In this document: piece after piece, positions 1-64,000 of the stretch
Numbering within the stretch: position 1 is the first letter of the stretch
Layout: the number at the start of each line of letters is the position of its first letter
Position numbers and translations under genes: made by a program
Assembly: GCA_012517325.1 (NCBI GenBank)
Contig: JAAYVF010000048.1
Coordinates: 1-64,000 of the forward strand
Origin: Myxococcales bacterium
Lineage (GTDB): Bacteria; Lernaellota; Lernaellaia; Lernaellales; Lernaellaceae
Direction: 5' to 3'
DNA length: 64,000 nucleotides
Notes under the pieces: model-generated
Database searches by the model: none
Told to the model about the DNA's origin: nothing
What the model saw: the letters and a program-made list of their open reading frames with translations, nothing else

Positions 1-395
1 AGGCGTTCCAGCGCGAAGGGCCGCCGCTCGACCGGTTCGAGCGAGCCGGCCGCGCCTTTTTCAACCGCTTCTGCCGCCGCCATCACGAGCTCGTGGTGCT
101 GATCCTGCGCGAGGCCGTGGGCGTCAACGCGGCCATCGAGGAACAACGCAAGGCGATCTTTCAAGGCTTGATCGACGACATCGTCGGCGCGATTTTCAGC
201 GTCACCGGACGGCGCGACCGCGCCACCGCGCGACGCGCCCAGGTGGTGGCGGTCAGCCTGCTGGGCATGCTCGAACGCGTCGCTTATCACTATTACATCT
301 GGGAAACCGGTTCGAAGGATCGCCGCAAAGTGGCAGAGGAAGCCGTCGCTTTCATCCGCGCCGGCCTGAGCAGCGTCCTGGCGGCGGAGCACTGA
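1..395 (+). CDS. TetR-family regulator, C-terminal part (cut by window edge)
   Basis: The reading frame is open from base 3 to the TGA at 393-395, so the N-terminal helix-turn-helix lies outside the window. The visible 130 or so residues are all-helical, with an early stretch 'FFNRFCRRHHELVVLILRE' and a late segment rich in Arg and Ala, which is the pattern of TetR/AcrR ligand-binding domains. The PHP gene starts one base after its stop, and the acyl-CoA operon follows 36 bases after that. A role as local repressor of the acyl-CoA genes is inferred from position only. The family call rests on the C-terminal domain alone, which is weakly conserved. Confidence 0.6.
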   Translation, partial: AFQREGPPLDRFERAGRAFFNRFCRRHHELVVLILREAVGVNAAIEEQRKAIFQGLIDDIVGAIFSVTGRRDRATARRAQVVAVSLLGMLERVAYHYYIWETGSKDRRKVAEEAVAFIRAGLSSVLAAEH

Positions 396-396
396 C

Positions 397-948
397 ATGC
401 CGCCGTTGAAAATCGCCCTCCACGCCCATTCGACGATGTCCGACGGCCGGCTGGCGCCCGCGCAGCTCGCCGACCATTACCAGCACCTGGGGTTCGACGT
501 CTTGGCGATCACCGACCACGACTACCTGTTGCGTCCGAACTGGCGCGACCTTTTGCCGCCCTCGCGCGACGGGCTACTGATTCTGCCCGGCGTTGAGTTG
601 ACCATTCACGAGCGCGGCTACATTCACGTTAATTGCATTTACGGCGAGCGGGAAACGTTGCACGTTTTCAATCATCCGGCCGAGTACGACCTGCCCTTCG
701 GCGATTTGCAACAAATCTTGGCGGCCGTGGCGAAGAAATTGCCGCTTGACGCGATCGAAATCAGCAGCAAAGGTTTTTACACCCCGCAATGGAACGATCC
801 GCGTCTGCCTTATCCCAAGGTCGCGTCCGACGACAGCCACACCGCTTTGGGCTGCGGCCGCGCCTGGATCGAGCTCGAATGCGCTCGCGATCCCGATGAA
901 ATCATCCGCGCCATCCGCGCGGGTAAAGCCGTGCCGCGATTCGTCTGA
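397..948 (+). CDS. PHP-domain metal-dependent phosphoesterase
   Basis: This 183-residue protein carries the PHP metal-binding motifs in order: HAHS at residues 9-12, TDHD at 39-42, GVEL near 65 and DDSH near 145-148. PHP proteins of this size usually hydrolyse phosphoesters such as 3',5'-nucleotide products or histidinol phosphate, using two or three divalent metals in the cytoplasm. The middle is shorter than in many PHP proteins (often 220-280 residues), but no motif is missing, so I treat it as intact. Its ATG lies one base after the stop of the TetR-like gene, so the two are probably cotranscribed. The substrate cannot be told from sequence. Confidence 0.85.
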   Translation: MPPLKIALHAHSTMSDGRLAPAQLADHYQHLGFDVLAITDHDYLLRPNWRDLLPPSRDGLLILPGVELTIHERGYIHVNCIYGERETLHVFNHPAEYDLPFGDLQQILAAVAKKLPLDAIEISSKGFYTPQWNDPRLPYPKVASDDSHTALGCGRAWIELECARDPDEIIRAIRAGKAVPRFV

Positions 949-984
949 ACCGCGGCCGATCCACATTCTAGCGGGGAGAACTCC

Positions 985-2139
985 ATGGAATTTTCGTTTA
1001 CGCCGGAACAACTTGCGTTTCGCGAACAGGTGCTGAAGTTCGCCACGAAGGAACTGGCGCCGTTGGCCGAGGAAACGGACCTGAACGCCGAATGGAGCTG
1101 GGATGCCTGGCGCCGGATGGGCGAGTTCGGCATGCTCGGCCTGCATTTTCCCGAGGAATTCGGCGGCAGCAACGCCGACGTCGTCACCGCCTGCCTGGCG
1201 GGCGAGGCGCTGGCCGAGGGCGGCGCGGACGGCGGCCTCTGCCTCGCCTACGGCGCGCATTCGTTTTTGTGCGGCGACACCATTTTGCGTTACGGCACGC
1301 CGGAACAAAAACAGAAATTCCTGCCCGGCCTCGCCTCCGGCAAACTGGTCGGGGCGATGGCGTTGACCGAACCCGACGCCGGCTCCGACGCCGCATCCAT
1401 TCGCACCCGGGCCGAGCGTCAGGGCGACCTCTGGAAGCTCAACGGTACGAAGATGTTCATCACCAACGGCCCGATCGCCGACGTGATCGTGGTTTTCGCG
1501 GTCACCAACAAGGATGCCGGGCCGATGGGCATCAGCGCCTTCATCGTCGAGAAAGGGACGCCCGGGTTCTCGGTCGGTAAGGTTCTGCACAAGATGGGCG
1601 TGCGCACCAGCCAGACCTCCGAACTGATTTTCGAGAACGCCCAAGTGCCGGCCGCGAATCTGCTCGGCCAGGAAGGCATGGGCTTTCTGATCGCGCTGGG
1701 CACGGTGGAATGGGACCGCTCGGCGCTGCTGGCCCCGGCGGTCGGGGCGGCGCTGCGCAGCCTGAAGGCGGCGACGAAATACGCCGACGAGCGCAAGCAA
1801 TTCGGCAAGCGCATCGCCGAATTTCAAGCCGTGCAGCACAAACTGGCCGATCTGCGGATTTACTGCGAGGCCGCCCGTTTCCTGGTCTATCGCGTCGCCT
1901 GGAAGAAGGACCAGGGCGAACCGCTCAACCACCTCGATGCCTCGGTCGCGAAGCTGTACGTCGGTGAAACCGGCATGCTGGCCGCCAACGACGCGGTGCA
2001 GATCTTCGGCGGCTACGGCCTGATGCACGAGTATCCGGTCGAACGCTTTTTCCGCGACAGCAAACTCGGCGCGATCGGCGGCGGCACCAGCGAAATCCAA
2101 CGCATGATCATCGCCCGCAGTCTCCCGGGAGGTAAATAA
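985..2139 (+). CDS. acyl-CoA dehydrogenase (first of a pair)
   Basis: A 384-residue FAD flavoprotein of the acyl-CoA dehydrogenase family: N-terminal helical domain, the signature 'ALTEPDAGSD' near residue 127, and the C-terminal segment 'GGGTSEIQR' near 365-373. It should oxidise the alpha-beta bond of an acyl-CoA and pass electrons to ETF. The residue at the MCAD catalytic-Glu position is Gly366 (context IGGGTS rather than IYEGTS). At the alternative isovaleryl-CoA dehydrogenase position the context is EWDR, giving Asp near 243. GGGGAGAA just upstream of the ATG is the ribosome site. The last base of its TAA stop is the A of the next gene's ATG, so the two dehydrogenases are translationally coupled. 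Confidence 0.93.
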   Translation: MEFSFTPEQLAFREQVLKFATKELAPLAEETDLNAEWSWDAWRRMGEFGMLGLHFPEEFGGSNADVVTACLAGEALAEGGADGGLCLAYGAHSFLCGDTILRYGTPEQKQKFLPGLASGKLVGAMALTEPDAGSDAASIRTRAERQGDLWKLNGTKMFITNGPIADVIVVFAVTNKDAGPMGISAFIVEKGTPGFSVGKVLHKMGVRTSQTSELIFENAQVPAANLLGQEGMGFLIALGTVEWDRSALLAPAVGAALRSLKAATKYADERKQFGKRIAEFQAVQHKLADLRIYCEAARFLVYRVAWKKDQGEPLNHLDASVAKLYVGETGMLAANDAVQIFGGYGLMHEYPVERFFRDSKLGAIGGGTSEIQRMIIARSLPGGK

Positions 2140-3305
2140 TGAACTTCGACTACACCCCCGCCATGAATGCCGACCTGAAGGCCTTCGCCAAATTTTGCCG
2201 CGAGCAGATCGCCCCGCACGCAATGGAACTCGACCAGATGCCGGCCGAACGCGCCCAGGCCTTGTTGCGCGAAAACCTTCAAAAATTGGCTGCCGGCGGC
2301 TTTTTAGGTCGGCAATATCCCACCGCGTTCGGGGGCCAGGGCCAGCCGTCGGTGGAGACGGTCGCGCTGCAAGAGGAACTGGCACAGGCTTGCCCCGCGA
2401 CGTTCTTGTCCGCCAGCGTTTCCGTCGATATCTGCGGCGCGGCGTTGCTGGCCTACGGTTCCGGGGCGCAAAAAGACCGCTACCTGACTGCCTTGGCCCA
2501 GGCGCAAAAAATCGGCTGCTTCGCACTGACCGAACCCGAAGGCGGCACCGATCTGCACGCCGTGCAAACCCGCGCCGAACCGACCGCCGACGGCTGGGTG
2601 ATCAACGGCACGAAGTCGTTCATCACCAACGCGCCCATCGCCGATTTCGCGATTCTATTGGCCAAGATCGTCCGCGACGGCAAGGAGGACGGCACCGGCC
2701 TGTTTGTCGTCGACCGCGACACGCCCGGATTTTCGCGCGGCGAACCGTTGAAAAAAATGGGGTATCGCGGTTCGCCCACCGGCGAATTGCGGTTCGCGGA
2801 TTGCCGGGTTCCGGCCGACGCGCTGCTCGGCGAAGCCGGCAAAGGCCACGACCAGGCGATGAAGGTGCTGGTCGGCAGCCGGATCGGTTTCGCCGCCGGC
2901 GCGATCGGTCTCGCCCGCACCTGCTTCGACGAAGCAACGAAATACGCGCATCGCCGCAAGGCCTTCGGGCACAAGATCATCAGTTTTCAGGAGGTCGGCT
3001 TCAAGCTTGCCGACATGAAAATGCTGATCGACACCGCCACGCTGCTCGTGCGCCGCGCGGCCTGGCTGCTGGACAACCGCGATCCGGAGGCCGATCCGGT
3101 CGGCCGCTGCGCCAAGGTCTTCGCGACGGAAGCCGCGACGAAAATCAGTTCGTGGGCGGTGCAGGTCCATGGCGGCAACGGCTATTTGAGCGAATTTCCG
3201 GTCGAGCGCCTGTATCGCGACGCCCGGCTCGGCGAGATCGGCGAAGGCACCAACGAGATTCAACGAGTAATGATCGCCAAGGACTGCCTGTCCCGTTGGA
3301 CTTAG
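2139..3305 (+). CDS. acyl-CoA dehydrogenase (second of a pair)
   Basis: A 388-residue acyl-CoA dehydrogenase, related to but clearly different from its upstream neighbour. It has 'FALTEPEGGTD' near residue 128 and 'GEGTNEIQR' near 368-376. Glu369 sits exactly at the catalytic position of the MCAD type, unlike in the upstream protein. The gene starts on the last base of the upstream stop codon. The one-intact, one-altered pattern would fit either two enzymes for two steps or a mixed complex like those known for actinobacterial steroid side-chain dehydrogenases. The acyl substrate is not predictable here. Confidence 0.93.
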   Translation: MNFDYTPAMNADLKAFAKFCREQIAPHAMELDQMPAERAQALLRENLQKLAAGGFLGRQYPTAFGGQGQPSVETVALQEELAQACPATFLSASVSVDICGAALLAYGSGAQKDRYLTALAQAQKIGCFALTEPEGGTDLHAVQTRAEPTADGWVINGTKSFITNAPIADFAILLAKIVRDGKEDGTGLFVVDRDTPGFSRGEPLKKMGYRGSPTGELRFADCRVPADALLGEAGKGHDQAMKVLVGSRIGFAAGAIGLARTCFDEATKYAHRRKAFGHKIISFQEVGFKLADMKMLIDTATLLVRRAAWLLDNRDPEADPVGRCAKVFATEAATKISSWAVQVHGGNGYLSEFPVERLYRDARLGEIGEGTNEIQRVMIAKDCLSRWT

Positions 3306-3344
3306 AAACCCTGGAAGTCGGCCATCCCGAGGCAAGGAGGGAAC

Positions 3345-5138
<1,794 letters not shown>

Positions 5139-5155
5139 CAAAGGAGGTAAGGCGG

Positions 5156-6301
5156 ATGACCAGACGAGCAGCGATTTGCGCCGTGGCCCAAACGGCCTTT
5201 GAGCGCGACAAATGGTATCAGCGACAACAGAACATGGGCTGGGAGGTGGTGGAGCCCCTGCTGAAAGCCACCGGCCTGGATTTCGCGGAAAACACCGGCA
5301 TCAATCACATCGTCACTGTCTCCGACGATCTGTTCGACGGGCGCACAATCTCCGACGGCGCGATGACCGACACCGTCGGCGCGCACTATCGCTGTGAAGA
5401 GAAGGTGTCGCAGGACGGCGCGCAAGCCGTCTACTACGCCATGGCGATGGTTTTGTCCGGCCAGGCCGACGTGGTGATGATCGTCGCGCACTGCAAGGAA
5501 AGCCAGCCGGGCAGCCGCAACCTGGTCACCCACATGGCGTTCGATCCGTTCTTCACCCGGCCGGTCGGGCTCGATTACCTGACGGCGGCGGGCCTGCAGG
5601 CCGAAGCGTATGCCCGCAAAACCGGCCTGACCGAAGCGCGGCTGGCGGACCTCGTCGTCCGGGCGCGGCGCAACGCCGCCCGCAATCCATACATCAAGGA
5701 CCTGCCCGCGGTCACGGCGGCGGAAGTGCTCGCTTCGCCCTACCTGGCGGCGCCGCTCCGCGAACTGATGACCTACCCGGTCAGCGACGGCGCCATCGGA
5801 ATGATCGTCGCCTCGGAAGAACGGGCGCGCCAACTGACCGACAAACCGGTTTGGCTCACCGGCGTCGGCAGTTGCTACGACAGCTTTTTCCTCGGCGACC
5901 GCGATCTGACCGCGAATTTTTCGTTGAAAAAAGCGGCGGCGCGCGCCTACGGCATGGCCGGGCTGACCGATCCGGCGAAACAAGCCGATCTGTTCGAGGT
6001 CAGCGATCGCTACGCCTACGAATTGCCGCTCTGGGCCGAAGGGCTCGGTCTGTGCGGCGACGGTGAAGGCGATCGTTGGCTGGCGGCGAACGGTCCGGAT
6101 GCCGCGAATCTGAACCTGACCGGCGGCACGCTGGCCGGCGTTCCGATGTTGCTCGGCGGCCTGGCGCGCGTGGCCGAGGCGGCGCGGCAGTTACGGCACG
6201 AAGCCGGCGCGGCCCAGGTCAAGAACGCCAAACGGGCGGTCGCCCAAGGAACGACGGGGCCGGCCGGACAGCACCACACCGTCGTGGTCCTCGAAAGCTA
6301 G
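5156..6301 (+). CDS. thiolase-superfamily protein lacking catalytic Cys and His (A)
   Basis: A 381-residue thiolase-fold protein of the lipid-transfer/acetyl-CoA acetyltransferase group. I start it at ATG 5156 because AAGGAGG at 5141-5147 is ideally spaced; an upstream TTG at 5135 overlaps the preceding gene and has no such site. By eye alignment, the nucleophilic Cys of true thiolases is replaced by Ser85 (context KVSQDGAQA), and the catalytic His of the GHP motif by Val329 (context LAGVPMLLGG). It is therefore unlikely to be a classical thiolase. Relatives with DUF35 partners act as retro-aldolases or as subunits of thiolase-like complexes. It is followed 12 bases later by a second thiolase-like gene. 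Confidence 0.85.
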   Translation: MTRRAAICAVAQTAFERDKWYQRQQNMGWEVVEPLLKATGLDFAENTGINHIVTVSDDLFDGRTISDGAMTDTVGAHYRCEEKVSQDGAQAVYYAMAMVLSGQADVVMIVAHCKESQPGSRNLVTHMAFDPFFTRPVGLDYLTAAGLQAEAYARKTGLTEARLADLVVRARRNAARNPYIKDLPAVTAAEVLASPYLAAPLRELMTYPVSDGAIGMIVASEERARQLTDKPVWLTGVGSCYDSFFLGDRDLTANFSLKKAAARAYGMAGLTDPAKQADLFEVSDRYAYELPLWAEGLGLCGDGEGDRWLAANGPDAANLNLTGGTLAGVPMLLGGLARVAEAARQLRHEAGAAQVKNAKRAVAQGTTGPAGQHHTVVVLES

Positions 6302-6313
6302 GAGGGCAGCACC

Positions 6314-7516
6314 ATGAAACGAAATCGCAATGTTGGTATTGTCGGCATTGGCCAATCCATGCATTCGAGTCACCGCGAAGAGGTCAACCAACCGGAGATG
6401 ATCCACGAAGCGGTCGTGCTGGCGCTGCAAGACGCGGGGCTGACTATCGACGACGTGGACTGCGTCGTACACGGCAACATGGAACTGTTTGAAATGGTGC
6501 ACCAGCCCGACCTGTGGCACGTCATCGGCGACGGCGCCTATGGCAAACCGGGCCTGCGCGTCACGACCGGCGGCACCACCGGCGCGACTCTCGTCTGCGT
6601 CGCCGACGCACTGGTCTGCAGCGGGTTGCACGACATCGTCCTGGCCATCGGCTTCGAAAAACTACAGGAAGGCCACACCACCGGCGGCATCACGAACATG
6701 GCCGATCCGCTGTGGGGCCGTGAAATCCAGACCGGCGCGCTGACCGGCATGACTGCCGACCAGGTCATCGAGGAATTCGGCGCCGACCGGGCCAAGCACG
6801 CGGCGATGAAGCATCGGGTCATCATGGACAAGCACGCGATGAAAAATCCCCACGCCCATCGCCGGCTCAGCCTCGCCGACGAGATGATTCCGGCGATGAT
6901 CGCCAACACGCCGCCGCTGGTCGGCGAACTGCGCCTCGTCCATATGTGCTCGCAAAGCGACGGCGCCTGCGCGATGATCTTCGCCTCCGAGGCGGCGATC
7001 GAGAAACACCACCTGGACAACCCCGCCTGGATGGTGGACCACGTCACCGTGCACCGCGAGGAAACCTTCAACCTGTTCGTGAAAAGCGCGGAACCCACGA
7101 CGCAGCGTTACGCCGCGCAAAAGCTCTTCGCGCGCAACGGTATCACCGATCCCCGCCGGCAGATCGACGTGTTCGAAATGTACGATCCGTCCAGTTGGTG
7201 GGGGCTGGATTGGCTCCGCGAATTTTACCTGCTGGAAGGCGATGAGCACCTCAAGATGATCGAAAACGAGGAAATCGCCCTGGACGGCCCCTATCCGATC
7301 AACCCGTCGGGCGGCGTGGTCGCCACCAATCCGATCGGCGCGACCGCGATGCTCCGGGTCGCCGAGGCGGCGCTGCAGGTGCGCGGTCAGGCCGGCGAGC
7401 ACCAGGTTAAAAAGCCGGTCCGTCGCGCCCTCGCCTCTGGTTTCGGCGGCACCCTGTGGACCGTTCTCGTGCTCCTGTCGAAGGACAAGCCCAATCTCGG
7501 GGAGGAACAAGCATGA
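6314..7516 (+). CDS. thiolase-superfamily protein lacking catalytic Cys and His (B)
   Basis: A 400-residue thiolase-fold protein. The nucleophile loop reads RVTTGGTTGAT at residues 82-92, with Gly87 where thiolases have Cys. The later motif reads 'ATNPIGATA', with Asn339 in place of the catalytic His. Tyr290 lies in the context VFEMYDPSSWW, a region where steroid side-chain aldolases of the Ltp2 type carry a functional Tyr. AGGAGGG precedes its ATG. The stop overlaps the ATG of the next gene, a DUF35 protein, by four bases (ATGA), a common arrangement for thiolase-like/DUF35 complexes. I infer a non-thiolase reaction such as C-C retro-aldol cleavage. Confidence 0.87.
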   Translation: MKRNRNVGIVGIGQSMHSSHREEVNQPEMIHEAVVLALQDAGLTIDDVDCVVHGNMELFEMVHQPDLWHVIGDGAYGKPGLRVTTGGTTGATLVCVADALVCSGLHDIVLAIGFEKLQEGHTTGGITNMADPLWGREIQTGALTGMTADQVIEEFGADRAKHAAMKHRVIMDKHAMKNPHAHRRLSLADEMIPAMIANTPPLVGELRLVHMCSQSDGACAMIFASEAAIEKHHLDNPAWMVDHVTVHREETFNLFVKSAEPTTQRYAAQKLFARNGITDPRRQIDVFEMYDPSSWWGLDWLREFYLLEGDEHLKMIENEEIALDGPYPINPSGGVVATNPIGATAMLRVAEAALQVRGQAGEHQVKKPVRRALASGFGGTLWTVLVLLSKDKPNLGEEQA

Positions 7517-7983
7517 CCGACGTCAAACAAAATCTCATCGTTCTGCGCCAGGTGCTGTCGATCCCGATGCGCTTCGCCACCGGCCCGGTGATGGGGCGCT
7601 TTCTGCGGGAGTTGCGCGACAACCAGCGGATCATGGCCAATCGCTGCGGCGTCTGCGGGCGGTTCCAGTTGCCGCCGCGCGAGGTTTGCGCGATCTGCCG
7701 CGCCCCGGTGACGGAATTCGTCGAAGTCGGTCCGGAAGGCGTCATTTCCGGTTTCGACCTCGTCTATTACGCCAGTCCCGATCCGCTCACCGGCGAAGCA
7801 CGCAAGGCGCCGTATACCACCGTCAACGTGCTGCTCGACGGCGTCGTCGGCAAGGACACGTTGTGGCACCTGCTCAACGAGACCGATCCGGCGAAGATCA
7901 AGCACGGGCTGCGGGTGCGCGCGGTTTTCAACGAACACCGCACCGGTTCGATGCACGATATCAAGTATTTCGAATTGATCTGA
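7513..7983 (+). CDS. DUF35 zinc-ribbon/OB-fold protein (first)
   Basis: A 156-residue protein with a rubredoxin-like zinc ribbon (Cys45, Cys48, Cys59, Cys62) followed by an OB-fold, the DUF35 architecture. In characterised cases DUF35 proteins bind thiolase-fold partners and help position the CoA substrate. Start chosen at ATG 7513, which overlaps the preceding stop (ATGA); AGGAGG lies just upstream. All four cysteines occupy the same residue numbers as in the next gene, and the N-terminal helical segments are also alike, so the two DUF35 genes probably arose by duplication. Confidence 0.92.
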   Translation: MTDVKQNLIVLRQVLSIPMRFATGPVMGRFLRELRDNQRIMANRCGVCGRFQLPPREVCAICRAPVTEFVEVGPEGVISGFDLVYYASPDPLTGEARKAPYTTVNVLLDGVVGKDTLWHLLNETDPAKIKHGLRVRAVFNEHRTGSMHDIKYFELI

Positions 7984-7996
7984 AAGGAGCCGCGAC

Positions 7997-8452
7997 ATGA
8001 GCGAAGCCAACGAAAATTGCTGGGTTGTCGAAGGCAAACTGGCTTTACCCTATCAATATTTCGCCGGCGCCGTGGGCAGCCGCTTTCTCATCGCCCTGCG
8101 CGACGAGAAAAAAATCCTCGGCCAACGGTGTCCGAAGTGCAACAAAGTGACCATTCCACCGCGCGCCACGTGCGAGCGCTGCTTTACCGACATCTCCGAA
8201 AACTGGGTGGAACTCAGCCCGGTCGGCGAAATCGCCGGCTTCACGGTGGTGCACCATCAGGAGTCGCACTATCCGCTGCCGACGCCGTTCGTGCTGGCGC
8301 TGATCAAGCTGGAGGGCGCGGATACCCCCTTCGTGCACCTGGTGGCCGAGCTGCCGCCGGAGGCGGTGAAAATCGGCCTGAAGGTCAAGGCGGTTTTCGC
8401 GGAAGAGCGGATCGGTTCGTTGCTCGATATCCGCCATTTTGCCCCGGTTTGA
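7997..8452 (+). CDS. DUF35 zinc-ribbon/OB-fold protein (second)
   Basis: A 151-residue DUF35 protein with zinc ribbon Cys45, Cys48, Cys59 and Cys62 and a C-terminal OB-fold ending 'RIGSLLDIRHF', matching 'RTGSMHDIKYF' in the upstream copy. GAAAGGAG precedes the ATG. It is the last gene before a strong terminator and so closes the acyl-CoA operon. Two thiolase-like proteins and two DUF35 proteins in a row suggest either two 1:1 complexes or one mixed complex; the order (thiolase, thiolase, DUF35, DUF35) does not tell which pairs with which. Confidence 0.92.
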   Translation: MSEANENCWVVEGKLALPYQYFAGAVGSRFLIALRDEKKILGQRCPKCNKVTIPPRATCERCFTDISENWVELSPVGEIAGFTVVHHQESHYPLPTPFVLALIKLEGADTPFVHLVAELPPEAVKIGLKVKAVFAEERIGSLLDIRHFAPV

Positions 8453-8459
8453 AAAAAGC

Positions 8460-8494
8460 GGCGGCTGGCGATCGCGGGTTGCCAGCCGCCTTTT
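8460..8494 (+). terminator. rho-independent terminator after the acyl-CoA operon
   Basis: A perfect 10-bp stem GGCGGCTGGC (8460-8469) pairs with GCCAGCCGCC (8481-8490) around an 11-base loop and is followed by TTTT. It lies directly after the stop of the second DUF35 gene. Confidence 0.85.
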
Positions 8495-8547
8495 CATTCT
8501 GTATTAACTAAACGTCCCTCCAAATGCAGCCAATTGCGGAGATTCCA

Positions 8548-10140
8548 ATGGAAGAGGTATTTGACTTTATCGTGATCGGTTCCGGCTTCGGCGGCAGCGT
8601 CAGCGCGCTTCGGTTGGCGGAAAAAGGCTACCGCGTCTGCGTCCTGGAAGCCGGGAAACGATGGCGACCGGAGGATTTCCCCAAGACCAACTGGGACGTG
8701 AAGCGCTTTCTCTGGGCGCCGGCGTTCGGCTGCCACGGCATCCAACGCATCTGGCTGCTGAAGGATTTCATGGGCCTGGGTGGTGCCGGCGTCGGCGGCG
8801 GCAGCCTGAATTACGCCAACGTGCTCATGGAACCGTTGCCGCCGTTCTTCCGCGATCCGCAATGGGTGGACCTGGACCCGGATTGGCAGAAGACCCTGGA
8901 ACCGCACTACCGGATGGCGAAAAAAATGCTGGGCGTCGCCCAGTTCCCCAAGGAATCCGAAGCCGACAAGGTGTTGAAGGAATACGCCGCCGACATCGGC
9001 CGTAGCGACCACTTCACCCCCACGCAAGTCGGCGTCTTTTTCGGCGACCCGAACGTCACCGTTCCCGATCCGTACTTCGACGGCCAGGGCCCCGCGCGGA
9101 CGGGTTGCGACTTCACCGGCGGCTGCATGATCGGCTGCCGGGCCGGCGGCAAGAACACCCTCGATAAGAATTACCTCTACCTCGCCGAAAAACTGGGCGT
9201 GCAAATCGTTCCCGAAACCTTGGTCACCGCGATCCGTCCCGACGGCGACCAGGGCTACTTCATCGAATCGCGCCGCGCCACCGCCGCGTTCGCCCGCGAT
9301 CAAAAAGTCTGGCGGGCGAAGCAGGTCGTCGTCAGCGCCGGCACCCTCAGCACGCTGAAACTGCTGTTGCATTGCAAGGAAATGGGCTACCTGCCGAAGA
9401 TCTCCGACCGCCTCGGCTACAAGTTCCGCACCAACTCCGAGGTGCTGACCGGTATGCGCGCACTCGACAAGAACAAAAAATTCTGCGACGGCGTGGCGAT
9501 CACCTCGTACCTGAACGTCAACGATTCGACCAGCATCGAGGTCACGCGCTACCCCGAGGGCTCCGACGTGATGGGCTTCCTGGCGCAACCGCTGACCGAC
9601 AGCGGCACCAAATGGACCCGGCCGCTGAAATTTTTCTGGACCTGCCTGACCCACCCGACGCATTTCCTGCGCAGCCTCTGGGTGCCCGGCTGGGCGAAAT
9701 CGACGATCATCCTGCTGGTGATGCAGGTTTTCGATAACGGCTTGCGCATCCGGCTGAAGCGGAGCTGGCTGATGCCCTGGCGCAAGCACTTGGCGTCGGA
9801 AACGCCGGAAGGCGGCATCCCGACCTACATCCCTGAAGCCAACCACGCCGCGCGCGCCGTAGCCAAAAAAATCGGCGGCATTCCCCAGGGCGCGGTGTCC
9901 GAGGTGCTGCTCAATCGGCCGCTGTCGGCGCACATGCTCGGCGGCTGCCCCATCGCCTCCGGGCCGGAACACGGGGTGGTCGACAAATTCGGCCACGTCT
10001 TCGGCTACCGGGGCCTTTATGTCGTCGACGGCTCCAACATGCCGGCCAACCTCGGCGTCAACCCGTCGTTGACCATCACGGCCATCGCCGAACACATGAT
10101 GTCGGCCGTGCCGCCGAAGGGGACCGGCGCCGTTTCCTGA
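8548..10140 (+). CDS. GMC-type FAD oxidoreductase, cholesterol-oxidase-like
   Basis: A 530-residue flavoprotein with the FAD-binding motif GSGFGG at residues 11-16, an acidic turn 'VCVLEAG' near 36-42, a glycine-rich 'GLGGAGVGGGSLNYAN' segment typical of GMC oxidoreductases, and the C-terminal family signature 'VDGSNMPANLGVNPSLTITA'. The overall shape matches bacterial cholesterol-oxidase-like (ChoD-type) proteins. The in-frame ATG at 8524 lacks a ribosome site, whereas CGGAG precedes ATG 8548, so I use the latter. No signal peptide is seen, so it should be cytoplasmic or membrane-associated. It follows the acyl-CoA operon but is separated from it by a terminator. The substrate could be a sterol or another hydrophobic alcohol. 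Confidence 0.85.
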   Translation: MEEVFDFIVIGSGFGGSVSALRLAEKGYRVCVLEAGKRWRPEDFPKTNWDVKRFLWAPAFGCHGIQRIWLLKDFMGLGGAGVGGGSLNYANVLMEPLPPFFRDPQWVDLDPDWQKTLEPHYRMAKKMLGVAQFPKESEADKVLKEYAADIGRSDHFTPTQVGVFFGDPNVTVPDPYFDGQGPARTGCDFTGGCMIGCRAGGKNTLDKNYLYLAEKLGVQIVPETLVTAIRPDGDQGYFIESRRATAAFARDQKVWRAKQVVVSAGTLSTLKLLLHCKEMGYLPKISDRLGYKFRTNSEVLTGMRALDKNKKFCDGVAITSYLNVNDSTSIEVTRYPEGSDVMGFLAQPLTDSGTKWTRPLKFFWTCLTHPTHFLRSLWVPGWAKSTIILLVMQVFDNGLRIRLKRSWLMPWRKHLASETPEGGIPTYIPEANHAARAVAKKIGGIPQGAVSEVLLNRPLSAHMLGGCPIASGPEHGVVDKFGHVFGYRGLYVVDGSNMPANLGVNPSLTITAIAEHMMSAVPPKGTGAVS

Positions 10141-10149
10141 TTGATGGTT

Positions 10150-10178
10150 TTGACAAGCACCGCGGCCCGCAACAATAT
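10150..10178 (+). promoter_or_regulatory. candidate sigma-70 promoter upstream of the OsmC gene
   Basis: TTGACA at 10150-10155 is a perfect -35 box. Seventeen bases later comes CAATAT (10173-10178), a weak -10. It starts ten bases after the stop of the GMC gene and 65 bases before the OsmC start. Confidence 0.4.
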
Positions 10179-10214
10179 AGCCGCGTCTTGTCGAACCGAA
10201 ACCAGGAGACGCTC

Positions 10215-10637
10215 ATGCCCACCGAACTCACCATTCAAGCGATTCATCAGGGCGGGATGCATTTCATCGCCGGCGACGGCGACCATGCGGTCAGCATGGA
10301 TTACCCGCTGAAGCCCGGCGAAAAAGGCGCGGGCCTGACGCCCCTGCGTATGCTGCTGTCGAGTCTGGCCGTCTGCGGCGGCAGCGCGGTCGGGCTGCTT
10401 TTGCAACGGATGCACCAGCCGCTGACTGGCCTGACGGTCAATGCGCGCGGCTTGCGGCGCGACGAACACCCGACGGTGCTGACCGAAATCTCGCTGGAAT
10501 TCGTGATCAAGGGCGCGGTGGACCCTGCCGTGCTTGCCAAGGTGCTGAACCAATGCGAACAGCAACTGTGCCCGGTTTGGCACATGCTCAAGGCCGGCAC
10601 GCCGATCACTTACTGCTTTCGCGTCGTCAACGACTAA
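10215..10637 (+). CDS. OsmC/Ohr-family protein
   Basis: A 140-residue OsmC-fold protein. Members reduce organic hydroperoxides through a pair of cysteines. Both are present: Cys54 in 'SSLAVCGGSA' and Cys119 in the family motif 'CPVW'. Start taken at ATG 10215 because AGGAGA precedes it; an upstream in-frame alternative start has no such site. Length is normal for the family. It lies between the flavoprotein and a GyrI-like gene 24 bases downstream, probably in one transcript with the latter. A role in detoxifying peroxides is inferred from the family. Confidence 0.88.
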   Translation: MPTELTIQAIHQGGMHFIAGDGDHAVSMDYPLKPGEKGAGLTPLRMLLSSLAVCGGSAVGLLLQRMHQPLTGLTVNARGLRRDEHPTVLTEISLEFVIKGAVDPAVLAKVLNQCEQQLCPVWHMLKAGTPITYCFRVVND

Positions 10638-10661
10638 GCTACCGAAGATTGGGAGGAACCC

Positions 10662-11177
10662 ATGGCGATTCATTGCCAAATCGAGGACATGCCGTTTCGT
10701 TATGCAATGGTCATCAAGGCGCAAGCGAAGATGATGCAAATGCCCAAGTTGATCGGCCAGGCTTTTCAGCGAATCGCCGAGTACCTGCAAGCCCAGGGCG
10801 TGGAGATGAAGCAGGCGCCGTTCACCAAATATCACGGTTTTTCGTGGGACGATGTCGGCAAACAGAACCCGCTCAAGATGCTGTGGCGTGTCTTTACCTA
10901 CACCTGGCATTTCGAGATCGGCTTCCCATTGGAAGCGCCGCTGGCCGCGCCGGCCGGAATGGAATGCGCGGAATATCCGTTCGATCGGGTCGTCGCCTGC
11001 CTGCACGAGGGCCCGTATCAGAAAATCGGCGCGACGTACAAGGCATTCTACAACCGCATGCTCGCCGAGCAGATGCGACCGCTGGATTTCTCCTTCGAGA
11101 TCTATCTGAACGATCCGCGGACGACGCCGCCGAAAGAGCTGCAAACGAAAATCATGGTGCCGTTGGCCGAGGCGTAG
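10662..11177 (+). CDS. GyrI-like small-molecule-binding domain protein
   Basis: A 171-residue stand-alone protein resembling the GyrI-like/SOUL-type effector-binding domain found at the C terminus of some AraC and MerR regulators. Visible features are an N-terminal helix-strand unit, a central 'TWHFEIGFPLEAPL' strand region, and 'VVACLHEGPYQKIGATYKAFYNRM', cut here by description only: the segment around residues 108-131 with the conserved HEGPY. No DNA-binding domain is present. AGGAGG precedes the ATG. Such proteins bind hydrophobic ligands; some hydrolyse cyclopropanone-type toxins. Ligand unknown. Confidence 0.75.
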   Translation: MAIHCQIEDMPFRYAMVIKAQAKMMQMPKLIGQAFQRIAEYLQAQGVEMKQAPFTKYHGFSWDDVGKQNPLKMLWRVFTYTWHFEIGFPLEAPLAAPAGMECAEYPFDRVVACLHEGPYQKIGATYKAFYNRMLAEQMRPLDFSFEIYLNDPRTTPPKELQTKIMVPLAEA

Positions 11178-11188
11178 GGCGCCTTGGT

Positions 11189-12451
11189 TTATAACGCCAG
11201 ATGGAAGGATTGATACTCCTGGCTCGCCAGACGTTGCGCCGCCTCGCGCGCGCGATCGTAGACGGGAAGATCGGCCAGTAGTCGCTCGACCAGGCTTTCG
11301 TCCAATTCGTTTTCGGCCGCCATTTCGCGCAGGACGGCGGTGACTTCCTCCAACGACATGGCGATGCGATACGGCCGGTTTTCGGCGAGCGCGGTAAAGA
11401 CATCGGCGACGGCCAGAATTCGCGCGCCCAGCGGAATGTCCGCCGCCTGACGCCCAAACGGATAACCGCTGCCGTTGAGCCGCTCCTGGTGCAGCGAGCC
11501 CCAATCGCTGATCTGCCGTAGCATGGGAATCGGATCGAGAATCCGGTAGGTGTGAAAGACGTGCGTGCGCATGACGAAGCGTTCTTCGTCGGTCAATCGG
11601 CCGGCTTTCTCCAGAATTTCGGCGGGAACCGCCAGTTTTCCCAGATCGTGCAGAAACGCCGCGACTTGCAGTTGCTTGCTTTCGGCGTCGGAAAAACCGA
11701 CCGCGAGCCCCAATGCCACGGCGACCGCCGCGACGCCGCTCGAGTGCGTCGCCGTGAATTCGCTTTTAAAATCGATGATTCGGCAGAGCAGCTTGGCGAA
11801 CGCCAGCAGTTCGTCCAGACCCAGGGACACGTCCTGGCCGGAACAATCGCGCTTCAGCAATTGTTCGAGCGAAAAGGTCGCCGCTTCCAGCCAGAAATAA
11901 TCGCGGCGGGCCAGCGAGGCGAAGGCGTCCGCCATCTCCGGCGCGAAGCGGGTGCCGCGCCCTTCGCGGATTCGCGCCGCGATCGCCGCCGCCTGGGCCA
12001 ACACCGGCTTTTGCGGGTCCAGCAATACGGCCGCCCGGTCCGCCAAATAAATGAGGTAACTGGCCGGAGGAACCGTGGGGTCGCCGCCCGGTTCTGGGCC
12101 GTTGCGCCAATTGGCATGATGATGCCGAACGATCGTCGCGGCGTTTGCCAAGGGTGGGAAATCGGCCAGCAGCAGCGCGCCGGCGATGCAGTGGCGTTCG
12201 GTATCCTCTTCCTCGAACCGCAACAGCGCCAGGCGATCGAGAATGGAAAACGCGCCGATGTCATGCAGCAAGGCCGCGGTGACCGCCTCGCATTTGCGGG
12301 CCTCGGACCAATTCAATTCCTGCGCCAGGCGCAGGCAAAGATAGGCGACGCGTTCGTGATGTTGCGCTACTTCCGCGGACATCAAATCCACGGTTTTCGC
12401 CAAAGGCGCCAGCAAATCGAATAGACTGACGCGAAACGGATCGAACCGCAT
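11189..12451 (-). CDS. tandem HD / HD-GYP domain protein
   Basis: A 420-residue cytoplasmic protein with two HD metal-phosphohydrolase domains. The first has H31-H32, 'LLHDIG' with His63-Asp64 and 'IVRHHH', but lacks a GYP signature. The second has 'FLHDLGKLAVP' near residue 262 and 'HQERLNGSGYPFG' near 324, the hallmark of HD-GYP cyclic-di-GMP phosphodiesterases. The second domain is therefore likely active on cyclic di-GMP, the first possibly regulatory or with another substrate. There is no receiver, PAS or membrane domain. I start at ATG 12451; the frame stays open upstream, but that part is antisense-like sequence overlapping the neighbouring gene. Confidence 0.85.
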   Translation of the reverse strand: MRFDPFRVSLFDLLAPLAKTVDLMSAEVAQHHERVAYLCLRLAQELNWSEARKCEAVTAALLHDIGAFSILDRLALLRFEEEDTERHCIAGALLLADFPPLANAATIVRHHHANWRNGPEPGGDPTVPPASYLIYLADRAAVLLDPQKPVLAQAAAIAARIREGRGTRFAPEMADAFASLARRDYFWLEAATFSLEQLLKRDCSGQDVSLGLDELLAFAKLLCRIIDFKSEFTATHSSGVAAVAVALGLAVGFSDAESKQLQVAAFLHDLGKLAVPAEILEKAGRLTDEERFVMRTHVFHTYRILDPIPMLRQISDWGSLHQERLNGSGYPFGRQAADIPLGARILAVADVFTALAENRPYRIAMSLEEVTAVLREMAAENELDESLVERLLADLPVYDRAREAAQRLASQEYQSFHLAL

Positions 12452-12534
12452 GGGCGGGCCCTCCCGGTTGCGACGTCGTCGACGAAAGAACTTTCCAGTA
12501 AAGGATACGGCCACTGCCGCCGCGCGGGCAAGGG

Positions 12535-13356
12535 CTAAATACCGCGATCGATCCCTGCACGACGGGCCCGCAACAAGTAACAAAGCGGCACTTTGCCGTC
12601 TTTTTCCAGGTGCCCGAACAGATTGGCGATGTCGTGGGGATACTCCGTCAGCGAAAGCAGCGAGAATCCCGCACCAAGCAACGCGTTGACGACGTCCGAC
12701 AGCTTCTGGGGAAAATCGTACTTCGCGGTGGAGTCGTATTTCGTATGGCCGACGTAGTCGATGCCGTCGCAGCTCACGGCCGGTTCGCCGGTGAAATAGG
12801 AATACTCGACGCGGTAGGGATCGTGAAATGCCTCCTCGCCGGGAACGGGCAGCATCATCGTGAACGGATGCAGGTCGCTGATGACCAGATCGCCGCCGGG
12901 CCGCAGCAACCGCGCGGCGATGCGAAAAACGCCCGGTAAATCGGGCAGCCAGCACAGACCGCCGATTGTGAACAATACCAGGTCGAACCGCCCGTCGTGC
13001 GTCGCCGCGATGTCGTACACGTCGGTCCGTTCGAATTCGGCGGCAACGCCGGCCAGTGCGGCCAGTTTCCTGGCCTCGGCGACGGCCTCGTCGGCGATAT
13101 CGAAACCGACGCCGCGCGCGGCGCCCTGCCGCAGAATCGAGATCAGTTCGATGCCGTTGTGGCAGCAGAAGTGGGCGACCGCTTTGCCGGCCAACCCGAT
13201 CGCGGCCAGTTGGGCGGCCAGTTCCCGATCCAGCGCCGAAAAATCCGGCCGGGCGAGATCGCGCTCCAGGCTTTCGCCGCGTTGCGGTCGCATCACGCGT
13301 ACGGCCCGGTTCCAGGCCTCGCGATTGGCTTCGGTATAAAAACGGCGGTCCTTCAC
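12535..13356 (-). CDS. class I SAM-dependent methyltransferase
   Basis: A 273-residue protein with an N-terminal helical part ('RFYTEANREAWNRAVRVM') and a Rossmann-like methyltransferase core. Motif I reads 'AVAHFCCHNGIELI' near residue 61, followed by 'GVGFDIADEAVAEAR'. The Cys-Cys variant of motif I is found in a subgroup of these enzymes. Later motifs 'FDLVLFTIGGLCWLPD' and 'LLRPGGDLVISDLHPF' are standard. It reads the same way as the HD-GYP gene, 83 bases downstream. The methyl acceptor is unknown. Confidence 0.85.
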   Translation of the reverse strand: MKDRRFYTEANREAWNRAVRVMRPQRGESLERDLARPDFSALDRELAAQLAAIGLAGKAVAHFCCHNGIELISILRQGAARGVGFDIADEAVAEARKLAALAGVAAEFERTDVYDIAATHDGRFDLVLFTIGGLCWLPDLPGVFRIAARLLRPGGDLVISDLHPFTMMLPVPGEEAFHDPYRVEYSYFTGEPAVSCDGIDYVGHTKYDSTAKYDFPQKLSDVVNALLGAGFSLLSLTEYPHDIANLFGHLEKDGKVPLCYLLRARRAGIDRGI

Positions 13357-13389
13357 TCGGTGTTTTCCCTTGTGGCCGGCGGCTTTTTC

Positions 13390-15750
13390 CTACGGCCCGA
13401 CGACAAATCGATATCCGGTGTTGAACGGCCCGTTCGGCAGATCTTCCATCGTCGCGGTGACCGACAGAACCAACTCGTGTTCCTCGTCGACCGCCGGCGT
13501 CTCGAACGAAATCGGCCTCACGCGCGAGCCGCCTTGCGGCACCACAAGCGTGAATTCGTCGCCGGCGATTTCCGTTTGCGTGGTTTCGTCCACGACCGTC
13601 CAAGCGACTGTTTCCGACGCGCCGGGAAGGAACGAATCGTTGAGCGCCACCAAGGTGCGCTCGACCGCCGTCGCCGCCGGCAAGGCCACCGGGCCGAACG
13701 ACCCGTCCTCATTGGGTCCGACCCGCGTGTATTCGAAATCGAAAACCGCGATCGGATGATAGGATTCGCGCAGGTGTTTGACGAGCCGCTCCTTCTCCTC
13801 GATCGTATACAAGCCGTGATAATAAGGCGCCCAAGGGTGCTCGTTGCCTTCCGGATCGAAATCGTGCCACGCCCAATTTAGTTTGTACGGCCGGATGTCC
13901 GAGAAACCGAGAATCCGCATCGCGCGGACCGCCGATCCTTGCAAGGCCTTGGCCATGTCCAGCGTCTGGCCTTCCTCGGGAGTCCGCCGGTCGACCATCG
14001 TTTCACCGACGCCCGTCGGCACCCCGTCGATCAGAAACGGTTCGTAGTGCGCGATGGCGTCGGTAAACCACTCGTTGCCCGGATAAATGGTGAAATAGTT
14101 CAGGAACGGATAGTGCCAGTTCACCGTTTCCGGCTTGGCGGGATAAAACCACCAGAGGAACGAACCGTCGCCGTCCCAACTCACCGGGCGCGGCGTGGTG
14201 ACGACGCCGTCCGAACGCCGGACCGCATCGGCTTCCTGGGCGGGAATCCGCAAGGAAAACACCTGCTCCATCCGCAGCCCGAAACCGTACATGAACATCT
14301 CGTTTTCCAGCGACCACATGACGATCGCCGGATGGTTCCGTTGGCTCACCACCCAATCCGCCAGCCAGCGGCGGCCGTTTTCGACGTATTCCTCGCCGCG
14401 ATTGAACGGCGGCAGAATATCCACGCGGGCGTAAATCGGCGATTCGGAAATCACCATCAAGCCCATTTCATCGGCGAGAGCGAACAGGCATTCCGCGGGC
14501 GGCGCCTGATGAAAGCGGACCAGGTTGATGTTCAAATCCTCTTTCAGGCGGCGAAAGGTTTCGGGCGCGGTTTCGCAGGAAAGGTACCGCGGTCCCCAAT
14601 AACGCGGCCGCGAAGCCTGATCGTCTAAATTATCGCCGAACAAATTGAGCCGCTCGCCGTTGAGCATGAAATGCCCGTCCTCGATCCAGACCTCGCGAAA
14701 GCCGAAACGATCCTCGCGCAAATCCAGCGGCGCGCCGGTCGCGTCCATAACCAGGGAACGCAACGTATAGAGCGCCGGGTTGACGGGGGTCCACCGCTCC
14801 GCCCCGTCCCAGTCCGCGACAACGACCACTTTCGCCTTTTGACCGGCGGCGATCTCCAGGCGCCGGGCGGTCGTTTCCAGTTCCACCGCGGCCGAATTCG
14901 AAACGGCGCGGCTCATCACCCAGACCGCGGTGTCGTGATCGGTCGAATTCACCAGGGTGTATTGGATCGTCAGGTCGTCGCGGCGCGTCGATGGGATGAT
15001 GAAAACATCGTCGAGGTAAATCGCCGGCAACTGCTCCAACGTGACCGACCGATAAAGGCCGGTGATGTCCGTGAGGCTGTAATAGCCGACCGGATAGCGG
15101 GTGATGCCGTCGTCGCCGAGCAGCGCCTGGCCGTCGTTCAACTCCACGCGCAACGCGTTTTCACCGGTCCGCACGGCGGTCGAGGCGTCGAAGGTAACCG
15201 GCCAATAGGGGCCGGTATGCGTGCCGATTTCGGTGTCGTTCAGAAAGACTGTCGCCTGGTGATGAATGGCCTCGAAGCGCAGCCGCGTCACCGGCGGCGG
15301 CGCGGGCAAATCGATCGACAATTCGTACGTGCCACGATGGATCGTGCGCGTTTCCCAGCCCTCGCCTTCGGTGATCTGTAAAAATTCGTCGGGCGTTCCG
15401 GCCAGGTATTCCGGGCAAGCGTATTGCTCCCAATCCGGCCAGGAAGGCAGCGCTTCCCAAAAACAGGGCACCGTCACGTCGCGCGCCGGATAACCTTCCG
15501 GGGTAAAGGACCAGGTGCCGTCCAGGCTGGTCGTTTGCCGAAGCGGCAGCGCGGGTTCATTCCAAGGTGGCGGTGACGAATCGTCGTTGTCGTCGTCGTC
15601 ATCGACGTCGCCGGCCGTATCGTCATCGACCGGGCTCACGGAAGAATCATCGTCGCCGTGATCGTCATCGCCCGAGGAACCATTGCCGCCACAGGCCGAA
15701 AAGCCCACCGCAAAGCCGATCAGGAAAATCAATATCCACCAGCGCTTCAT
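13390..15750 (-). CDS. glycoside hydrolase family 2-like lipoprotein with Asp-rich linker
   Basis: A 786-residue protein. The lipobox ends at Cys20 (context 'VGFSAC'), followed by an Asp/Ser-rich linker of about 50 residues containing DDDD runs. Next come a GH2 sugar-binding (jelly-roll) domain, an immunoglobulin-like domain and a TIM barrel. In the barrel, 'NHPAIVMWSLENEM' near residue 480 contains the expected acid/base Glu, and 'GVGETM' near 581 is the likely nucleophile. GH2 enzymes cleave beta-galactosides, glucuronides or mannosides. I start at ATG 15750, the residue that gives a proper signal peptide. No transporter or other glycosidase is adjacent. Surface or periplasmic location is inferred. 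Confidence 0.85.
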   Translation of the reverse strand: MKRWWILIFLIGFAVGFSACGGNGSSGDDDHGDDDSSVSPVDDDTAGDVDDDDDNDDSSPPPWNEPALPLRQTTSLDGTWSFTPEGYPARDVTVPCFWEALPSWPDWEQYACPEYLAGTPDEFLQITEGEGWETRTIHRGTYELSIDLPAPPPVTRLRFEAIHHQATVFLNDTEIGTHTGPYWPVTFDASTAVRTGENALRVELNDGQALLGDDGITRYPVGYYSLTDITGLYRSVTLEQLPAIYLDDVFIIPSTRRDDLTIQYTLVNSTDHDTAVWVMSRAVSNSAAVELETTARRLEIAAGQKAKVVVVADWDGAERWTPVNPALYTLRSLVMDATGAPLDLREDRFGFREVWIEDGHFMLNGERLNLFGDNLDDQASRPRYWGPRYLSCETAPETFRRLKEDLNINLVRFHQAPPAECLFALADEMGLMVISESPIYARVDILPPFNRGEEYVENGRRWLADWVVSQRNHPAIVMWSLENEMFMYGFGLRMEQVFSLRIPAQEADAVRRSDGVVTTPRPVSWDGDGSFLWWFYPAKPETVNWHYPFLNYFTIYPGNEWFTDAIAHYEPFLIDGVPTGVGETMVDRRTPEEGQTLDMAKALQGSAVRAMRILGFSDIRPYKLNWAWHDFDPEGNEHPWAPYYHGLYTIEEKERLVKHLRESYHPIAVFDFEYTRVGPNEDGSFGPVALPAATAVERTLVALNDSFLPGASETVAWTVVDETTQTEIAGDEFTLVVPQGGSRVRPISFETPAVDEEHELVLSVTATMEDLPNGPFNTGYRFVVGP

Positions 15751-15866
15751 TGTTTTTCTCTCCGCGGTTGCTCTGCCGTTCATGGTATCATCGACCGGAT
15801 TCCGGCTCAAAGGCGATCCGCCGTTAGCGGGTCCGAAAGAAAATCTTTTCCGCAAGGAGCCACGGC

Positions 15867-16721
15867 ATGGCGAACGAGGATCGGCAGCCGCCAAAATTCA
15901 TTCAATTCGAACGCGCCCGGCCGCATGAAGTGCGCGCAATGATCGACCGAACCCCAATCGCCTATGTTCCGTTCGGGGCGCTGGAATGGCACGGCGAGCA
16001 CGCGGCGCTCGGCTTGGACGGCATCAAGGCCGAGGCGATCTGTCGCGCCGCGGCAAAGATCAGCGGCGGCGTGTTATTTCCGCCGGTTTATTGGGGCGCT
16101 TTTCACACCCTGTCTTTTCCCTTCACCTTTTGTTATTCCAAACGCGCCATGAAGAAACTGGTGCGGCGCACCTTGAACTCGTTGGCCGATTGGGGGTTTC
16201 GCTCGATCATTCTTCTGACGGGGCACTACCCGGCGGCGCAAATTACGCTGCTTCGCGCGGAATGCCGGCGGTTGAGCCGCGCGCGCGGCATCGGCGCGCT
16301 GGGCATTCCCGAACAAGCGCTCGCCCTGGACCTGGGATATCTCGGCGACCATGCCGCCAAGTGGGAAACCTCCCTCCTCATGGCCATCGATCCGACATTG
16401 GTGGATTTATCGCGGTTGCCCGACGATACCGGATCGTTGCGCCAGCGCGGCATCGAACAGGGGATCATGGGAATCTGCCCGAAAAATACGGCGACGGCCG
16501 ACTTGGGCCGGCAGGTGCTGGACACCGTGGCTTCGCGCCTGGCCGCAACCGGAACGCGGATGCTGACCGAGGGTGAGCGACCGGCGGAAGAAATCTATCG
16601 CGCCCACCTGGCGGCGTTTCGCCGCCCGCTGGCCGCCGCGCGCCGGGCCTTCGGCGTGGAATCATCCTGGGAAGCCGTCCGATTCGTGCTCGGCAGCATC
16701 TGGCGGCAAAAACATTTGTAA
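15867..16721 (+). CDS. creatininase-family amidohydrolase
   Basis: A 284-residue protein of the creatininase/creatinine amidohydrolase family. Glu40, His42 and Asp51 show the same spacing as the metal ligands of creatininase. 'LLTGHYPAAQ' near residue 123 corresponds to the second metal-binding loop, but the Glu that follows His-Tyr in creatininase is Pro here. 'KWETSLLMAIDP' near residue 170 is also a family motif. The family is broad and includes enzymes of riboflavin-type pathways and mycofactocin maturation, so the substrate is open. AAGGAG precedes the ATG. It is divergent from the GH2 gene and followed 10 bases later by a methyltransferase. Confidence 0.8.
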   Translation: MANEDRQPPKFIQFERARPHEVRAMIDRTPIAYVPFGALEWHGEHAALGLDGIKAEAICRAAAKISGGVLFPPVYWGAFHTLSFPFTFCYSKRAMKKLVRRTLNSLADWGFRSIILLTGHYPAAQITLLRAECRRLSRARGIGALGIPEQALALDLGYLGDHAAKWETSLLMAIDPTLVDLSRLPDDTGSLRQRGIEQGIMGICPKNTATADLGRQVLDTVASRLAATGTRMLTEGERPAEEIYRAHLAAFRRPLAAARRAFGVESSWEAVRFVLGSIWRQKHL

Positions 16722-16731
16722 AGGCAGGCCA

Positions 16732-17457
16732 ATGTACGAAACGGATCTGGCTCGCATTCACCACGAAGGATTCGGCGATGTCGCGCGCGCGGCGGCCGCC
16801 GTCTTGCTGGCTCATCTGCAAGGCGCCGGAATGAATGATGGAACCGTGGTCGATCTCGGTTGCGGCAGCGGAATTTCCGCGAAAATCCTGTCGGAAGCCG
16901 GCTACGATGTCCTCGGCATCGATTTGTCCGCCGCGATGCTGGAAATCGCCGCCGCCCAGGCGCCGCTGGCACGGTTTATCCGAGCGTCGATTCTGGACAC
17001 GGAACTGCCGGCCGCCGTCGCCGTCACCGCAATCGGTGAAATTTTCAATTACCGGTTCGACGACCGGGCCGGTCCGACGGCGTTTACCCGCACCGCGCGA
17101 CGGATTTTTCAAGCCTTGAAACCGGGCGGCATTTTCCTGTTTGACGTGGCGACACCCGGCCGCGTCGTGCCCAATCCGCGCGAACAATTCCGGGAGACGC
17201 CCGATTGGTCGATTTATTTCCGGGTCGCGGAGGACCCGGCGACCAAAACCCTGACGCGCGATATTGTGGTTTTTCAACGGTTGGATGAATTCTATCGCCG
17301 CAGCGCGGAACGCCACGAACTGACGCTCTTCTCACCCGTCGAAATCGAAGCGATTCTTCATCAAGTCGGCTTCCACTCGATGATGCTGACCGCTTACAAC
17401 GATTTGACGCTCGGCAACGGGTGGATCGGTTTTCTGGCGAGGAAACCGGCGCGTTGA
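16732..17457 (+). CDS. class I SAM-dependent methyltransferase
   Basis: A 241-residue methyltransferase. Motif I is 'VVDLGCGSGISAKIL' near residue 38, motif II 'YDVLGIDLSAAML', and a later 'ALKPGGIFLFDVATPG'. The open frame extends 53 codons upstream into the creatininase gene, but ATG 16732, with AAGG just before it, gives the normal family N terminus. It starts 10 bases after the creatininase stop, so the two are likely one transcript. Substrate not identifiable. Confidence 0.87.
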   Translation: MYETDLARIHHEGFGDVARAAAAVLLAHLQGAGMNDGTVVDLGCGSGISAKILSEAGYDVLGIDLSAAMLEIAAAQAPLARFIRASILDTELPAAVAVTAIGEIFNYRFDDRAGPTAFTRTARRIFQALKPGGIFLFDVATPGRVVPNPREQFRETPDWSIYFRVAEDPATKTLTRDIVVFQRLDEFYRRSAERHELTLFSPVEIEAILHQVGFHSMMLTAYNDLTLGNGWIGFLARKPAR

Positions 17458-17483
17458 TCGACGATGACTAATTTCGCTTCGTT

Positions 17484-18284
17484 TCAGGAAAAATGAATCG
17501 ACCGCATCGACAACGAACCCAAATCGAAGCCTTCGATTGGAAAACTGATTTGCTCGCTTTCACCGGCCGCGCCAACGGCATAAAGCAGCGGCAGGTAATG
17601 ATCGAGCGTCGGGTGTGACAATCGACCGTCTTCGCTATCCACCAGATGCGCCAACCGGTCGCCATCGCCTTGCGCCACCGCTTTTTTTACTTCGTCGTCA
17701 AACCACGCCGCCCAGGTCGGGGTCGATCGATCGCCCCGCAGATCGGCGCGTAAGGCATATCCGAGATTGTGCACGACATTGCCGCTGCCCATCACCAACA
17801 CGCCGTCCGCGCGTAGCGGCGCCAGTTTTTTGCCCAATGCCAGATGAGCCGCGGGCGGCAGCCGCGAATCGATGCTGAGTTGCACTACCGGAACATCGGC
17901 TTTTGGGAACAGATAACGAAGCACGGTCCAGGTACCATGATCGAGCCCCCAGTCCAGCGTCACCTCGGCTTCATCGGCGGCCAACAATTCGGCGACCCGA
18001 GTCGCCAATTCCATCGAGCCGGGGGCCGGATACGACAACTGGAACAACTCGCGCGGAAAACCGCCGAAATCATGAATTGTCCGCGGCATTTCATCGCCCG
18101 TCAGAAAAACACCCGGCAGATACCAATGGGCGGACACGGAAAGAATGGCCCGTGGCCGCGACAATGACGAACCGATGGCGCGAAATCCACGGCTCCATGG
18201 ATTGTCCTCAATGGCGTTCATCGGCGAGCCATGGCCGAAAAATAGAACCGGTTGGCGAACCGGTGATCGAGCCCCAGGGTTCAT
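17484..18284 (-). CDS. DODA-type extradiol ring-cleavage dioxygenase (YgiD-like)
   Basis: A 266-residue protein of the class III extradiol dioxygenase family, closest in form to E. coli YgiD. His in 'FFGHGSPMNAI' near residue 18 and in 'VSAHWYLPG' near 52 correspond to metal ligands. 'GSGNVVHNLGY' near 170 and a C-terminal 'SMRSIHF' are family-typical. Such enzymes open catechol rings (YgiD acts on L-DOPA). It is convergent with the methyltransferase on its 3' side and divergent from the Asp-rich lipoprotein gene on its 5' side. No aromatic degradation genes are adjacent, so the natural substrate is unclear. Confidence 0.85.
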   Translation of the reverse strand: MNPGARSPVRQPVLFFGHGSPMNAIEDNPWSRGFRAIGSSLSRPRAILSVSAHWYLPGVFLTGDEMPRTIHDFGGFPRELFQLSYPAPGSMELATRVAELLAADEAEVTLDWGLDHGTWTVLRYLFPKADVPVVQLSIDSRLPPAAHLALGKKLAPLRADGVLVMGSGNVVHNLGYALRADLRGDRSTPTWAAWFDDEVKKAVAQGDGDRLAHLVDSEDGRLSHPTLDHYLPLLYAVGAAGESEQISFPIEGFDLGSLSMRSIHFS

Positions 18285-18307
18285 GATCCCCCCGAATCAT
18301 CCGTAGA

Positions 18308-18328
18308 CTCTCGGAATATCGCCGAGAG
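18308..18328. promoter_or_regulatory. inverted repeat between divergent genes
   Basis: CTCTCGG (18308-18314) and CCGAGAG (18322-18328) form a 7-bp inverted repeat around seven bases. It lies 24 bases upstream of the dioxygenase start and about 180 upstream of the lipoprotein start. There is no T-run, so an operator is more likely than a terminator; it could also be chance. Confidence 0.3.
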
Positions 18329-18383
18329 CGGTTACCCTCTGATGAATGTAACCAAGCGTTTGTCGATCGCAAGCAAGAAATGG

Positions 18384-18412
18384 TTGCCTTTGATTGCCAA
18401 GGGCACTATGAT
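18384..18412 (+). promoter_or_regulatory. candidate sigma-70 promoter of the Asp-rich lipoprotein gene
   Basis: TTGCCT (18384-18389), a 17-base spacer, then TATGAT (18407-18412). The -10 differs from consensus at one base. It lies 95 bases before the ATG at 18508, which itself has a strong AGGAGG at 18494-18499. Confidence 0.45.
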
Positions 18413-18507
18413 TCCAGCGAGAACAGATCGGTTTGTCGGCATTTTCGTTTTTCATTCGGTCTGCGCTCGTTAGCACAACAAATAGATTTAATCAGGAGGA
18501 TTAATAA

Positions 18508-20289
18508 ATGAGCACCAGAAGCACCGTATTTTTCATCCTATTATGCATCGCGATCGTCGGCCTGCTCGCCGGTGCTTGTGGCGGCGGCGGCGATGAAAAC
18601 GATAATTCGCGGGTGTTGGATGACGATACCGGCGACGATGACAATCTGGATGATGACTTTACCGACGACGATGACGACGACAACGATGATAATGACGATA
18701 ACGACGACAATGACGACAATGACGATAATGACGACAACGACGACAACGACGATATCACCTATGACCCGATCGTCTGCCAAATTCCGGATCCGGAATCGCT
18801 GGGCGAAGGCCTGATGATCGGCGGCGATACACCCAGCAGTCAGATCGATGTCTACGTCTACGACGACGGCACCTGCGAACCGATCGAAGGCGCCACCATT
18901 CTTCATGGTTCCGACACCTATACGACCGATGCTTCCGGCCATGCCGTGGTGATCATGAAAAAAGGCGTCGAAAAAGTGACCGCCTGGGCGCCGAATTCCT
19001 GGGCTTGGAGTTATCAGGCGGATGCGGATGTCATGTATTTCCGTTTGCGCCCGGATGAATACAACCGGACTTACAACGATTCCGATGACGGCAGTTTCCT
19101 TTACGAGGGCGATCCCCTCGAGTTGACCAATCCGGGATTATTGGGCCTCTTCACCCAACCGCTTTATGCCGGGATCACCATCCCCGGCGTTTCTCGCCGC
19201 CATGTTCTTTCGCTCGATGATTTGAGTCTTTTCGCCAATTCGAAGTTTGAATTGACGATCGACACCGGCAGCGGTCCTGAGGTAACCGAACTGCCGTTGA
19301 ACGTTTATTTACCGGCATTGGACCTTTCCATTCCCGACGTCTTCACCATTCAAGGCGAAAACCCTTATTTTAATATTCCGGTTGACGCCGCATTATCCGA
19401 ACATCCGCTTGAAGGTTTGATCGCGCGGGTCGACGTCATTGAGGCGATCCCCGACATGGCGAGCTTACTGGAATTGATCAGTTGTATCGGCGAAGGCGGT
19501 GACATCATCGCCTGCATCGTGCCGCTACTGAATCCGCTCATCAACGACGCGTTGTCATTCGAGTACGTCGGCGTCGATCCGGCGTGGAACGGCACGGGAG
19601 CGCCCGACCTGAACACTTTCAAGCCTGCTTACAGCATCCCGTTGACGGTGGCCAACGCCTCCCCTGACTACGATTATCTGGCCGCTTTTGCCGCCGACAT
19701 TCCGAATCGGGCCCTGCTGCCGATGGGCCTTTCCATCGCGGAAGACGGTGCGGCCTCGTTGAAATACAACGTGGTGCCCGACGCCAAGTACCTGATCGCC
19801 GCCGCCCGGACCGATCTGCTGGCCTCCGATTTCACCAGCGCGAATTTCTCCTTTGCATTCACCTATTCGGATCGCATCGATCCATGGACCTCAGGGGTCA
19901 CAATCGACGCCGACACCGATTTCCTGCCGGAATTCGACGAGGCAAATACCTATTATGACGACACAACCGGACTGGTTTCCTGGGAATTGGCCGACACCGA
20001 ATCCATCACTCCGGAGCTGTACATGCTCGTCTATATCCCGGGTGCTTCCTGCCCCGGCTGCAAGGTGATTTTCGCCCAGATGCCGCCTTCGGTCACGGAA
20101 TACCAGATTCCGACCGAGGAGATGGGAATCACTCCGGCCGCGGATGACATCATCCTGCTCTTCGGGTTCAACTTCAGGGATAGCATCAACCCCGATGCCT
20201 ACGCGCCGGTCAACATCCTGGGCGAATACGTCAATGCCATCAACATGTGGACCAACTTCGACATCCTATCGTTGATTCCGACTTACTGA
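18508..20289 (+). CDS. Asp/Asn-rich lipoprotein of unknown function
   Basis: A 593-residue protein. The lipobox 'GLLAGAC' ends at Cys24, then four Gly and an acidic stutter (about residues 28-80) made mostly of DDN units. Residues 90-160 look like a carboxypeptidase-regulatory/Ig-like fold ('GATILHGSDTYTTDASGHAV'). The remainder is a beta-rich region without a family I recognise, with a Cys pair in 'GASCPGCKV' near 515. A strong AGGAGG sits eight bases before the ATG, a good promoter lies upstream and a strong terminator follows, so this is a single-gene transcript, probably well expressed. Cell-surface location is inferred from the lipobox. Confidence 0.85.
   Translation: MSTRSTVFFILLCIAIVGLLAGACGGGGDENDNSRVLDDDTGDDDNLDDDFTDDDDDDNDDNDDNDDNDDNDDNDDNDDNDDITYDPIVCQIPDPESLGEGLMIGGDTPSSQIDVYVYDDGTCEPIEGATILHGSDTYTTDASGHAVVIMKKGVEKVTAWAPNSWAWSYQADADVMYFRLRPDEYNRTYNDSDDGSFLYEGDPLELTNPGLLGLFTQPLYAGITIPGVSRRHVLSLDDLSLFANSKFELTIDTGSGPEVTELPLNVYLPALDLSIPDVFTIQGENPYFNIPVDAALSEHPLEGLIARVDVIEAIPDMASLLELISCIGEGGDIIACIVPLLNPLINDALSFEYVGVDPAWNGTGAPDLNTFKPAYSIPLTVANASPDYDYLAAFAADIPNRALLPMGLSIAEDGAASLKYNVVPDAKYLIAAARTDLLASDFTSANFSFAFTYSDRIDPWTSGVTIDADTDFLPEFDEANTYYDDTTGLVSWELADTESITPELYMLVYIPGASCPGCKVIFAQMPPSVTEYQIPTEEMGITPAADDIILLFGFNFRDSINPDAYAPVNILGEYVNAINMWTNFDILSLIPTY
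18637..18762 (+). repeat. degenerate 9-bp tandem repeat encoding Asp-Asp-Asn units
   Basis: About a dozen copies of GAY-GAY-AAY encode the acidic stretch of the lipoprotein. The third codon positions differ between copies (GAC/GAT and AAC/AAT mixed), so the amino-acid pattern is conserved better than the DNA. This argues against very recent slippage. Confidence 0.8.
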
Positions 20290-20320
20290 GTCAACGCGAC
20301 CGCTGATCGCAACTTGCCTC

Positions 20321-20354
20321 GCCCGACCCGTTCCAGGGTCGGGCGTTTTTTTTT
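20321..20354 (+). terminator. rho-independent terminator after the Asp-rich lipoprotein
   Basis: GCCCGACCC (20321-20329) pairs perfectly with GGGTCGGGC (20336-20344) around a six-base loop, followed by nine T in a row at 20346-20354. Confidence 0.93.
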
Positions 20355-20375
20355 ATCTCAACGGCTCGGACAAAA

Positions 20376-22436
20376 TCATGGTTCGCAGGCCAAAGCCTGA
20401 AATGTCGGTGTGACGATCGGCAGGTAGGTCACGCGATCGCCAGAGAGATCGACCACCGCGACACCGCGCGAACCGGCCGCGATGTAGGCATAATCGCCGG
20501 CGATCTGCAGATGATGAAGTTCTCCATCCAATTGCCAGGATCGGATGGCCTTGATTTTCGACAATTCGGCGACATCCAGGAGGGAAAGTTTGCCTTCGTA
20601 TTCCGCCAGGCCAAGCCGTTGTTTATCTTCGGTGAAAGCCACTCCATAAGCGGATCCTTCGGTGGAGTAGCTCGCTTCCTGAAAAGGTTTGCCGGGGTCA
20701 CGGTAATTTACGACCGTCAAACCGCGATTGGCGGCGGCGAGATACGCGCGCGAATCGTGGAGCGCGACGCCGATCACCGGGCGTAAAATCGTGCCGTGGC
20801 GCAGGAAAAAGAACAGCGGGTTACTCGGTGGCGGGAAAACCGCTTTGCGGATCGGCCTGGCGGGGTCGCCGACATCGTAGATGAAAAGGCCGTTGACGAG
20901 ATCGGCGGCGACCGCGATCGGCCCTTCCTTGGCCACGCTGATCAGGTAGCCGAAATCGCTGCCCAAGCGGCTGTATTCGTTGGCCAGATGCTTGGGTATG
21001 TCCGGTCGAAGGTCCAGAACCCCGAAGCCATGATGACCGTAAGCCAGATAGCCGTAATCGCCGTCAATCGCGATATCCCACGGATGATCCTCGGGAATGA
21101 AAATGCCCAGCGGCCGCGGCGCGGTCGGGTCACCGATATCAAATACGGAGGCACCGCCCAACACGTCGGCGATGATCGCCCGATTTCCCCGAATGGCGAC
21201 GCGGGCGGTCAGTCCCTTGGTATCGGTCGCCGACAGAAACTTGGGCGAGCCGGGCGTTGAAATATCGTACAAACTGAACCCGGCGCTTTCATTGGCCACC
21301 GCCAGGATCTTTCCCGCGACGGTTACCCGGCGCGAAGCCGGCGGCACCTGATAGTAGCCGAGCGTCTGGGGAGAATCGGCCGCCGCGGCATCGAAAATCA
21401 GGAAACCGTTCGCCCCATCGGAAACGAAACCGATGTTCTCGCGAAAAATGATGTCGTAGGCGCCGCCGGGCGTGGCGCAGGTTTTCAAAACAGTCGGGTG
21501 TCGGGGCTCGGTGATATCGACGATGACCAAACCCAGATTGATATTGGCCAGCCAGGCTTGATCGCCCCGCAACGCGACTGTATAGGTGTAGCCCGGCAAC
21601 GGTACATGGCTTACCGGGCGCGGAGTTTTCGGGTCGGTAACGTCGACGATTCTCAACCCATCGGAGCCGTTGCTGAGATAGGCAAAATTGTCGCGGATCT
21701 CCATCCAGATCGGCGGTGGGTCCGGCTCGTAGATTTCTTCCGGCAACTGAACCGGCAAGTTACCGATCCGGTGCGGCGACTTCGGGTCGGCGATATCGTA
21801 CACGTCCAATCCGCGCCGGCCGTCCAGAATATACGCAACGGTACCGACAATCTTGGCGGCGCTGACCCACCCTCCATCTACGGAAGTCAGCGGTTTCAGG
21901 TCGGCGGGGTCGCTCACATCCAGCAAAGTCCAGCCGGCCATTTCATTAGAAAAAAGGAGCAAATCCTTTTCCAGCGCGCAGTGCATCCCATAGCCCATAT
22001 TGGAAAATCGATCCAATTTTCGCGGATGCAAGGGATCCGAAACATCGAATGAGGTCAATCCGGACGGACCGGCCGCCAAAAACATGGTCGTTCCTGATTG
22101 GCAAAAACCATGGGCAATGCCGCCGATGTACTGCTTTTCCAGCAGTTTCGGGTGCGCCGGATCGTGGATATCCAGCACTCCCATTTCAGTGCCCAGACCG
22201 ATGTAGGCCGCGTTTTTATAGACGTGCGCCGTCCGCACCAATGGCCCCCACCAGACTCGGACCGGGCCTTTTAAAAGCGCCCAGGAAGCCCATTCGGTCA
22301 CTTTATAGGGCCAGTAAAGAGGATTCCCCCAAAGGATCAGGAAAAACAAAAAAAACGCGGCAAGGCAAAGCGACAGGATCGCCAACAACTTTCGTCCGAA
22401 GCGCGATCGTGAAGAGCGGGAATTTGCAAAACGCAT
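20376..22436 (-). CDS. LVIVD-repeat beta-propeller protein with N-terminal membrane anchor
   Basis: A 686-residue protein. One hydrophobic segment (about residues 15-37, 'LLAILSLCLAAFFLFFLILW') acts as signal anchor. The rest is built from about a dozen repeats of the LVIVD type, with units such as 'GVLDIHDPAHPKLL', 'LRIVDVTDPKTPRPV' and 'LVIVDITEPRHPTVL', forming one or two beta-propellers. Such proteins are extracytoplasmic and of unclear function, probably binding proteins or glycans. I start at ATG 22436, where a basic N terminus precedes the anchor. It is convergent with the lipoprotein gene and divergent from the SGNH gene. Confidence 0.87.
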   Translation of the reverse strand: MRFANSRSSRSRFGRKLLAILSLCLAAFFLFFLILWGNPLYWPYKVTEWASWALLKGPVRVWWGPLVRTAHVYKNAAYIGLGTEMGVLDIHDPAHPKLLEKQYIGGIAHGFCQSGTTMFLAAGPSGLTSFDVSDPLHPRKLDRFSNMGYGMHCALEKDLLLFSNEMAGWTLLDVSDPADLKPLTSVDGGWVSAAKIVGTVAYILDGRRGLDVYDIADPKSPHRIGNLPVQLPEEIYEPDPPPIWMEIRDNFAYLSNGSDGLRIVDVTDPKTPRPVSHVPLPGYTYTVALRGDQAWLANINLGLVIVDITEPRHPTVLKTCATPGGAYDIIFRENIGFVSDGANGFLIFDAAAADSPQTLGYYQVPPASRRVTVAGKILAVANESAGFSLYDISTPGSPKFLSATDTKGLTARVAIRGNRAIIADVLGGASVFDIGDPTAPRPLGIFIPEDHPWDIAIDGDYGYLAYGHHGFGVLDLRPDIPKHLANEYSRLGSDFGYLISVAKEGPIAVAADLVNGLFIYDVGDPARPIRKAVFPPPSNPLFFFLRHGTILRPVIGVALHDSRAYLAAANRGLTVVNYRDPGKPFQEASYSTEGSAYGVAFTEDKQRLGLAEYEGKLSLLDVAELSKIKAIRSWQLDGELHHLQIAGDYAYIAAGSRGVAVVDLSGDRVTYLPIVTPTFQALACEP

Positions 22437-22627
22437 GCGGATTTTCGGCTCCTCACAATCAAAAAATGGCCGGTAAAACCGACTCGCTTCGACGCCGACA
22501 ACCAAGCGCGCTCATTCTGGTCCATCCGCACACTCATTTCAAGTTCTTGGCAATGAATCACTATTTCCCACCAACATTTCCGCCGGCCGACCACCAAATT
22601 TTAAAATGCTTGCAGGACCAAAACCAA

Positions 22628-24385
22628 ATGCATAAACTGACTTCCTTCAGGAGTCGGCAAGTGATAAACGTCTCGAATTTCATTCAAAATAACACGACAC
22701 TCCCCCGGATCGCGTTGTTCGTTTTTCTGGGATCGACCTCCGTTTTATGGGCATTTTTACTGCTCGGGTTCCTGCCGCTTTATCCGGATTTGGTTTTACG
22801 GCCGGACAAGGGCGGGATTCTCGGCATTCCTCATTTTGCGGAAAATCCGGCGGCGAAAGGCGCGCTTGAAACCTGGCCGTTCAACGAATACGCGATCCTC
22901 GACCCGGTTGAAGCCAATCGCGGTTTCAGGATGGAAGTCGAGATCGGGGATTACATTCTTTTGCAATTGAGCGACGGCCAAGGGAATAAAACAGCGCTGC
23001 GCGCCAGCGTCATTCCGGAAATCCCATCGGCACTGATCCGTTTTACCGGCGATCGCGTCGCGTTTGTTTCTCCCCTTTCGCTGCCGACGCTTTCCCGCGA
23101 TATTCCCCATCGCCTCAGCGGCTGGTTCGACGGCCGTCAGGTGCACTGGCATTTGGATCAAACCAATCTGGGCGTTGTTCCGTTTGCAACCCCATCCGCC
23201 CAGTGGTTGATTGTCGGCGGCCTGAAAGGTTCGCGAATCATTCGCTACGGAACCGGAATGTCGACGCCGGTGGAGATGAAAACCGATCCTTGGCGATATA
23301 AAAAAATCCTGCTGCTGCCCTTGGCAGCGCTTTTATTCGCGTTTCTTCTCCTGGCCGCGCCGACCGGAAAAAAGATCAGCCTTCTGGTCTTTACCGCCGC
23401 CGCCGCGTTATGCACGCTCTATCTCCTTCGCCCCTCCATTTTCATGATTCTGGTTTTTCTGGGGTTATCTGCCGGCTCGGTATTCTATCTCTTCATCGGT
23501 TGGGGGCTGTTCCTCATACGGCGCCGTTCCCAATCCCTTCCGCCCGGCATCGCCTTCCGAAAACTGGTCCAAACCGGCATCGTTTTATTGGTATTCGCCT
23601 GTTTTTTCGGTTTGCCGGATTATCTTTCCAACCGATCCACATCCCTCATTCGCGTGGTCGAACCGAAAGTCCAATGTTCTCAACCGGCGACCATGGAGGC
23701 CGCCGAAAAGTCGTCCAATTTAAAAAAGATCGTCATTTACGGCTCATCCACGGCAGCGGGAGAAGGTCTGGCCGACCCGACCGCGGAAAGATTCGGCGGC
23801 ATTTTGCAGCGTTGGCTGACGGACACGGCCGTCGTCGAGGTGAAGGCATCGGGCGGCGCCACACTGACCGGCATTCTGGAAACGGAAAAATCGACCGCCG
23901 GTCGCGCGGACCTGGTAATCCTCTATTCCACCTTCAACGATGCGATGTTTTCCAATGGCAGCCTGCTGACCACCTTGGCCGGCGGTCGCGTCTTCGACCT
24001 CTATAAGTTCAGTTACGACGCGTCGGATTACATCGCCGCAAATTACCGGAATTACCAACCCGCTTTCGAACAAAAGGTACGCCGCTTTATCGAGAACGCC
24101 AAGGTTTCGGGGGCGCAGGTCCTGTTGGTCAGCGAACTTTGCGCCGACCAGGTTCTGTACCGGCGGTCCGCCCACGCGATCACCCGGTTTTACCGATCCA
24201 TGAAAAACATCGCTGCCGAGGAAAAATGCGAATTCCTCGATCTTTCCCCCGATTTCTTCTCGCTCCGCGATGATGTGCTTTTCATCGATGCGATGCACCT
24301 GAACGAAACCGGGCACTGCCATCTGGCCGCCGCCCTTTTGCCCACGGTGAATCGCTTGTTGGCAAACCGGGAGCCGGCTCCATGA
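22628..24385 (+). CDS. membrane protein with C-terminal SGNH hydrolase domain
   Basis: A 585-residue protein. A first transmembrane helix (about 27-49) is followed by a beta-rich extracytoplasmic region to about 210. Three to four more helices (about 220-350) follow, then an SGNH/GDSL-type hydrolase domain. Its motifs are 'IVIYGSSTAAGEG' near 370 (catalytic Ser), 'YSTFNDA' (block III Asn) and 'DAMHLNETGH' near 558 (catalytic Asp and His). SGNH domains fused to membrane parts often modify glycans, for example by acetyl transfer or esterase action. The start is uncertain: ATG 22628 has AGGA upstream, while ATG 22553 would add 25 residues. The last four bases overlap the next gene (ATGA), so the two are coupled. 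Confidence 0.75.
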   Translation: MHKLTSFRSRQVINVSNFIQNNTTLPRIALFVFLGSTSVLWAFLLLGFLPLYPDLVLRPDKGGILGIPHFAENPAAKGALETWPFNEYAILDPVEANRGFRMEVEIGDYILLQLSDGQGNKTALRASVIPEIPSALIRFTGDRVAFVSPLSLPTLSRDIPHRLSGWFDGRQVHWHLDQTNLGVVPFATPSAQWLIVGGLKGSRIIRYGTGMSTPVEMKTDPWRYKKILLLPLAALLFAFLLLAAPTGKKISLLVFTAAAALCTLYLLRPSIFMILVFLGLSAGSVFYLFIGWGLFLIRRRSQSLPPGIAFRKLVQTGIVLLVFACFFGLPDYLSNRSTSLIRVVEPKVQCSQPATMEAAEKSSNLKKIVIYGSSTAAGEGLADPTAERFGGILQRWLTDTAVVEVKASGGATLTGILETEKSTAGRADLVILYSTFNDAMFSNGSLLTTLAGGRVFDLYKFSYDASDYIAANYRNYQPAFEQKVRRFIENAKVSGAQVLLVSELCADQVLYRRSAHAITRFYRSMKNIAAEEKCEFLDLSPDFFSLRDDVLFIDAMHLNETGHCHLAAALLPTVNRLLANREPAP

Positions 24386-25941
24386 TCGCGAAGGTCTGGA
24401 AAACCATTCGTTTGGCTCCGGCGTTGATCGGACTGGGATTGCCGATGGCGCCCCTCGGCCTGACTCGCTACCGCTGGTGGGCCGGCGCGATCGTCATTTT
24501 ACTGGGGATCATTGCCCTCTGGAGCCGCGAACGTTATCGCCGATTGTACCGCGGCATCGTCGCTTTTTATTTGCTCGCCGCCGTCGCGATGATCGTCCGT
24601 ACGGCGGAAATCATCGCTTCGATCACCCCGCATCCGTGGTGGCGGATTTTGTTGACCGCCGGCGCCCTTGCCGTATTTTTCGTTGGCGCCGATCAAATCG
24701 AAAAGAAATACGCCAAACTACCGGCGTATCAAGAGTCGCATCCCTGGGCGCTGATCGGCCGTGATTTGTTGCTTTATCTCGGCGCCGTCGCGATCCTGCG
24801 ATTGGGACAATACAACCTGTGGGCCAACCCGGCGTTTTTCTCCGGTCTGTTGGTCGCCTTCCCGATCATTCACTTCCGCCCCCGGCCCGTCGTCGCGGCG
24901 CTTTTCGCCGCGATTTGCGCGATCATCATTTTCGAGTGGCACGGCTTCATGAATACCCAATACATCCCGCGCATACCGAAAAATCCGCCGGCCGGCATTC
25001 AGGTGGAGATGTTGCCTTTCGGCAATCCGCAAGCCGGCCAAGGGGCGCGCTTTTTTTCTGCCGGGAAATGCCCCGAAACGTATGGTTCATACTATATGGG
25101 TGAAATGGTCCGGACCTATCGTTTGAATCCGGACGGCTCGACCGTCGACCTGGTCCTGCCCGACGAGAACCACCCGAACGAATCCGTCTGCGCGGTGGTT
25201 GAATTATGCGATGAGCGCGTGGTCATCACCGGCAGCGATGAAGATCGCTTCGTTCGGTTTTCCGATCTGCTTACCGGCGAGACACTCAAGGATATTCCGA
25301 TGCGGGGCCAACCGACCTTCCTGGTTTTGTCGCCGGATCAAAAGTCCATTTACGTCAGCATCATCAATCCGGGCGGTCTGGTCCGCATCAATCTGGCCAC
25401 CCGCAGTATCGACCGGGAGTTGATGCGCTTCAACCAAATCGATCCGGCGTTTTCGGGCACCAACAACCTCATCATTGTCGGCAACCGCATCGTCAGCGCT
25501 TATTCTTCCTACTACACAATCGACAACCGGCAAGGCGAGGTCTTCAGCGTCAACCTGGATCTCGAGGACTATCGGCCCTTGTTCCCGTTTTACGGCTCCT
25601 GGGGAATCGTCGCGCCCGAGGATGAAAACCACGTTTTCTTCAAAGTGTATTCCCGCCCGGATTTGTACCGGGTCGCGCTGGACGGTTCGGGAGCACAGCG
25701 AATCGCCGACGTGCCGGCCGGCTATCATTACCTGGTCTATCTGCCGAAGGTTTCCGCCGTGGTGATCAACCATTGGATCACCGGCGACGTGATGGCGCTC
25801 TGCATCCCGAATACCGAAAAACGTTTTCACCTCGATTTCGGCGCGATGGGGCGGCCGATGACGGTCTTCGGCAATCGCGTCATGACCGCCACCCCAGCCG
25901 GCTACGCCACGATCACCTATCCGGAAAACTTGTGCCGGTGA
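24382..25941 (+). CDS. membrane protein with C-terminal beta-propeller-like domain
   Basis: A 519-residue protein with about five or six transmembrane helices in residues 10-195, then an extracytoplasmic beta-propeller-like region with YncE-type blades, such as 'RFSDLLTGETLKDIPM', 'PTFLVLSPDQKSIYVSI' and 'GGLVRINLATRSIDREL'. The ATG overlaps the stop of the SGNH gene, so the products are probably made together. The same layout (membrane bundle then propeller, about 500 residues) recurs in the gene at 37419-38915. I know no function for this architecture. Confidence 0.8.
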   Translation: MIAKVWKTIRLAPALIGLGLPMAPLGLTRYRWWAGAIVILLGIIALWSRERYRRLYRGIVAFYLLAAVAMIVRTAEIIASITPHPWWRILLTAGALAVFFVGADQIEKKYAKLPAYQESHPWALIGRDLLLYLGAVAILRLGQYNLWANPAFFSGLLVAFPIIHFRPRPVVAALFAAICAIIIFEWHGFMNTQYIPRIPKNPPAGIQVEMLPFGNPQAGQGARFFSAGKCPETYGSYYMGEMVRTYRLNPDGSTVDLVLPDENHPNESVCAVVELCDERVVITGSDEDRFVRFSDLLTGETLKDIPMRGQPTFLVLSPDQKSIYVSIINPGGLVRINLATRSIDRELMRFNQIDPAFSGTNNLIIVGNRIVSAYSSYYTIDNRQGEVFSVNLDLEDYRPLFPFYGSWGIVAPEDENHVFFKVYSRPDLYRVALDGSGAQRIADVPAGYHYLVYLPKVSAVVINHWITGDVMALCIPNTEKRFHLDFGAMGRPMTVFGNRVMTATPAGYATITYPENLCR

Positions 25942-25948
25942 GCCGTTT

Positions 25949-28171
25949 TTAAGGATATTGAAATTCCAAGGTGGCATCATTGCGGTCGGCCGGATCGAAG
26001 ATCACGCGATACGCGAAATTGCGGTTCGGCTCCATACTGACGATATCGATCAACACCAATTCATTTTTTTCCGGCAGATGAATAAGCAGACACGGGTTTT
26101 CGATCGGCGGCGACGCGAACAACTGCGCCCGGTCGGCTTTTCGAACCGTTCGCAGGACGGTCAACGCGCCGAATCCCTTGGTTTCGTCGATGAACGAAAA
26201 GACGGCGATCGGCTCTTCCTGCCAGGGCACGCGGATGGGAAACGGTCCCGTGAACGGGTACAGATCCAACCGAAGCTGTTCGGGAGAGCAGGAAGCGTCT
26301 CGGCGCCACTTCCCCTCATGCCGGGTCAGACCGGTCGCCGGCGAAGCGGATAGACTGAGCGATCCCAGAACGGGAGCGTCGATATATCGTCGGCTCATTT
26401 CCGTTTGGTTCGCGTCTTGCGGCAAAACCGCCGGCATCGCCGGACCGGCGAACATCATCATCAACAGTTCGGACATGGAAGGAGTGCGATTGAAAACCGA
26501 GCGGTCGGCGATCTGCTTGCCCAGCGCCCGCAAATTCCAAGGGGTCGGCAGTTTCATTTCAAAAACCCAGGGAAACCAATTCGGCGAATGCAAATCGTCG
26601 CGTTGCGCGGATAAATAGAAGGGCTCCTCCGGCGGCATGAATTCGTGATCTTGCTGCCAAAGGGAACGATAGAGCGGGTCTTCTGGAACGAGCGGCCGAA
26701 TCAACAGAAAATGCCAGGCAACCAGCAACCCGATCGAAAAAAACACGCCCAGCCAACGCAAAAACCTGGCGCGGCTTTCAAAGAACCAGGAAAAACCCAG
26801 GCCCATTAATACCAGCAACGGCAGGTAAGCCATGACGACGATCGACCATTTGTCCTGCTGGGTCCAATCCTCGTTGACCGCCAGGAAACCGGCGATCGGC
26901 AGGAAAAAAAGCAGCGCCGCCCCGAGAGGCGCCCACCGGCGCGCGCGCACCCAGGAATAGATCCCCAACAAAACAAATGCCAGCAGCGGAATACCCAAAT
27001 GCCGCTCGATCGAAAGCGGCAACAAAGTCAGGTTGGGAAATGGATTGTAGTAGGAGCGAATCAAGGTTTCCCGAAACGGCCAGTTTAGAAAAGCGGGAAA
27101 GCGAAACGGAATCCCGAAAAAGTGATAGGTCACCGCCGGAATGTACGAAAAATGCTCGTGCGTCAGCGCGCTGCCGAATGCCAAATGGTAACGCAGCAGA
27201 AAAGGCGCGAGGCCGATCGCCAAACCGACCGGCAACCAGCCGAGACGCCGAACAAATGTCGTCTCACTCCGGCGGATCAGATATCCAAGCGGGATCAAGG
27301 CTGGAAACCCCAGAATGTTCAGCGGTTCCACGCCGACGAGTAACGCCAGGAAAAAACCGACCATCAGAGGATGCAGCGTTTGCCCGTAGACCATCAGGGC
27401 GATTACGCCCGTCAAAGACAAATTCAGCCGGTTCTGATCGGGATCGAGCAACAAGCATGGCAACAGCGCGCCAACCAAGGCAACGAGCATCGCCGCTTTT
27501 CGATTCATGCCGAGGCGCGTCGCCAACGAGTGGACCGCCAGCGGGACGGCCGCCATGATCAATCCCCATTGAATCCGCAACCCCAGAATCCCGAACAACA
27601 CCAAGGCGGGTGATAAAACCGCCGTCACGCCCATCCGCTGATGCCCCGCATAGTACAGACTGTTGTTCGCTCCGGCGGCTTGCCCGAACGGGGGCATGCC
27701 GGCGATGGCCGATCCGAACTCGTGTCCGCCGGGAAGCAAACAGGGGAAATAGGTGCAGGTGAAATGAAAGTCCATCACCGTGTCGAAAAACAGGAATTGG
27801 TAGAAAAACGAGAAGAGCGCCACACCAAACAGCCAGGGATGGTCACGCCAGGCGTTTTTCAATTGCCGGAAGTAGGTGCCGGGGTGTTCCCAGGGCGTCT
27901 TCCGCGCCAACCATCCGCTCCCCGCGATGCAGACCGCGGCTATCAGAAGCGCCAGCGGCCAGGTCAACGGCACAAACAGCACGGCGGCCGAGAGGTAGAG
28001 GACGGCCGGAACGAAAAACGTCGCGAGGCCAAGCCACAAAACGAGTTTTTCCGCCGGGGAACTGTCGACGCGAGCGACGGTCGAAAACGCCCGGAATAGA
28101 AACAACGCCGGGAGAAAAAACAAGCAGGCGAACGCCGAAAGCCAGCCGAGCAGTTGAAGAAAAATCACCAT
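25949..28171 (-). CDS. large polytopic membrane protein, glycosyltransferase-like
   Basis: A 740-residue protein with roughly 12 hydrophobic helices through residue 500 and a soluble C-terminal part of about 240 residues. The alternation of helices with a long first loop and short Asp/His-containing loops resembles GT-C-type glycosyltransferases and related DUF2298-like proteins, but I see no decisive catalytic motif. Its ATG abuts the TGA of the upstream lipoprotein gene (TGAATG), so the two are translationally coupled. It is convergent with the membrane/propeller gene, seven bases apart. A role in building or exporting a surface glycan is only a guess. Confidence 0.7.
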   Translation of the reverse strand: MVIFLQLLGWLSAFACLFFLPALFLFRAFSTVARVDSSPAEKLVLWLGLATFFVPAVLYLSAAVLFVPLTWPLALLIAAVCIAGSGWLARKTPWEHPGTYFRQLKNAWRDHPWLFGVALFSFFYQFLFFDTVMDFHFTCTYFPCLLPGGHEFGSAIAGMPPFGQAAGANNSLYYAGHQRMGVTAVLSPALVLFGILGLRIQWGLIMAAVPLAVHSLATRLGMNRKAAMLVALVGALLPCLLLDPDQNRLNLSLTGVIALMVYGQTLHPLMVGFFLALLVGVEPLNILGFPALIPLGYLIRRSETTFVRRLGWLPVGLAIGLAPFLLRYHLAFGSALTHEHFSYIPAVTYHFFGIPFRFPAFLNWPFRETLIRSYYNPFPNLTLLPLSIERHLGIPLLAFVLLGIYSWVRARRWAPLGAALLFFLPIAGFLAVNEDWTQQDKWSIVVMAYLPLLVLMGLGFSWFFESRARFLRWLGVFFSIGLLVAWHFLLIRPLVPEDPLYRSLWQQDHEFMPPEEPFYLSAQRDDLHSPNWFPWVFEMKLPTPWNLRALGKQIADRSVFNRTPSMSELLMMMFAGPAMPAVLPQDANQTEMSRRYIDAPVLGSLSLSASPATGLTRHEGKWRRDASCSPEQLRLDLYPFTGPFPIRVPWQEEPIAVFSFIDETKGFGALTVLRTVRKADRAQLFASPPIENPCLLIHLPEKNELVLIDIVSMEPNRNFAYRVIFDPADRNDATLEFQYP

Positions 28172-29794
28172 TCATTGATCTTTCGTTATGAACCCGTGAT
28201 AGCTGGCCAGCCAATAGGGCAAAATGAAATCGACGCCCGGATCCACCTTTTGCGGATTGTCCTCCCCGCATGCGGTGATGACGAACGGGCTCCACTGAAA
28301 AATGAAATCCGCCGCGCAATAACCCGTCACCGGGAACGGATCGAGCGCCTGATAGTCCACGCTGCCGATGAGGTCGCGCAAAAACGGGAATTGGTCTTCC
28401 AGATCGTGCAAAAACACCGAGACCGGATCCAGCGTATAGGTGGATGGATCCTTCGCCTCCAGGTAGTAACGGAAGTGCGGCGCGGCCGGGAAATCGCCGA
28501 GATCCTGCTCGCTTTGCACCTGGTATTCGTCCTTCGCCGCGCTCGGCTCGTAGCCGCCCTGCCCCATATAAACGCCGGTAAACCACGGATTGTGCGTCAG
28601 GCGCGTGAAGCCGTGCACCTGGGTGTTGAAAATGTCGAGCAGAAACGCGTAATCGTCCGGACTGAAGTAGACCTTGGCCAGCCGCAACAGGTTGTACCAG
28701 GTTTCGTGCGCCAGGCAGTTGCCGAAATATTCCATGTAACGATTGAAGAACGAAATCGTCTCGATCCGCAGGATCGTCCGCTTTTTATTCAGCAGCCAGG
28801 ATTGCAATTCGGTTTTGATCCGCTCCTCGCCGGTGATGTGATAGCCGACCGTCAGCCACGAGATCTGAAACGGCGGCAGAACCTGCGGGCCGGCATCCGT
28901 CGGCAGCCCTTCCTCGTCGAGGATCATCCAATGGTGGTCCATCAAGGTGTTGAGCACCTCGCTGACGTCCGCGCGGATCATTTCGCGCGTATCTTCGTCG
29001 TCGATCAGATCGTAGGCCAGGGACATCCCGAAAAACCAACCGCTGTACATGTCGCGGCTGGTTTCGCCCCACCAGAAATCGCCGGCGTAAGGGCCTGAAT
29101 CGACCTGGTGGCACCGATCGTTCGCCGCGCACCATTCGTCGCCCTGATAAATCAACGGATCCTGTTGGCCCCGGTAGCGCGCGATGAATCCCGGTGTATC
29201 GGTGATGTGCAGATTTCCATCCAGCGCCTGGACGACGCGAACGGCGTTTGCCTTGGCCTGCGCTTCCTTGGTGACGTGATAGCGCATCGCCTGGCTGCCG
29301 AGGTAGAGCCCGGTCCATTCGCAGCTATCGCCCCAATCGTAGTATTCGGAAGGTGTCGTGCGCTCCGGATCGGCGAAAATGACGCCGACCGTGTCCCCGT
29401 AAAACGGTTGGTGATGGTTCAAATGCCAGAGATCGTATTCCTGGACTTTTTGGCGCAGCGGACCGGGCGTGAGCGTCTCGTTGTAGTTGTCCTCGACCAC
29501 GTTGCTTTGCGGCCAGGGGGCGACGTAATCATCGGCAAACGTGTCGTCATCGTCGCCCGTATCGTCATCCGATCCGGTATCGTCGTCCGGCGGAGTCGTG
29601 TCATCGTCCGGCGGCGTGGCGTCGTCGTCATCGGAACCAGCGTCGTTGTCGTCATCCGTTCCCGCCGTGTCATTGTCGTCGTCGGAAGCATCATCGTCAT
29701 CATCGCCGCTGTCATGGGCACACGCGGCAATCGACAAGAAAACGAAGAATACGCTTACGAAAACAACGGCTGACCACCAACAATTCCGCGGCAT
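28172..29794 (-). CDS. Asp-rich lipoprotein with helical (alpha/alpha barrel-like) domain
   Basis: A 540-residue protein. The lipobox ends at Cys25 ('LSIAAC'), followed by about 65 residues of Asp-rich linker that also contains Thr-Pro-Pro-Asp units. From residue 95 on the sequence is helical, with repeated Trp/Tyr-rich segments ('FGNCLAHETWYNLLRLAKVY', 'GWFFGMSLAYDLIDDEDTREM') in the style of alpha/alpha-toroid glycan-active enzymes. I could not assign a family or catalytic residue. Directly coupled to the following membrane-protein gene. Confidence 0.75.
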   Translation of the reverse strand: MPRNCWWSAVVFVSVFFVFLSIAACAHDSGDDDDDASDDDNDTAGTDDDNDAGSDDDDATPPDDDTTPPDDDTGSDDDTGDDDDTFADDYVAPWPQSNVVEDNYNETLTPGPLRQKVQEYDLWHLNHHQPFYGDTVGVIFADPERTTPSEYYDWGDSCEWTGLYLGSQAMRYHVTKEAQAKANAVRVVQALDGNLHITDTPGFIARYRGQQDPLIYQGDEWCAANDRCHQVDSGPYAGDFWWGETSRDMYSGWFFGMSLAYDLIDDEDTREMIRADVSEVLNTLMDHHWMILDEEGLPTDAGPQVLPPFQISWLTVGYHITGEERIKTELQSWLLNKKRTILRIETISFFNRYMEYFGNCLAHETWYNLLRLAKVYFSPDDYAFLLDIFNTQVHGFTRLTHNPWFTGVYMGQGGYEPSAAKDEYQVQSEQDLGDFPAAPHFRYYLEAKDPSTYTLDPVSVFLHDLEDQFPFLRDLIGSVDYQALDPFPVTGYCAADFIFQWSPFVITACGEDNPQKVDPGVDFILPYWLASYHGFITKDQ

Positions 29795-30093
29795 TGGCTT
29801 TTTCCTTCGGTTTTTAATTGGGTTCGTGCCACGCGCCCGTCCGCCGATTTCGATCCCGAATATTATAGAACCGATCCATTTGGGGTCGCAACGATCGCCC
29901 GAAGATTCGCCGGCGTCTATTTAGCAAGATAAATCTCGGGTTTTTCGACCTCACCGATCAGGTTTTTCCTGATTTTAAATCGCCTGGCTTTCGAATATCT
30001 TCCTGGCCGGACAATGAAAACCGTCCTCCACCCAAGAACCGAAAAATTGGATTTCTCCGCGGTCCGATGAAAACGATGGAAAGGAACGATGAA
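29795..30093. other. intergenic region between divergent genes, nothing recognised
   Basis: About 300 bases between the starts of the Asp-rich lipoprotein (minus) and the cytochrome-like gene (plus). It must hold both promoters, but I see no convincing -35/-10 pair, RNA gene or conserved small reading frame. Confidence 0.5.
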
Positions 30094-31182
30094 ATGCGTT
30101 GGCTCGGCCGCCTTCGATATGCCGTTGTGATCGCTTTGCTTGGCGGCGTTTTGGCCGTCATTTATCACTATTCCCGGCAGTCGACTGTTTTCGGGGATTC
30201 GGTTCCCGTGATGTACCTGCAAAACACGGGGCTTTATACCGATTTTGCCGCGAAAACCATCGATCCGCAAAACCTCGCGTATGCGCCGCAGTATCCTCTC
30301 TGGTCCGACGGTGCGGTAAAAAAACGTTGGATCCATCTGCCGCCGGGAAAGTCGATCGACGCTTCGGATCCCGATGTCTGGAATTTTCCAGCTGGCACCA
30401 AAATCTGGAAGGAATTTTCATTCAATGGGAAACGGGTCGAAACCCGTTTGATTGAGGCGCTGGGCGGCGACCGCTGGAATTTCGCGACTTACGTTTGGTC
30501 GACCGACGAAGACATCGCCGCGCTCGCGCCGCCCGAAGGCTTGAAAAACGCGGCCATAATCCTGCCGGGCGTCTATCACGACATCCCCAGCGTCAAGGAC
30601 TGCCGCGCCTGCCACGTCGGCAAACGCACGGAGATTTTGGGCTTCAGCGCCCTGCAACTGTCCGCCGATCGCGATCCCGACGCCGTTCATGCCGAACCGA
30701 TGCAGGCGACGATGGTCGATCTCGATTTTCTGATCCGGCGGAATTTCCTCCGCGCTGCGCCGAATTCCCGGTGGGAGAAACCACCGCGAATCAAGGCGCG
30801 AACGGCAACCGAACGGGCCGTCCTGGGCTATTTGCACGCCAATTGCGGCAATTGCCACAACCCAAACAACAATCTGGGCACGGCCAACATGCAACTGCGA
30901 CACCTGACCCGGATGGCAACCGCCGAAGAACCGGCCGTGACCACGACCGTCAACCGCCCTGCCGGACATTATCGCTTGCCGAACCGGGCAACGGATTCCT
31001 ATCTGATCCTTCCGGGAGATCCTGACGGCAGCGCGCTTCTCTTTCGCATGGAGACGCGAAATCCATACCGGCAGATGCCGCCGTTAGGAACCAAGTTGGT
31101 CGATACCGACGCGGCGAAGCTGATTCGTCGCTGGACATTGGAGGACTTGCCCCAAGAAAAAAGCGATGCGCCAAACGGGTGA
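30094..31182 (+). CDS. membrane-anchored protein with two CXXCH haem-binding motifs
   Basis: A 362-residue protein with an N-terminal hydrophobic anchor and two c-type haem motifs, CRACH near residue 170 and CGNCH near 251. The body contains the segments 'YPLWSDGAVKKRWIHLP', 'FPAGTKIWKEF' and 'RQMPPLGTKLVD', as in a family of secreted proteins of unknown function that often neighbour cytochromes. Of three in-frame ATGs (30067, 30076, 30094) the last has AAGGAA at the right distance. A c-type cytochrome gene follows 36 bases downstream, so the pair may form a small periplasmic electron-transfer unit. Confidence 0.78.
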   Translation: MRWLGRLRYAVVIALLGGVLAVIYHYSRQSTVFGDSVPVMYLQNTGLYTDFAAKTIDPQNLAYAPQYPLWSDGAVKKRWIHLPPGKSIDASDPDVWNFPAGTKIWKEFSFNGKRVETRLIEALGGDRWNFATYVWSTDEDIAALAPPEGLKNAAIILPGVYHDIPSVKDCRACHVGKRTEILGFSALQLSADRDPDAVHAEPMQATMVDLDFLIRRNFLRAAPNSRWEKPPRIKARTATERAVLGYLHANCGNCHNPNNNLGTANMQLRHLTRMATAEEPAVTTTVNRPAGHYRLPNRATDSYLILPGDPDGSALLFRMETRNPYRQMPPLGTKLVDTDAAKLIRRWTLEDLPQEKSDAPNG

Positions 31183-31218
31183 ATCACGATTGGCTATTAA
31201 CCACGCGAGGATAAAGTC

Positions 31219-31791
31219 ATGAATACAAGACGGCGAAAAGTGGTTTCGTTGGGAAGCCTGATCCTGGTCCTGCTGGCCGGCATTTCGTTGCTGGCCGCGG
31301 CCAAACCCCCGGCGGCAAACGTCGCGCGCGGCGCCTATCTCGTGAAAAGCGGCGGCTGCGGCGATTGCCACACTCCCTTCAAAATGGGGCCGAACGGCCC
31401 GGTGCCGGACCTGGCGCTCAATCTGGCGGGCCACCCGGCGAATCTGGTCATGCCGCCGGTGCCGAAACTTCCGGAAGGACCGTGGATGACCGTCGTTTCG
31501 GCCACCAACACCGCTTGGGCCGGTCCGTGGGGCGTCAGTTTCACCGCCAACCTGACCCTCGACAAGGATACCGGCATGGGCGCTTGGACCGAAAAGAATT
31601 TTCTCGACACGATTCGCGAGGGTCGAGTGATGGGTAAAGGGAGGCCTCTGTTGCCGCCGATGCCCGTCGTGCCCATGCAGAATCTGACCGACAGCGATCT
31701 GAAAGCGATTTTCGCCTACCTGAAAACGATTCCGGCCATCGGCAATCGTGTGCCGGAACCCGTTTCCCCAAAGGGAATGGAAGAAAAATAA
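31219..31791 (+). CDS. c-type cytochrome
   Basis: A 190-residue secreted protein: Arg-rich N terminus, hydrophobic signal segment (about residues 8-28) and one haem-binding motif CGDCH at 47-51. 'GKGRPLLPPMPVVPMQNLT' near 140 supplies Met candidates for the sixth ligand, and 'DSDLKAIFAYLKTIP' is the typical C-terminal helix of class I cytochromes c. It resembles the single-haem cytochromes that accompany alcohol or aldehyde dehydrogenases. It lies just downstream of the CXXCH protein. Periplasmic electron transfer is the likely role. Confidence 0.87.
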   Translation: MNTRRRKVVSLGSLILVLLAGISLLAAAKPPAANVARGAYLVKSGGCGDCHTPFKMGPNGPVPDLALNLAGHPANLVMPPVPKLPEGPWMTVVSATNTAWAGPWGVSFTANLTLDKDTGMGAWTEKNFLDTIREGRVMGKGRPLLPPMPVVPMQNLTDSDLKAIFAYLKTIPAIGNRVPEPVSPKGMEEK

Positions 31792-31946
31792 ATCATCGCG
31801 ATCAGAAAAATAATGTGTACCTCACATCGGACTCGCAGCCATTGGATGGCAATCACGTTTCTTGTTTTCCCTACCCGAGCGAAATCCAATTGTGCCCGGT
31901 ACGCGGAAACGTTAAATTGCTTCGAACATTCATCAGGGTTTTTGTC

Positions 31947-32726
31947 ATGTCGAATCTCGTCAAATCCATTAATTTCGACCGGGTCGCCCACTGGTACGAT
32001 GCGTATGTGACCGCCGATTTCGATCTGCCGTTCTGGGCCGCGGAAGCGCGCCGTCATCCGGAACCGCGCCTCGAGCTGATGTGCGGGACCGGCCGGATCT
32101 CCCTCGCCATCCTGCAATCCGGCCTTTCGCTGGCCTGCGCGGACTATTCCGCACCGATGCTGGCGGTGCTTTCACATAAATTGCGACAACGCAACCTGAC
32201 CGCGCCGGTGATCGAAGCCGACGCGCGGTCGCTGAACCTGAATGAAAAGTACGCCTGGATCTTCATCGGCTTTCATTCGTTCGCCGAAATCAGCGATGCG
32301 GAGGCGCAAGCCGCGACCCTGCACGGGATCGCCCGCCATCTGCTGCCCGGCGGCGTTTTCACTCTCTCGCTGCAAAACCCCATCGTGCGCGGACCGCAAC
32401 TCGACGGTCGATGGAAAGAACTGGGGGTTTTTCAGTTGGCGGGGGAAAACAAGGTGCGGGTCTCCGGCGCCTGGAAATTCGATTCACCGACCGGGCTGGT
32501 GACCGGGGCGCAGCACTACCAGGAAATCTTGCCGAACGGCGGGATCGTCGCCGAGCAGGAAATTCCGATTCATTTCCGTCTGCTTGGCGCCGGCGATTTC
32601 GAGCGGATGGCCGCGGCGGCGGGCTTTCGCGTTCTGGACCGCTGGGGCGATTACAACCGTTCGCCGTTCGACGAGCGGCAAAGCCCGTTCATGATTTACA
32701 ATTTGTCGCTTTCGCCGAGAACATAA
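31947..32726 (+). CDS. class I SAM-dependent methyltransferase
   Basis: A 259-residue methyltransferase. Motif I is 'LELMCGTGRISLAIL' near residue 38, then 'LACADYSAPMLAVL', and 'HLLPGGVFTLSLQNP' as the later motif. ATG 31947 gives the normal N terminus ('MSNLVKSINFDRVAHWYDAY'); the open frame extends upstream, but without family sequence. Its 3' end overlaps the convergent GNAT gene by 31 bases, so the two transcripts are complementary at their ends. Acceptor unknown. Confidence 0.86.
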   Translation: MSNLVKSINFDRVAHWYDAYVTADFDLPFWAAEARRHPEPRLELMCGTGRISLAILQSGLSLACADYSAPMLAVLSHKLRQRNLTAPVIEADARSLNLNEKYAWIFIGFHSFAEISDAEAQAATLHGIARHLLPGGVFTLSLQNPIVRGPQLDGRWKELGVFQLAGENKVRVSGAWKFDSPTGLVTGAQHYQEILPNGGIVAEQEIPIHFRLLGAGDFERMAAAAGFRVLDRWGDYNRSPFDERQSPFMIYNLSLSPRT

Positions 32727-33175
32727 TCTACTTCAAAAAGCAGATAATCCGTCCGGTTCATACCGAGCGCCCGGTAGGTTTCTTGCGCGGAACGATTTTC
32801 TTTTTCGACATAAAGCCGGACCCCGCAAACATTCTCGGTCTTCCGGGCCATGGCGGAAACGTGCGCATACAAAGCCCGATAGACTCCCTGCCGGCGTTCC
32901 GCGGGAACGACATAGACCGATTGAATCCACCAAAAAACGCCGTTGCGCCAGTCGCTCCATTCGTAGGTGATCATCAGTTGGCCGATCACCGCGTCGCCGC
33001 GCCTCGCCAACAGGTAAAAGCCCTTACGCTCGTCCCCCAATACCGCCCGCGTTCCGTCGGACACGCGCGCGGCGTCCAAGATCTTGCCCTCGGTTTCCTC
33101 GGCCATCGCCAGGTTGTGCGCCACCAGGCGCGGCAGATCGCCGTTTTCCGCGCGTCGAATCACCAAGTCGTTCAT
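32696..33175 (-). CDS. GNAT-family N-acetyltransferase
   Basis: A 159-residue acetyltransferase of the GNAT fold. Visible motifs are 'VIRRAENGDLPRLVAHN' at the N terminus, 'GQLMITYEWSDWRNG' (beta4), 'IQSVYVVPAERRQGVYRAL' with the acetyl-CoA binding RRQGV near 94-98, and 'RLYVEKENRSAQETYRALGM'. The substrate cannot be told from sequence. It ends inside the convergent methyltransferase gene. Confidence 0.9.
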   Translation of the reverse strand: MNDLVIRRAENGDLPRLVAHNLAMAEETEGKILDAARVSDGTRAVLGDERKGFYLLARRGDAVIGQLMITYEWSDWRNGVFWWIQSVYVVPAERRQGVYRALYAHVSAMARKTENVCGVRLYVEKENRSAQETYRALGMNRTDYLLFEVDYVLGESDKL

Positions 33176-33211
33176 CGTTCCGCCTCGCTCGTTCGGGTTC
33201 AGGTGCGGTGA

Positions 33212-33250
33212 TAAAAAAATCCCTCGCCGGCGGAAAGCCGGTCGAGGGAT
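33212..33250 (-). terminator. terminator of the HdrD/NarI/TusA/DsrE operon
   Basis: On the minus strand a 13-bp stem with one bulged base (ATCCCTCG at 33219-33226 pairing with 33243-33250, CCGGC at 33227-33231 pairing with 33237-33241) is followed by a run of seven T. It lies 16 bases beyond the stop of the HdrD-like gene. Confidence 0.9.
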
Positions 33251-33266
33251 CTCCGACCCGAGCTTC

Positions 33267-34517
33267 TTACTTCTGGACCAAAGCCTGCGACACGAGGTCG
33301 GAGAGAAAATATACCTGGACTCCGGTCTGATAATGCTCCGCCAGATCGGTAAGCTGAGTATGGCAGTTTTCGCAGGCCGTGGCCAGCACCGACGCGCCGG
33401 TGGCCTGGAACTGCTCGGCTTTCACCTTGGCCGATTTCATCCGGAAGTCCTTTTCGCCCATCGCGACCAATCCGCCGCCGCCGCCGCAACACCAGTTGTC
33501 CTGGCGATTGGGCGTCATCTCGACGAAATCGTTTGTCAGTTGCGAAAGGATGTAGCGCGGATCCTCATAGACACCGCCGTTGCGCGCCAACTGGCAGGGA
33601 TCGTGATAGGTCAACTTGCCTTTGATCTTGCTTTTGTCCAGCTTGATCCGGCCTTCTTTCAAATACCGGGCGATCAACTCAACGAAGGAGATGACCTTGA
33701 ACGAATGCTCGCCGGTCATGTACTTCATCACCCGGTACGCGGTGCCGCATTCGCAGATTGCCACTTCCTTGATACGCAGCCGTTTGGCTTCCTCGATGAT
33801 GCGATCGGCGATCTGCTTGGTCTTGGCCGGGTTGCCGACGAACGCGCCGAAATTCACCGCCTCATAATACGATAACGACCACTTTTCACCGGCGGCGTTC
33901 ATGATGGCGGCCGCGGGAATGATCGAATGCTTCCCGGCCAGCGCCACATAGAGCACGTTGGCGTCCTGGACGTCGAGCGGAATCGCCTCTTGCCCGGCTT
34001 CACTACGCCACCGTTCCAACACTTCCGCCTCGAGGTTATGAACGGCCGTCGCGAACGAATCCTTCGTCGCCTCGATATTTTCGCCTTTGGCGACCGACAT
34101 ATCGGCCAACATCGAGAGAATCTTCGGTTCCTGATCGGCGACAATCAGCAGTTGCTTGGCGATCGACTGAATCTGCTGGGTGTCGATGCCGAACGGGCAG
34201 TAGGTCACGCAGCGCCGGCAGCCCGTGCAGGTGTAAGCGGTGTCATAGACCTTCTGCATGCAGTCGTCGGAGAATTCGACCGCTTCGCTCAGCCAGGGCG
34301 CGATTTTCCCCATGCCTTTGAAGTATTTTTCGTACAGGCGGCGGATATTCTGGGCCCGGCCCACCGGCGAATACTTGATGTCGGGCATGGACGCGTAGGC
34401 ATGGCAGGATTCGATGCACACGCCGCAGCGGGTGCAGTTGTCCAGGTACATCCGCACCGCGCGATTGAGGCGCGCGGCCAGGGTTTTGATCAGTTCCTGT
34501 TTGTTGGTTTCTTCCAT
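33267..34517 (-). CDS. HdrD/DsrK-like iron-sulfur protein with CCG domain
   Basis: A 416-residue protein with two 4Fe-4S binding motifs (Cys28-31-34-38 and Cys97-100-103-107), each ending in CP-less helices typical of heterodisulfide-reductase-like proteins. One complete CCG-type cluster site follows: 'HDPCQLARNGG', then 'WCCGGGGG' and 'CENCHTQL' near the C terminus. The first CCG repeat of full HdrD proteins is degenerate. Relatives (DsrK, TmcB, HdrD) reduce or oxidise disulfides using electrons exchanged with a membrane cytochrome b. I start at ATG 34517, just after the NarI-like stop. The partner cytochrome b and two sulfur carriers are in the same operon. Confidence 0.9.
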   Translation of the reverse strand: MEETNKQELIKTLAARLNRAVRMYLDNCTRCGVCIESCHAYASMPDIKYSPVGRAQNIRRLYEKYFKGMGKIAPWLSEAVEFSDDCMQKVYDTAYTCTGCRRCVTYCPFGIDTQQIQSIAKQLLIVADQEPKILSMLADMSVAKGENIEATKDSFATAVHNLEAEVLERWRSEAGQEAIPLDVQDANVLYVALAGKHSIIPAAAIMNAAGEKWSLSYYEAVNFGAFVGNPAKTKQIADRIIEEAKRLRIKEVAICECGTAYRVMKYMTGEHSFKVISFVELIARYLKEGRIKLDKSKIKGKLTYHDPCQLARNGGVYEDPRYILSQLTNDFVEMTPNRQDNWCCGGGGGLVAMGEKDFRMKSAKVKAEQFQATGASVLATACENCHTQLTDLAEHYQTGVQVYFLSDLVSQALVQK

Positions 34518-34519
34518 GA

Positions 34520-35236
34520 TCAGACCCTCCGGAGCCAGTTCAACGGCACGGCGAAGAACGTATGCATGATTTTGCTGAACGGCAGCAGCAGCAAAAACAG
34601 GTTGGCCAGCAGGACGTGCACCGCGATGACCACGTAATGCGAACCCATCAGGAATTCGCGCGGGTTGGCGAAAGTGAAGCGCACCAGGCTGTCGAGGTAT
34701 TTGCCGAAATCCTGCTTGGTCAGCACGAACCCGTCGGCGCCATTCCAGGAATTGGCCCAACTGATCGTGTCGCCGGTGATGAAAATCAGGAACAGCAGAA
34801 ACAGCATGAGGTAGTCGGCCGGCACCGAGATTTCCCGCACCGGCGTCCGGAAACGGCGAAACAGGAAATAGACGACCGACACCGTCACGATCACCCCGAT
34901 CGCGCCGTTGCCGAGCATGTGCTTCGATTCGGGGGCGAGAAGATTGATTTGCGGCAGCAGATCCAGGTGGCTGAGGATCAAACCGAGAATACCCAGGTGA
35001 AACAGTCCCAGAAACATCCACAGCAACGGCTGGTAACGGCGCACGGTCGGCAAGGTAAACGCTTCGATCGTGCCGACCAATGTGGGGGACGATTTTTCGG
35101 GAAATATTTTCAAAGTGTGGGTCGGCTTGGGCGATCGCCAGATGCCGACAATTTTCACCAGAACGCCGATGATGCACCAGGCGAAGGCCAGGTACACCAT
35201 CGGCACCATGACGAAATAGAAGATTTTATCGGTCAT
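34520..35236 (-). CDS. NarI-like membrane cytochrome b (DsrM/TmcC type)
   Basis: A 238-residue membrane protein with about five transmembrane helices. Histidines in 'LFHLGILGLILSH' and in 'SHYVVIAVH' / 'KIMH' fit ligands for two b-type haems, as in nitrate reductase gamma subunits and DsrM. It should pass electrons between the menaquinone pool and the HdrD-like protein encoded next, whose start lies two bases after this stop. Length is shorter than many DsrM proteins (about 330) but close to NarI (about 225). Confidence 0.88.
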   Translation of the reverse strand: MTDKIFYFVMVPMVYLAFAWCIIGVLVKIVGIWRSPKPTHTLKIFPEKSSPTLVGTIEAFTLPTVRRYQPLLWMFLGLFHLGILGLILSHLDLLPQINLLAPESKHMLGNGAIGVIVTVSVVYFLFRRFRTPVREISVPADYLMLFLLFLIFITGDTISWANSWNGADGFVLTKQDFGKYLDSLVRFTFANPREFLMGSHYVVIAVHVLLANLFLLLLPFSKIMHTFFAVPLNWLRRV

Positions 35237-35253
35237 GGCCGGTCCGTCCCGCT

Positions 35254-35493
35254 TTACTTCAGGCGTTTGACGAAAATTTTAATCAACCCGCCGCCCTGCT
35301 CGGTGCCGACCACTTCGTTGCCCGAAGTCTTGGCCCAAGCCGGGAAATCGGAAAGCGAACCCGGATCGGTGGTGTGCACCTCGACGACCTGGCCGACTGC
35401 AACCGACTTGATTTCCTGGCTGATTTTCACTACCGGCATCGGGCACGGCAGACCTTTGAAATCCAACACCTTCGTGACCGTGTAATCCGCCAT
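35254..35493 (-). CDS. tusA: TusA-family sulfur carrier protein
   Basis: A 79-residue TusA/SirA-fold protein with the active Cys17 in the family motif 'LPCPMPVVK'. TusA carries sulfane sulfur as a persulfide and hands it to DsrE-type proteins or to tRNA thiolation and molybdenum-cofactor pathways. The C terminus 'LIKIFVKRLK' is typical. It lies 14 bases from the DsrE-like gene and 17 from the cytochrome b gene, all on the minus strand, so here it probably acts in a dedicated sulfur relay rather than tRNA modification. Confidence 0.93.
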   Translation of the reverse strand: MADYTVTKVLDFKGLPCPMPVVKISQEIKSVAVGQVVEVHTTDPGSLSDFPAWAKTSGNEVVGTEQGGGLIKIFVKRLK

Positions 35494-35507
35494 TGTTTAC
35501 TCCTTCG

Positions 35508-36053
35508 TTAGATGAAAAGTTGAATGCTGGAATCCTTGGCCTCGGCCAGAAAGGTGGCCACGCCGCAAAATTCGATATTCGGATAGTCGATGATTTCCTC
35601 GTGGGTGAAGCCCATCAGGTCCATCGACATTTCGCATACCTTGATTTGCACGCCCAACTGGCCGGCAATGTCGAAGAGTTGGTCGAGCGAGGGGGCGTTC
35701 TTCTTCTTCATCAGGTCTTTCATCATCGCGGTTCCCATGCCGGCCATATTCATTTTGGAAAGCGTGGTCTTATTCCGCCCTTTCGGCAGCATCCACCCGA
35801 ACATTTTCGACATGAAATCCTTGCCTTTGGGGTTGAACTCGGGCTTGCGTAGCGCCGCGGTACCCCAAAAAGTGAAGAAAAGCACAACCTTCATGCCCAT
35901 GGCCACCGCGCCGGTCGAGATGATCATGGCGGCCAGTAGTTTGTCGAGGTCGCCGGAAAAAACGATCATCGAAAGCTTGTTGTCCGGCCCCGGCCGCATC
36001 GCATCAACTTGTTGTTTTAACTCGGCAAATTGTTTTTCAAATTCGGCGCTCAT
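35508..36053 (-). CDS. DsrE/DsrF-like sulfur-transfer protein (DsrE2 type)
   Basis: A 181-residue member of the DsrE/F/H-like family, of the longer DsrE2 form. The core shows 'LSMIVFSGDLDKLLAAMII', a hydrophobic 'AMGMKVVLFFTFWGTAAL', and a conserved Cys in 'IKVCEMSMDLMGF' near residue 139, the position of the sulfur-binding Cys in DsrE2 proteins; a second Cys follows near 164. An N-terminal coiled-coil-like helix precedes the core. It is the first gene of the sulfur operon and has a good promoter upstream. Confidence 0.9.
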   Translation of the reverse strand: MSAEFEKQFAELKQQVDAMRPGPDNKLSMIVFSGDLDKLLAAMIISTGAVAMGMKVVLFFTFWGTAALRKPEFNPKGKDFMSKMFGWMLPKGRNKTTLSKMNMAGMGTAMMKDLMKKKNAPSLDQLFDIAGQLGVQIKVCEMSMDLMGFTHEEIIDYPNIEFCGVATFLAEAKDSSIQLFI

Positions 36054-36102
36054 TTCTTTTTCCTTTCGCCCATCTTTTCAAGAGCCGCATGATAGCGTTT
36101 AG

Positions 36103-36131
36103 AATATATAGCTAAATCCATATATATGCAA
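36103..36131 (-). promoter_or_regulatory. candidate promoter of the DsrE/TusA/NarI/HdrD operon
   Basis: Read on the minus strand: TTGCAT, 17 bases, TATATT. The region is markedly AT-rich compared with the surroundings. The -10 lies 50 bases before the DsrE-like start. Confidence 0.55.
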
Positions 36132-36257
36132 GCATTAATTTCCTGTTTTGTAATTTTTTTGTTTAACCCGGATCAACATAAGGGAAAATTAATGACGAAT
36201 TCCGCAACAATCCAGCCTGATGGACTTTTTATTTTATTGGCGGAACATGACTTCGCC

Positions 36258-37184
36258 CTACTCGGCGTAAGGATTGGGGGCGCCTTCGGGTTGGGTTTTA
36301 TAACGTCGATGGATCCAGTGCCAGATTTCGGGATGTTCGTAAATGACTTTCTCGACCGCCCGGACCTGGTTTTGCGTATTGATGAGCAATTCCCTTTCCG
36401 GATCTTCCGGGTGCGGCTCCCACGGCACTTCCTCGGTGATCACCAGCTTGAAGCGGCCGGTGCCGATGCGATAGGCATAACCAACAATCACCGGAGCGCC
36501 GGTCTGTTTGACCACCCAGGCATTGGAACGAACGGTCGACGCCACATGCCCCAGCCAATTGACGAAAACGCCCTGGCTGCGCTTCATGTTCTGGTCGACG
36601 GCCATGGTGACGCCCTCGCCGTTGCGCAACCCTTCCATCACGCGCTGCATGGAATCGCGGTGCGCGACGGTGCCGAGGTTCATCGCCAGCCGCGATTCGA
36701 CGATGAGGTTTTCCACCACCGGGTTGTGCATTCGCTTGGCGACGATCGAAATCGGATAGCCCGCCATGCCGATCCGGCCGGTGGCGATTTCCCATTCGCC
36801 GATGTGGCCGCCAGTGAAAATGACGCCTTTTCCCCGGTTGTAGGCGTCGCGCAGCAGTTCCTCGTTTTCGATCGGGAAGGATTCCCGCCAGAAGGCATCA
36901 TCCATTCGCGCCAGACGTGGATAGTTGAGCAGGTGACGGCACAGGTTGATCAGCGACGCCTTGTAGATCGCCTCTTTCTCCGCGCGGGTCTTGCGATCGC
37001 CGAAAACGATGTCCAGATTGGTCATTGCCACGCTTTTTCGAATGCGCAGCCGGTACATCAGCGAGCCGAGCGCGGCGCCGAGGCCCTCCACGTTTTTCCA
37101 GGAAAGTCCGCACGCGACCTTGATCAACAGCCACACCAAGGCCCGCTGCAGGTGATGCCCCCGGACGGGCGCAAGCGAGGTCAT
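36258..37184 (-). CDS. LpxL/HtrB-family lipid A acyltransferase
   Basis: A 308-residue acyltransferase of the lysophospholipid/lipid A (LpxL, HtrB, MsbB) family. The catalytic HX4E motif is His127-Glu132 ('TGGHIGEWE'). 'MAVDQNMKRSQGVFVNWLG' near 195 and the C-terminal 'PEIWHWIHRRYK' are family signatures. A first hydrophobic helix near residues 14-28 anchors it to the inner membrane. Such enzymes add a secondary acyl chain to lipid A, which supports an outer membrane with lipopolysaccharide, although related enzymes acylate other glycolipids. It lies next to, but is not part of, the sulfur operon. Confidence 0.9.
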   Translation of the reverse strand: MTSLAPVRGHHLQRALVWLLIKVACGLSWKNVEGLGAALGSLMYRLRIRKSVAMTNLDIVFGDRKTRAEKEAIYKASLINLCRHLLNYPRLARMDDAFWRESFPIENEELLRDAYNRGKGVIFTGGHIGEWEIATGRIGMAGYPISIVAKRMHNPVVENLIVESRLAMNLGTVAHRDSMQRVMEGLRNGEGVTMAVDQNMKRSQGVFVNWLGHVASTVRSNAWVVKQTGAPVIVGYAYRIGTGRFKLVITEEVPWEPHPEDPERELLINTQNQVRAVEKVIYEHPEIWHWIHRRYKTQPEGAPNPYAE

Positions 37185-37297
37185 TTTCTTGGCGTATTGA
37201 TGAGTCTGTTCGCGCGTCCAAGGAAACTTTTTCGTGTCGGTGGATTCGATGGCCGGTTCCTTTCCTGGTTAGAAAATTTCGCGGCGGCAGCCAGCGC

Positions 37298-37326
37298 AAA
37301 ATGGAGCGATCGGACCGGTTTGTCAA
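37298..37326 (-). promoter_or_regulatory. candidate promoter of the LpxL-type gene
   Basis: On the minus strand: TTGACA (37321-37326), 17 bases, CATTTT (37298-37303). The -35 is perfect, the -10 weak; about 114 bases of leader precede the start codon. Confidence 0.4.
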
Positions 37327-37355
37327 CACCCTCGTTCGTTCCGCGGTCTAATTCG

Positions 37356-37384
37356 TTGACACCGCGATCCGCCTGGGTTATAGC
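37356..37384 (+). promoter_or_regulatory. sigma-70-like promoter of the membrane/propeller gene
   Basis: TTGACA (37356-37361), a 17-base spacer and TATAGC (37379-37384). The predicted transcript start near 37391 leaves only about 28 bases before ATG 37419, and puts ATG 37395 almost at the 5' end. It is divergent from the LpxL promoter, the two -35 boxes being 29 bases apart. Confidence 0.6.
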
Positions 37385-37418
37385 TTGCCCCGCAATGCCG
37401 GAAACGAATCCCCCAACA

Positions 37419-38915
37419 ATGAACAATTCCCTGCCACGCTGGCTGATTTTTTTTCTCGGCTTGCCGCTCTGGGGCGGTATTTTCTTCACCGGCTGGTATC
37501 TGACCGTTCTGGGGTATTTCTGGCAGACGGTGCAATTGTTCGGCGCGGTGATCGTCCTGCTCATCAGCCGGGTGATTCTCGACCGCCTGAAAATCGGCCG
37601 AACCATCAGCCGCGTCATCCGCTTTCTTTTTTGGCCGGCCGCTCTGGCATCCTGGCTGACCATGATCTATCTGGCCGTCGCGCTCTCGCCCTGGAAAACG
37701 GGCCTGCTGCTCGGCGCGCTGCTCGTCGTTTTTTTTCTCGAGTCGTTCACCCGGCGTCGCCGGCCGCTTGCCGCCGGATTGCTGCTGCTTTTCTTCATCG
37801 CCGGCGCCAACGTCTGGCACCTCATTCTGCTCGGCTTGCCGGCGGCGGCGGTTCTGTTGTTCGTCGTCTGGAAATACCGGCCGGCTTGGTATCCGCGCGG
37901 TCCGCGTTGGTTGTTGTGGCTGCTCGTGCTTTTAGTGGGCACCGTCATCGTGCCGTTCAGCCTGGGCGCTCCCCGTCGCTGGCCAAACGACGTCGCCAGT
38001 CAGGAGCACGTGCGGACGGTTTACGACACGACCGACCGCCGCGATCCCTTCGCCGCACTGCTCGGCCGCGAGATCCGCTTCGGCCTGCCCGATTGCCAGG
38101 GGCGCGTACTGGTCGGTACGCGCGGCGTGCCCAACAATCTGGTCCGGCTCGAGCCGAAAAAAGTCGCGACGCCTCCGATGGAACCGATCGGCGATTTCAT
38201 CGGCCTGGATTGCGCGCGGCGCCGCGTTTACGCCGGCAACTGGCGCAATCCGCAGGACACGCTGGTGCTGCACATCTTCGATCAGGATTCGCTGAAAGAG
38301 TTGCACGCCATCAACATCAAACGGATGACCCGCACCACGCAACTGCGCTATTTGCCGTCGACCGACGCGGTTTACATTTCCTCGGACAATTCGCCGCGCC
38401 TCTTCGTCTACCATCTCGCGACGTGGCAGACCGAGACGGTGGACCTGAAGGGATACATCGTCGATTTCGCGGTCTTTCCGCAAAACGACCTGTTGGTCAC
38501 GACCGCCTGGGGCGGCTTGATTCAATTCTACCAACTGAGCACGTACGCGCTGCTCGATGAAATCCGCTTCGCCGACTTCGTTTTGCAGTTGAACCCGACA
38601 CCCGACTTGCAAACGCTTTGGGCGGCCGGCATCTATTCGGGAAAGCTGGCGGAAATCTCCCTGGCGGATCATCGCATCCGGCGGCAGTTCCGGTTCCGGC
38701 CCGGCATCCGCTTTGTCATCGCCGATCCGGAGAGCGATCGAATGTATCTCGGCAACTACTTTACCGGCGAAATCCTGGCACTCGACCGCTTTTCGCTGCA
38801 AGTCGAACGGCGCTATTTCGTCGGCAATCATCTGCGGAATCTGGCGCTGTTTCCGCAACCCAAGCGGTTGCTCGCCGCTTCGGCCCGCGGACTGACCGAA
38901 ATCGAAATTCCCTAA
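37419..38915 (+). CDS. membrane protein with C-terminal beta-propeller domain
   Basis: A 498-residue protein with about six transmembrane helices in residues 10-180, then a beta-propeller of YncE-like blades ('RLFVYHLATWQTETVDLKG', 'GLIQFYQLSTYALLDEIRF', 'GEILALDRFSLQVERRYF'). I prefer ATG 37419 over 37395 because of the promoter position. The open frame continues far upstream, but that sequence is the mirror of the LpxL gene. The arrangement matches the gene at 24382-25941, so the two may be distant paralogues. Function unknown; the propeller should lie outside the cytoplasmic membrane. Confidence 0.8.
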   Translation: MNNSLPRWLIFFLGLPLWGGIFFTGWYLTVLGYFWQTVQLFGAVIVLLISRVILDRLKIGRTISRVIRFLFWPAALASWLTMIYLAVALSPWKTGLLLGALLVVFFLESFTRRRRPLAAGLLLLFFIAGANVWHLILLGLPAAAVLLFVVWKYRPAWYPRGPRWLLWLLVLLVGTVIVPFSLGAPRRWPNDVASQEHVRTVYDTTDRRDPFAALLGREIRFGLPDCQGRVLVGTRGVPNNLVRLEPKKVATPPMEPIGDFIGLDCARRRVYAGNWRNPQDTLVLHIFDQDSLKELHAINIKRMTRTTQLRYLPSTDAVYISSDNSPRLFVYHLATWQTETVDLKGYIVDFAVFPQNDLLVTTAWGGLIQFYQLSTYALLDEIRFADFVLQLNPTPDLQTLWAAGIYSGKLAEISLADHRIRRQFRFRPGIRFVIADPESDRMYLGNYFTGEILALDRFSLQVERRYFVGNHLRNLALFPQPKRLLAASARGLTEIEIP

Positions 38916-38939
38916 ATCGGCTTGAACTGCGAAGCCGCG

Positions 38940-40610
38940 TTACCCCGAAACGGGAGCGGACTTCGGCGCGGGAACCAGGGCCGGCGCCAGGCTCGGGCTC
39001 CAGGCTTTTCCCACGGTGTTCGGCCGGACCTTCGTCACCAGCGTTTGCGGCTGCCGCAGGTTGCCGATCAGGCGGATGCGCACGGCCTCCACGGCCGCCA
39101 GGGTTTGCGCGCCGGCGATCAACGCTTTTTGTTTGGCCGTCGCCGGGCCGAACGTTTCGTCGAAGCGGGCGATGACCCGCGCGGCGTAATCACGCTCGAA
39201 GCGGTTGTGCGCCCGGCGGCGAATGACGTGCAGCGCCGGATAATAATCGCGGCAGGTTTTGTCGAAGTAGCGATGCCGCGCCGCCAAGCGCGGATCGGCG
39301 GTGCCGCGCGTCGCCAGGAAGCCCAGCAGATTGGTTTCGATCGTCCGCAACACCGAGCAGCCTAATTCGTCCCAGGCGCGGCGGAAGGCGGCACGCAGGT
39401 ATTCCGCGGATTCCTCGGCCGTAAAATTCGGATGGCGGAACCAGATCTGATGCTGGCCGTGCCATTCCTCGTAGGGCAGATCCTCGCGCAGCCAGCCTTT
39501 TTCCTTCATGCCCTGGTAGAGCGCAGTGCCCGGTAGCGGCCCGAGCTGCATGAACTGGATGAAATCGGGGCCGGCTTCGATGGCGAAGTCGATGTCGCGA
39601 TGGATCGTTTCCTTGGTGTGGTTTTCGGCGAAGAGAATGACCGAGCCCAGCACGACGATGCCGGCGTTGCGCAGGTCGCGGACGAGGCGCGGGAAATCGA
39701 CGCTCAGGTTTTTCTCGTAACCGCTGTGCCGGCCTTCCATTCCCAGCCAAAGAAACGTGACGCCGAGGCGCTGCATGAAATCGACGCCGACTTCCTGAAT
39801 CGTTTCAGCCGAACTGAAAATCGAGAAGGTGTAGTGTTTGCCGTGCCGCTCCATTTCGGCCAGCAGTTCCACGGCGCGCTCGCGATGCTTGAGAAAGTTT
39901 TCGTCCATCACGAAAAAGTCGGTGCAGCCGCGCTCGCGTTCGGCGCGTTCGCAAACCCGGTAGATGTCCAGCCCGGTTTTCAGAAACGGCGTGTACTCCC
40001 GCTGAAAGAAGTGGCTGGTGGCGCAAAAACGGCAGGCGTTGACGCAACCGACGCCCGGCATGAGCACGACGCCATCCGGCCTCAGGGGAATGCCCATCAG
40101 ATGCTTGTTGAACGAGGCGTCCACGAGCGGATGAACGATCGGCCGCTCCGGGTCCTCGCCGAGCAGTTTCCGCATGAAACGAACGCCCTCGCCGCGGCAG
40201 ATGTGATCGTGTTCGATCATCGTTTCGATGCCGGGAATGCTGGTGCCGTGCCCGCCCAAGATGATTTTCGCGGCCGGCGCGTGCCGGCGGATCAACTCGC
40301 CCAGGCGCTTGGCCTTGGTGAAATTGGGAACGATGAACGAAACACCGATGTAGTCGTACCCGCCCCGGCGGATTTCCCGGATGAACCGGCGCTCGCTCGG
40401 GAAATCAAGGATCGTGGTTTCGGCCTGGATGTTTTCAGCGATCAGATAAAGGCCGAAGCTTTGATGATGAAAACGCAGCGAGAAGAGCCCTTGTTCGCGG
40501 GTGACCTGATTGTGGAACAGCTCGACAACGTTTTCCTTGCGACCGTATGCATCGTCGACGCCGAAGGGGCCGAAAACGGAAGTCAGCAAAATTTTCGGCA
40601 AAGAATGCAT
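38940..40610 (-). CDS. B12-binding-type radical SAM protein
   Basis: A 556-residue enzyme. An N-terminal Rossmann-like B12-binding-type domain (residues 5-150, 'YIGVSFIVPNFTKAKRLGEL', 'IILGGHGTSIPG') lacks the DxHxxG base-off motif, as is common in this class. The radical SAM cluster motif is Cys189-Cys193-Cys196 ('VGCVNACRFCATS'), followed by a TIM-barrel with 'FLWLGMEGRHSGYEKN' and a C-terminal part of about 200 residues. Such enzymes methylate or rearrange unactivated carbons, often in hopanoid, lipid or natural product pathways. I start at ATG 40610, preceded by AAGGAT. The C-terminal Pro/Ala tail is low complexity. Confidence 0.88.
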   Translation of the reverse strand: MHSLPKILLTSVFGPFGVDDAYGRKENVVELFHNQVTREQGLFSLRFHHQSFGLYLIAENIQAETTILDFPSERRFIREIRRGGYDYIGVSFIVPNFTKAKRLGELIRRHAPAAKIILGGHGTSIPGIETMIEHDHICRGEGVRFMRKLLGEDPERPIVHPLVDASFNKHLMGIPLRPDGVVLMPGVGCVNACRFCATSHFFQREYTPFLKTGLDIYRVCERAERERGCTDFFVMDENFLKHRERAVELLAEMERHGKHYTFSIFSSAETIQEVGVDFMQRLGVTFLWLGMEGRHSGYEKNLSVDFPRLVRDLRNAGIVVLGSVILFAENHTKETIHRDIDFAIEAGPDFIQFMQLGPLPGTALYQGMKEKGWLREDLPYEEWHGQHQIWFRHPNFTAEESAEYLRAAFRRAWDELGCSVLRTIETNLLGFLATRGTADPRLAARHRYFDKTCRDYYPALHVIRRRAHNRFERDYAARVIARFDETFGPATAKQKALIAGAQTLAAVEAVRIRLIGNLRQPQTLVTKVRPNTVGKAWSPSLAPALVPAPKSAPVSG

Positions 40611-40768
40611 GATAAATCCTTTCCCATTTCTTTGCGGTTGCCTGCACCGGCCGGGATTATCAAGGAAAGTCGGCAAACCGTCGGTCAAAGTATTGTAAAA
40701 GTTCGGCCAGGCGTGGCGGGCGATCCCGGAGTCGGGTATGCTTTTGTCATCGCAAAACGGAGCCTTCG

Positions 40769-41746
40769 ATGAATCGTTTTCCGGCCCGGGTGTGGCGATT
40801 TCTGATTCATCCGATCAGCCTGATCGTGGTGGTGCAAAGCGCCTGGACGCTGACGCTGGTGCTCTGGATTTATTTCTTCGTGCGCCGCTACCGGCAATTG
40901 TCGATGCTGGCCAGTTCGACCGGCGTACGCGTCCAGGATCTGGTGTCCTGGGCGTCGCTGGTCGTGGGCATCGGGCTGCTGGCGCTGATCTTCTCCGGCA
41001 CACTGGCGATCATCATCTGGCTGATGCGCCAGTTTCTCATCAACCGCCAGATGCGCAACTTTCTTTCGTTCGTCAGTCACGAGTTGCGCACGCCCATCAC
41101 CTCCATCCGCCTGACGCTGGAAACCCTGCGCGACCGGTCGCTGAAGGAAGAGCAGCGCGACGAGTTCATCGACAACATGCTGCAGGACACCGATCGCCTC
41201 TCGCAACAGATCGCGATCATTCTCGACGCCTCGCGCCTCGAACGGCGGCGTTTGCCGATGCGGCCGGAGGCGGTCGATCTGGATCGGCTGGTCGCGCAAT
41301 ACCGTGAAAAGCGCATTGCCGCGCCGAACGGCGGCGGGCACGTGCTGGAGCTGGGCGAGACTCAGCCGAGCGTTGTCTGGGCGGATCGCGAGTTGTTGCA
41401 AACGGTGCTGGACAACCTGATCGACAATGCCGAGCGTTATTCGCCGCCCGGCACGACGATCACTCTTTCGGTGCAAATCTCGGGCAAATGGGTGTTGTTG
41501 CAGGTGCGCGACCGGGGAATCGGCGTCGACCCCAAGGAACGGCGAAAGATTTTCAAACTGTTTTATCGCGGCGCGACCGCGCCCGGCGTCGCGCGGCGCG
41601 GCAGCGGCCTGGGCCTGTTTCTGGTCAAGGGCATCGTGACCCTTCACCGGGGCAAGGTGGACGTGTTGAGCGAGGGACCGGGACGCGGTTCCACCTTCCG
41701 GGTGTGGTTGCCGCGTTTCGCCCCGAAGCGGAGAGAACGGCCATGA
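40769..41746 (+). CDS. sensor histidine kinase
   Basis: A 325-residue kinase with two transmembrane helices (about 15-37 and 62-86) and a very short sensor loop, so it probably senses the membrane or a partner protein. The phospho-acceptor is His104 ('FVSHELRTPI'). ATPase motifs are 'DNLIDNAERYS' (N box), 'RDRGIGV' (G1), 'FKLFYRG' (F box) and 'GSGLGLFL' (G2). It belongs to the HisKA class. The stop overlaps the response regulator ATG by four bases (ATGA), so the two form a coupled two-component system. Confidence 0.95.
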   Translation: MNRFPARVWRFLIHPISLIVVVQSAWTLTLVLWIYFFVRRYRQLSMLASSTGVRVQDLVSWASLVVGIGLLALIFSGTLAIIIWLMRQFLINRQMRNFLSFVSHELRTPITSIRLTLETLRDRSLKEEQRDEFIDNMLQDTDRLSQQIAIILDASRLERRRLPMRPEAVDLDRLVAQYREKRIAAPNGGGHVLELGETQPSVVWADRELLQTVLDNLIDNAERYSPPGTTITLSVQISGKWVLLQVRDRGIGVDPKERRKIFKLFYRGATAPGVARRGSGLGLFLVKGIVTLHRGKVDVLSEGPGRGSTFRVWLPRFAPKRRERP

Positions 41747-42429
41747 AAATTCTGCTCGTCGAGGACGAGGCGCACATCGCCAAGGCGCTCGTCGTCAACT
41801 TCCAGGCGCAGGGTTACGAGGTCGAATGGGCGGCCACCGGCGAGGAAGCGTTGGCGGCCTGGCGGTCGACGCCCTGCCAATTGATCGTTCTGGACGTTAT
41901 GCTGCCGGGCATCGACGGGTTCGAGGTCGCCCGGCGCGTCCGGCGGGAAGACGCCAACGTGCCGATTCTGATGCTTACCGCGCTGGCCGCCGACGAGGAT
42001 CGGATCGCCGGGCTGGAGTGCGGCGTCGACGATTACCTCGTCAAACCGTTCGTGTTGAAGGAATTGTTGCTGCGTGTGGCCGCGCTGTTGCGCCGCGCCC
42101 AGTGGATGCCGCCGCCCGCGACCGTTTTTTCGTTCGGCCAGGCCGAAATCCACCCGGCGACCCTGGAAGCCGTCGTGCGTGGCAAAACCCACGTTCTGAC
42201 CCGGATCGAGTGCGACCTGATGCGGCACTTCGCCGCCCACCCCGACCGCCTGATCAGCCGCGAGGAATTGCTGTCCAGCGTCTGGGGCTATGAAGCCGAC
42301 ACGGCGACGCGCACCGTCGACACCTTCGTGATGCGGGTGCGTAAGATCGTCGAACCGGAACCCGCCAAGCCGAGATATTTGCGTTCGGTTCGCGGACAAG
42401 GCTATCGCTACCATCCGGCCGGGAAATAA
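41743..42429 (+). CDS. OmpR/PhoB-family response regulator
   Basis: A 228-residue regulator. The receiver domain has acidic residues at 8-9, phospho-acceptor Asp51 ('IVLDVMLPG') and Lys near 101 ('LVKPF'). The C-terminal winged helix (about residues 125-225) has 'LTRIECDLMRHFAAHP', 'SREELLSSVWGY' and 'VDTFVMRVRKI', ending 'RGQGYRYHP'. It is the partner of the upstream kinase. Target genes are not evident. Confidence 0.96.
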   Translation: MKILLVEDEAHIAKALVVNFQAQGYEVEWAATGEEALAAWRSTPCQLIVLDVMLPGIDGFEVARRVRREDANVPILMLTALAADEDRIAGLECGVDDYLVKPFVLKELLLRVAALLRRAQWMPPPATVFSFGQAEIHPATLEAVVRGKTHVLTRIECDLMRHFAAHPDRLISREELLSSVWGYEADTATRTVDTFVMRVRKIVEPEPAKPRYLRSVRGQGYRYHPAGK

Positions 42430-42442
42430 AGCCGCGACCGCG

Positions 42443-42472
42443 TTGACAAGCATCCGCCGCAATGCGACTAAA
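42443..42472 (+). promoter_or_regulatory. candidate promoter of the C45-like hydrolase gene
   Basis: A perfect -35 TTGACA (42443-42448) lies 14 bases after the response regulator stop. Eighteen bases on is ACTAAA, a poor -10. The first bases (TTGACAAGCA) match those of the promoter at 10150. Confidence 0.35.
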
Positions 42473-42511
42473 TATCCGACCGCGATCAGCAACCCGCTCG
42501 GGAGCGCAGCC

Positions 42512-43840
42512 GTGAAAAGAGTTCTTCGGTTTTCCGTTTTGATCGTATTGCTTTGGCTCGCCGCCGCGGGAGCGGCCGACGAAGGCCACCACGCCGCCGT
42601 TTCCCCGGACGGCAAGGCCCGGCTGTTCTACCTCGACGGCGTCCGAGTGCTGCAACTCAGCGGTAGCCATTACGAAATGGGCTACAACCACGGCTATCTG
42701 CTCGCCCGGGAAATCATGGACATGATTACCGTATACGGATTTTTCGTCGTCGATTATTTCGGCCTCGATTATGACGAGCTGCTGGTCAAGCAAAAACAAT
42801 TCGCCTGGGGCGAGTACGGGCCGGAACTGGAAGGCATGCTGGCCGGCTTGCGCGCCGCGTTGCCGCCGGAAAAGCTGCTCATCGCCCCGCCCGGAAAAGC
42901 GCCGCACGCGGTCGGGCTCGACGACCTCAAGGGCATGAACACCATGGGTGACTGGTTGGCCGGCCTGGTTTCCTGCTCGAGCTTCAGCGTCTGGGGGAAA
43001 GGCCGCGCCGATGGCTCGACCCTGCTGGCGCGCAATTTCGATTGGCTGATCGATCCCGGCAACGTCGCCATGGACCGCCAGGTCGTCATTGCCTACGCGC
43101 CGGATTACGGCCCGCACTGGGTGAACGTCACCATGGCCGGCGATCTCGGCTGCATCAGCGGCATGAACGAATACGGCGCCAGCGCGATGATTCACGTCTC
43201 GCTCAACGGCTACCCGCCGACCGACGACGCCGGTTTCGTTCCCGGCACCCTCGCCTTGCGCCGGGTGATCGAAAGCCTCCGCCCCGCCAGCACGCCCGCC
43301 GCGGCACTGCCGCCACTCCGCGACGCGCCGCAAATGGGGCAATACCTGTACCACCTCTGCTTTCCCGCCCCCGGCCGCGCGGACGACGACGTCGCCGGCG
43401 TTTTCGAATACGACGGCAACGGCCGCCACCGCGACGGCTACGTCACCTATCGGCGCCCCGCCGACAATCCGCGCCTGCCGCGCAACCGCTTCCGCGACCA
43501 GCGGCTCGACTACACCAATACGCTGATCAACGTGAATCACTATTTGAAGCGCAAGACGGAAATTCCGCAGCTTTACAGTTCGGGCCGCTACCTGACGATC
43601 AAATGGATGCTGCCCAAGGCCAAAGCGGACGGCAATGTCGAGGTCGACGAGGCGCGGGACATCATGGCCGCCGTCGGCTATCAACCCTCGCTTTTCATGG
43701 GGCCTTGGATCACCTTGCACACCGTGGTTTTCGAACCGCAAACGCGGCGGTTGCACCTGTTCCTCGCGCAGGACGGCCGGCCCGGATATGACGGCAAACG
43801 GTTCGACGCGCCTTTCGAAGCCTTTTTTGCCGCCCAGTAA
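42512..43840 (+). CDS. C45-like / phospholipase B-like NTN hydrolase, secreted
   Basis: A 442-residue protein. I start at GTG 42512, which has GGGAG at the right distance and gives a clear signal peptide ('VLRFSVLIVLLWLAAAGA'). The NTN-hydrolase nucleophile is Cys155 in 'GLVSCSSFSVWG', followed by 'GSTLLARNFDW', as in acyl-CoA:6-aminopenicillanate acyltransferase-like C45 peptidases and related amidases. Such proteins self-cleave before the Cys to become active and hydrolyse amide bonds, for example of N-acyl compounds. The exported location and substrate are inferred. It follows the two-component pair but has its own likely promoter. Confidence 0.82.
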   Translation: MKRVLRFSVLIVLLWLAAAGAADEGHHAAVSPDGKARLFYLDGVRVLQLSGSHYEMGYNHGYLLAREIMDMITVYGFFVVDYFGLDYDELLVKQKQFAWGEYGPELEGMLAGLRAALPPEKLLIAPPGKAPHAVGLDDLKGMNTMGDWLAGLVSCSSFSVWGKGRADGSTLLARNFDWLIDPGNVAMDRQVVIAYAPDYGPHWVNVTMAGDLGCISGMNEYGASAMIHVSLNGYPPTDDAGFVPGTLALRRVIESLRPASTPAAALPPLRDAPQMGQYLYHLCFPAPGRADDDVAGVFEYDGNGRHRDGYVTYRRPADNPRLPRNRFRDQRLDYTNTLINVNHYLKRKTEIPQLYSSGRYLTIKWMLPKAKADGNVEVDEARDIMAAVGYQPSLFMGPWITLHTVVFEPQTRRLHLFLAQDGRPGYDGKRFDAPFEAFFAAQ

Positions 43841-43873
43841 AATTTTTCGCCCGACGGAAAGGGAGTCGCCCCC

Positions 43874-44860
43874 ATGAACATCGCGCTCACCGGCGCTACC
43901 GGATTTTTAGGGTCGCATTTGGCGCAAGGCCTGGCGGTGGACGGCCATCAGCTCACCTTGCTGGTCCGCGATCCCGGCAAGTTGATCGGCCCGCTGCAAA
44001 CGTGCCGGATCGTCCAAGGCGATCTGCTGGACCCCGTCTCGGTCCGTGCGGCGATCCGCGACGCCGACGCCGTCCTGCACGCGGCCGCGTTCGTCGGCGA
44101 ATGGGGTTCGCATGACGATTATTTTCGTCCCAACGTGACCGGGACGCAAAACGTCCTGGACGCCTGCGTCTCGGGCAAACCGCGCCGTTTCATTCACATC
44201 AGTTCCAATTCGGTATACGGCGACGGCACCGCCGACCACATCGCCACGACGGAGGACACGCCGTCCCGACTGACCGGCCAGCCCTACGGCGACAGCAAGA
44301 TCGAGGCCGAGCGCCTGGTTTTCGCGGCGCACGAAGCGGGCCGGATCGTCGCGACGGCCATCCGGCCGGGAATGATCTGGGGGCCGCGCGACCGCCAGTT
44401 CCTGCCGAAAATCATCGACGCCCTGGCCAAGGGCCTGATGATGTTCCTCGGCGACGGCTACAAATTGCTCGGCCTGGCGCACGTGGACAACATCATGGAG
44501 TTGACCCGCCTCATTCTCGCCCGGGACGTTTCCCACGGCCGCGCCTACAACATCGACGACGACGACCGGCGCACCTGGCGCGATCTGGTGCGGGCGCTTT
44601 GCGGTCGCTTGGGTTATCGCGAGCCGCGGCTGTGCATCCCGGCCTCGTTCGCCAAGACGGCGGCCGTCGCCTCCGAATTTCTCTGGAAAACCGCCGGCGC
44701 CAAAAAGCCGCCGCTGATCTCCAAAATGGGCGTCACCCTGATGTGCTACGACAACGATGTTTCCGTCGAACGCGCGAAACAGGAATTGGGATATGCGCCC
44801 CAAGACCGCTTCGACGAACGCCTGGACGCCTATTTGCAGGCCTATCGCGCCGGGGAATAA
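43874..44860 (+). CDS. NAD(P)-dependent epimerase/dehydratase (extended SDR)
   Basis: A 328-residue extended short-chain dehydrogenase. The nucleotide motif is 'GATGFLGSHLAQGL' near residue 7. The active-site segment has 'ISSNSVYGDG' (Ser and Tyr region) and 'GQPYGDSKIEAE', giving the Tyr-x3-Lys as YGDSK near 137-141. Related proteins include 3-beta-hydroxysteroid dehydrogenase/isomerases, sterol C4-decarboxylases and sugar epimerases. With a GMC cholesterol-oxidase-like gene elsewhere in the window, a sterol-type role is possible but unproven. GAAAGGG precedes the ATG. Confidence 0.88.
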   Translation: MNIALTGATGFLGSHLAQGLAVDGHQLTLLVRDPGKLIGPLQTCRIVQGDLLDPVSVRAAIRDADAVLHAAAFVGEWGSHDDYFRPNVTGTQNVLDACVSGKPRRFIHISSNSVYGDGTADHIATTEDTPSRLTGQPYGDSKIEAERLVFAAHEAGRIVATAIRPGMIWGPRDRQFLPKIIDALAKGLMMFLGDGYKLLGLAHVDNIMELTRLILARDVSHGRAYNIDDDDRRTWRDLVRALCGRLGYREPRLCIPASFAKTAAVASEFLWKTAGAKKPPLISKMGVTLMCYDNDVSVERAKQELGYAPQDRFDERLDAYLQAYRAGE

Positions 44861-44886
44861 ACCGCCGGCCACGAAAGGACGATCGG

Positions 44887-46431
44887 ATGCGGACCCACTC
44901 ACCGGGCAGTCAGAGGCTTTTGCTTGTGTTCTGTCTGGCGATCGGTTGCCTCGTCCTCGGCTGCTACGCCGACAACCCCGACTCCTCCGACGACGATTCT
45001 CTGACTTGCTACGCGGATTGGGACAACGACGGCTACGGCAGCCCGTTCCTGACGCAAAAGGCATCCTCTGCCTGTCCGCTCGGCTGGGTGACGAACGACG
45101 ATGACTGTTACGGCGGCGGCTACACCACCCACCCCGGCATGCGCGACGTGCCCGACGACGGCTTCGATCAGGATTGCGACGGAAGTGATTCCCTGGCTTC
45201 CGACGCGATCGCCGTCTTCGTCTCGCCGAACGGCGACGACGGCAATCCGGGCACCATGGCCGCGCCCAAGCGCACGATCGGGGCCGGCGCGGAGTTGGCG
45301 GAAACGAAAGGCAAATGGGTGTTGATCGCGGAGGGCGAGTATTACGAAAGCGTCACGCTCTATTCCGCCGGTCTGGTCGGCGGTTACGAAGCCGGGACTT
45401 GGCAACGCGATCCCGGGAAACGAACGACGACCATCCAGGCCGTCGAGGAAACCGCCGTCACCATCCTCGCCGCCGAAGAGGAACCCGTTTATCTGACCGG
45501 CTTGAGCGTCATCGGCGGCGATGGCGATGACCATTCGCACGGAGTAGTCATCGAGGCCGGCCGTGCCGTGATCCGCGATTGCCGAATCAGCGGCGGATCG
45601 TCGCAGTTCCTCGCCAGCGGAGTAACGATCCGCGCCAACGCCTATGCCGACCTGATCGGCGACGAATTGTCGGGCGGCGATCTGACCGAATACAGCTATG
45701 GGCTTTTCATCGAGGAACAAGGCGACGCCGTGATCATGTCGACCACCGCGGCCGGCGGCCTGGGCGCCGTGCAGTCGATCGGCATCTACACCCTGGCCTC
45801 TTGCGTGCTGTCCGTCGCCCGCGCGTACGGCGGAGGTTCCTTCTCCAACCAGACCTACGGTTTGTGGGCACGGGCCGATGTGAAGGCGATCAACAGCATT
45901 TTGCGAAGCGGCGAAGGACAGGCTCATTCCGCGGCGGTCTTTCTTCGCGATTCTCAAGGGCCAGTGCTGGCCAACAATCTCCTGATTCAAAGCGGCGCGT
46001 CGCAGTTCGGCGCCGGACTTTTCCTGGAAGACGGCGCCGCCGCGGCGGCCAACAACATTTTTCAAAATGAACCGGGAACCGGCAAAACATCCACCGGCGT
46101 CGCGCTACGGAATTCCTCAGTGATCCTGTCGCACAATGATTTTTTCGGCGCCGCGGCCGCCACCTATCTCGAGACATCGCAAGAAACGGTCACTGACGTG
46201 GCCGAGCTGAACCAATGCCAATGGACCGGCTGCGCCGCCGCCGACGGCAATATCGCCGCCGATCCGCTGTTCGCCGAGCAGGACGAATACCATCTTTCCG
46301 CTTTCAGCCCTTGCCGCGACGCCGGAACCGCCTTCGCGCCGGCCGGCGGTTGGGCGGTTTGGGATTTCGAGGATGACGAACGGCCGTACAGTATAGCCGG
46401 GGATATCGGCCGCGACGAATTCGTCCCTTGA
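44887..46431 (+). CDS. MopE-like lipoprotein with beta-helix-like body
   Basis: A 514-residue protein. The lipobox 'CLVLGC' ends at Cys26, followed by a short acidic linker. Residues 38-95 match the MopE-type putative metal-binding motif ('DWDNDGYGS', 'VTNDDDCYGGGY', 'DDGFDQDCDGSD'). The rest begins 'VFVSPNGDDGNPGTMAAP', a typical start of right-handed parallel beta-helix proteins, with many short repeats ('GVTIRANAYADLIGDE', 'AVFLRDSQGPVLANN'). It is likely on the cell surface. I chose ATG 44887, the start that gives the signal peptide. Confidence 0.85.
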   Translation: MRTHSPGSQRLLLVFCLAIGCLVLGCYADNPDSSDDDSLTCYADWDNDGYGSPFLTQKASSACPLGWVTNDDDCYGGGYTTHPGMRDVPDDGFDQDCDGSDSLASDAIAVFVSPNGDDGNPGTMAAPKRTIGAGAELAETKGKWVLIAEGEYYESVTLYSAGLVGGYEAGTWQRDPGKRTTTIQAVEETAVTILAAEEEPVYLTGLSVIGGDGDDHSHGVVIEAGRAVIRDCRISGGSSQFLASGVTIRANAYADLIGDELSGGDLTEYSYGLFIEEQGDAVIMSTTAAGGLGAVQSIGIYTLASCVLSVARAYGGGSFSNQTYGLWARADVKAINSILRSGEGQAHSAAVFLRDSQGPVLANNLLIQSGASQFGAGLFLEDGAAAAANNIFQNEPGTGKTSTGVALRNSSVILSHNDFFGAAAATYLETSQETVTDVAELNQCQWTGCAAADGNIAADPLFAEQDEYHLSAFSPCRDAGTAFAPAGGWAVWDFEDDERPYSIAGDIGRDEFVP

Positions 46432-46514
46432 CCGATCCCTACCCCGCGCGTCATGATGCCGAGCCGTTGCCGCTCCGGCGGAAACCGCCCCAAGCCAACA
46501 ATCAGGTAAAGAAA

Positions 46515-47489
46515 ATGCCGCCGTCCGCCGCCGACCCGTTGCTGCTAAAAATCCCGACTCCGTATCCGGTCGGCCGGATCAACGTGTATTTTCTCGACGG
46601 CCCCGAACCGACTCTCGTCGATACGGGTGTCTTTTCATCCGTTTCGCTGGAAGCGCTCGAGGAACAATTGCGGGCCCACGGCCGGCGGTTGGCGGATGTG
46701 CGGCATATTTTGGTCACGCACGGGCATTACGACCATGCGGGCGCGGCGTTGCATCTTTCGCGGCGTTGCGGCGCGACACTGTACCTGCACCGGCAAAGCG
46801 CCCTCTTTACGCCACGGCAACCGGCGGCCGAGGAAGCGTTGATCGCCTTCCTGACCCGTTGCGGCCTCCCCCGTGATACGCTGGAAAAGGCATTTGCCAA
46901 TTTCCACGCCGGGCGGCGATTCGCCGATCTCGCCACCGAGCCGCTGGCCGTTCACCGGCTGAACGGCGACGAATGCCTGTCGATTGCCGGCCGTGAATGG
47001 CGGATCGTCGCCACCCCCGGTCATTCACCCGATCACCTTTGCTTTTACGACCTGGCCACCGGCAATCTGTTTTGCGGCGACCTGCTGCTGAGCCACATCA
47101 CGCCCAATCCATTGCTGTATCTGGATCCCGAAAATGACTATCGCCGCGCGCCGAGCCTGATTCATTATCTCGAATCACTCGCCAAGCTCACGACGATCGA
47201 GATCACCACCGGCTTTCCCGGCCATGGCCCCCTCATTTCGGATGTCGCCGCGCTGATCGCCGGCACGCGAAAATTCATCGGCGAACGCGCCGAAATTTTC
47301 CGGGAAAAAATCACGGCCGGGGCGGCCGATCCCGCGACTTTGGCCTGCGCCGTTTTCGGCAAACTCGATTTGGCCAACCAGTTCCTGGCAATCTCCGAGA
47401 CCGTCGCCTACCTCGATTTGTTGGAACAAAACCGTCACATCGAAGTGGACTGGAAGGGAGAGTTGATCACTATCCGGTCGAGTTTGTAG
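46515..47489 (+). CDS. metallo-beta-lactamase-fold hydrolase
   Basis: A 324-residue protein. The zinc motif is His69, His71, Asp73, His74 ('VTHGHYDHAG'). 'ATPGHSPDH' near 187, 'CGDLLLSH' and 'PGHGPLI' supply the remaining ligands. The C-terminal helical extension of about 80 residues is seen in glyoxalase II-like and acyl-homoserine-lactonase-like members, some of which act on CoA or glutathione thioesters. Start at ATG 46515: the upstream open frame overlaps the preceding stop and encodes no family sequence. Confidence 0.87.
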   Translation: MPPSAADPLLLKIPTPYPVGRINVYFLDGPEPTLVDTGVFSSVSLEALEEQLRAHGRRLADVRHILVTHGHYDHAGAALHLSRRCGATLYLHRQSALFTPRQPAAEEALIAFLTRCGLPRDTLEKAFANFHAGRRFADLATEPLAVHRLNGDECLSIAGREWRIVATPGHSPDHLCFYDLATGNLFCGDLLLSHITPNPLLYLDPENDYRRAPSLIHYLESLAKLTTIEITTGFPGHGPLISDVAALIAGTRKFIGERAEIFREKITAGAADPATLACAVFGKLDLANQFLAISETVAYLDLLEQNRHIEVDWKGELITIRSSL

Positions 47490-47577
47490 AGCGGACATGG
47501 CTTGGAAACCGTCGCTCGGTATGTTAGAAAACAAAGATCAATTCCAAACTTCCGACACCAAAATCCGGGGGATCAAT

Positions 47578-48516
47578 ATGTCCACAATGAAAGCAGCGAT
47601 CGAGGCGAAAGTCGCACAAATCCGTAAAGAAGTAGGTCGCGAAAAAGCACTGGTGGCGTTGTCGGGCGGCGTCGACTCCTCGGTCGTGGCCATCCTCGGC
47701 CATCTCGCGCTGGGGAAAAGATTGACGGTGTTGTTTATCGAAAACGGCCTGATGCGAGAAGGCGAGCCACGATACGTAAAGGAAACGTTCAAGAAATTCG
47801 GCATCCAGGTCAAAGTGCTCGATGCCAAAAAAGCGTTTTTCGCCGCGCTCCAGGGCAAAACCGACCCCGAGATCAAACGCCAGGCGATCACGGACACCTT
47901 CTATGCCGACGTCTTTTCGAAATATGTCCGCGATCATTCAATCAAATGCCTGCTGCAGGGAACGATCCTCACCGACATCGACGAAACCGTGGCCGGCATC
48001 AAACGGCAGCACAACGTGTTGGCGCAACTCGGCATCGATACGGAAAAAGAATACGGCTATCAGGTGGTCGAACCGTTACTCGATTTGCGCAAGGACGGCG
48101 TTCGCGCCATGGCCCGCGCGTTGAAACTTCCCAAGGCCATTTCCGAACGCATCCCCTTCCCGGGACCGGCGCTTGCGGCGCGCGTGATCGGCGAAGTAAC
48201 TCCCGAACGAGTCGCCAAAGTCCGCAAAGCGACCAAGGTCGTCGAGGAAGAGCTTGCCGCCAGCAAAGCATTCCAGTATTTCGCCGTACTGATGTCCGAC
48301 AAAGCAACCGGTCTGCGCAACTACAAACGCGAGTTCGGCGACATTCTCGTTCTGCGCTGCATTGAAAGCGTGGATGCTCGCGAAGCGACCGCGACGCAAT
48401 TGTCATGGAACAAACTAAACCGGATCACCAAACGCCTGTTGACGGAAGTTCCGGGCGTGGTGCGGGTGTTGTACGATCTGACGCCCAAACCGCCCGCCAC
48501 GGTGGAATTCATTTAA
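47578..48516 (+). CDS. GMP synthase-like ATP pyrophosphatase without glutaminase domain
   Basis: A 312-residue protein with the PP-loop motif SGGVDSS (29-35) and the dimerisation domain of GMP synthase at the C terminus ('FPGPALAARVIGEVT', ending 'KPPATVEFI'). Normal bacterial GuaA has an N-terminal class I glutamine amidotransferase domain of about 190 residues; none is present here, nor is a separate glutaminase gene adjacent. Several substrate-loop residues differ from GuaA ('LTDIDETVAGIKRQHNV'; 'GPALAARV' where GuaA has GPGLAVR). It could be a GuaAb-type split enzyme, an ammonia-using variant, or a paralogue with another substrate. ATG 47578 follows GGGGGAT. Confidence 0.82.
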   Translation: MSTMKAAIEAKVAQIRKEVGREKALVALSGGVDSSVVAILGHLALGKRLTVLFIENGLMREGEPRYVKETFKKFGIQVKVLDAKKAFFAALQGKTDPEIKRQAITDTFYADVFSKYVRDHSIKCLLQGTILTDIDETVAGIKRQHNVLAQLGIDTEKEYGYQVVEPLLDLRKDGVRAMARALKLPKAISERIPFPGPALAARVIGEVTPERVAKVRKATKVVEEELAASKAFQYFAVLMSDKATGLRNYKREFGDILVLRCIESVDAREATATQLSWNKLNRITKRLLTEVPGVVRVLYDLTPKPPATVEFI

Positions 48517-48612
48517 ACAAGGCAAACCGGCCCTTTTCGCGATGATCCGCCGGTCCTTTCCCCTTCGGGATGCGGTCCGTAACGCGAGAAGTGCCTCTTT
48601 GAGGAGCAGCCG

Positions 48613-49002
48613 ATGGACAAATCCGAGGCCCTGGCGTTTTGTGATCGCTGGTTGCCGCTCTGGACCGGCAATCGCCCGGAAGAGCTGGCCGCGATTTACG
48701 CCCCCGACGCTTTCTACCGCGATCCGGCCAAACCGGAAGGGATCCAGGGGCGCGCCGCGCTGCTGCCCTATTTCCGTAAGCTGCTCGCCACGTTTCCCGA
48801 TTGGTCCTGGAAGGCGGATGAGGTTTTTCCGCTGGATGGCGGCTTTACGCTTCGCTGGCGGGCGGAAATTCCCGTCGGCGGTAAGGTGATCGCCGAAACC
48901 GGCCTGGATCTGGTGCTGGTGCGCGGCGAATTGGTATTGCGCAATGAGGTGTATTTCGACCGCGCCGCGCTGCTGGCCGCCTTGGCCGCGCGCGAACGGT
49001 GA
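48613..49002 (+). CDS. SnoaL-like / NTF2-fold protein
   Basis: A 129-residue protein of the NTF2-like cone fold: N-terminal 'DKSEALAFCDRWLPLWTGN', 'EELAAIYAPDAFYRDPAKP', 'IQGRAALLPYFRKLLATFPDW' and a beta-sheet with alternating charged and hydrophobic residues. Members act as polyketide cyclases, ketosteroid isomerase-like enzymes or ligand-binding proteins. No distinctive catalytic residue can be assigned. GAGGAG precedes the ATG. It ends one base before the convergent methyltransferase gene. Confidence 0.82.
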   Translation: MDKSEALAFCDRWLPLWTGNRPEELAAIYAPDAFYRDPAKPEGIQGRAALLPYFRKLLATFPDWSWKADEVFPLDGGFTLRWRAEIPVGGKVIAETGLDLVLVRGELVLRNEVYFDRAALLAALAARER

Positions 49003-49003
49003 C

Positions 49004-50029
49004 TCAACCGATTCGTTCGATGCGGCAAGTATAAAACGGATCGGTCCCGAGGGCGCGCCGGTATAGCGCCGATAAATCCTCATTGACGGGCAAGCCTTCG
49101 ACGCCGCGCCGGATCACACGGTATTGCGCGGCGGGCAGGAAATCCTCGACAAACGGCAATCCCGGCGCGTACACGAAAATTCCGCCCGTCTTGAGCGAGC
49201 GAAGGATTTCCATGTACTTGTGGGCATACCGGGCGCCGTCGCCTCCCGGTTGCAAGTGTTGATGCAGGAACTGCAGGCTGAATCCGAGATGCGAAACGAT
49301 CGTGCCCCAGGTGTCGTTGCCGAAATTTTTCGCGAACCAATCGGCGCTCATCACGCCCGGAATTCGACCGGCCACCCGGTCGATGCCGAACGCCTGCTTG
49401 CCTTGCCGCTGCAACTCCCGGACCAATTCCGCGTGCTCGCCGCAACCCAGGTCGAGGATCGGTTCGGCCAGTTCCGCGATCGACAAACCCAGAATACGAA
49501 GTTGCGACGAAAGGGAGTACTCCGCGCAGACCACCGCCGGCGGGCTTGCCGCCTGCCCGGGTTGGCGGATCGCTTCAGCCAGGGAAAACCGCAGGCGGCG
49601 AAGCGCATTCGGAAGCGTTTCCGGAGCGGAGTGCAAGGCAGCGCGGAAATCGGCGGCGAAGCGGCGCAGCAACTCGTCCAGCTTCGCGTCGGTCGCGACA
49701 TCGAGAACCAAAAATTGATTTTGCCGCTGGATCCACCGCCGGCCGGCCAGGCGTAAAAGCGGCAGTGGATTTTGCGGCCAGTCGCCCTCTTCCGGCGGCA
49801 AGGCGAGAACCGCTTCCAGCCACGCCAGCAGCTCGGTACGATGGACGGCAAGATAGGCCAGGCATTCCGCATCCGGCGAATCGAATGGCGAGGTCGGAAC
49901 GATCAGCTCACCGACGGTCGCGGGGAACGATCGTCGAAGATGAACCTCGGCCATTTGGCGAAGCTCGTCCGGAATGGCGGTTTCAATCGGCATCGCCACA
50001 GGATAGGCCAGGATGCCGCTCCTGGCCAT
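49004..50029 (-). CDS. protein with C-terminal SAM methyltransferase domain
   Basis: A 341-residue protein. The N-terminal half (to about 185) is helical and unrecognised. The second half has methyltransferase motif I 'ILDLGCGEHAELV' near 191, then 'QAFGIDRVAGRIPG', and 'SLKTGGIFVYAPG'. It may be a protein or small-molecule methyltransferase. The start is the first ATG of the frame; an alternative 12 codons on (MPIETAIP) is equally plausible. It is convergent with the SnoaL-like gene. Confidence 0.75.
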   Translation of the reverse strand: MARSGILAYPVAMPIETAIPDELRQMAEVHLRRSFPATVGELIVPTSPFDSPDAECLAYLAVHRTELLAWLEAVLALPPEEGDWPQNPLPLLRLAGRRWIQRQNQFLVLDVATDAKLDELLRRFAADFRAALHSAPETLPNALRRLRFSLAEAIRQPGQAASPPAVVCAEYSLSSQLRILGLSIAELAEPILDLGCGEHAELVRELQRQGKQAFGIDRVAGRIPGVMSADWFAKNFGNDTWGTIVSHLGFSLQFLHQHLQPGGDGARYAHKYMEILRSLKTGGIFVYAPGLPFVEDFLPAAQYRVIRRGVEGLPVNEDLSALYRRALGTDPFYTCRIERIG

Positions 50030-50071
50030 CCCGTGGGTCGCTATCGTTCCTCCGGCCGAATCAGCCGGTGA

Positions 50072-52390
50072 TCAACACCCGCAACCGGAATCGCCCTCGT
50101 CTTCTTCGGTTTGCGGCGCCAGATCGCCGGAGGTGTCGTCATCATCATCGGGCGGGAAGAAATCGTCGTTGTCGTCGTTGTCATCATTGTCGTCATTGTC
50201 GTCATCGTCGTCATCGGTGCCGGTGTCGTTATCATCGTTGTCGTCGTTGTCGTCGTTATCGTCGTTGTCGTCGTCATCGCCGTTCGGGATACATTCGTCC
50301 GTTTCCTCCACGCAGGTCTCGTCGGCGTCGCAGGGCTCATCCCCGTGGGTACACTCATTGTTGCCCTCGTCACATTCCTCGGCGCCGTCACAGAAGAACC
50401 CGTCGTCGGGGCAACGCGGATTGCCCACGCCGTATTCGCTCTCGCAGGAACCCGACACGCACATTTCCGCGCCGGTGCACCACAGGCCGTCATCGGTACA
50501 GGCAATGCCGTCCAGGTCGGTCCAGGAATCGGCGGAATTCGCCGGATCGCATTCCTGGCATTCGTTGTCCGGGTTCTTCTCGCCGTCGTCGTAACAGACC
50601 GCGCCGATCAGGCAGCCGAGGCAGTCCGGGTAGGTCATTTGGGCGAAATACGCCGGATCGAAATCCGCCGTTTGATACGGCCAATACGTCAGGTTGCTTT
50701 CATTTTCTTCGTAAGCGATCAGCATCCCAATCGTATCTCCAGGAGATCCATAGAGCTCGCCGCCGGTCAGGTCGATGGCGATTTCCACTCGCACGTTGCC
50801 TTTACCGGTCATTCCATAAGCCGCTGAAATGTTGGTCGGTATCGTGGGACTGCAAAATCCCGATTGCGTATACGGCCAGAAGAAATAGCTGATCGTGCCG
50901 GAAGTGTCGTCGATCAGGTACGACCCTTCCTCCTCGCAATCAATCGGCCATTCGCCGTCGTTGTTGTTGTCGAACAGCAGATAGACTTCATCATGATTGT
51001 GCGCGACTGTGTCGTCTATCGCGTCAATCGCCAGGTAGAGATGATCGGCGTCGGCCAGCCAGTAAGCATAAAAACTGCGATTGCCATAAACGGGAACGAG
51101 CAAGGCATTATCCCATTCGGATTCAGCGAATGTCCCGTCGATGGTCGGTGGTGTATCGGTCCGACCGGGAGTGAATTGACTTTGTTGTTCCGCCGGCAAT
51201 TGCATGACTCCGAAGGTGGTGGGGTATCGATAATCGTACCCGGTCGTCGGCCAGTTCACGGTTTCGCCCGCATTCCATTCCTGATAGGAAAAGGTCGCAC
51301 CGATTTCCGCGCCCGGCTCGCCGGAGAGCTCATCGCCGGTCAGGTCGAAGCGAAATTCGTATTCCAGATGACCTTTGGCGTTGTAAGACATCCAGGAAAC
51401 AACGTGGTCAGCCGTCCCCCAGCCGCAATCGGCGCCGCCGAGCACTCGGGCGGCGAATAAATTGGCCAGATTCCCCGCATCGTAACCGATCGAAAACGTG
51501 CCCTCCGACCCGCAGGAGGATGGATATTGGCCGTCGAAATTGTTGTCGAAATTGAAAATGATCGCATCATTGTCGATGAACCCGGGGTCGTTGGTCAGCA
51601 GCGCGCCGTAAAGAAAATGAGCATCCATCAGGTAGTAAAAAGTCACGTCGCTCGAGGTGCCGACCAGATTCATTGTCGCGGCACCGGTCCATTCGTTCGC
51701 ATAGATGAGGCCGTCGATCTTCGGCGGGATGTTGGCCCAGGCGATATCGAGTGTTTCGGGCTCCGTGGCGAAAGTCAGATCGGTCCAGGTAGACGGATCA
51801 AGGGGCGCCGCGCCGGTCGGCCAATAGTTCTGCGCTTTGAGGGTATTGGTGTCCATGGCCATCAAAGCAAAACCAAGGGTTTCGCCCGGTCCGCTCGCCA
51901 TGGGTGAGTCCGCCAAATCAACCCGCAGTTCGAATTGCATATGGTCATCCAACGAGGACGCCAGCGTGGTGTAATCAGTGGCTGATAGAGTGCCGCAGGG
52001 GCCTCCGGTCGACAACACTAAAAATTCACGAGTTCCGTCATACCGGAAGTAGAGGTAGCCTTCAAAGTTCGGACCGTTGCAATCGGCCGGATAGGAGCCG
52101 TTGTTATCGCGATCAATGAAAAGGGCCACGAGATCGGTAGCGCCGGCGACAGTGTCGCCGGTAACATCGAAAGCCACATAAAGATAATCTTCATCGGATA
52201 AGAGGTAGGCCGTATAGGCGGGAGTGCCAGTCGAATCCACAACCTGCTCGGCACCATCCCATTCGCCTTCCGAAATGACGCCGTCGATGGTCGGCAGCGT
52301 CCGAACCCATTTGGTTTCCAAAGCCTGGACGGAACCGGCGGCGAAAAGAAGAACCAGGATCAGCGTCCACGAAAATAGATACCTTTTCAT
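50072..52390 (-). CDS. secreted protein: three CBM9/DOMON-like domains, Cys-rich region, Asp-rich tail
   Basis: A 772-residue secreted protein. A signal peptide ('LILVLLFAAGSVQA') is followed by three similar domains beginning 'IDGVISEGEWDGA' (about residue 35), 'IDGLIYANEWTGA' (about 225) and 'IDGTFAESEWDNA' (about 420), typical of CBM9/DOMON-like sugar- or haem-binding folds. Then comes a Cys-rich region (about 585-690) with 'CDAD', 'CVEETDEC' and similar pairs, an Asp/Asn stutter, and the extreme C terminus 'GDSGCGC'. The tail lacks a transmembrane helix. The ATG is the one that yields the signal peptide. A candidate promoter lies 147 bases upstream. Function unknown; surface attachment through the C-terminal Cys is speculative. 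Confidence 0.85.
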   Translation of the reverse strand: MKRYLFSWTLILVLLFAAGSVQALETKWVRTLPTIDGVISEGEWDGAEQVVDSTGTPAYTAYLLSDEDYLYVAFDVTGDTVAGATDLVALFIDRDNNGSYPADCNGPNFEGYLYFRYDGTREFLVLSTGGPCGTLSATDYTTLASSLDDHMQFELRVDLADSPMASGPGETLGFALMAMDTNTLKAQNYWPTGAAPLDPSTWTDLTFATEPETLDIAWANIPPKIDGLIYANEWTGAATMNLVGTSSDVTFYYLMDAHFLYGALLTNDPGFIDNDAIIFNFDNNFDGQYPSSCGSEGTFSIGYDAGNLANLFAARVLGGADCGWGTADHVVSWMSYNAKGHLEYEFRFDLTGDELSGEPGAEIGATFSYQEWNAGETVNWPTTGYDYRYPTTFGVMQLPAEQQSQFTPGRTDTPPTIDGTFAESEWDNALLVPVYGNRSFYAYWLADADHLYLAIDAIDDTVAHNHDEVYLLFDNNNDGEWPIDCEEEGSYLIDDTSGTISYFFWPYTQSGFCSPTIPTNISAAYGMTGKGNVRVEIAIDLTGGELYGSPGDTIGMLIAYEENESNLTYWPYQTADFDPAYFAQMTYPDCLGCLIGAVCYDDGEKNPDNECQECDPANSADSWTDLDGIACTDDGLWCTGAEMCVSGSCESEYGVGNPRCPDDGFFCDGAEECDEGNNECTHGDEPCDADETCVEETDECIPNGDDDDNDDNDDNDDNDDNDTGTDDDDDDNDDNDDNDDNDDFFPPDDDDDTSGDLAPQTEEDEGDSGCGC
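50157..50279 (-). repeat. degenerate 9-bp tandem repeats encoding Asp-Asp-Asn units
   Basis: Two blocks of GAY/AAY repeats near the 3' end of the secreted CBM9-like gene, split by a Thr-Gly-Thr spacer. As in the lipoprotein at 18508, synonymous positions vary between copies. Confidence 0.75.
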
Positions 52391-52536
52391 CTTCAACCTC
52401 GATGATTGTTGTTGCCCTGCTTCGCAAAATCGCATTCCGGTTCAAAGATGGTTGCAGTGCCCTGATCATGCTTTCCAGCCTTGCCGATGGCCGGTTAATT
52501 CAAAATTCTTCATTGATGAAAATGGAATGCCGTTAC

Positions 52537-52565
52537 AATGTATCTAAAAATTTTCGGGTCTTCAA
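52537..52565 (-). promoter_or_regulatory. candidate promoter of the secreted CBM9-like gene
   Basis: On the minus strand TTGAAG (52560-52565), 17 bases, then TACATT (52537-52542), in an AT-rich stretch between two genes read in the same direction. The leader would be about 140 bases. Confidence 0.45.
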
Positions 52566-52605
52566 CACAATTTTGCCAAAAGCAGACCGAATAAATAGCT
52601 ACCGC

Positions 52606-54741
52606 TCAGCGCCTATTGTCGCCCTTTATGCTGGAAAAATTCAAACAGTAATTTCCCGGGTTCATGCGCAATTTTCGGTCGTTGATCCGGCTCGGGGGCG
52701 ATCCATAGTATCTCCAATCACCGTAACCGTTCGGCACCGTCAGCTCCGCCTCCACACCGGCCGGAATGGTCAGGTAAGCCCAAAGTCCCTCGCCGGAAGC
52801 GGCGCGTCGCCAGCGCACATCCACCGATCCGAACGGCGTCGGCACGCGGCCTTCCACGTGACGCAGGTCCTGCAGATGCGGCGCGATACTCAGGCGCTCA
52901 TAACCCGGCGTCAGCGGTTTTACGCCCAGTACGTATTGCGTCAGCAGGGTCGTCGCGCCGGCCGACCAGGCATGCGCCTGACTGATGTAGGACATTTCCG
53001 GCCGGCCGTCGGGGCCGATGAATTCCCACAGGGTCGACCCCGGATCGGTCGTCGCCATGTGCCCGAAACACCGCGCCAGCAAGGTAAACGCTTCCGCGTC
53101 GTGACCGGCGAAAAACATCGCCTCGGCGGCGAAATAATTGACGAACCCGATCGACCGCCGGTTGTGGATCCCGAGATTGTACTGCGCGCCGTCGTACGCC
53201 GGATCGACATTCACCAGGCCGTATGGCGAATTCATGTTGCTTTGCCAGTAGGCCAGAATACGGTCGGTGCGTCCGCCAGCCATTCCGGTGAGAATCGCCA
53301 GGGCATTGGCATCCAACGGAACGTGGACCGGATCGGTATCGCTTTCGACGTAAATACCGCGCGCTTCATCCCAGGCCATGGCGTCGACCGCCGCCCGCAC
53401 CGTTTCGGCCCGGGCGAGAAAGTCGGCCGCCTCATTCGGCCGGCCGCTGAGCTCGGCCATGGCCATCGCGAGCCGAAGCGCTTGATAGAAAAGAATATTG
53501 GTAAACGTGACCCGACCGCGCCGCTCGATGGTCCAGCACCAGCCAAGGCCGTTTTGGGCGGTCAGATTGAGCAGATCGCCGTCCGACTGGGTTTCGATGT
53601 AAGCCAACGCCCTTTTCACCCGCGGGTAAAGCACTGCCAGCCGCGACGGATCGCCGGTATAGAAATATTCGTCCCACGCGGCCAGCACATAAAACAGCGT
53701 GTACTCGATGAACCGATACGCGTTCAAGCCGACCGTTCCCACCGGGCTGCAAGCCGGCACGTTGCCGTCCACGCGTTGATGTTCACCGAGATACGCGAGA
53801 GAATCGAACGCCGCCGACCAATCGTCGCGCGTCAGAAACAACACCCGGTCGGCCACGTACAAGTCGGCCATCCAGATCAGCCGGTCGCGGCGTCCGCCGT
53901 CAACCAGCGCCCATGGCCCGTCACCGACCGTTCGATTGGAGCGAACCGTCCCCTGATCGGCCGGAATCGTGCAAAGGTCGAGCGTCTGCAAACCGGCGTA
54001 CCAGATCCGGTTGAGCTTTTCGTCGTCACAGAGAAAATAACCGGCCAACTCCGTTTCGGTCGTTCGGTAGGCATAGTATTTGACGCGGGCATAATCCAAG
54101 CGACCGGAACCGGCTTCGATCTGCAGGCGAACGTGCCGGAACGCGCCGACCGGCAGCGGATCGAGGTAATCCGCGTCGCCGTCAAACAAGCGGCGGTGAT
54201 AACCCGGCAGCCAAACGAAGGGCATGCTCAGAGCAGTCAACAACTCGTACGGCTGCAACGCCGTGTCGGTCAGGTAGCGGACATCCTCGGCGAAGCGGGC
54301 GCTCGTTTGCAACCCTGCCGCGTCGCGGACGCCCAACTCCAATCGGCCGGCCACATCGAGGCCGAAATCGAGTTCGAGCCAACCGCCGGCCAGCGGGATT
54401 TGCTCTCCGCCTGCCGTCAGCCGCGCTGGGTCCAACTCTTCCGGGTCGCCGTTCACCGGGTGGCGGATCACCCGGGTCGGGTAGACCCATTCATCGCGCG
54501 GCGCGAGCAGCCAGGCCGCCGGATCGCCCTCCAGCGGGCCGCACTCGGCCGGCAACACGTCGGCGGAATCGTCGTCGTCATTTTGATCGTCGTCTGCGGG
54601 CGTCTCATACCCATGATGATCGCCATCGACGGCGTCGTCGGCCTCGTGGCAGCCGGAAAAAATTCCGGCCGCTCCGAGGGCAATCAATAAACCGATCACC
54701 AGCGCAAGGATGAACGGGAAATACAATTTCTTTCGGTGCAT
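52606..54741 (-). CDS. alpha-L-rhamnosidase-like lipoprotein (GH78-type six-hairpin domain)
   Basis: A 711-residue lipoprotein. The lipobox ends at Cys31 ('GIFSGC'), then an Asp-rich linker of about 30 residues. A beta-sandwich domain (to about 230) precedes an (alpha/alpha)6 barrel of the GH78 type. 'DGGRRDRLIWMADL' near 284 corresponds to the conserved catalytic-region motif of GH78-like enzymes, in the variant without the DER Glu. 'SYISQAHAWSAGATTLLTQY' near 590 and the C-terminal sandwich ('GLWAYLTIPAGVEAELTVP') fit the family. It would release terminal rhamnose or similar sugars. The sugar specificity is not certain from sequence. Confidence 0.82.
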   Translation of the reverse strand: MHRKKLYFPFILALVIGLLIALGAAGIFSGCHEADDAVDGDHHGYETPADDDQNDDDDSADVLPAECGPLEGDPAAWLLAPRDEWVYPTRVIRHPVNGDPEELDPARLTAGGEQIPLAGGWLELDFGLDVAGRLELGVRDAAGLQTSARFAEDVRYLTDTALQPYELLTALSMPFVWLPGYHRRLFDGDADYLDPLPVGAFRHVRLQIEAGSGRLDYARVKYYAYRTTETELAGYFLCDDEKLNRIWYAGLQTLDLCTIPADQGTVRSNRTVGDGPWALVDGGRRDRLIWMADLYVADRVLFLTRDDWSAAFDSLAYLGEHQRVDGNVPACSPVGTVGLNAYRFIEYTLFYVLAAWDEYFYTGDPSRLAVLYPRVKRALAYIETQSDGDLLNLTAQNGLGWCWTIERRGRVTFTNILFYQALRLAMAMAELSGRPNEAADFLARAETVRAAVDAMAWDEARGIYVESDTDPVHVPLDANALAILTGMAGGRTDRILAYWQSNMNSPYGLVNVDPAYDGAQYNLGIHNRRSIGFVNYFAAEAMFFAGHDAEAFTLLARCFGHMATTDPGSTLWEFIGPDGRPEMSYISQAHAWSAGATTLLTQYVLGVKPLTPGYERLSIAPHLQDLRHVEGRVPTPFGSVDVRWRRAASGEGLWAYLTIPAGVEAELTVPNGYGDWRYYGSPPSRINDRKLRMNPGNYCLNFSSIKGDNRR

Positions 54742-54835
54742 GCCGAAAAAAACACCTCGCTTACGTTTTCGCCGACTGCGATTGATCTCATCTGACTTTA
54801 CCGAAAATGTCTGAAGTTGAAAGGTCGGTTAAGCG

Positions 54836-54860
54836 AAAAAGGCGGAGGACCGCCTCCGCC
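54836..54860 (-). terminator. terminator of the thiolase gene
   Basis: Read on the minus strand, an 8-bp stem (GGCGGAGG / CCTCCGCC, 54841-54848 with 54853-54860) around four bases, followed by five T. It lies 21 bases beyond the stop of the acetyl-CoA acetyltransferase gene. Confidence 0.85.
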
Positions 54861-54881
54861 TTCTATGGTTCCAGCGAACGA

Positions 54882-56057
54882 TCAGATGCGTTCCAGAATG
54901 ACCGTTTTGCCCATGCCGCCGCCGACGCACAGCGACGCCAGGCCGACCGTCAGGTCGCGCTTCTGCATTTCGCTCAACAAGCTGACGACCAACCGGATGC
55001 CGGTCGCGCCGACCGGGTGCCCCAGGGCGATGCCCGAACCGTTGACGTTGGTGATCGAACGGTCGAGGCCGAGCAGCTTTTCGCAGGCCAGGTACTGCGC
55101 GGCGAACGCTTCGTTCACTTCGAGCAACTGGATGTCCTTCAGCGTCATGCCGGCCTTTTTCAGGGCTTTTTGCGTGGCGGGCACCGGGCCGTAACCCATC
55201 AGTTCCGGTTCCACGGCGGCCACTGCGTGCGCCACCAGGCGCGCCAACGGTTTGATGCCCAGGGCCTTGGCTTTTTCGGCGCTCATGATCACCGCTGCCG
55301 CGCCGCCGTCGTTGAGACCGCTGGCGTTGCCGGCGGTGACGGTACCATCCTTCTTGAAGGCCGGCTTCAGCGAGGCCAGGGTTTCCGCCGTCGTGCCGCG
55401 CCGCGGATGTTCGTCGGTATCGAACACGATGGTGCCTTTTTTCGAGGGGATTTCGACCGGCACGATTTCATCTTTGAACCGGCCGGCGTCAATCGCCGCC
55501 AAGGCGCGATTCTGACTGGTCAGGGCCAGTTCGTCCTGCTCCTGCCGGCTGATGTTGTGCTTGGCCGCCAGATTCTCGGCGGTGATGCCCATCAGGAAGT
55601 GGCCGAACGGATCCGCCAGGCCTTCCATCAGCGAATCGACCGCTTTGCGGTCGTTCATCCGGCAGCCCCAACGCATGTCGTAAAGCACGTACGGGATGCG
55701 GCTCATGTTTTCGGAGCCGACGATCAGCACGGCGTCGTGTTCGTCCAGCATGATCTGCTGCGCGCCGAAAACCAGCGCCTGCATGGAACTGGAGCATTGC
55801 CGCTGAATCGTGCAGCCCGGCACCTGAAACGGCACGCCCGCTTTGAGGCCGACGCAGCGGCCGAGGTTGATTTCGTCGGTCCGCATCATGCAGTGCCCGG
55901 CGATCACATCGCCCAGAATCGCCGGATCGATTCCGGCGCGCGCGATGGCGGCCTTGGCCGCGATGGCGCCCAGGTCGACGGCGCTGACGTCCTTCAAAGA
56001 TCCGCCAAAGGAACCGATGGCCGTACGCGCGACGCTGACGATCCACACTTCTTTCAT
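54882..56057 (-). CDS. acetyl-CoA acetyltransferase (classical thiolase)
   Basis: A 391-residue thiolase with an intact active site: nucleophile Cys88 in '[11 protein letters not shown]', 'NEAFA' near residue 315, His in 'GHPVGATG' near 345 and the second Cys in 'CVGGGMG' near 375. It should join or cleave acetyl-CoA units (beta-ketothiolase). This contrasts with the two Cys-less thiolase-like proteins at 5156-7516. ATG 56057 follows GGGAGGG; the longer open frame adds 17 unrelated residues. It is a single-gene transcript with its own terminator. Confidence 0.95.
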
Positions 56058-56257
56058 GTACCCCTCCCGATAAACAAACGGTTTCTGCAGAATGTATTTT
56101 GGTTGCACTATTCAAAAGGTTTCGGAGTTGCAATTTTGGCCGGGTGCGAGCGGAAAATCAAGGATGAAAAAAGGCGGCTGCAAAAGCGGCAAAAACGGAT
56201 ACCAATGCACGTCGGCTCAACCCGGCCCGATCTTTCCGTGGCGGATCATCGTTTCGT

Positions 56258-56908
56258 TCAATAGTGGTGGCGCAGGACGATAATTTCGCCGACGTGCGGC
56301 AGTTTGTCGGCGGTCATTTCCAGTTCGTCGGCGGCCAATTGCTTGACGTTGCTTTTGCCGGCGAGGAAATCGGCGACCGGTGAAATCGGGAATTTGCACT
56401 TGTCGGTTTTAAAATGCATCGGAATGAAAATGCGTGGATTGATCCGGCTCACCACCTCGGCGGCCGTTCGCGCATCGATCGTATAAAACCCGCCGATCGG
56501 CCCCATCAGCACATCGACTTTGCCGATTTCCTTGAGTTGGGCGTCACTGAGTTTGTGGCCCAGATCACCGAGGTGGCAGAGAATCATCCCATCGGTTTTG
56601 ATGATGAATATAAGGTTACGGCCGCGTTTCGCCCCTTGCACCTCGTCGTGGAACGTTTCCAACGCGCGAAAAACGATGCCGTTTACATCCGCGTTTTGGC
56701 GGACCTCGATGAACGGTTTTTTGAAGCCGGCGGTGTAGTTGTGATCGGCATGGTCATGGCTGATGACAACGATATCCGGCTTCACGTCGATCGGCCGATA
56801 GGCGATGCCGCCGCCGAACGCCCCGGGTTCGTAAGGGTCCAATACGATGACCGTTCCGTTGGCCGTCGTGATCGTGAAGCTGGAATGACCGTTCCACCGA
56901 ATTTTCAT
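56258..56908 (-). CDS. metallo-beta-lactamase-superfamily hydrolase (UlaG-like)
   Basis: A 216-residue MBL-fold protein. The zinc motif is His51, His53, Asp55, His56 ('VISHDHADHN'). 'CHLGDLGHKLSD' near 112 and 'PMHFKTDKCKFP' near 168 complete the pattern of the UlaG/YycJ-like metal-dependent hydrolases. The substrate is unknown. Its start lies 13 bases after the stop of the LUD gene, on the same strand, so the two probably share a transcript. Confidence 0.9.
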   Translation of the reverse strand: MKIRWNGHSSFTITTANGTVIVLDPYEPGAFGGGIAYRPIDVKPDIVVISHDHADHNYTAGFKKPFIEVRQNADVNGIVFRALETFHDEVQGAKRGRNLIFIIKTDGMILCHLGDLGHKLSDAQLKEIGKVDVLMGPIGGFYTIDARTAAEVVSRINPRIFIPMHFKTDKCKFPISPVADFLAGKSNVKQLAADELEMTADKLPHVGEIIVLRHHY

Positions 56909-56921
56909 GACATCCTCCTCA

Positions 56922-57542
56922 TTACAGCCCCCAACCGCCCCGCACCAGCCACACCCCGGCGGTCAGGCCGAAGCTCGGCCGTTCGATAATCACCGTGGCG
57001 CGACAGATTCGTTGCGGGCTTTGGCAGTCGTGGCAGCAGCCGTCTTCGGCGCAAGGCGTTTTCATCTGCAATTGACGGGCGCGCTGCGGCGCGGCGATCC
57101 GCTTGATCCGCAGCCAGGCCGCGTCCAGGCCATCCATGATTTTGTTTTCGCCAAGGACGAACAAAACCTGCCGCGGGCCGAAAACGCTGGCCGCCAGGCG
57201 GTTGCCGGCGCCGTCGGTCAATAAAAGCTGGCCACCGATCGTGGCGGCGTTGGCGCTGGTGACGAACAATTCCGCGCGACCCTGGTCGAGCCGGGCCTCC
57301 CAGTCGCGTGGTTTGTCGCCGGCCGCCGCCCAATGGTCGATGAATTGCGCCGGCGATTCCCGCGCCACGGCGTCCAGCCCCAGCTCGCGCAGCGTGGCAC
57401 TGCCGCCGAAACCGACCGACCGGACGGTCGCCAGCCGCCGGCGAAAAGCCTCGCGGACCTGTTCGGGATCGGCGAACACCTCGACCGCAAAGCCGTTCTT
57501 GGCGAAAAATTGCGCGGCGATAGCCAGACGATCCGGTTCCAT
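56922..57542 (-). CDS. LUD-domain protein (LutC-like)
   Basis: A 206-residue LUD-domain protein. 'VRSVGFGGSATLRELG' near 49, 'ELFVTSANAATIGGQLLLTDGAGNR' region near 100-124 and 'RQVLFVLGENKIMDGLDAA' near 132 are family motifs. A Cys-rich tail ('CAEDGCCHDCQSPQRIC') is shared with a subgroup of LUD proteins and could bind a metal or cluster. LutC-type proteins take part in lactate oxidation, but no LutA or LutB gene is adjacent, and stand-alone LUD proteins have other, unknown roles. ATG 57542 follows GAGGT. Confidence 0.85.
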   Translation of the reverse strand: MEPDRLAIAAQFFAKNGFAVEVFADPEQVREAFRRRLATVRSVGFGGSATLRELGLDAVARESPAQFIDHWAAAGDKPRDWEARLDQGRAELFVTSANAATIGGQLLLTDGAGNRLAASVFGPRQVLFVLGENKIMDGLDAAWLRIKRIAAPQRARQLQMKTPCAEDGCCHDCQSPQRICRATVIIERPSFGLTAGVWLVRGGWGL

Positions 57543-57644
57543 TTTGACCTCGCAAAGTATCAATATTTTGTAACCATCTCCGCGGACGGTGGCAAGCGAA
57601 TTTCGGCTTGTCCCGGCGAATCGTTCGTGTTAGAGAAAAGGCCC

Positions 57645-58205
57645 ATGGAAAACCAGAAAAACACAACGACACGGAAATGGTTCAGCGTCTTGGCGCTGGT
57701 GGCGCTGCTCGGCATCCTGGGCGTGGTCGCCTTTTTCATGTTTCAGCGCGACTATTTTTTCACCGAGGACGCGAACGGCGACGGCAAAGCCGACTCGTGG
57801 ATCTATTACGATCTGCGCGCCCACGTCCACCGCGTGGAAAAAGACCGCGACTTCAACGGCGTCGTCGACTGGATCGACACCTTCGGCATCGATCCGCAAT
57901 CCGGTCGCGACGTGCTGATCCGTTCCGAAATGGATCTGAACGGCGATCAGAAATTCGAGACGGTCATCGAATACAGCGGCGACCAAAAAATCAAGAAAAT
58001 GACCCGCGACAGCAACGGCGACGGCCGGATCGACATGATTTCCACCTTCGACCAACCCGGCGCGCCGCCGACGAAGGTCGAGGTCGACGAGGATTTCGAC
58101 GGGAAATTCGAGAAAGTCACGACGGGCGAAGCGGCCGCGGAAACCGCCCCCGCGGACAAATCGGCCGCCCCGGAGAAAAAAGAAGAACCGAAAGCCAAAC
58201 CCTAG
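57645..58205 (+). CDS. membrane-anchored protein with calcium-loop (EF-hand-like) repeats
   Basis: A 186-residue protein. One transmembrane segment (about residues 12-33, 'WFSVLALVALLGILGVVAFF') is followed by four to five acidic loops in the style of dockerin/EF-hand repeats: 'EDANGDGKADS', 'EKDRDFNGVVDW', 'EMDLNGDQKFE', 'TRDSNGDGRIDM', 'DEDFDGKFE'. The tail is Ala/Lys/Glu-rich. The loops probably bind calcium outside the cytoplasm. The start is ATG 57645, after GAGAAAAGG; the longer open frame overlaps the LUD gene. Its stop overlaps that of the convergent YihY gene through a shared CTAG. Confidence 0.82.
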   Translation: MENQKNTTTRKWFSVLALVALLGILGVVAFFMFQRDYFFTEDANGDGKADSWIYYDLRAHVHRVEKDRDFNGVVDWIDTFGIDPQSGRDVLIRSEMDLNGDQKFETVIEYSGDQKIKKMTRDSNGDGRIDMISTFDQPGAPPTKVEVDEDFDGKFEKVTTGEAAAETAPADKSAAPEKKEEPKAKP

Positions 58206-59533
58206 GCTTTTTCTTTTAACGAACCCTTCGCGCTGACCAGATCCAAAACCGTCATCCGGTTGTAAACCTGGCCGGCGGCTTTTTCGCCTTCGACCAGGAT
58301 CGCTCCGATCAACGTATCGAATTCATCGAGCCCCTTCTCCGGCTCCGCCAATTCGCTGTTCTGATAGATCGCCGCCGCGACGTTGCCAAATTTCATCTGA
58401 TCCAGCGAGCGGCTTGGCAGATAGCCGATCCGATCGTTTTCCAAATCGGTGGTCCGCAACAAATCCACCTCGAGCAGGTGCGCGGCGATCTCCGCGGCGA
58501 TTTCGGAGGGGATGTTGAATCGCTCTTCCAGTTCGTCGATCGTCGGCGGTTCGCGGTTTTCGTAGAACGCTTGCGCGACGGTGAGAAACAGCCGGACCGC
58601 GAGGTGGTGCCGCTCGCGGGCCGACGGCTTGGCGAAGGCCCGGTGCAACACCAGCGCGTGGAAATTGTGGTCGACGTAGGAGATTTCGACCGACAGCAAC
58701 ACGATGATCCAGGTCAGGTACAGCCAGACGAGAAAGATCGGCACGACCGCCAGGGAACCGTAAATAGCGTTGTAGGTCAGCGAGCGGGCCGTGGTATGAG
58801 TAAACCCGACCTTGGCCAGTTCCCAGATCGTCGCGCCGATGGCGCCGCCCAGCAGCGCGCTGCGCCATTTGACGCGAGTGTTGGGAATGACCATCAGCAT
58901 GAAAAAGAAGGCGAACACCGAAAACAACCAGGGGAAAATGCCCAGAAAAAACCGTTGCAGGATGCTGATGCCGAGCAGCGGATTCGCTTCGGCGAACGCG
59001 CGGATTTTCCCGGAGGCGTAAAAACTGAGGGCGATGAGAATCGGCCCCCAGAACAAAACGTTGGTGAAGGTCATGAACCGTTTGATGAAGCTGCGCCGCT
59101 TTTCCACTTTCCAGAGGGCGTTGATGTTGGTCTCGATGTTATCGAACAACAGGATCGCGGTGATGAACAGCACGATGGTTGATAGCACGCCCAACGCCTT
59201 GGTATTCGCGGCGAATGTGTTGATGTACGCCAGCAGTTCGTCGGTGCGGGCGGGAATGACCTGGGAAAAAATCCACTGCTGAATCTGCTCGCGATATTCG
59301 CCGAAGCGCTCGAATGCGGTGAACACGCTGAAAAACACCACCACCAGAGGTACGATCGCCAAAAGGGTCGTATAGGCCATGCCCGAGGCGCGGACGATGA
59401 CTGTGTCCTTGATGAACTGATTGCGCAATTCGTTGAGAAAGCGCAGCACGGTGACCAACCAGTAAGTGAATCGCGGCTCGCGCTCCAGGTCGATCTGATA
59501 GAGATTGGCGATAATCTCCCGGATTTTACCCAT
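58202..59533 (-). CDS. YihY/BrkB-family inner-membrane protein
   Basis: A 443-residue protein. The first 300 residues are the YihY/BrkB family membrane domain with about six helices ('ASGMAYTTLLAIVPLVVVFF', 'IVLFITAILLFDNIETNIN', 'NAIYGSLAVVPIFLVWLYLTW'). The C-terminal 130 residues form a soluble winged-helix-like part ('REPPTIDELEERFNIPSE') seen in the longer members. The family's function is unsettled; earlier labels (ribonuclease BN, virulence factor) are not supported. I start at ATG 59533, after AAGGCGGAAC. Confidence 0.9.
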   Translation of the reverse strand: MGKIREIIANLYQIDLEREPRFTYWLVTVLRFLNELRNQFIKDTVIVRASGMAYTTLLAIVPLVVVFFSVFTAFERFGEYREQIQQWIFSQVIPARTDELLAYINTFAANTKALGVLSTIVLFITAILLFDNIETNINALWKVEKRRSFIKRFMTFTNVLFWGPILIALSFYASGKIRAFAEANPLLGISILQRFFLGIFPWLFSVFAFFFMLMVIPNTRVKWRSALLGGAIGATIWELAKVGFTHTTARSLTYNAIYGSLAVVPIFLVWLYLTWIIVLLSVEISYVDHNFHALVLHRAFAKPSARERHHLAVRLFLTVAQAFYENREPPTIDELEERFNIPSEIAAEIAAHLLEVDLLRTTDLENDRIGYLPSRSLDQMKFGNVAAAIYQNSELAEPEKGLDEFDTLIGAILVEGEKAAGQVYNRMTVLDLVSAKGSLKEKA

Positions 59534-59599
59534 GGTTCCGCCTTTGCCGGTTTTCTTACCGATAGCTTTCTTAACGGGCACGGTCAAGGGCGAAATCCG

Positions 59600-59628
59600 T
59601 TGACACGTCCGGTGACCCGACTTAGGGT
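59600..59628 (+). promoter_or_regulatory. candidate promoter of the 5'-nucleotidase gene
   Basis: TTGACA (59600-59605), 17 bases, then TAGGGT (59623-59628). The GTG start lies 29 bases downstream of the -10. Confidence 0.45.
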
Positions 59629-59656
59629 GAAACCTCGAACCGCACGGAGAACGAAA

Positions 59657-61186
59657 GTGAAACGATTTCGCCTCTTAGCCGTTGTTCTCATCCTTTTGGC
59701 CGTCGCGGCCTGCGCCAGCCAGCCGAAAGAGACGGTCACCGTCCAGCGCTTGACCATCCTGCATTTCAACGACATGCACGGCTACCTCCAGGAACATCGC
59801 AGCTCCGAAACCGGCCAGACGGTGGGCGGCTTCTCCCGCCTGGCCGCCCTGGTGGATCGCATCCGGCAGGAAAACGATAAAGTGAGCGTCCCCACGATGG
59901 TGCTTTACGCCGGCGACCTGCTCACCGGCTCGCCCCTTTCGTCGCTTTATCGCGGCGAGGCGGACATCGAGTTGCTCAACCGCCTCGGGATCGACGGGGT
60001 GACTGTAGGCAATCACGATCTGGATCTGGGCCGGAAGCGCTTTGACGAGTTGGTTCAAGCGTCGAAATTTCCCTGGCTGGTGACCAACCTGACCGAAACC
60101 GGCAAAGCGTTCCCCTGGCTGCCGATGGGCGTGTCGAAAAAATTCGCCAACGGTCTGCGGGTCGGCGTGATCGGCGTGACCACCGACGAGTTGGTCACCC
60201 AGACCAATCCGAAAAACGTCAAAGGCCTGGAGGTCGGCGATCCGGTGCGCGCCCTGCCCAGCGGCATTACCCGAACCGGCGGTCCAGGGTCCATCAAAGT
60301 GGTGCTCAGCCACTGCGGGCTCACCACCGACAAACGGATCGCGCGCGAAATCGAGGGCATTCACGTGATCATCGGCGGCCACAACCAGAAGGTCATCGAC
60401 CCGCCGCTGATCGAAAACGGCGTCATCATCGTTCAGGCCGGCAAATACGCCGAACATCTCGGCCGGCTGGACCTGGAAAAAACCGGCGACACCGTCCGGC
60501 TCGTGCGCTACAAAATGTACGACATCACTCCCGACCTGCCGCCGGATCGCATCGTTCAGGCGCTGGTCGACGGCTACGTCAACCGAATGAACGACCAACG
60601 GCGCGAGGAAATCGGCCGCGCCGTGACGCCGCTCAACGGCAGCATGGAAACCATCCGTAGCGCCGAGAGCAACCTGGGCGATTTCGTCTGCGACTTGATC
60701 CGGACCAGGCTGAGCGCGGATGTCGTGCTGCTGAACGGCGGCGGTTTCCGCTCGTCCATCGGCGACGGGCCGATCACCGTCGGCGACGTTCTGCAGGTCT
60801 TTCCCTTCGGCAACACGCTCTACGTGCTTTCCGCCTCGGGCGCGACCATCCGCGCGGCGCTGGAGCGCGGCCTGCAAGACGCCCCGGACGACAACCCGGG
60901 CGCCTTTCTCCAGGTTTCCGGCCTGCGCTACCAGATCGACGGCAAGCGCGCGGTGAACATCACCGTGGCCGGCCAGCCGCTCGACGAAAACAAAAACTAC
61001 AAGCTGGTCATCAACGATTTCATGGCGGCCGGCGGCGACCGGTTCACGATGTTCCAGAACGCGGCCGACGCCGTCGATAGCGGCGTGACGATGGCCGATG
61101 CCGTGATCGAGGCCATTCGGCAGCAAAAAGACATCGACGCGAAAACGGACGGGCGCATCGAGCGGATCAGCCCATGGCAGCCCTGA
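59657..61186 (+). CDS. 5'-nucleotidase/UshA-family lipoprotein
   Basis: A 509-residue lipoprotein. I start at GTG 59657, which has GGAGA upstream and gives a signal peptide; the lipobox 'LLAVAAC' ends at Cys19. The metallophosphatase domain has 'HFNDMHG', 'YAGDLLTGSPL', 'VGNHDLDLG', 'LSHCG' and 'GGHNQ'; the last Gln matches the metal-binding Gln of E. coli UshA. The C-terminal substrate domain has 'LLNGGGFRSSIGDGPI' and 'FPFGNTL'. It should hydrolyse nucleotides outside the cytoplasm and help recover nucleosides and phosphate. It ends three bases before the convergent LolA-like gene. Confidence 0.93.
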   Translation: MKRFRLLAVVLILLAVAACASQPKETVTVQRLTILHFNDMHGYLQEHRSSETGQTVGGFSRLAALVDRIRQENDKVSVPTMVLYAGDLLTGSPLSSLYRGEADIELLNRLGIDGVTVGNHDLDLGRKRFDELVQASKFPWLVTNLTETGKAFPWLPMGVSKKFANGLRVGVIGVTTDELVTQTNPKNVKGLEVGDPVRALPSGITRTGGPGSIKVVLSHCGLTTDKRIAREIEGIHVIIGGHNQKVIDPPLIENGVIIVQAGKYAEHLGRLDLEKTGDTVRLVRYKMYDITPDLPPDRIVQALVDGYVNRMNDQRREEIGRAVTPLNGSMETIRSAESNLGDFVCDLIRTRLSADVVLLNGGGFRSSIGDGPITVGDVLQVFPFGNTLYVLSASGATIRAALERGLQDAPDDNPGAFLQVSGLRYQIDGKRAVNITVAGQPLDENKNYKLVINDFMAAGGDRFTMFQNAADAVDSGVTMADAVIEAIRQQKDIDAKTDGRIERISPWQP

Positions 61187-61189
61187 TTT

Positions 61190-62473
61190 TCACTTGAGGA
61201 GATCGCCGACCGTTTCCTCGACGATCGGCCGGATCATCTCCAGATAGGCCCGAAACACCGGTTCGGTGCTGGACTGCAAGAGTTCCTTGCGCGGCCCCTC
61301 GGCCATGCCGGCGGTCGCATCCAACGCCTGTTGGCGAAGCGGCGCGACGAACTGATCGTCGATCGCCCGCACCACTTCCAACAAAACCGCCTGCGCGGAT
61401 TCGGCCTGAACCTGCTTGCGCCAGGCGGCGGCGAGCGCCTCGTCGGACAATTCGGGATGGTCGGCGGTGAACTTCTGTTTCGCCTCGTCATTGCGCAAGG
61501 CGTCTTGAATCATTTTATTGAACTGACTGCCGCGCAACGACTGCTGAACCCCCTGCTTCGCCGACGCCTGGCCGAGGGTGAAAATGTGTCCGAACGCCGC
61601 GTACACGGCCTGGTCCAACTCCTTCTTTTGCGCGGCGGTCAGCGTCGGCCATTTCGCTTTGGCGGCATCGAGCAGGCGATCCAGGTGACTGCGAAACGCG
61701 GAAACCAACAATTGCTGCAACAACGACGGATCGCTTTTCTGATCGCGGACCTCCAGCGTCGACGGCAGGACGTAGACGAAAGCTTTGCCGTCGGGCGCGC
61801 CCTTTTTCAACTCCTTGAGCCGAATCGTGCCGACGACATCGTCCGGGTCGCCGATTTCCGCCTTGGCGAGCAGCCCGGTTTGCAGATCGACCGTCAGGCG
61901 CACCCGGCCGCGCGAGGCGCGGGTCGGGAACTCGGCCTGATTGCCCTTGACCGCGATCGGATCGGCGATCGTCATTTCGCGGATCCAGCTATGCTGATTG
62001 GGCTGCGGGGCCATTTCCACCGCGATGTCCAGGTTGTCGGGGCTGAGGCCGAGCACGAAGCTGGGGTAAATCGGCTCGTCCGTCGCGGACGGAACGGGCA
62101 AACCGGCCCAGGAAATGGCGTTCAGGCGGCGTTCCTGATCGAGCAATTCCTTTTGCACGGCATCGATCGAAAAGCTGATGGCGCGTTTCTGTTCGTCGTC
62201 GTAATAAAGATACCGGTTGCCATCGAACAACGTGAGAATACCGAGCGGCTCGACATCCACCCGCATCTTGTCGGGCGGCTGAAAACGGACGTGAATCGTG
62301 TACGAACGGCCGCTGGCCGACTGCGCGTCGTAAGTGGCATCGAACCCGCCCAGTTTGGTCAGGGCTTCGCGCGCCCGCCGCGCCGGTTCCGGCCCCTCGC
62401 CGGCCGCCGGCAACGCCCCGAGCAGGCAAAGCGCCAGGGCGAGAATCAAACCGATTACTCTTTGTTTGTCCAT
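61190..62473 (-). CDS. exported lipoprotein-carrier-like (LolA/LolB-fold?) protein of unknown function
   Basis: A 427-residue exported protein. A signal peptide ('VIGLILALALCLLGALPAAG') is followed by a beta-rich part to about 240 with 'FQPPDKMRVDVEPLGILTLFDGNRYLYY', described here only by its features, resembling outer-membrane lipoprotein-carrier folds (positions about 62-90). The second half is a helical segment ('LLVSAFRSHLDRLLDAAKAKW') with many Gln and Glu. I could not match it to a family with confidence. ATG 62473 overlaps the 3' end of the inositol monophosphatase-like gene by 19 bases, so the two are probably coupled. Confidence 0.65.
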   Translation of the reverse strand: MDKQRVIGLILALALCLLGALPAAGEGPEPARRAREALTKLGGFDATYDAQSASGRSYTIHVRFQPPDKMRVDVEPLGILTLFDGNRYLYYDDEQKRAISFSIDAVQKELLDQERRLNAISWAGLPVPSATDEPIYPSFVLGLSPDNLDIAVEMAPQPNQHSWIREMTIADPIAVKGNQAEFPTRASRGRVRLTVDLQTGLLAKAEIGDPDDVVGTIRLKELKKGAPDGKAFVYVLPSTLEVRDQKSDPSLLQQLLVSAFRSHLDRLLDAAKAKWPTLTAAQKKELDQAVYAAFGHIFTLGQASAKQGVQQSLRGSQFNKMIQDALRNDEAKQKFTADHPELSDEALAAAWRKQVQAESAQAVLLEVVRAIDDQFVAPLRQQALDATAGMAEGPRKELLQSSTEPVFRAYLEMIRPIVEETVGDLLK

Positions 62474-63234
62474 CGGATCAACCCGTTGATCTGATCGAGG
62501 ATCTCCGGCGGACCGCCCATCAGCGGCGGCGAAATGCGCCGGCCGTCGAAAAACGCTCCGATCCGGAACGGCGTGCCGTCCAGGTGGCGGATCTCGCCTC
62601 CGGCCTCCTCGACCAACAGGCAACCGGCGGCGACGTCCCAAATCCAGGGGCGACAAAAACAGAAGCAGGCGCGGCCGTCGGCCACCAGGGCGAAATGCGC
62701 GGCGGTGCTGCCGAGCGAGCGCACCTTGACCGGCAGGAAAAAACGGAACGAGCGATGAAAATCGCTGGGACCGCAGATGAAGCATTCGGTTTCCAACCGG
62801 CGGTCGCGCATGACGTGAATCGGCGCGCCGTTCAGAAACGCGCCGTGGCCGCGCGCGGCGCCGAACAACTCGTCCAGCCGCGGGTTGTAAAAAACGCCGA
62901 GCTTCAGTTGCTTACCCACGGCCAGGCCCACGCTGACGCCAAAATAAGCCAAGCCCTGCCGATAGGAATCGGTGCCGTCGATCGGATCGACGATCCAGAC
63001 CGGCGCGTCGCCGATCATTTCCGGCATCGGCCTTTCCTCGCCGAGAAACAGGCTGCCGGGCACGAGCGGGGTCAGCTCGTCGGCCAGCAATTGCTCGACC
63101 GCGCGATCGGCCTGGGTGACGACCGAGCCGTCCGGCTTGCGGGAAATTTCGAGGTGCGGTTGCAGATCCAGCGCCAATTGTCCGGCGCGGCGGACAATCG
63201 TTTCGACGGTGCCAAGCAGCGCGGACCAGTCCAT
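62455..63234 (-). CDS. inositol monophosphatase-family protein
   Basis: A 259-residue member of the inositol monophosphatase/CysQ family. 'GEERP' near residue 65, the metal-binding 'VDPIDGTDS' at 82-90 (Asp83, Asp86) and 'WDVAAGCLLVEEAGG' near 208 are all present. It should hydrolyse a small phosphate ester such as inositol phosphate or 3'-phosphoadenosine phosphate, using magnesium. It overlaps the next gene by 19 bases and follows the HgdB/BcrB-type gene by about 60. Confidence 0.92.
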   Translation of the reverse strand: MDWSALLGTVETIVRRAGQLALDLQPHLEISRKPDGSVVTQADRAVEQLLADELTPLVPGSLFLGEERPMPEMIGDAPVWIVDPIDGTDSYRQGLAYFGVSVGLAVGKQLKLGVFYNPRLDELFGAARGHGAFLNGAPIHVMRDRRLETECFICGPSDFHRSFRFFLPVKVRSLGSTAAHFALVADGRACFCFCRPWIWDVAAGCLLVEEAGGEIRHLDGTPFRIGAFFDGRRISPPLMGGPPEILDQINGLIRWTNKE

Positions 63235-63295
63235 CGTCGATGCTCCCGGCGATGCAGAGTAAACGCCGGTTCGCCGGGCCGGCGTCGAAAAAAAA

Positions 63296-64000
63296 TTATC
63301 GGCCGCCGTTCAACGCTTCCAGGAACGCCTCGAGACGCGTGCCGATCTGGCCTTCCGACCACATGCGTTCGTCGGCGATGTCGCCTTCGATCACCACGCC
63401 CGGCACGCTCAGCCGCTCGGTCAGCGCGTCGCGCAGGTCGTATTGCCCCAGGCTGTACGCCTTGCAGGACCGCGCCGAATGCATGACGAAACCGTCGCAT
63501 TTGAACTTGCGGATCAGCCCTTCCAGCATCGACAGCCGCGTTTCGAAGCCGCGGTTGATATACGGCGCCAGGTAGTTGTAGGCCATCGCCTCGAACGCGT
63601 CGCCCTGGGTCATGTCGCGTTCCATGGACCAACTGGCCGTATAGGTCGCGGTGACGACCGCCGCGTTGCGCTCGGCCAGCTTGTTGAACATGTACTTGGT
63701 CGCGTACCACATCGGGATGTTGTCGAAGAGCAGGCGGTGCTTTTCGTTTTCGACCGCCGAAATGCCCTGCTCCACCCGTTCGCGCATTTCCACCAGCAGC
63801 GACTTGTAAAGGTCGACCGTGCGCTGATCGCCGCGCAGCGTGACGATCGGCCCCATCAGGAAGAAGGTGTCGAAACTGCTCAGGGGCGCCGGCACGGCGC
63901 CGCAATAATCGAGGCACTCCATCCACAGGCGGATGCCGTCGCGCGAGCGCTCGAGCACTTGAATGAATTTCTGCTCGTCGAAGGCCCGGCCGGTGATTTC
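63296..64000 (-). CDS. 2-hydroxyacyl-CoA dehydratase / benzoyl-CoA reductase-type subunit, C-terminal part
   Basis: The frame stays open to the right edge, so the 5' part is outside. The visible 234 residues match the HgdB/BcrB/BadD family, with 'ITGRAFDEQKFIQVLERS' at the left of the visible protein, 'FDNIPMWYATKYMFNKLAE' in the middle, and 'MHSARSCKAYSLGQYDLRDAL' near the end (a Cys followed by KAYSLGQ, as expected for a 4Fe-4S ligand). These proteins form two-subunit enzymes that dehydrate 2-hydroxyacyl-CoA or reduce aromatic CoA esters with an ATP-driven activator. The partner subunit and activator would lie to the right. Oxygen-sensitive, anaerobic metabolism is implied. Confidence 0.9.
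   Translation of the reverse strand, partial: EITGRAFDEQKFIQVLERSRDGIRLWMECLDYCGAVPAPLSSFDTFFLMGPIVTLRGDQRTVDLYKSLLVEMRERVEQGISAVENEKHRLLFDNIPMWYATKYMFNKLAERNAAVVTATYTASWSMERDMTQGDAFEAMAYNYLAPYINRGFETRLSMLEGLIRKFKCDGFVMHSARSCKAYSLGQYDLRDALTERLSVPGVVIEGDIADERMWSEGQIGTRLEAFLEALNGGR

Follow-up and report, generated by a model that had tools for sequence, protein, structure and literature searches.

A conserved four-gene operon joining DsrE2 and TusA sulfur carriers to a DsrMK/HdrDE-like redox pair, present in genomes with and without DsrC

The analysed stretch of 64,000 nucleotides (the window) possesses a minus-strand operon in which genes for two sulfur carriers, a DsrE2-like protein and TusA, are followed by genes for a membrane cytochrome b and an Fe-S protein of the DsrK/HdrD type (the DsrK-like protein). 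The cassette is real and conserved, recurs in many anaerobic bacteria, and is apparently undescribed so far; a full-text search limited to open-licence papers found no earlier description of the four-gene unit. Judging from the sequences, we give somewhat better than even credence to reading the operon as coding for a quinone-linked persulfide (or mixed disulfide) oxidoreductase that has its own carriers and acts on TusA/DsrE2-bound sulfur.

The operon begins with the dsrE2-like gene (35508..36053, 181 aa; PF13686, E 2.4e-49, 167.7 bits against a cut-off of 25) and continues with tusA (35254..35493, 79 aa, LPCPMP motif; PF01206, 1e-21) and a gene for a NarI/TmcC-type di-haem cytochrome b (34520..35236, 238 aa; PF02665, 1.4e-15). 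The last gene encodes the DsrK/TmcB/HmcF-related Fe-S protein (33267..34517, 416 aa; CCG domain PF02754, 1.3e-15, plus PF13183). The intergenic gaps measure 14, 17 and 2 nt, and ribosome-binding-site-like purine-rich stretches precede the DsrE2, TusA and DsrK-like genes. Directly after the stop codon of the last gene lies a rho-independent terminator (33205..33266, minus strand), a strong hairpin of -30.8 kcal/mol (z -3.55) with a 12-pair stem and U7; the four genes presumably form one transcript. An earlier note on this DNA had described the same genes in this order, bounded by a promoter and a terminator. Pfam backs every family, including the CCG domain, the hairpin bears out the terminator, and the four-gene unit is thereby confirmed in the window. 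The promoter fared worse: a scan of the operon region returned one site against 2.1 expected, that site lying within dsrE2, and a TTGCAT-17-TATATT stretch at about 36100-36130 is at best a plausible match. As the scan did no better than shuffles, a promoter is not claimed.

Conservation of individual residues was read from alignments of 57 to 67 relatives. In the DsrE2-like protein, Cys140 is invariant among 57 aligned sequences and Cys163 is kept in 77% of them. The PF13686 domain and the fully conserved C140 place the protein in the DsrE2 (PF13686) family, at a score under the NCBIfam DsrE2 equivalog cut-off (77 vs 210); its closest solved structure is 3PNX (106 bits), and it is the one DsrE2 of the window genome. 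The window TusA carries the CPxP active-site cysteine that is the hallmark of its family. This residue, C17 within CPMP, is the single cysteine of the protein and is invariant among aligned relatives. One cysteine alone is likewise found in 54 of the 59 TusA sequences of the operon family, which excludes DsrC-like intramolecular disulfide or trisulfide chemistry for TusA alone and leaves a persulfide or an intermolecular (mixed) disulfide as the substrate. The earlier suggestion that TusA might replace DsrC is thus possible, but the replacement would be chemically different. The window genome encodes a second TusA-like protein on a different contig (L121, contig C66, about 16205-16405); its TusA-like domain lies near an apparent cysteine desulfurase and a SelB-type factor, and the protein is perhaps of the YedF selenium type.

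The cytochrome b shows six hydrophobic peaks, two of them overlapping. In a phmmer alignment its residues H80, H90, H207 and H225 match the paired histidines of E. coli NarI, which we take to be the four haem ligands of that protein, and all four are conserved at 98-100% among relatives, in agreement with the membrane cytochrome proposed earlier. The DsrK-like protein possesses eight cysteines for two [4Fe-4S] clusters, all conserved, and a single CCG site (C308-x34-C343C344-x37-C382xxC385) whose cysteines are conserved as well; a CECGT half-motif occupies positions 255-259, with C255 present in 94% of relatives. The CCG cluster site, the two [4Fe-4S] sites and the haem-b membrane partner that characterize DsrMK/HdrDE-like redox pairs are therefore all present, and the operon plausibly encodes a pair of this kind with a DsrC-free mechanism.

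An AlphaFold model of the DsrK-like protein (pLDDT 85) submitted to Foldseek retrieved EtfD, LutA and HdrB as the nearest solved folds, with M. smegmatis EtfD (9ojn) as the top match. EtfD of M. smegmatis also has a NarI-like membrane part. Pairs of a CCG protein and a cytochrome b are at work in ETF:menaquinone oxidoreductases too, so the fold alone is no proof of disulfide chemistry. The structural match could be taken to indicate an EtfD/EMR-like electron-entry complex whose CCG protein would merely relay electrons, with the sulfur carriers being incidental or regulatory. We consider this very improbable. The operon has two separate genes plus sulfur carriers, DsrE2 and TusA are almost never absent from the unit, no ETF genes occur among its recurrent flanking families (the ones inspected), and the window genome encodes a separate fused NarI-like/Fer4/CCG protein of the EtfD type on contig C122.

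Despite sharing their domains, the DsrK-like protein cannot be assigned to any of the characterized families. It reaches 262 bits against an NCBIfam DsrK equivalog cut-off of 400, 234 against 735 for TmcB and 222 against 750 for HmcF, and identity with TmcB or HmcF was rejected on these scores. A phylogenetic tree groups the Fe-S proteins of the operon in a clade of their own (99/96), separate from TmcB, from HmcF and from DsrK, whose clade has 100/100; the operon proteins carry CECGT where these three families have xECGH. Together with the lack of DsrC and DsrAB in the window genome, this led us to discard the protein as the DsrK of DsrMKJOP. The overall interpretation in the earlier note stands as regards the operon content, the terminator and the missing DsrAB/DsrC; it is qualified in that the Fe-S protein is not DsrK and the promoter was not confirmed.

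In working principle, DsrMK is the nearest known system (PMC10504309): the DsrMK/DsrMKJOP complex, a DsrC-trisulfide:menaquinol complex, likewise combines a cytochrome b with an Fe-S CCG protein and is expected to link quinone to a protein-bound S-S bond. The operon differs in having CENC instead of CIC, CECGT instead of GECGH and a NarI/TmcC-like cytochrome, and also in that 13 of 51 carrier genomes, the window's included, have neither DsrC nor DsrAB. Besides DsrMK, TmcBC and HmcEF come closest in profile score among such pairs of cytochrome b and CCG protein; their CCG spacing is similar to that of the operon, but they differ in the CHNC and ECGH motifs and fall in separate clades. For TmcB, an interaction with DsrC has been predicted (PMC10553843). 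Inspection of the listed operon flanks showed no cytochrome c of the tmcA/hmcA type.

We scanned 84,980 species genomes for the unit, requiring one of two exact peptides, AMGEKDF or CENCHTQ, which biases apparent conservation at these two sites. At least 72 further loci carry it, a lower bound because exact-peptide seeds reach close relatives. Carriers are mostly Desulfobacterota, with Eisenbacteria, Spirochaetes and one Clostridiales MAG in addition, and include the isolates Desulfacinum infernum and Rectinema subterraneum, a cultured spirochaete. More than 1.9 kb of upstream sequence is available for 57 loci, and 53 of these keep the complete set of four genes in unchanged order on one strand; the exceptions are L060 and L061 (no detected DsrE2), L065 (rearranged or frame-broken) and L078 (partial DsrK-like gene). 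The co-occurrence is not due to chance. A Desulfobacterales genome (bin36) that carries the main type also has a divergent second copy, again in the order DsrE2-TusA-cytochrome b-DsrK (L113:4638-7410), whose DsrK-like protein is 44% identical and has ECGH in place of CECGT; this copy likely represents a second subfamily. The distance matrices of the four proteins agree with one another (r 0.78-0.94), which indicates joint inheritance or transfer of the whole unit, although such agreement by itself does not show protein contact. The closest relatives of the window DsrK-like protein, at 76% identity, are Desulfarculaceae proteins, which suggests that the operon moved between phyla. A search for plasmid-borne copies gave no match at E 1e-60.

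The window genome (5.25 Mb, 134 contigs, 96.75% complete) contains neither DsrC nor a sulfite reductase (NIR_SIR) domain according to family searches, and the absence of DsrAB and DsrC noted from the window thus extends to the whole assembly. A survey of other genomes, which the earlier note had proposed, shows that the four genes do co-occur elsewhere without DsrC: it is absent from 12 of 50 carrier genomes, Rectinema subterraneum among them, and none of the 12 has a NIR_SIR domain, while three sulfate-reducing carriers searched alongside do. Most DsrC-less carriers are MAGs of undefined completeness, the Rectinema isolate and the near-complete window genome being exceptions. The unit is not confined to such organisms, as the other 38 carriers possess DsrC. 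In six sulfate-reducing carriers a true DsrK is encoded elsewhere (692-765 bits), whereas in Rectinema subterraneum the operon copy is the only DsrK-like protein. This distribution indicates that the unit stands outside the Dsr pathway without being limited to genomes that lack it.

Given that DsrK interacts with DsrC (PMC3397948) and that DsrC occurs in most carriers, the cytochrome b/CCG pair might serve DsrC in sulfate reducers as an extra DsrMK, with DsrE2 and TusA just feeding sulfur to DsrC or to biosynthesis. As a general explanation this is quite unlikely: it is impossible in the window genome and the 12 DsrC-less carriers, the six sulfate reducers already own a true DsrK, and the operon family does not have the xECGH and CIC features of DsrK. 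In those carriers that have DsrC, it could nevertheless be the real partner.

A MenA-like prenyltransferase gene adjoins a polyprenyl diphosphate synthase gene in the window genome, so that menaquinone, proposed earlier as the quinone pool, is likely in the host but not proven. The futalosine route was rejected for this genome, as PF02621 is absent and the MenA-like gene was found instead. Rectinema subterraneum has MqnP/MqnL/UbiX-like menaquinone genes (L116:197-3134); MqnA/MqnD (PF02621) was not found in its genome. The host phylum is represented by seven genomes in the set, and one of the remaining six, G004, shares the four genes of the window operon; its DsrE2, cytochrome b and DsrK-like proteins are 66-78% identical to those of the window, and it has no NIR_SIR (PF01077) domain. 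Elsewhere in the window, two genes (18508-20289 and 50072-52435) encode proteins that are predicted to be exported and have long low-complexity linkers rich in Asp/Asn (DDNDDNDD), and Asp-rich stretches occur in G004 too. A terminal ORF (63296-63958) appears by eye to encode a subunit of the 2-hydroxyacyl-CoA dehydratase/benzoyl-CoA reductase type.

Several types of genes recur next to the unit. An ArsR-type regulator lies immediately upstream in eight of the nine loci of the window's clade with sequence there; several of these regulators have LLC and C-terminal CxxxC cysteines, whereas the Eisenbacteria ArsR does not. Upstream of the unit in the sulfate-reducer clade, 41 of 45 loci encode a MarR regulator (for example, L042:3537-4076) whose three near-invariant cysteines comprise QCC and a third one. 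The ArsR-type proteins SqrR and BigR sense persulfides via cysteines (PMC12170894), and by analogy the operon-linked regulators may do likewise; the MarR proteins are candidate sulfur or redox sensors. A FadL/TodX-type outer membrane porin is encoded directly downstream in 25 of 50 sulfate-reducer-clade loci (for example, L045:7258-8619) and is a possible entry route for a hydrophobic substrate, conceivably sulfur; the leading open-licence papers matched on elemental-sulfur uptake do not mention FadL. Small DsrE-family genes, perhaps of the DsrEFH type II kind, follow directly in L022 (7477-8438), L030 (7503-8432), L027 and L031. Minus-strand "families" produced by the flank clustering proved to be shadow frames and were set aside. 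Next to the window and G004 copies there is no regulator, porin or DsrE-family gene of these kinds, and the missing adjacent regulator counts against the favoured reading.

Other known clusters share the carriers with a different surrounding. In the YTD cluster (yedE-tusA-dsrE), recently re-read as yeeE-tusA-dsrEFH type II (PMC12998232, PMC13293266), TusA and DsrE-family carriers also occur together in anaerobic sulfur bacteria, and transfer from TusA to DsrE to DsrC was shown in vitro for it (PMC13293266). In place of YedE (PF04143), the operon has a redox pair together with a protein of the DsrE2 type; YedE was found neither in the window genome, ruling out YTD membership, nor in 9 of 12 DsrC-less carriers. 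In Metallosphaera and Acidithiobacillus, dsrE3A-dsrE2B-tusA genes accompany sHdr (PMC4175335), so that DsrE2/TusA genes adjoin a heterodisulfide-reductase-like complex there as well. That complex is soluble and multi-subunit, in contrast to the two-subunit membrane cytochrome b/DsrK-like pair, and no lipoate-linked genes were seen by the operon.

In the oxidoreductase reading that we favour, DsrE2 would pick up sulfane sulfur and hand it to Cys17 of TusA, giving TusA-S-SH. The cytoplasmic DsrK-like protein would then cleave the S-S bond at its CCG [4Fe-4S] site with exchange of two electrons, which would travel between this site, the two [4Fe-4S] clusters, the haems of the di-haem cytochrome b and the quinone pool. 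In the most likely, reductive direction, quinol would be consumed and TusA-SH and sulfide released, and the unit may serve sulfur, polysulfide or thiosulfate-sulfane respiration, or act as a sink for excess sulfane sulfur, independently of DsrC and DsrAB. In support of this reading stand the gene order in the surveyed loci and in the second copy, the conserved residues, the AlphaFold/Foldseek matches, the 13 genomes free of DsrC and sulfite reductase, the cysteine-bearing regulators, the DsrE-family neighbours and the MenA-like gene. We infer the contact between carrier and CCG site, the substrate, the direction and the quinone partner.

The same components could run oxidatively: sulfide or thiol sulfur would be loaded as persulfide onto TusA/DsrE2 and the electrons passed to quinone, making the unit a cytoplasmic counterpart of sulfide:quinone reductase. 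Persulfide chemistry is reversible in principle, sulfur-oxidising cascades employ TusA and DsrE proteins (PMC4175335; PMC13293266), and DsrE-family genes adjoin the unit in some Desulfobacterales. We nevertheless regard this direction as unlikely, because a DsrC-less spirochaete isolate without a sulfite reductase domain, like other sulfite-reductase-free carriers, offers sulfide oxidation no evident continuation; reduction is probably the physiological direction.

A bolder proposal, which we put forward tentatively and with well under even confidence, is that the operon proteins constitute a fourth branch beside DsrK, TmcB and HmcF, in which a single-cysteine carrier, TusA loaded by DsrE2, replaces DsrC. 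The unit would then be a complete, Dsr-independent and phylum-crossing four-gene cassette for sulfane-sulfur respiration, and the CECGT site would be an adaptation to persulfide rather than protein trisulfide.

CCG proteins of the DsrK type are taken to be DsrC partners, and with the cassette in DsrC-less organisms this reading fails somewhere; the cassette points to a testable alternative partner. Annotators who take DsrK-like matches as a sign of sulfite or sulfate reduction would be misled here. The unit is directly testable because it comprises only four genes and is present in a cultured spirochaete without Dsr genes. It would also provide a cytoplasmic, quinone-linked reduction of carrier-bound sulfane sulfur, a poorly defined step in sulfur reduction and disproportionation.
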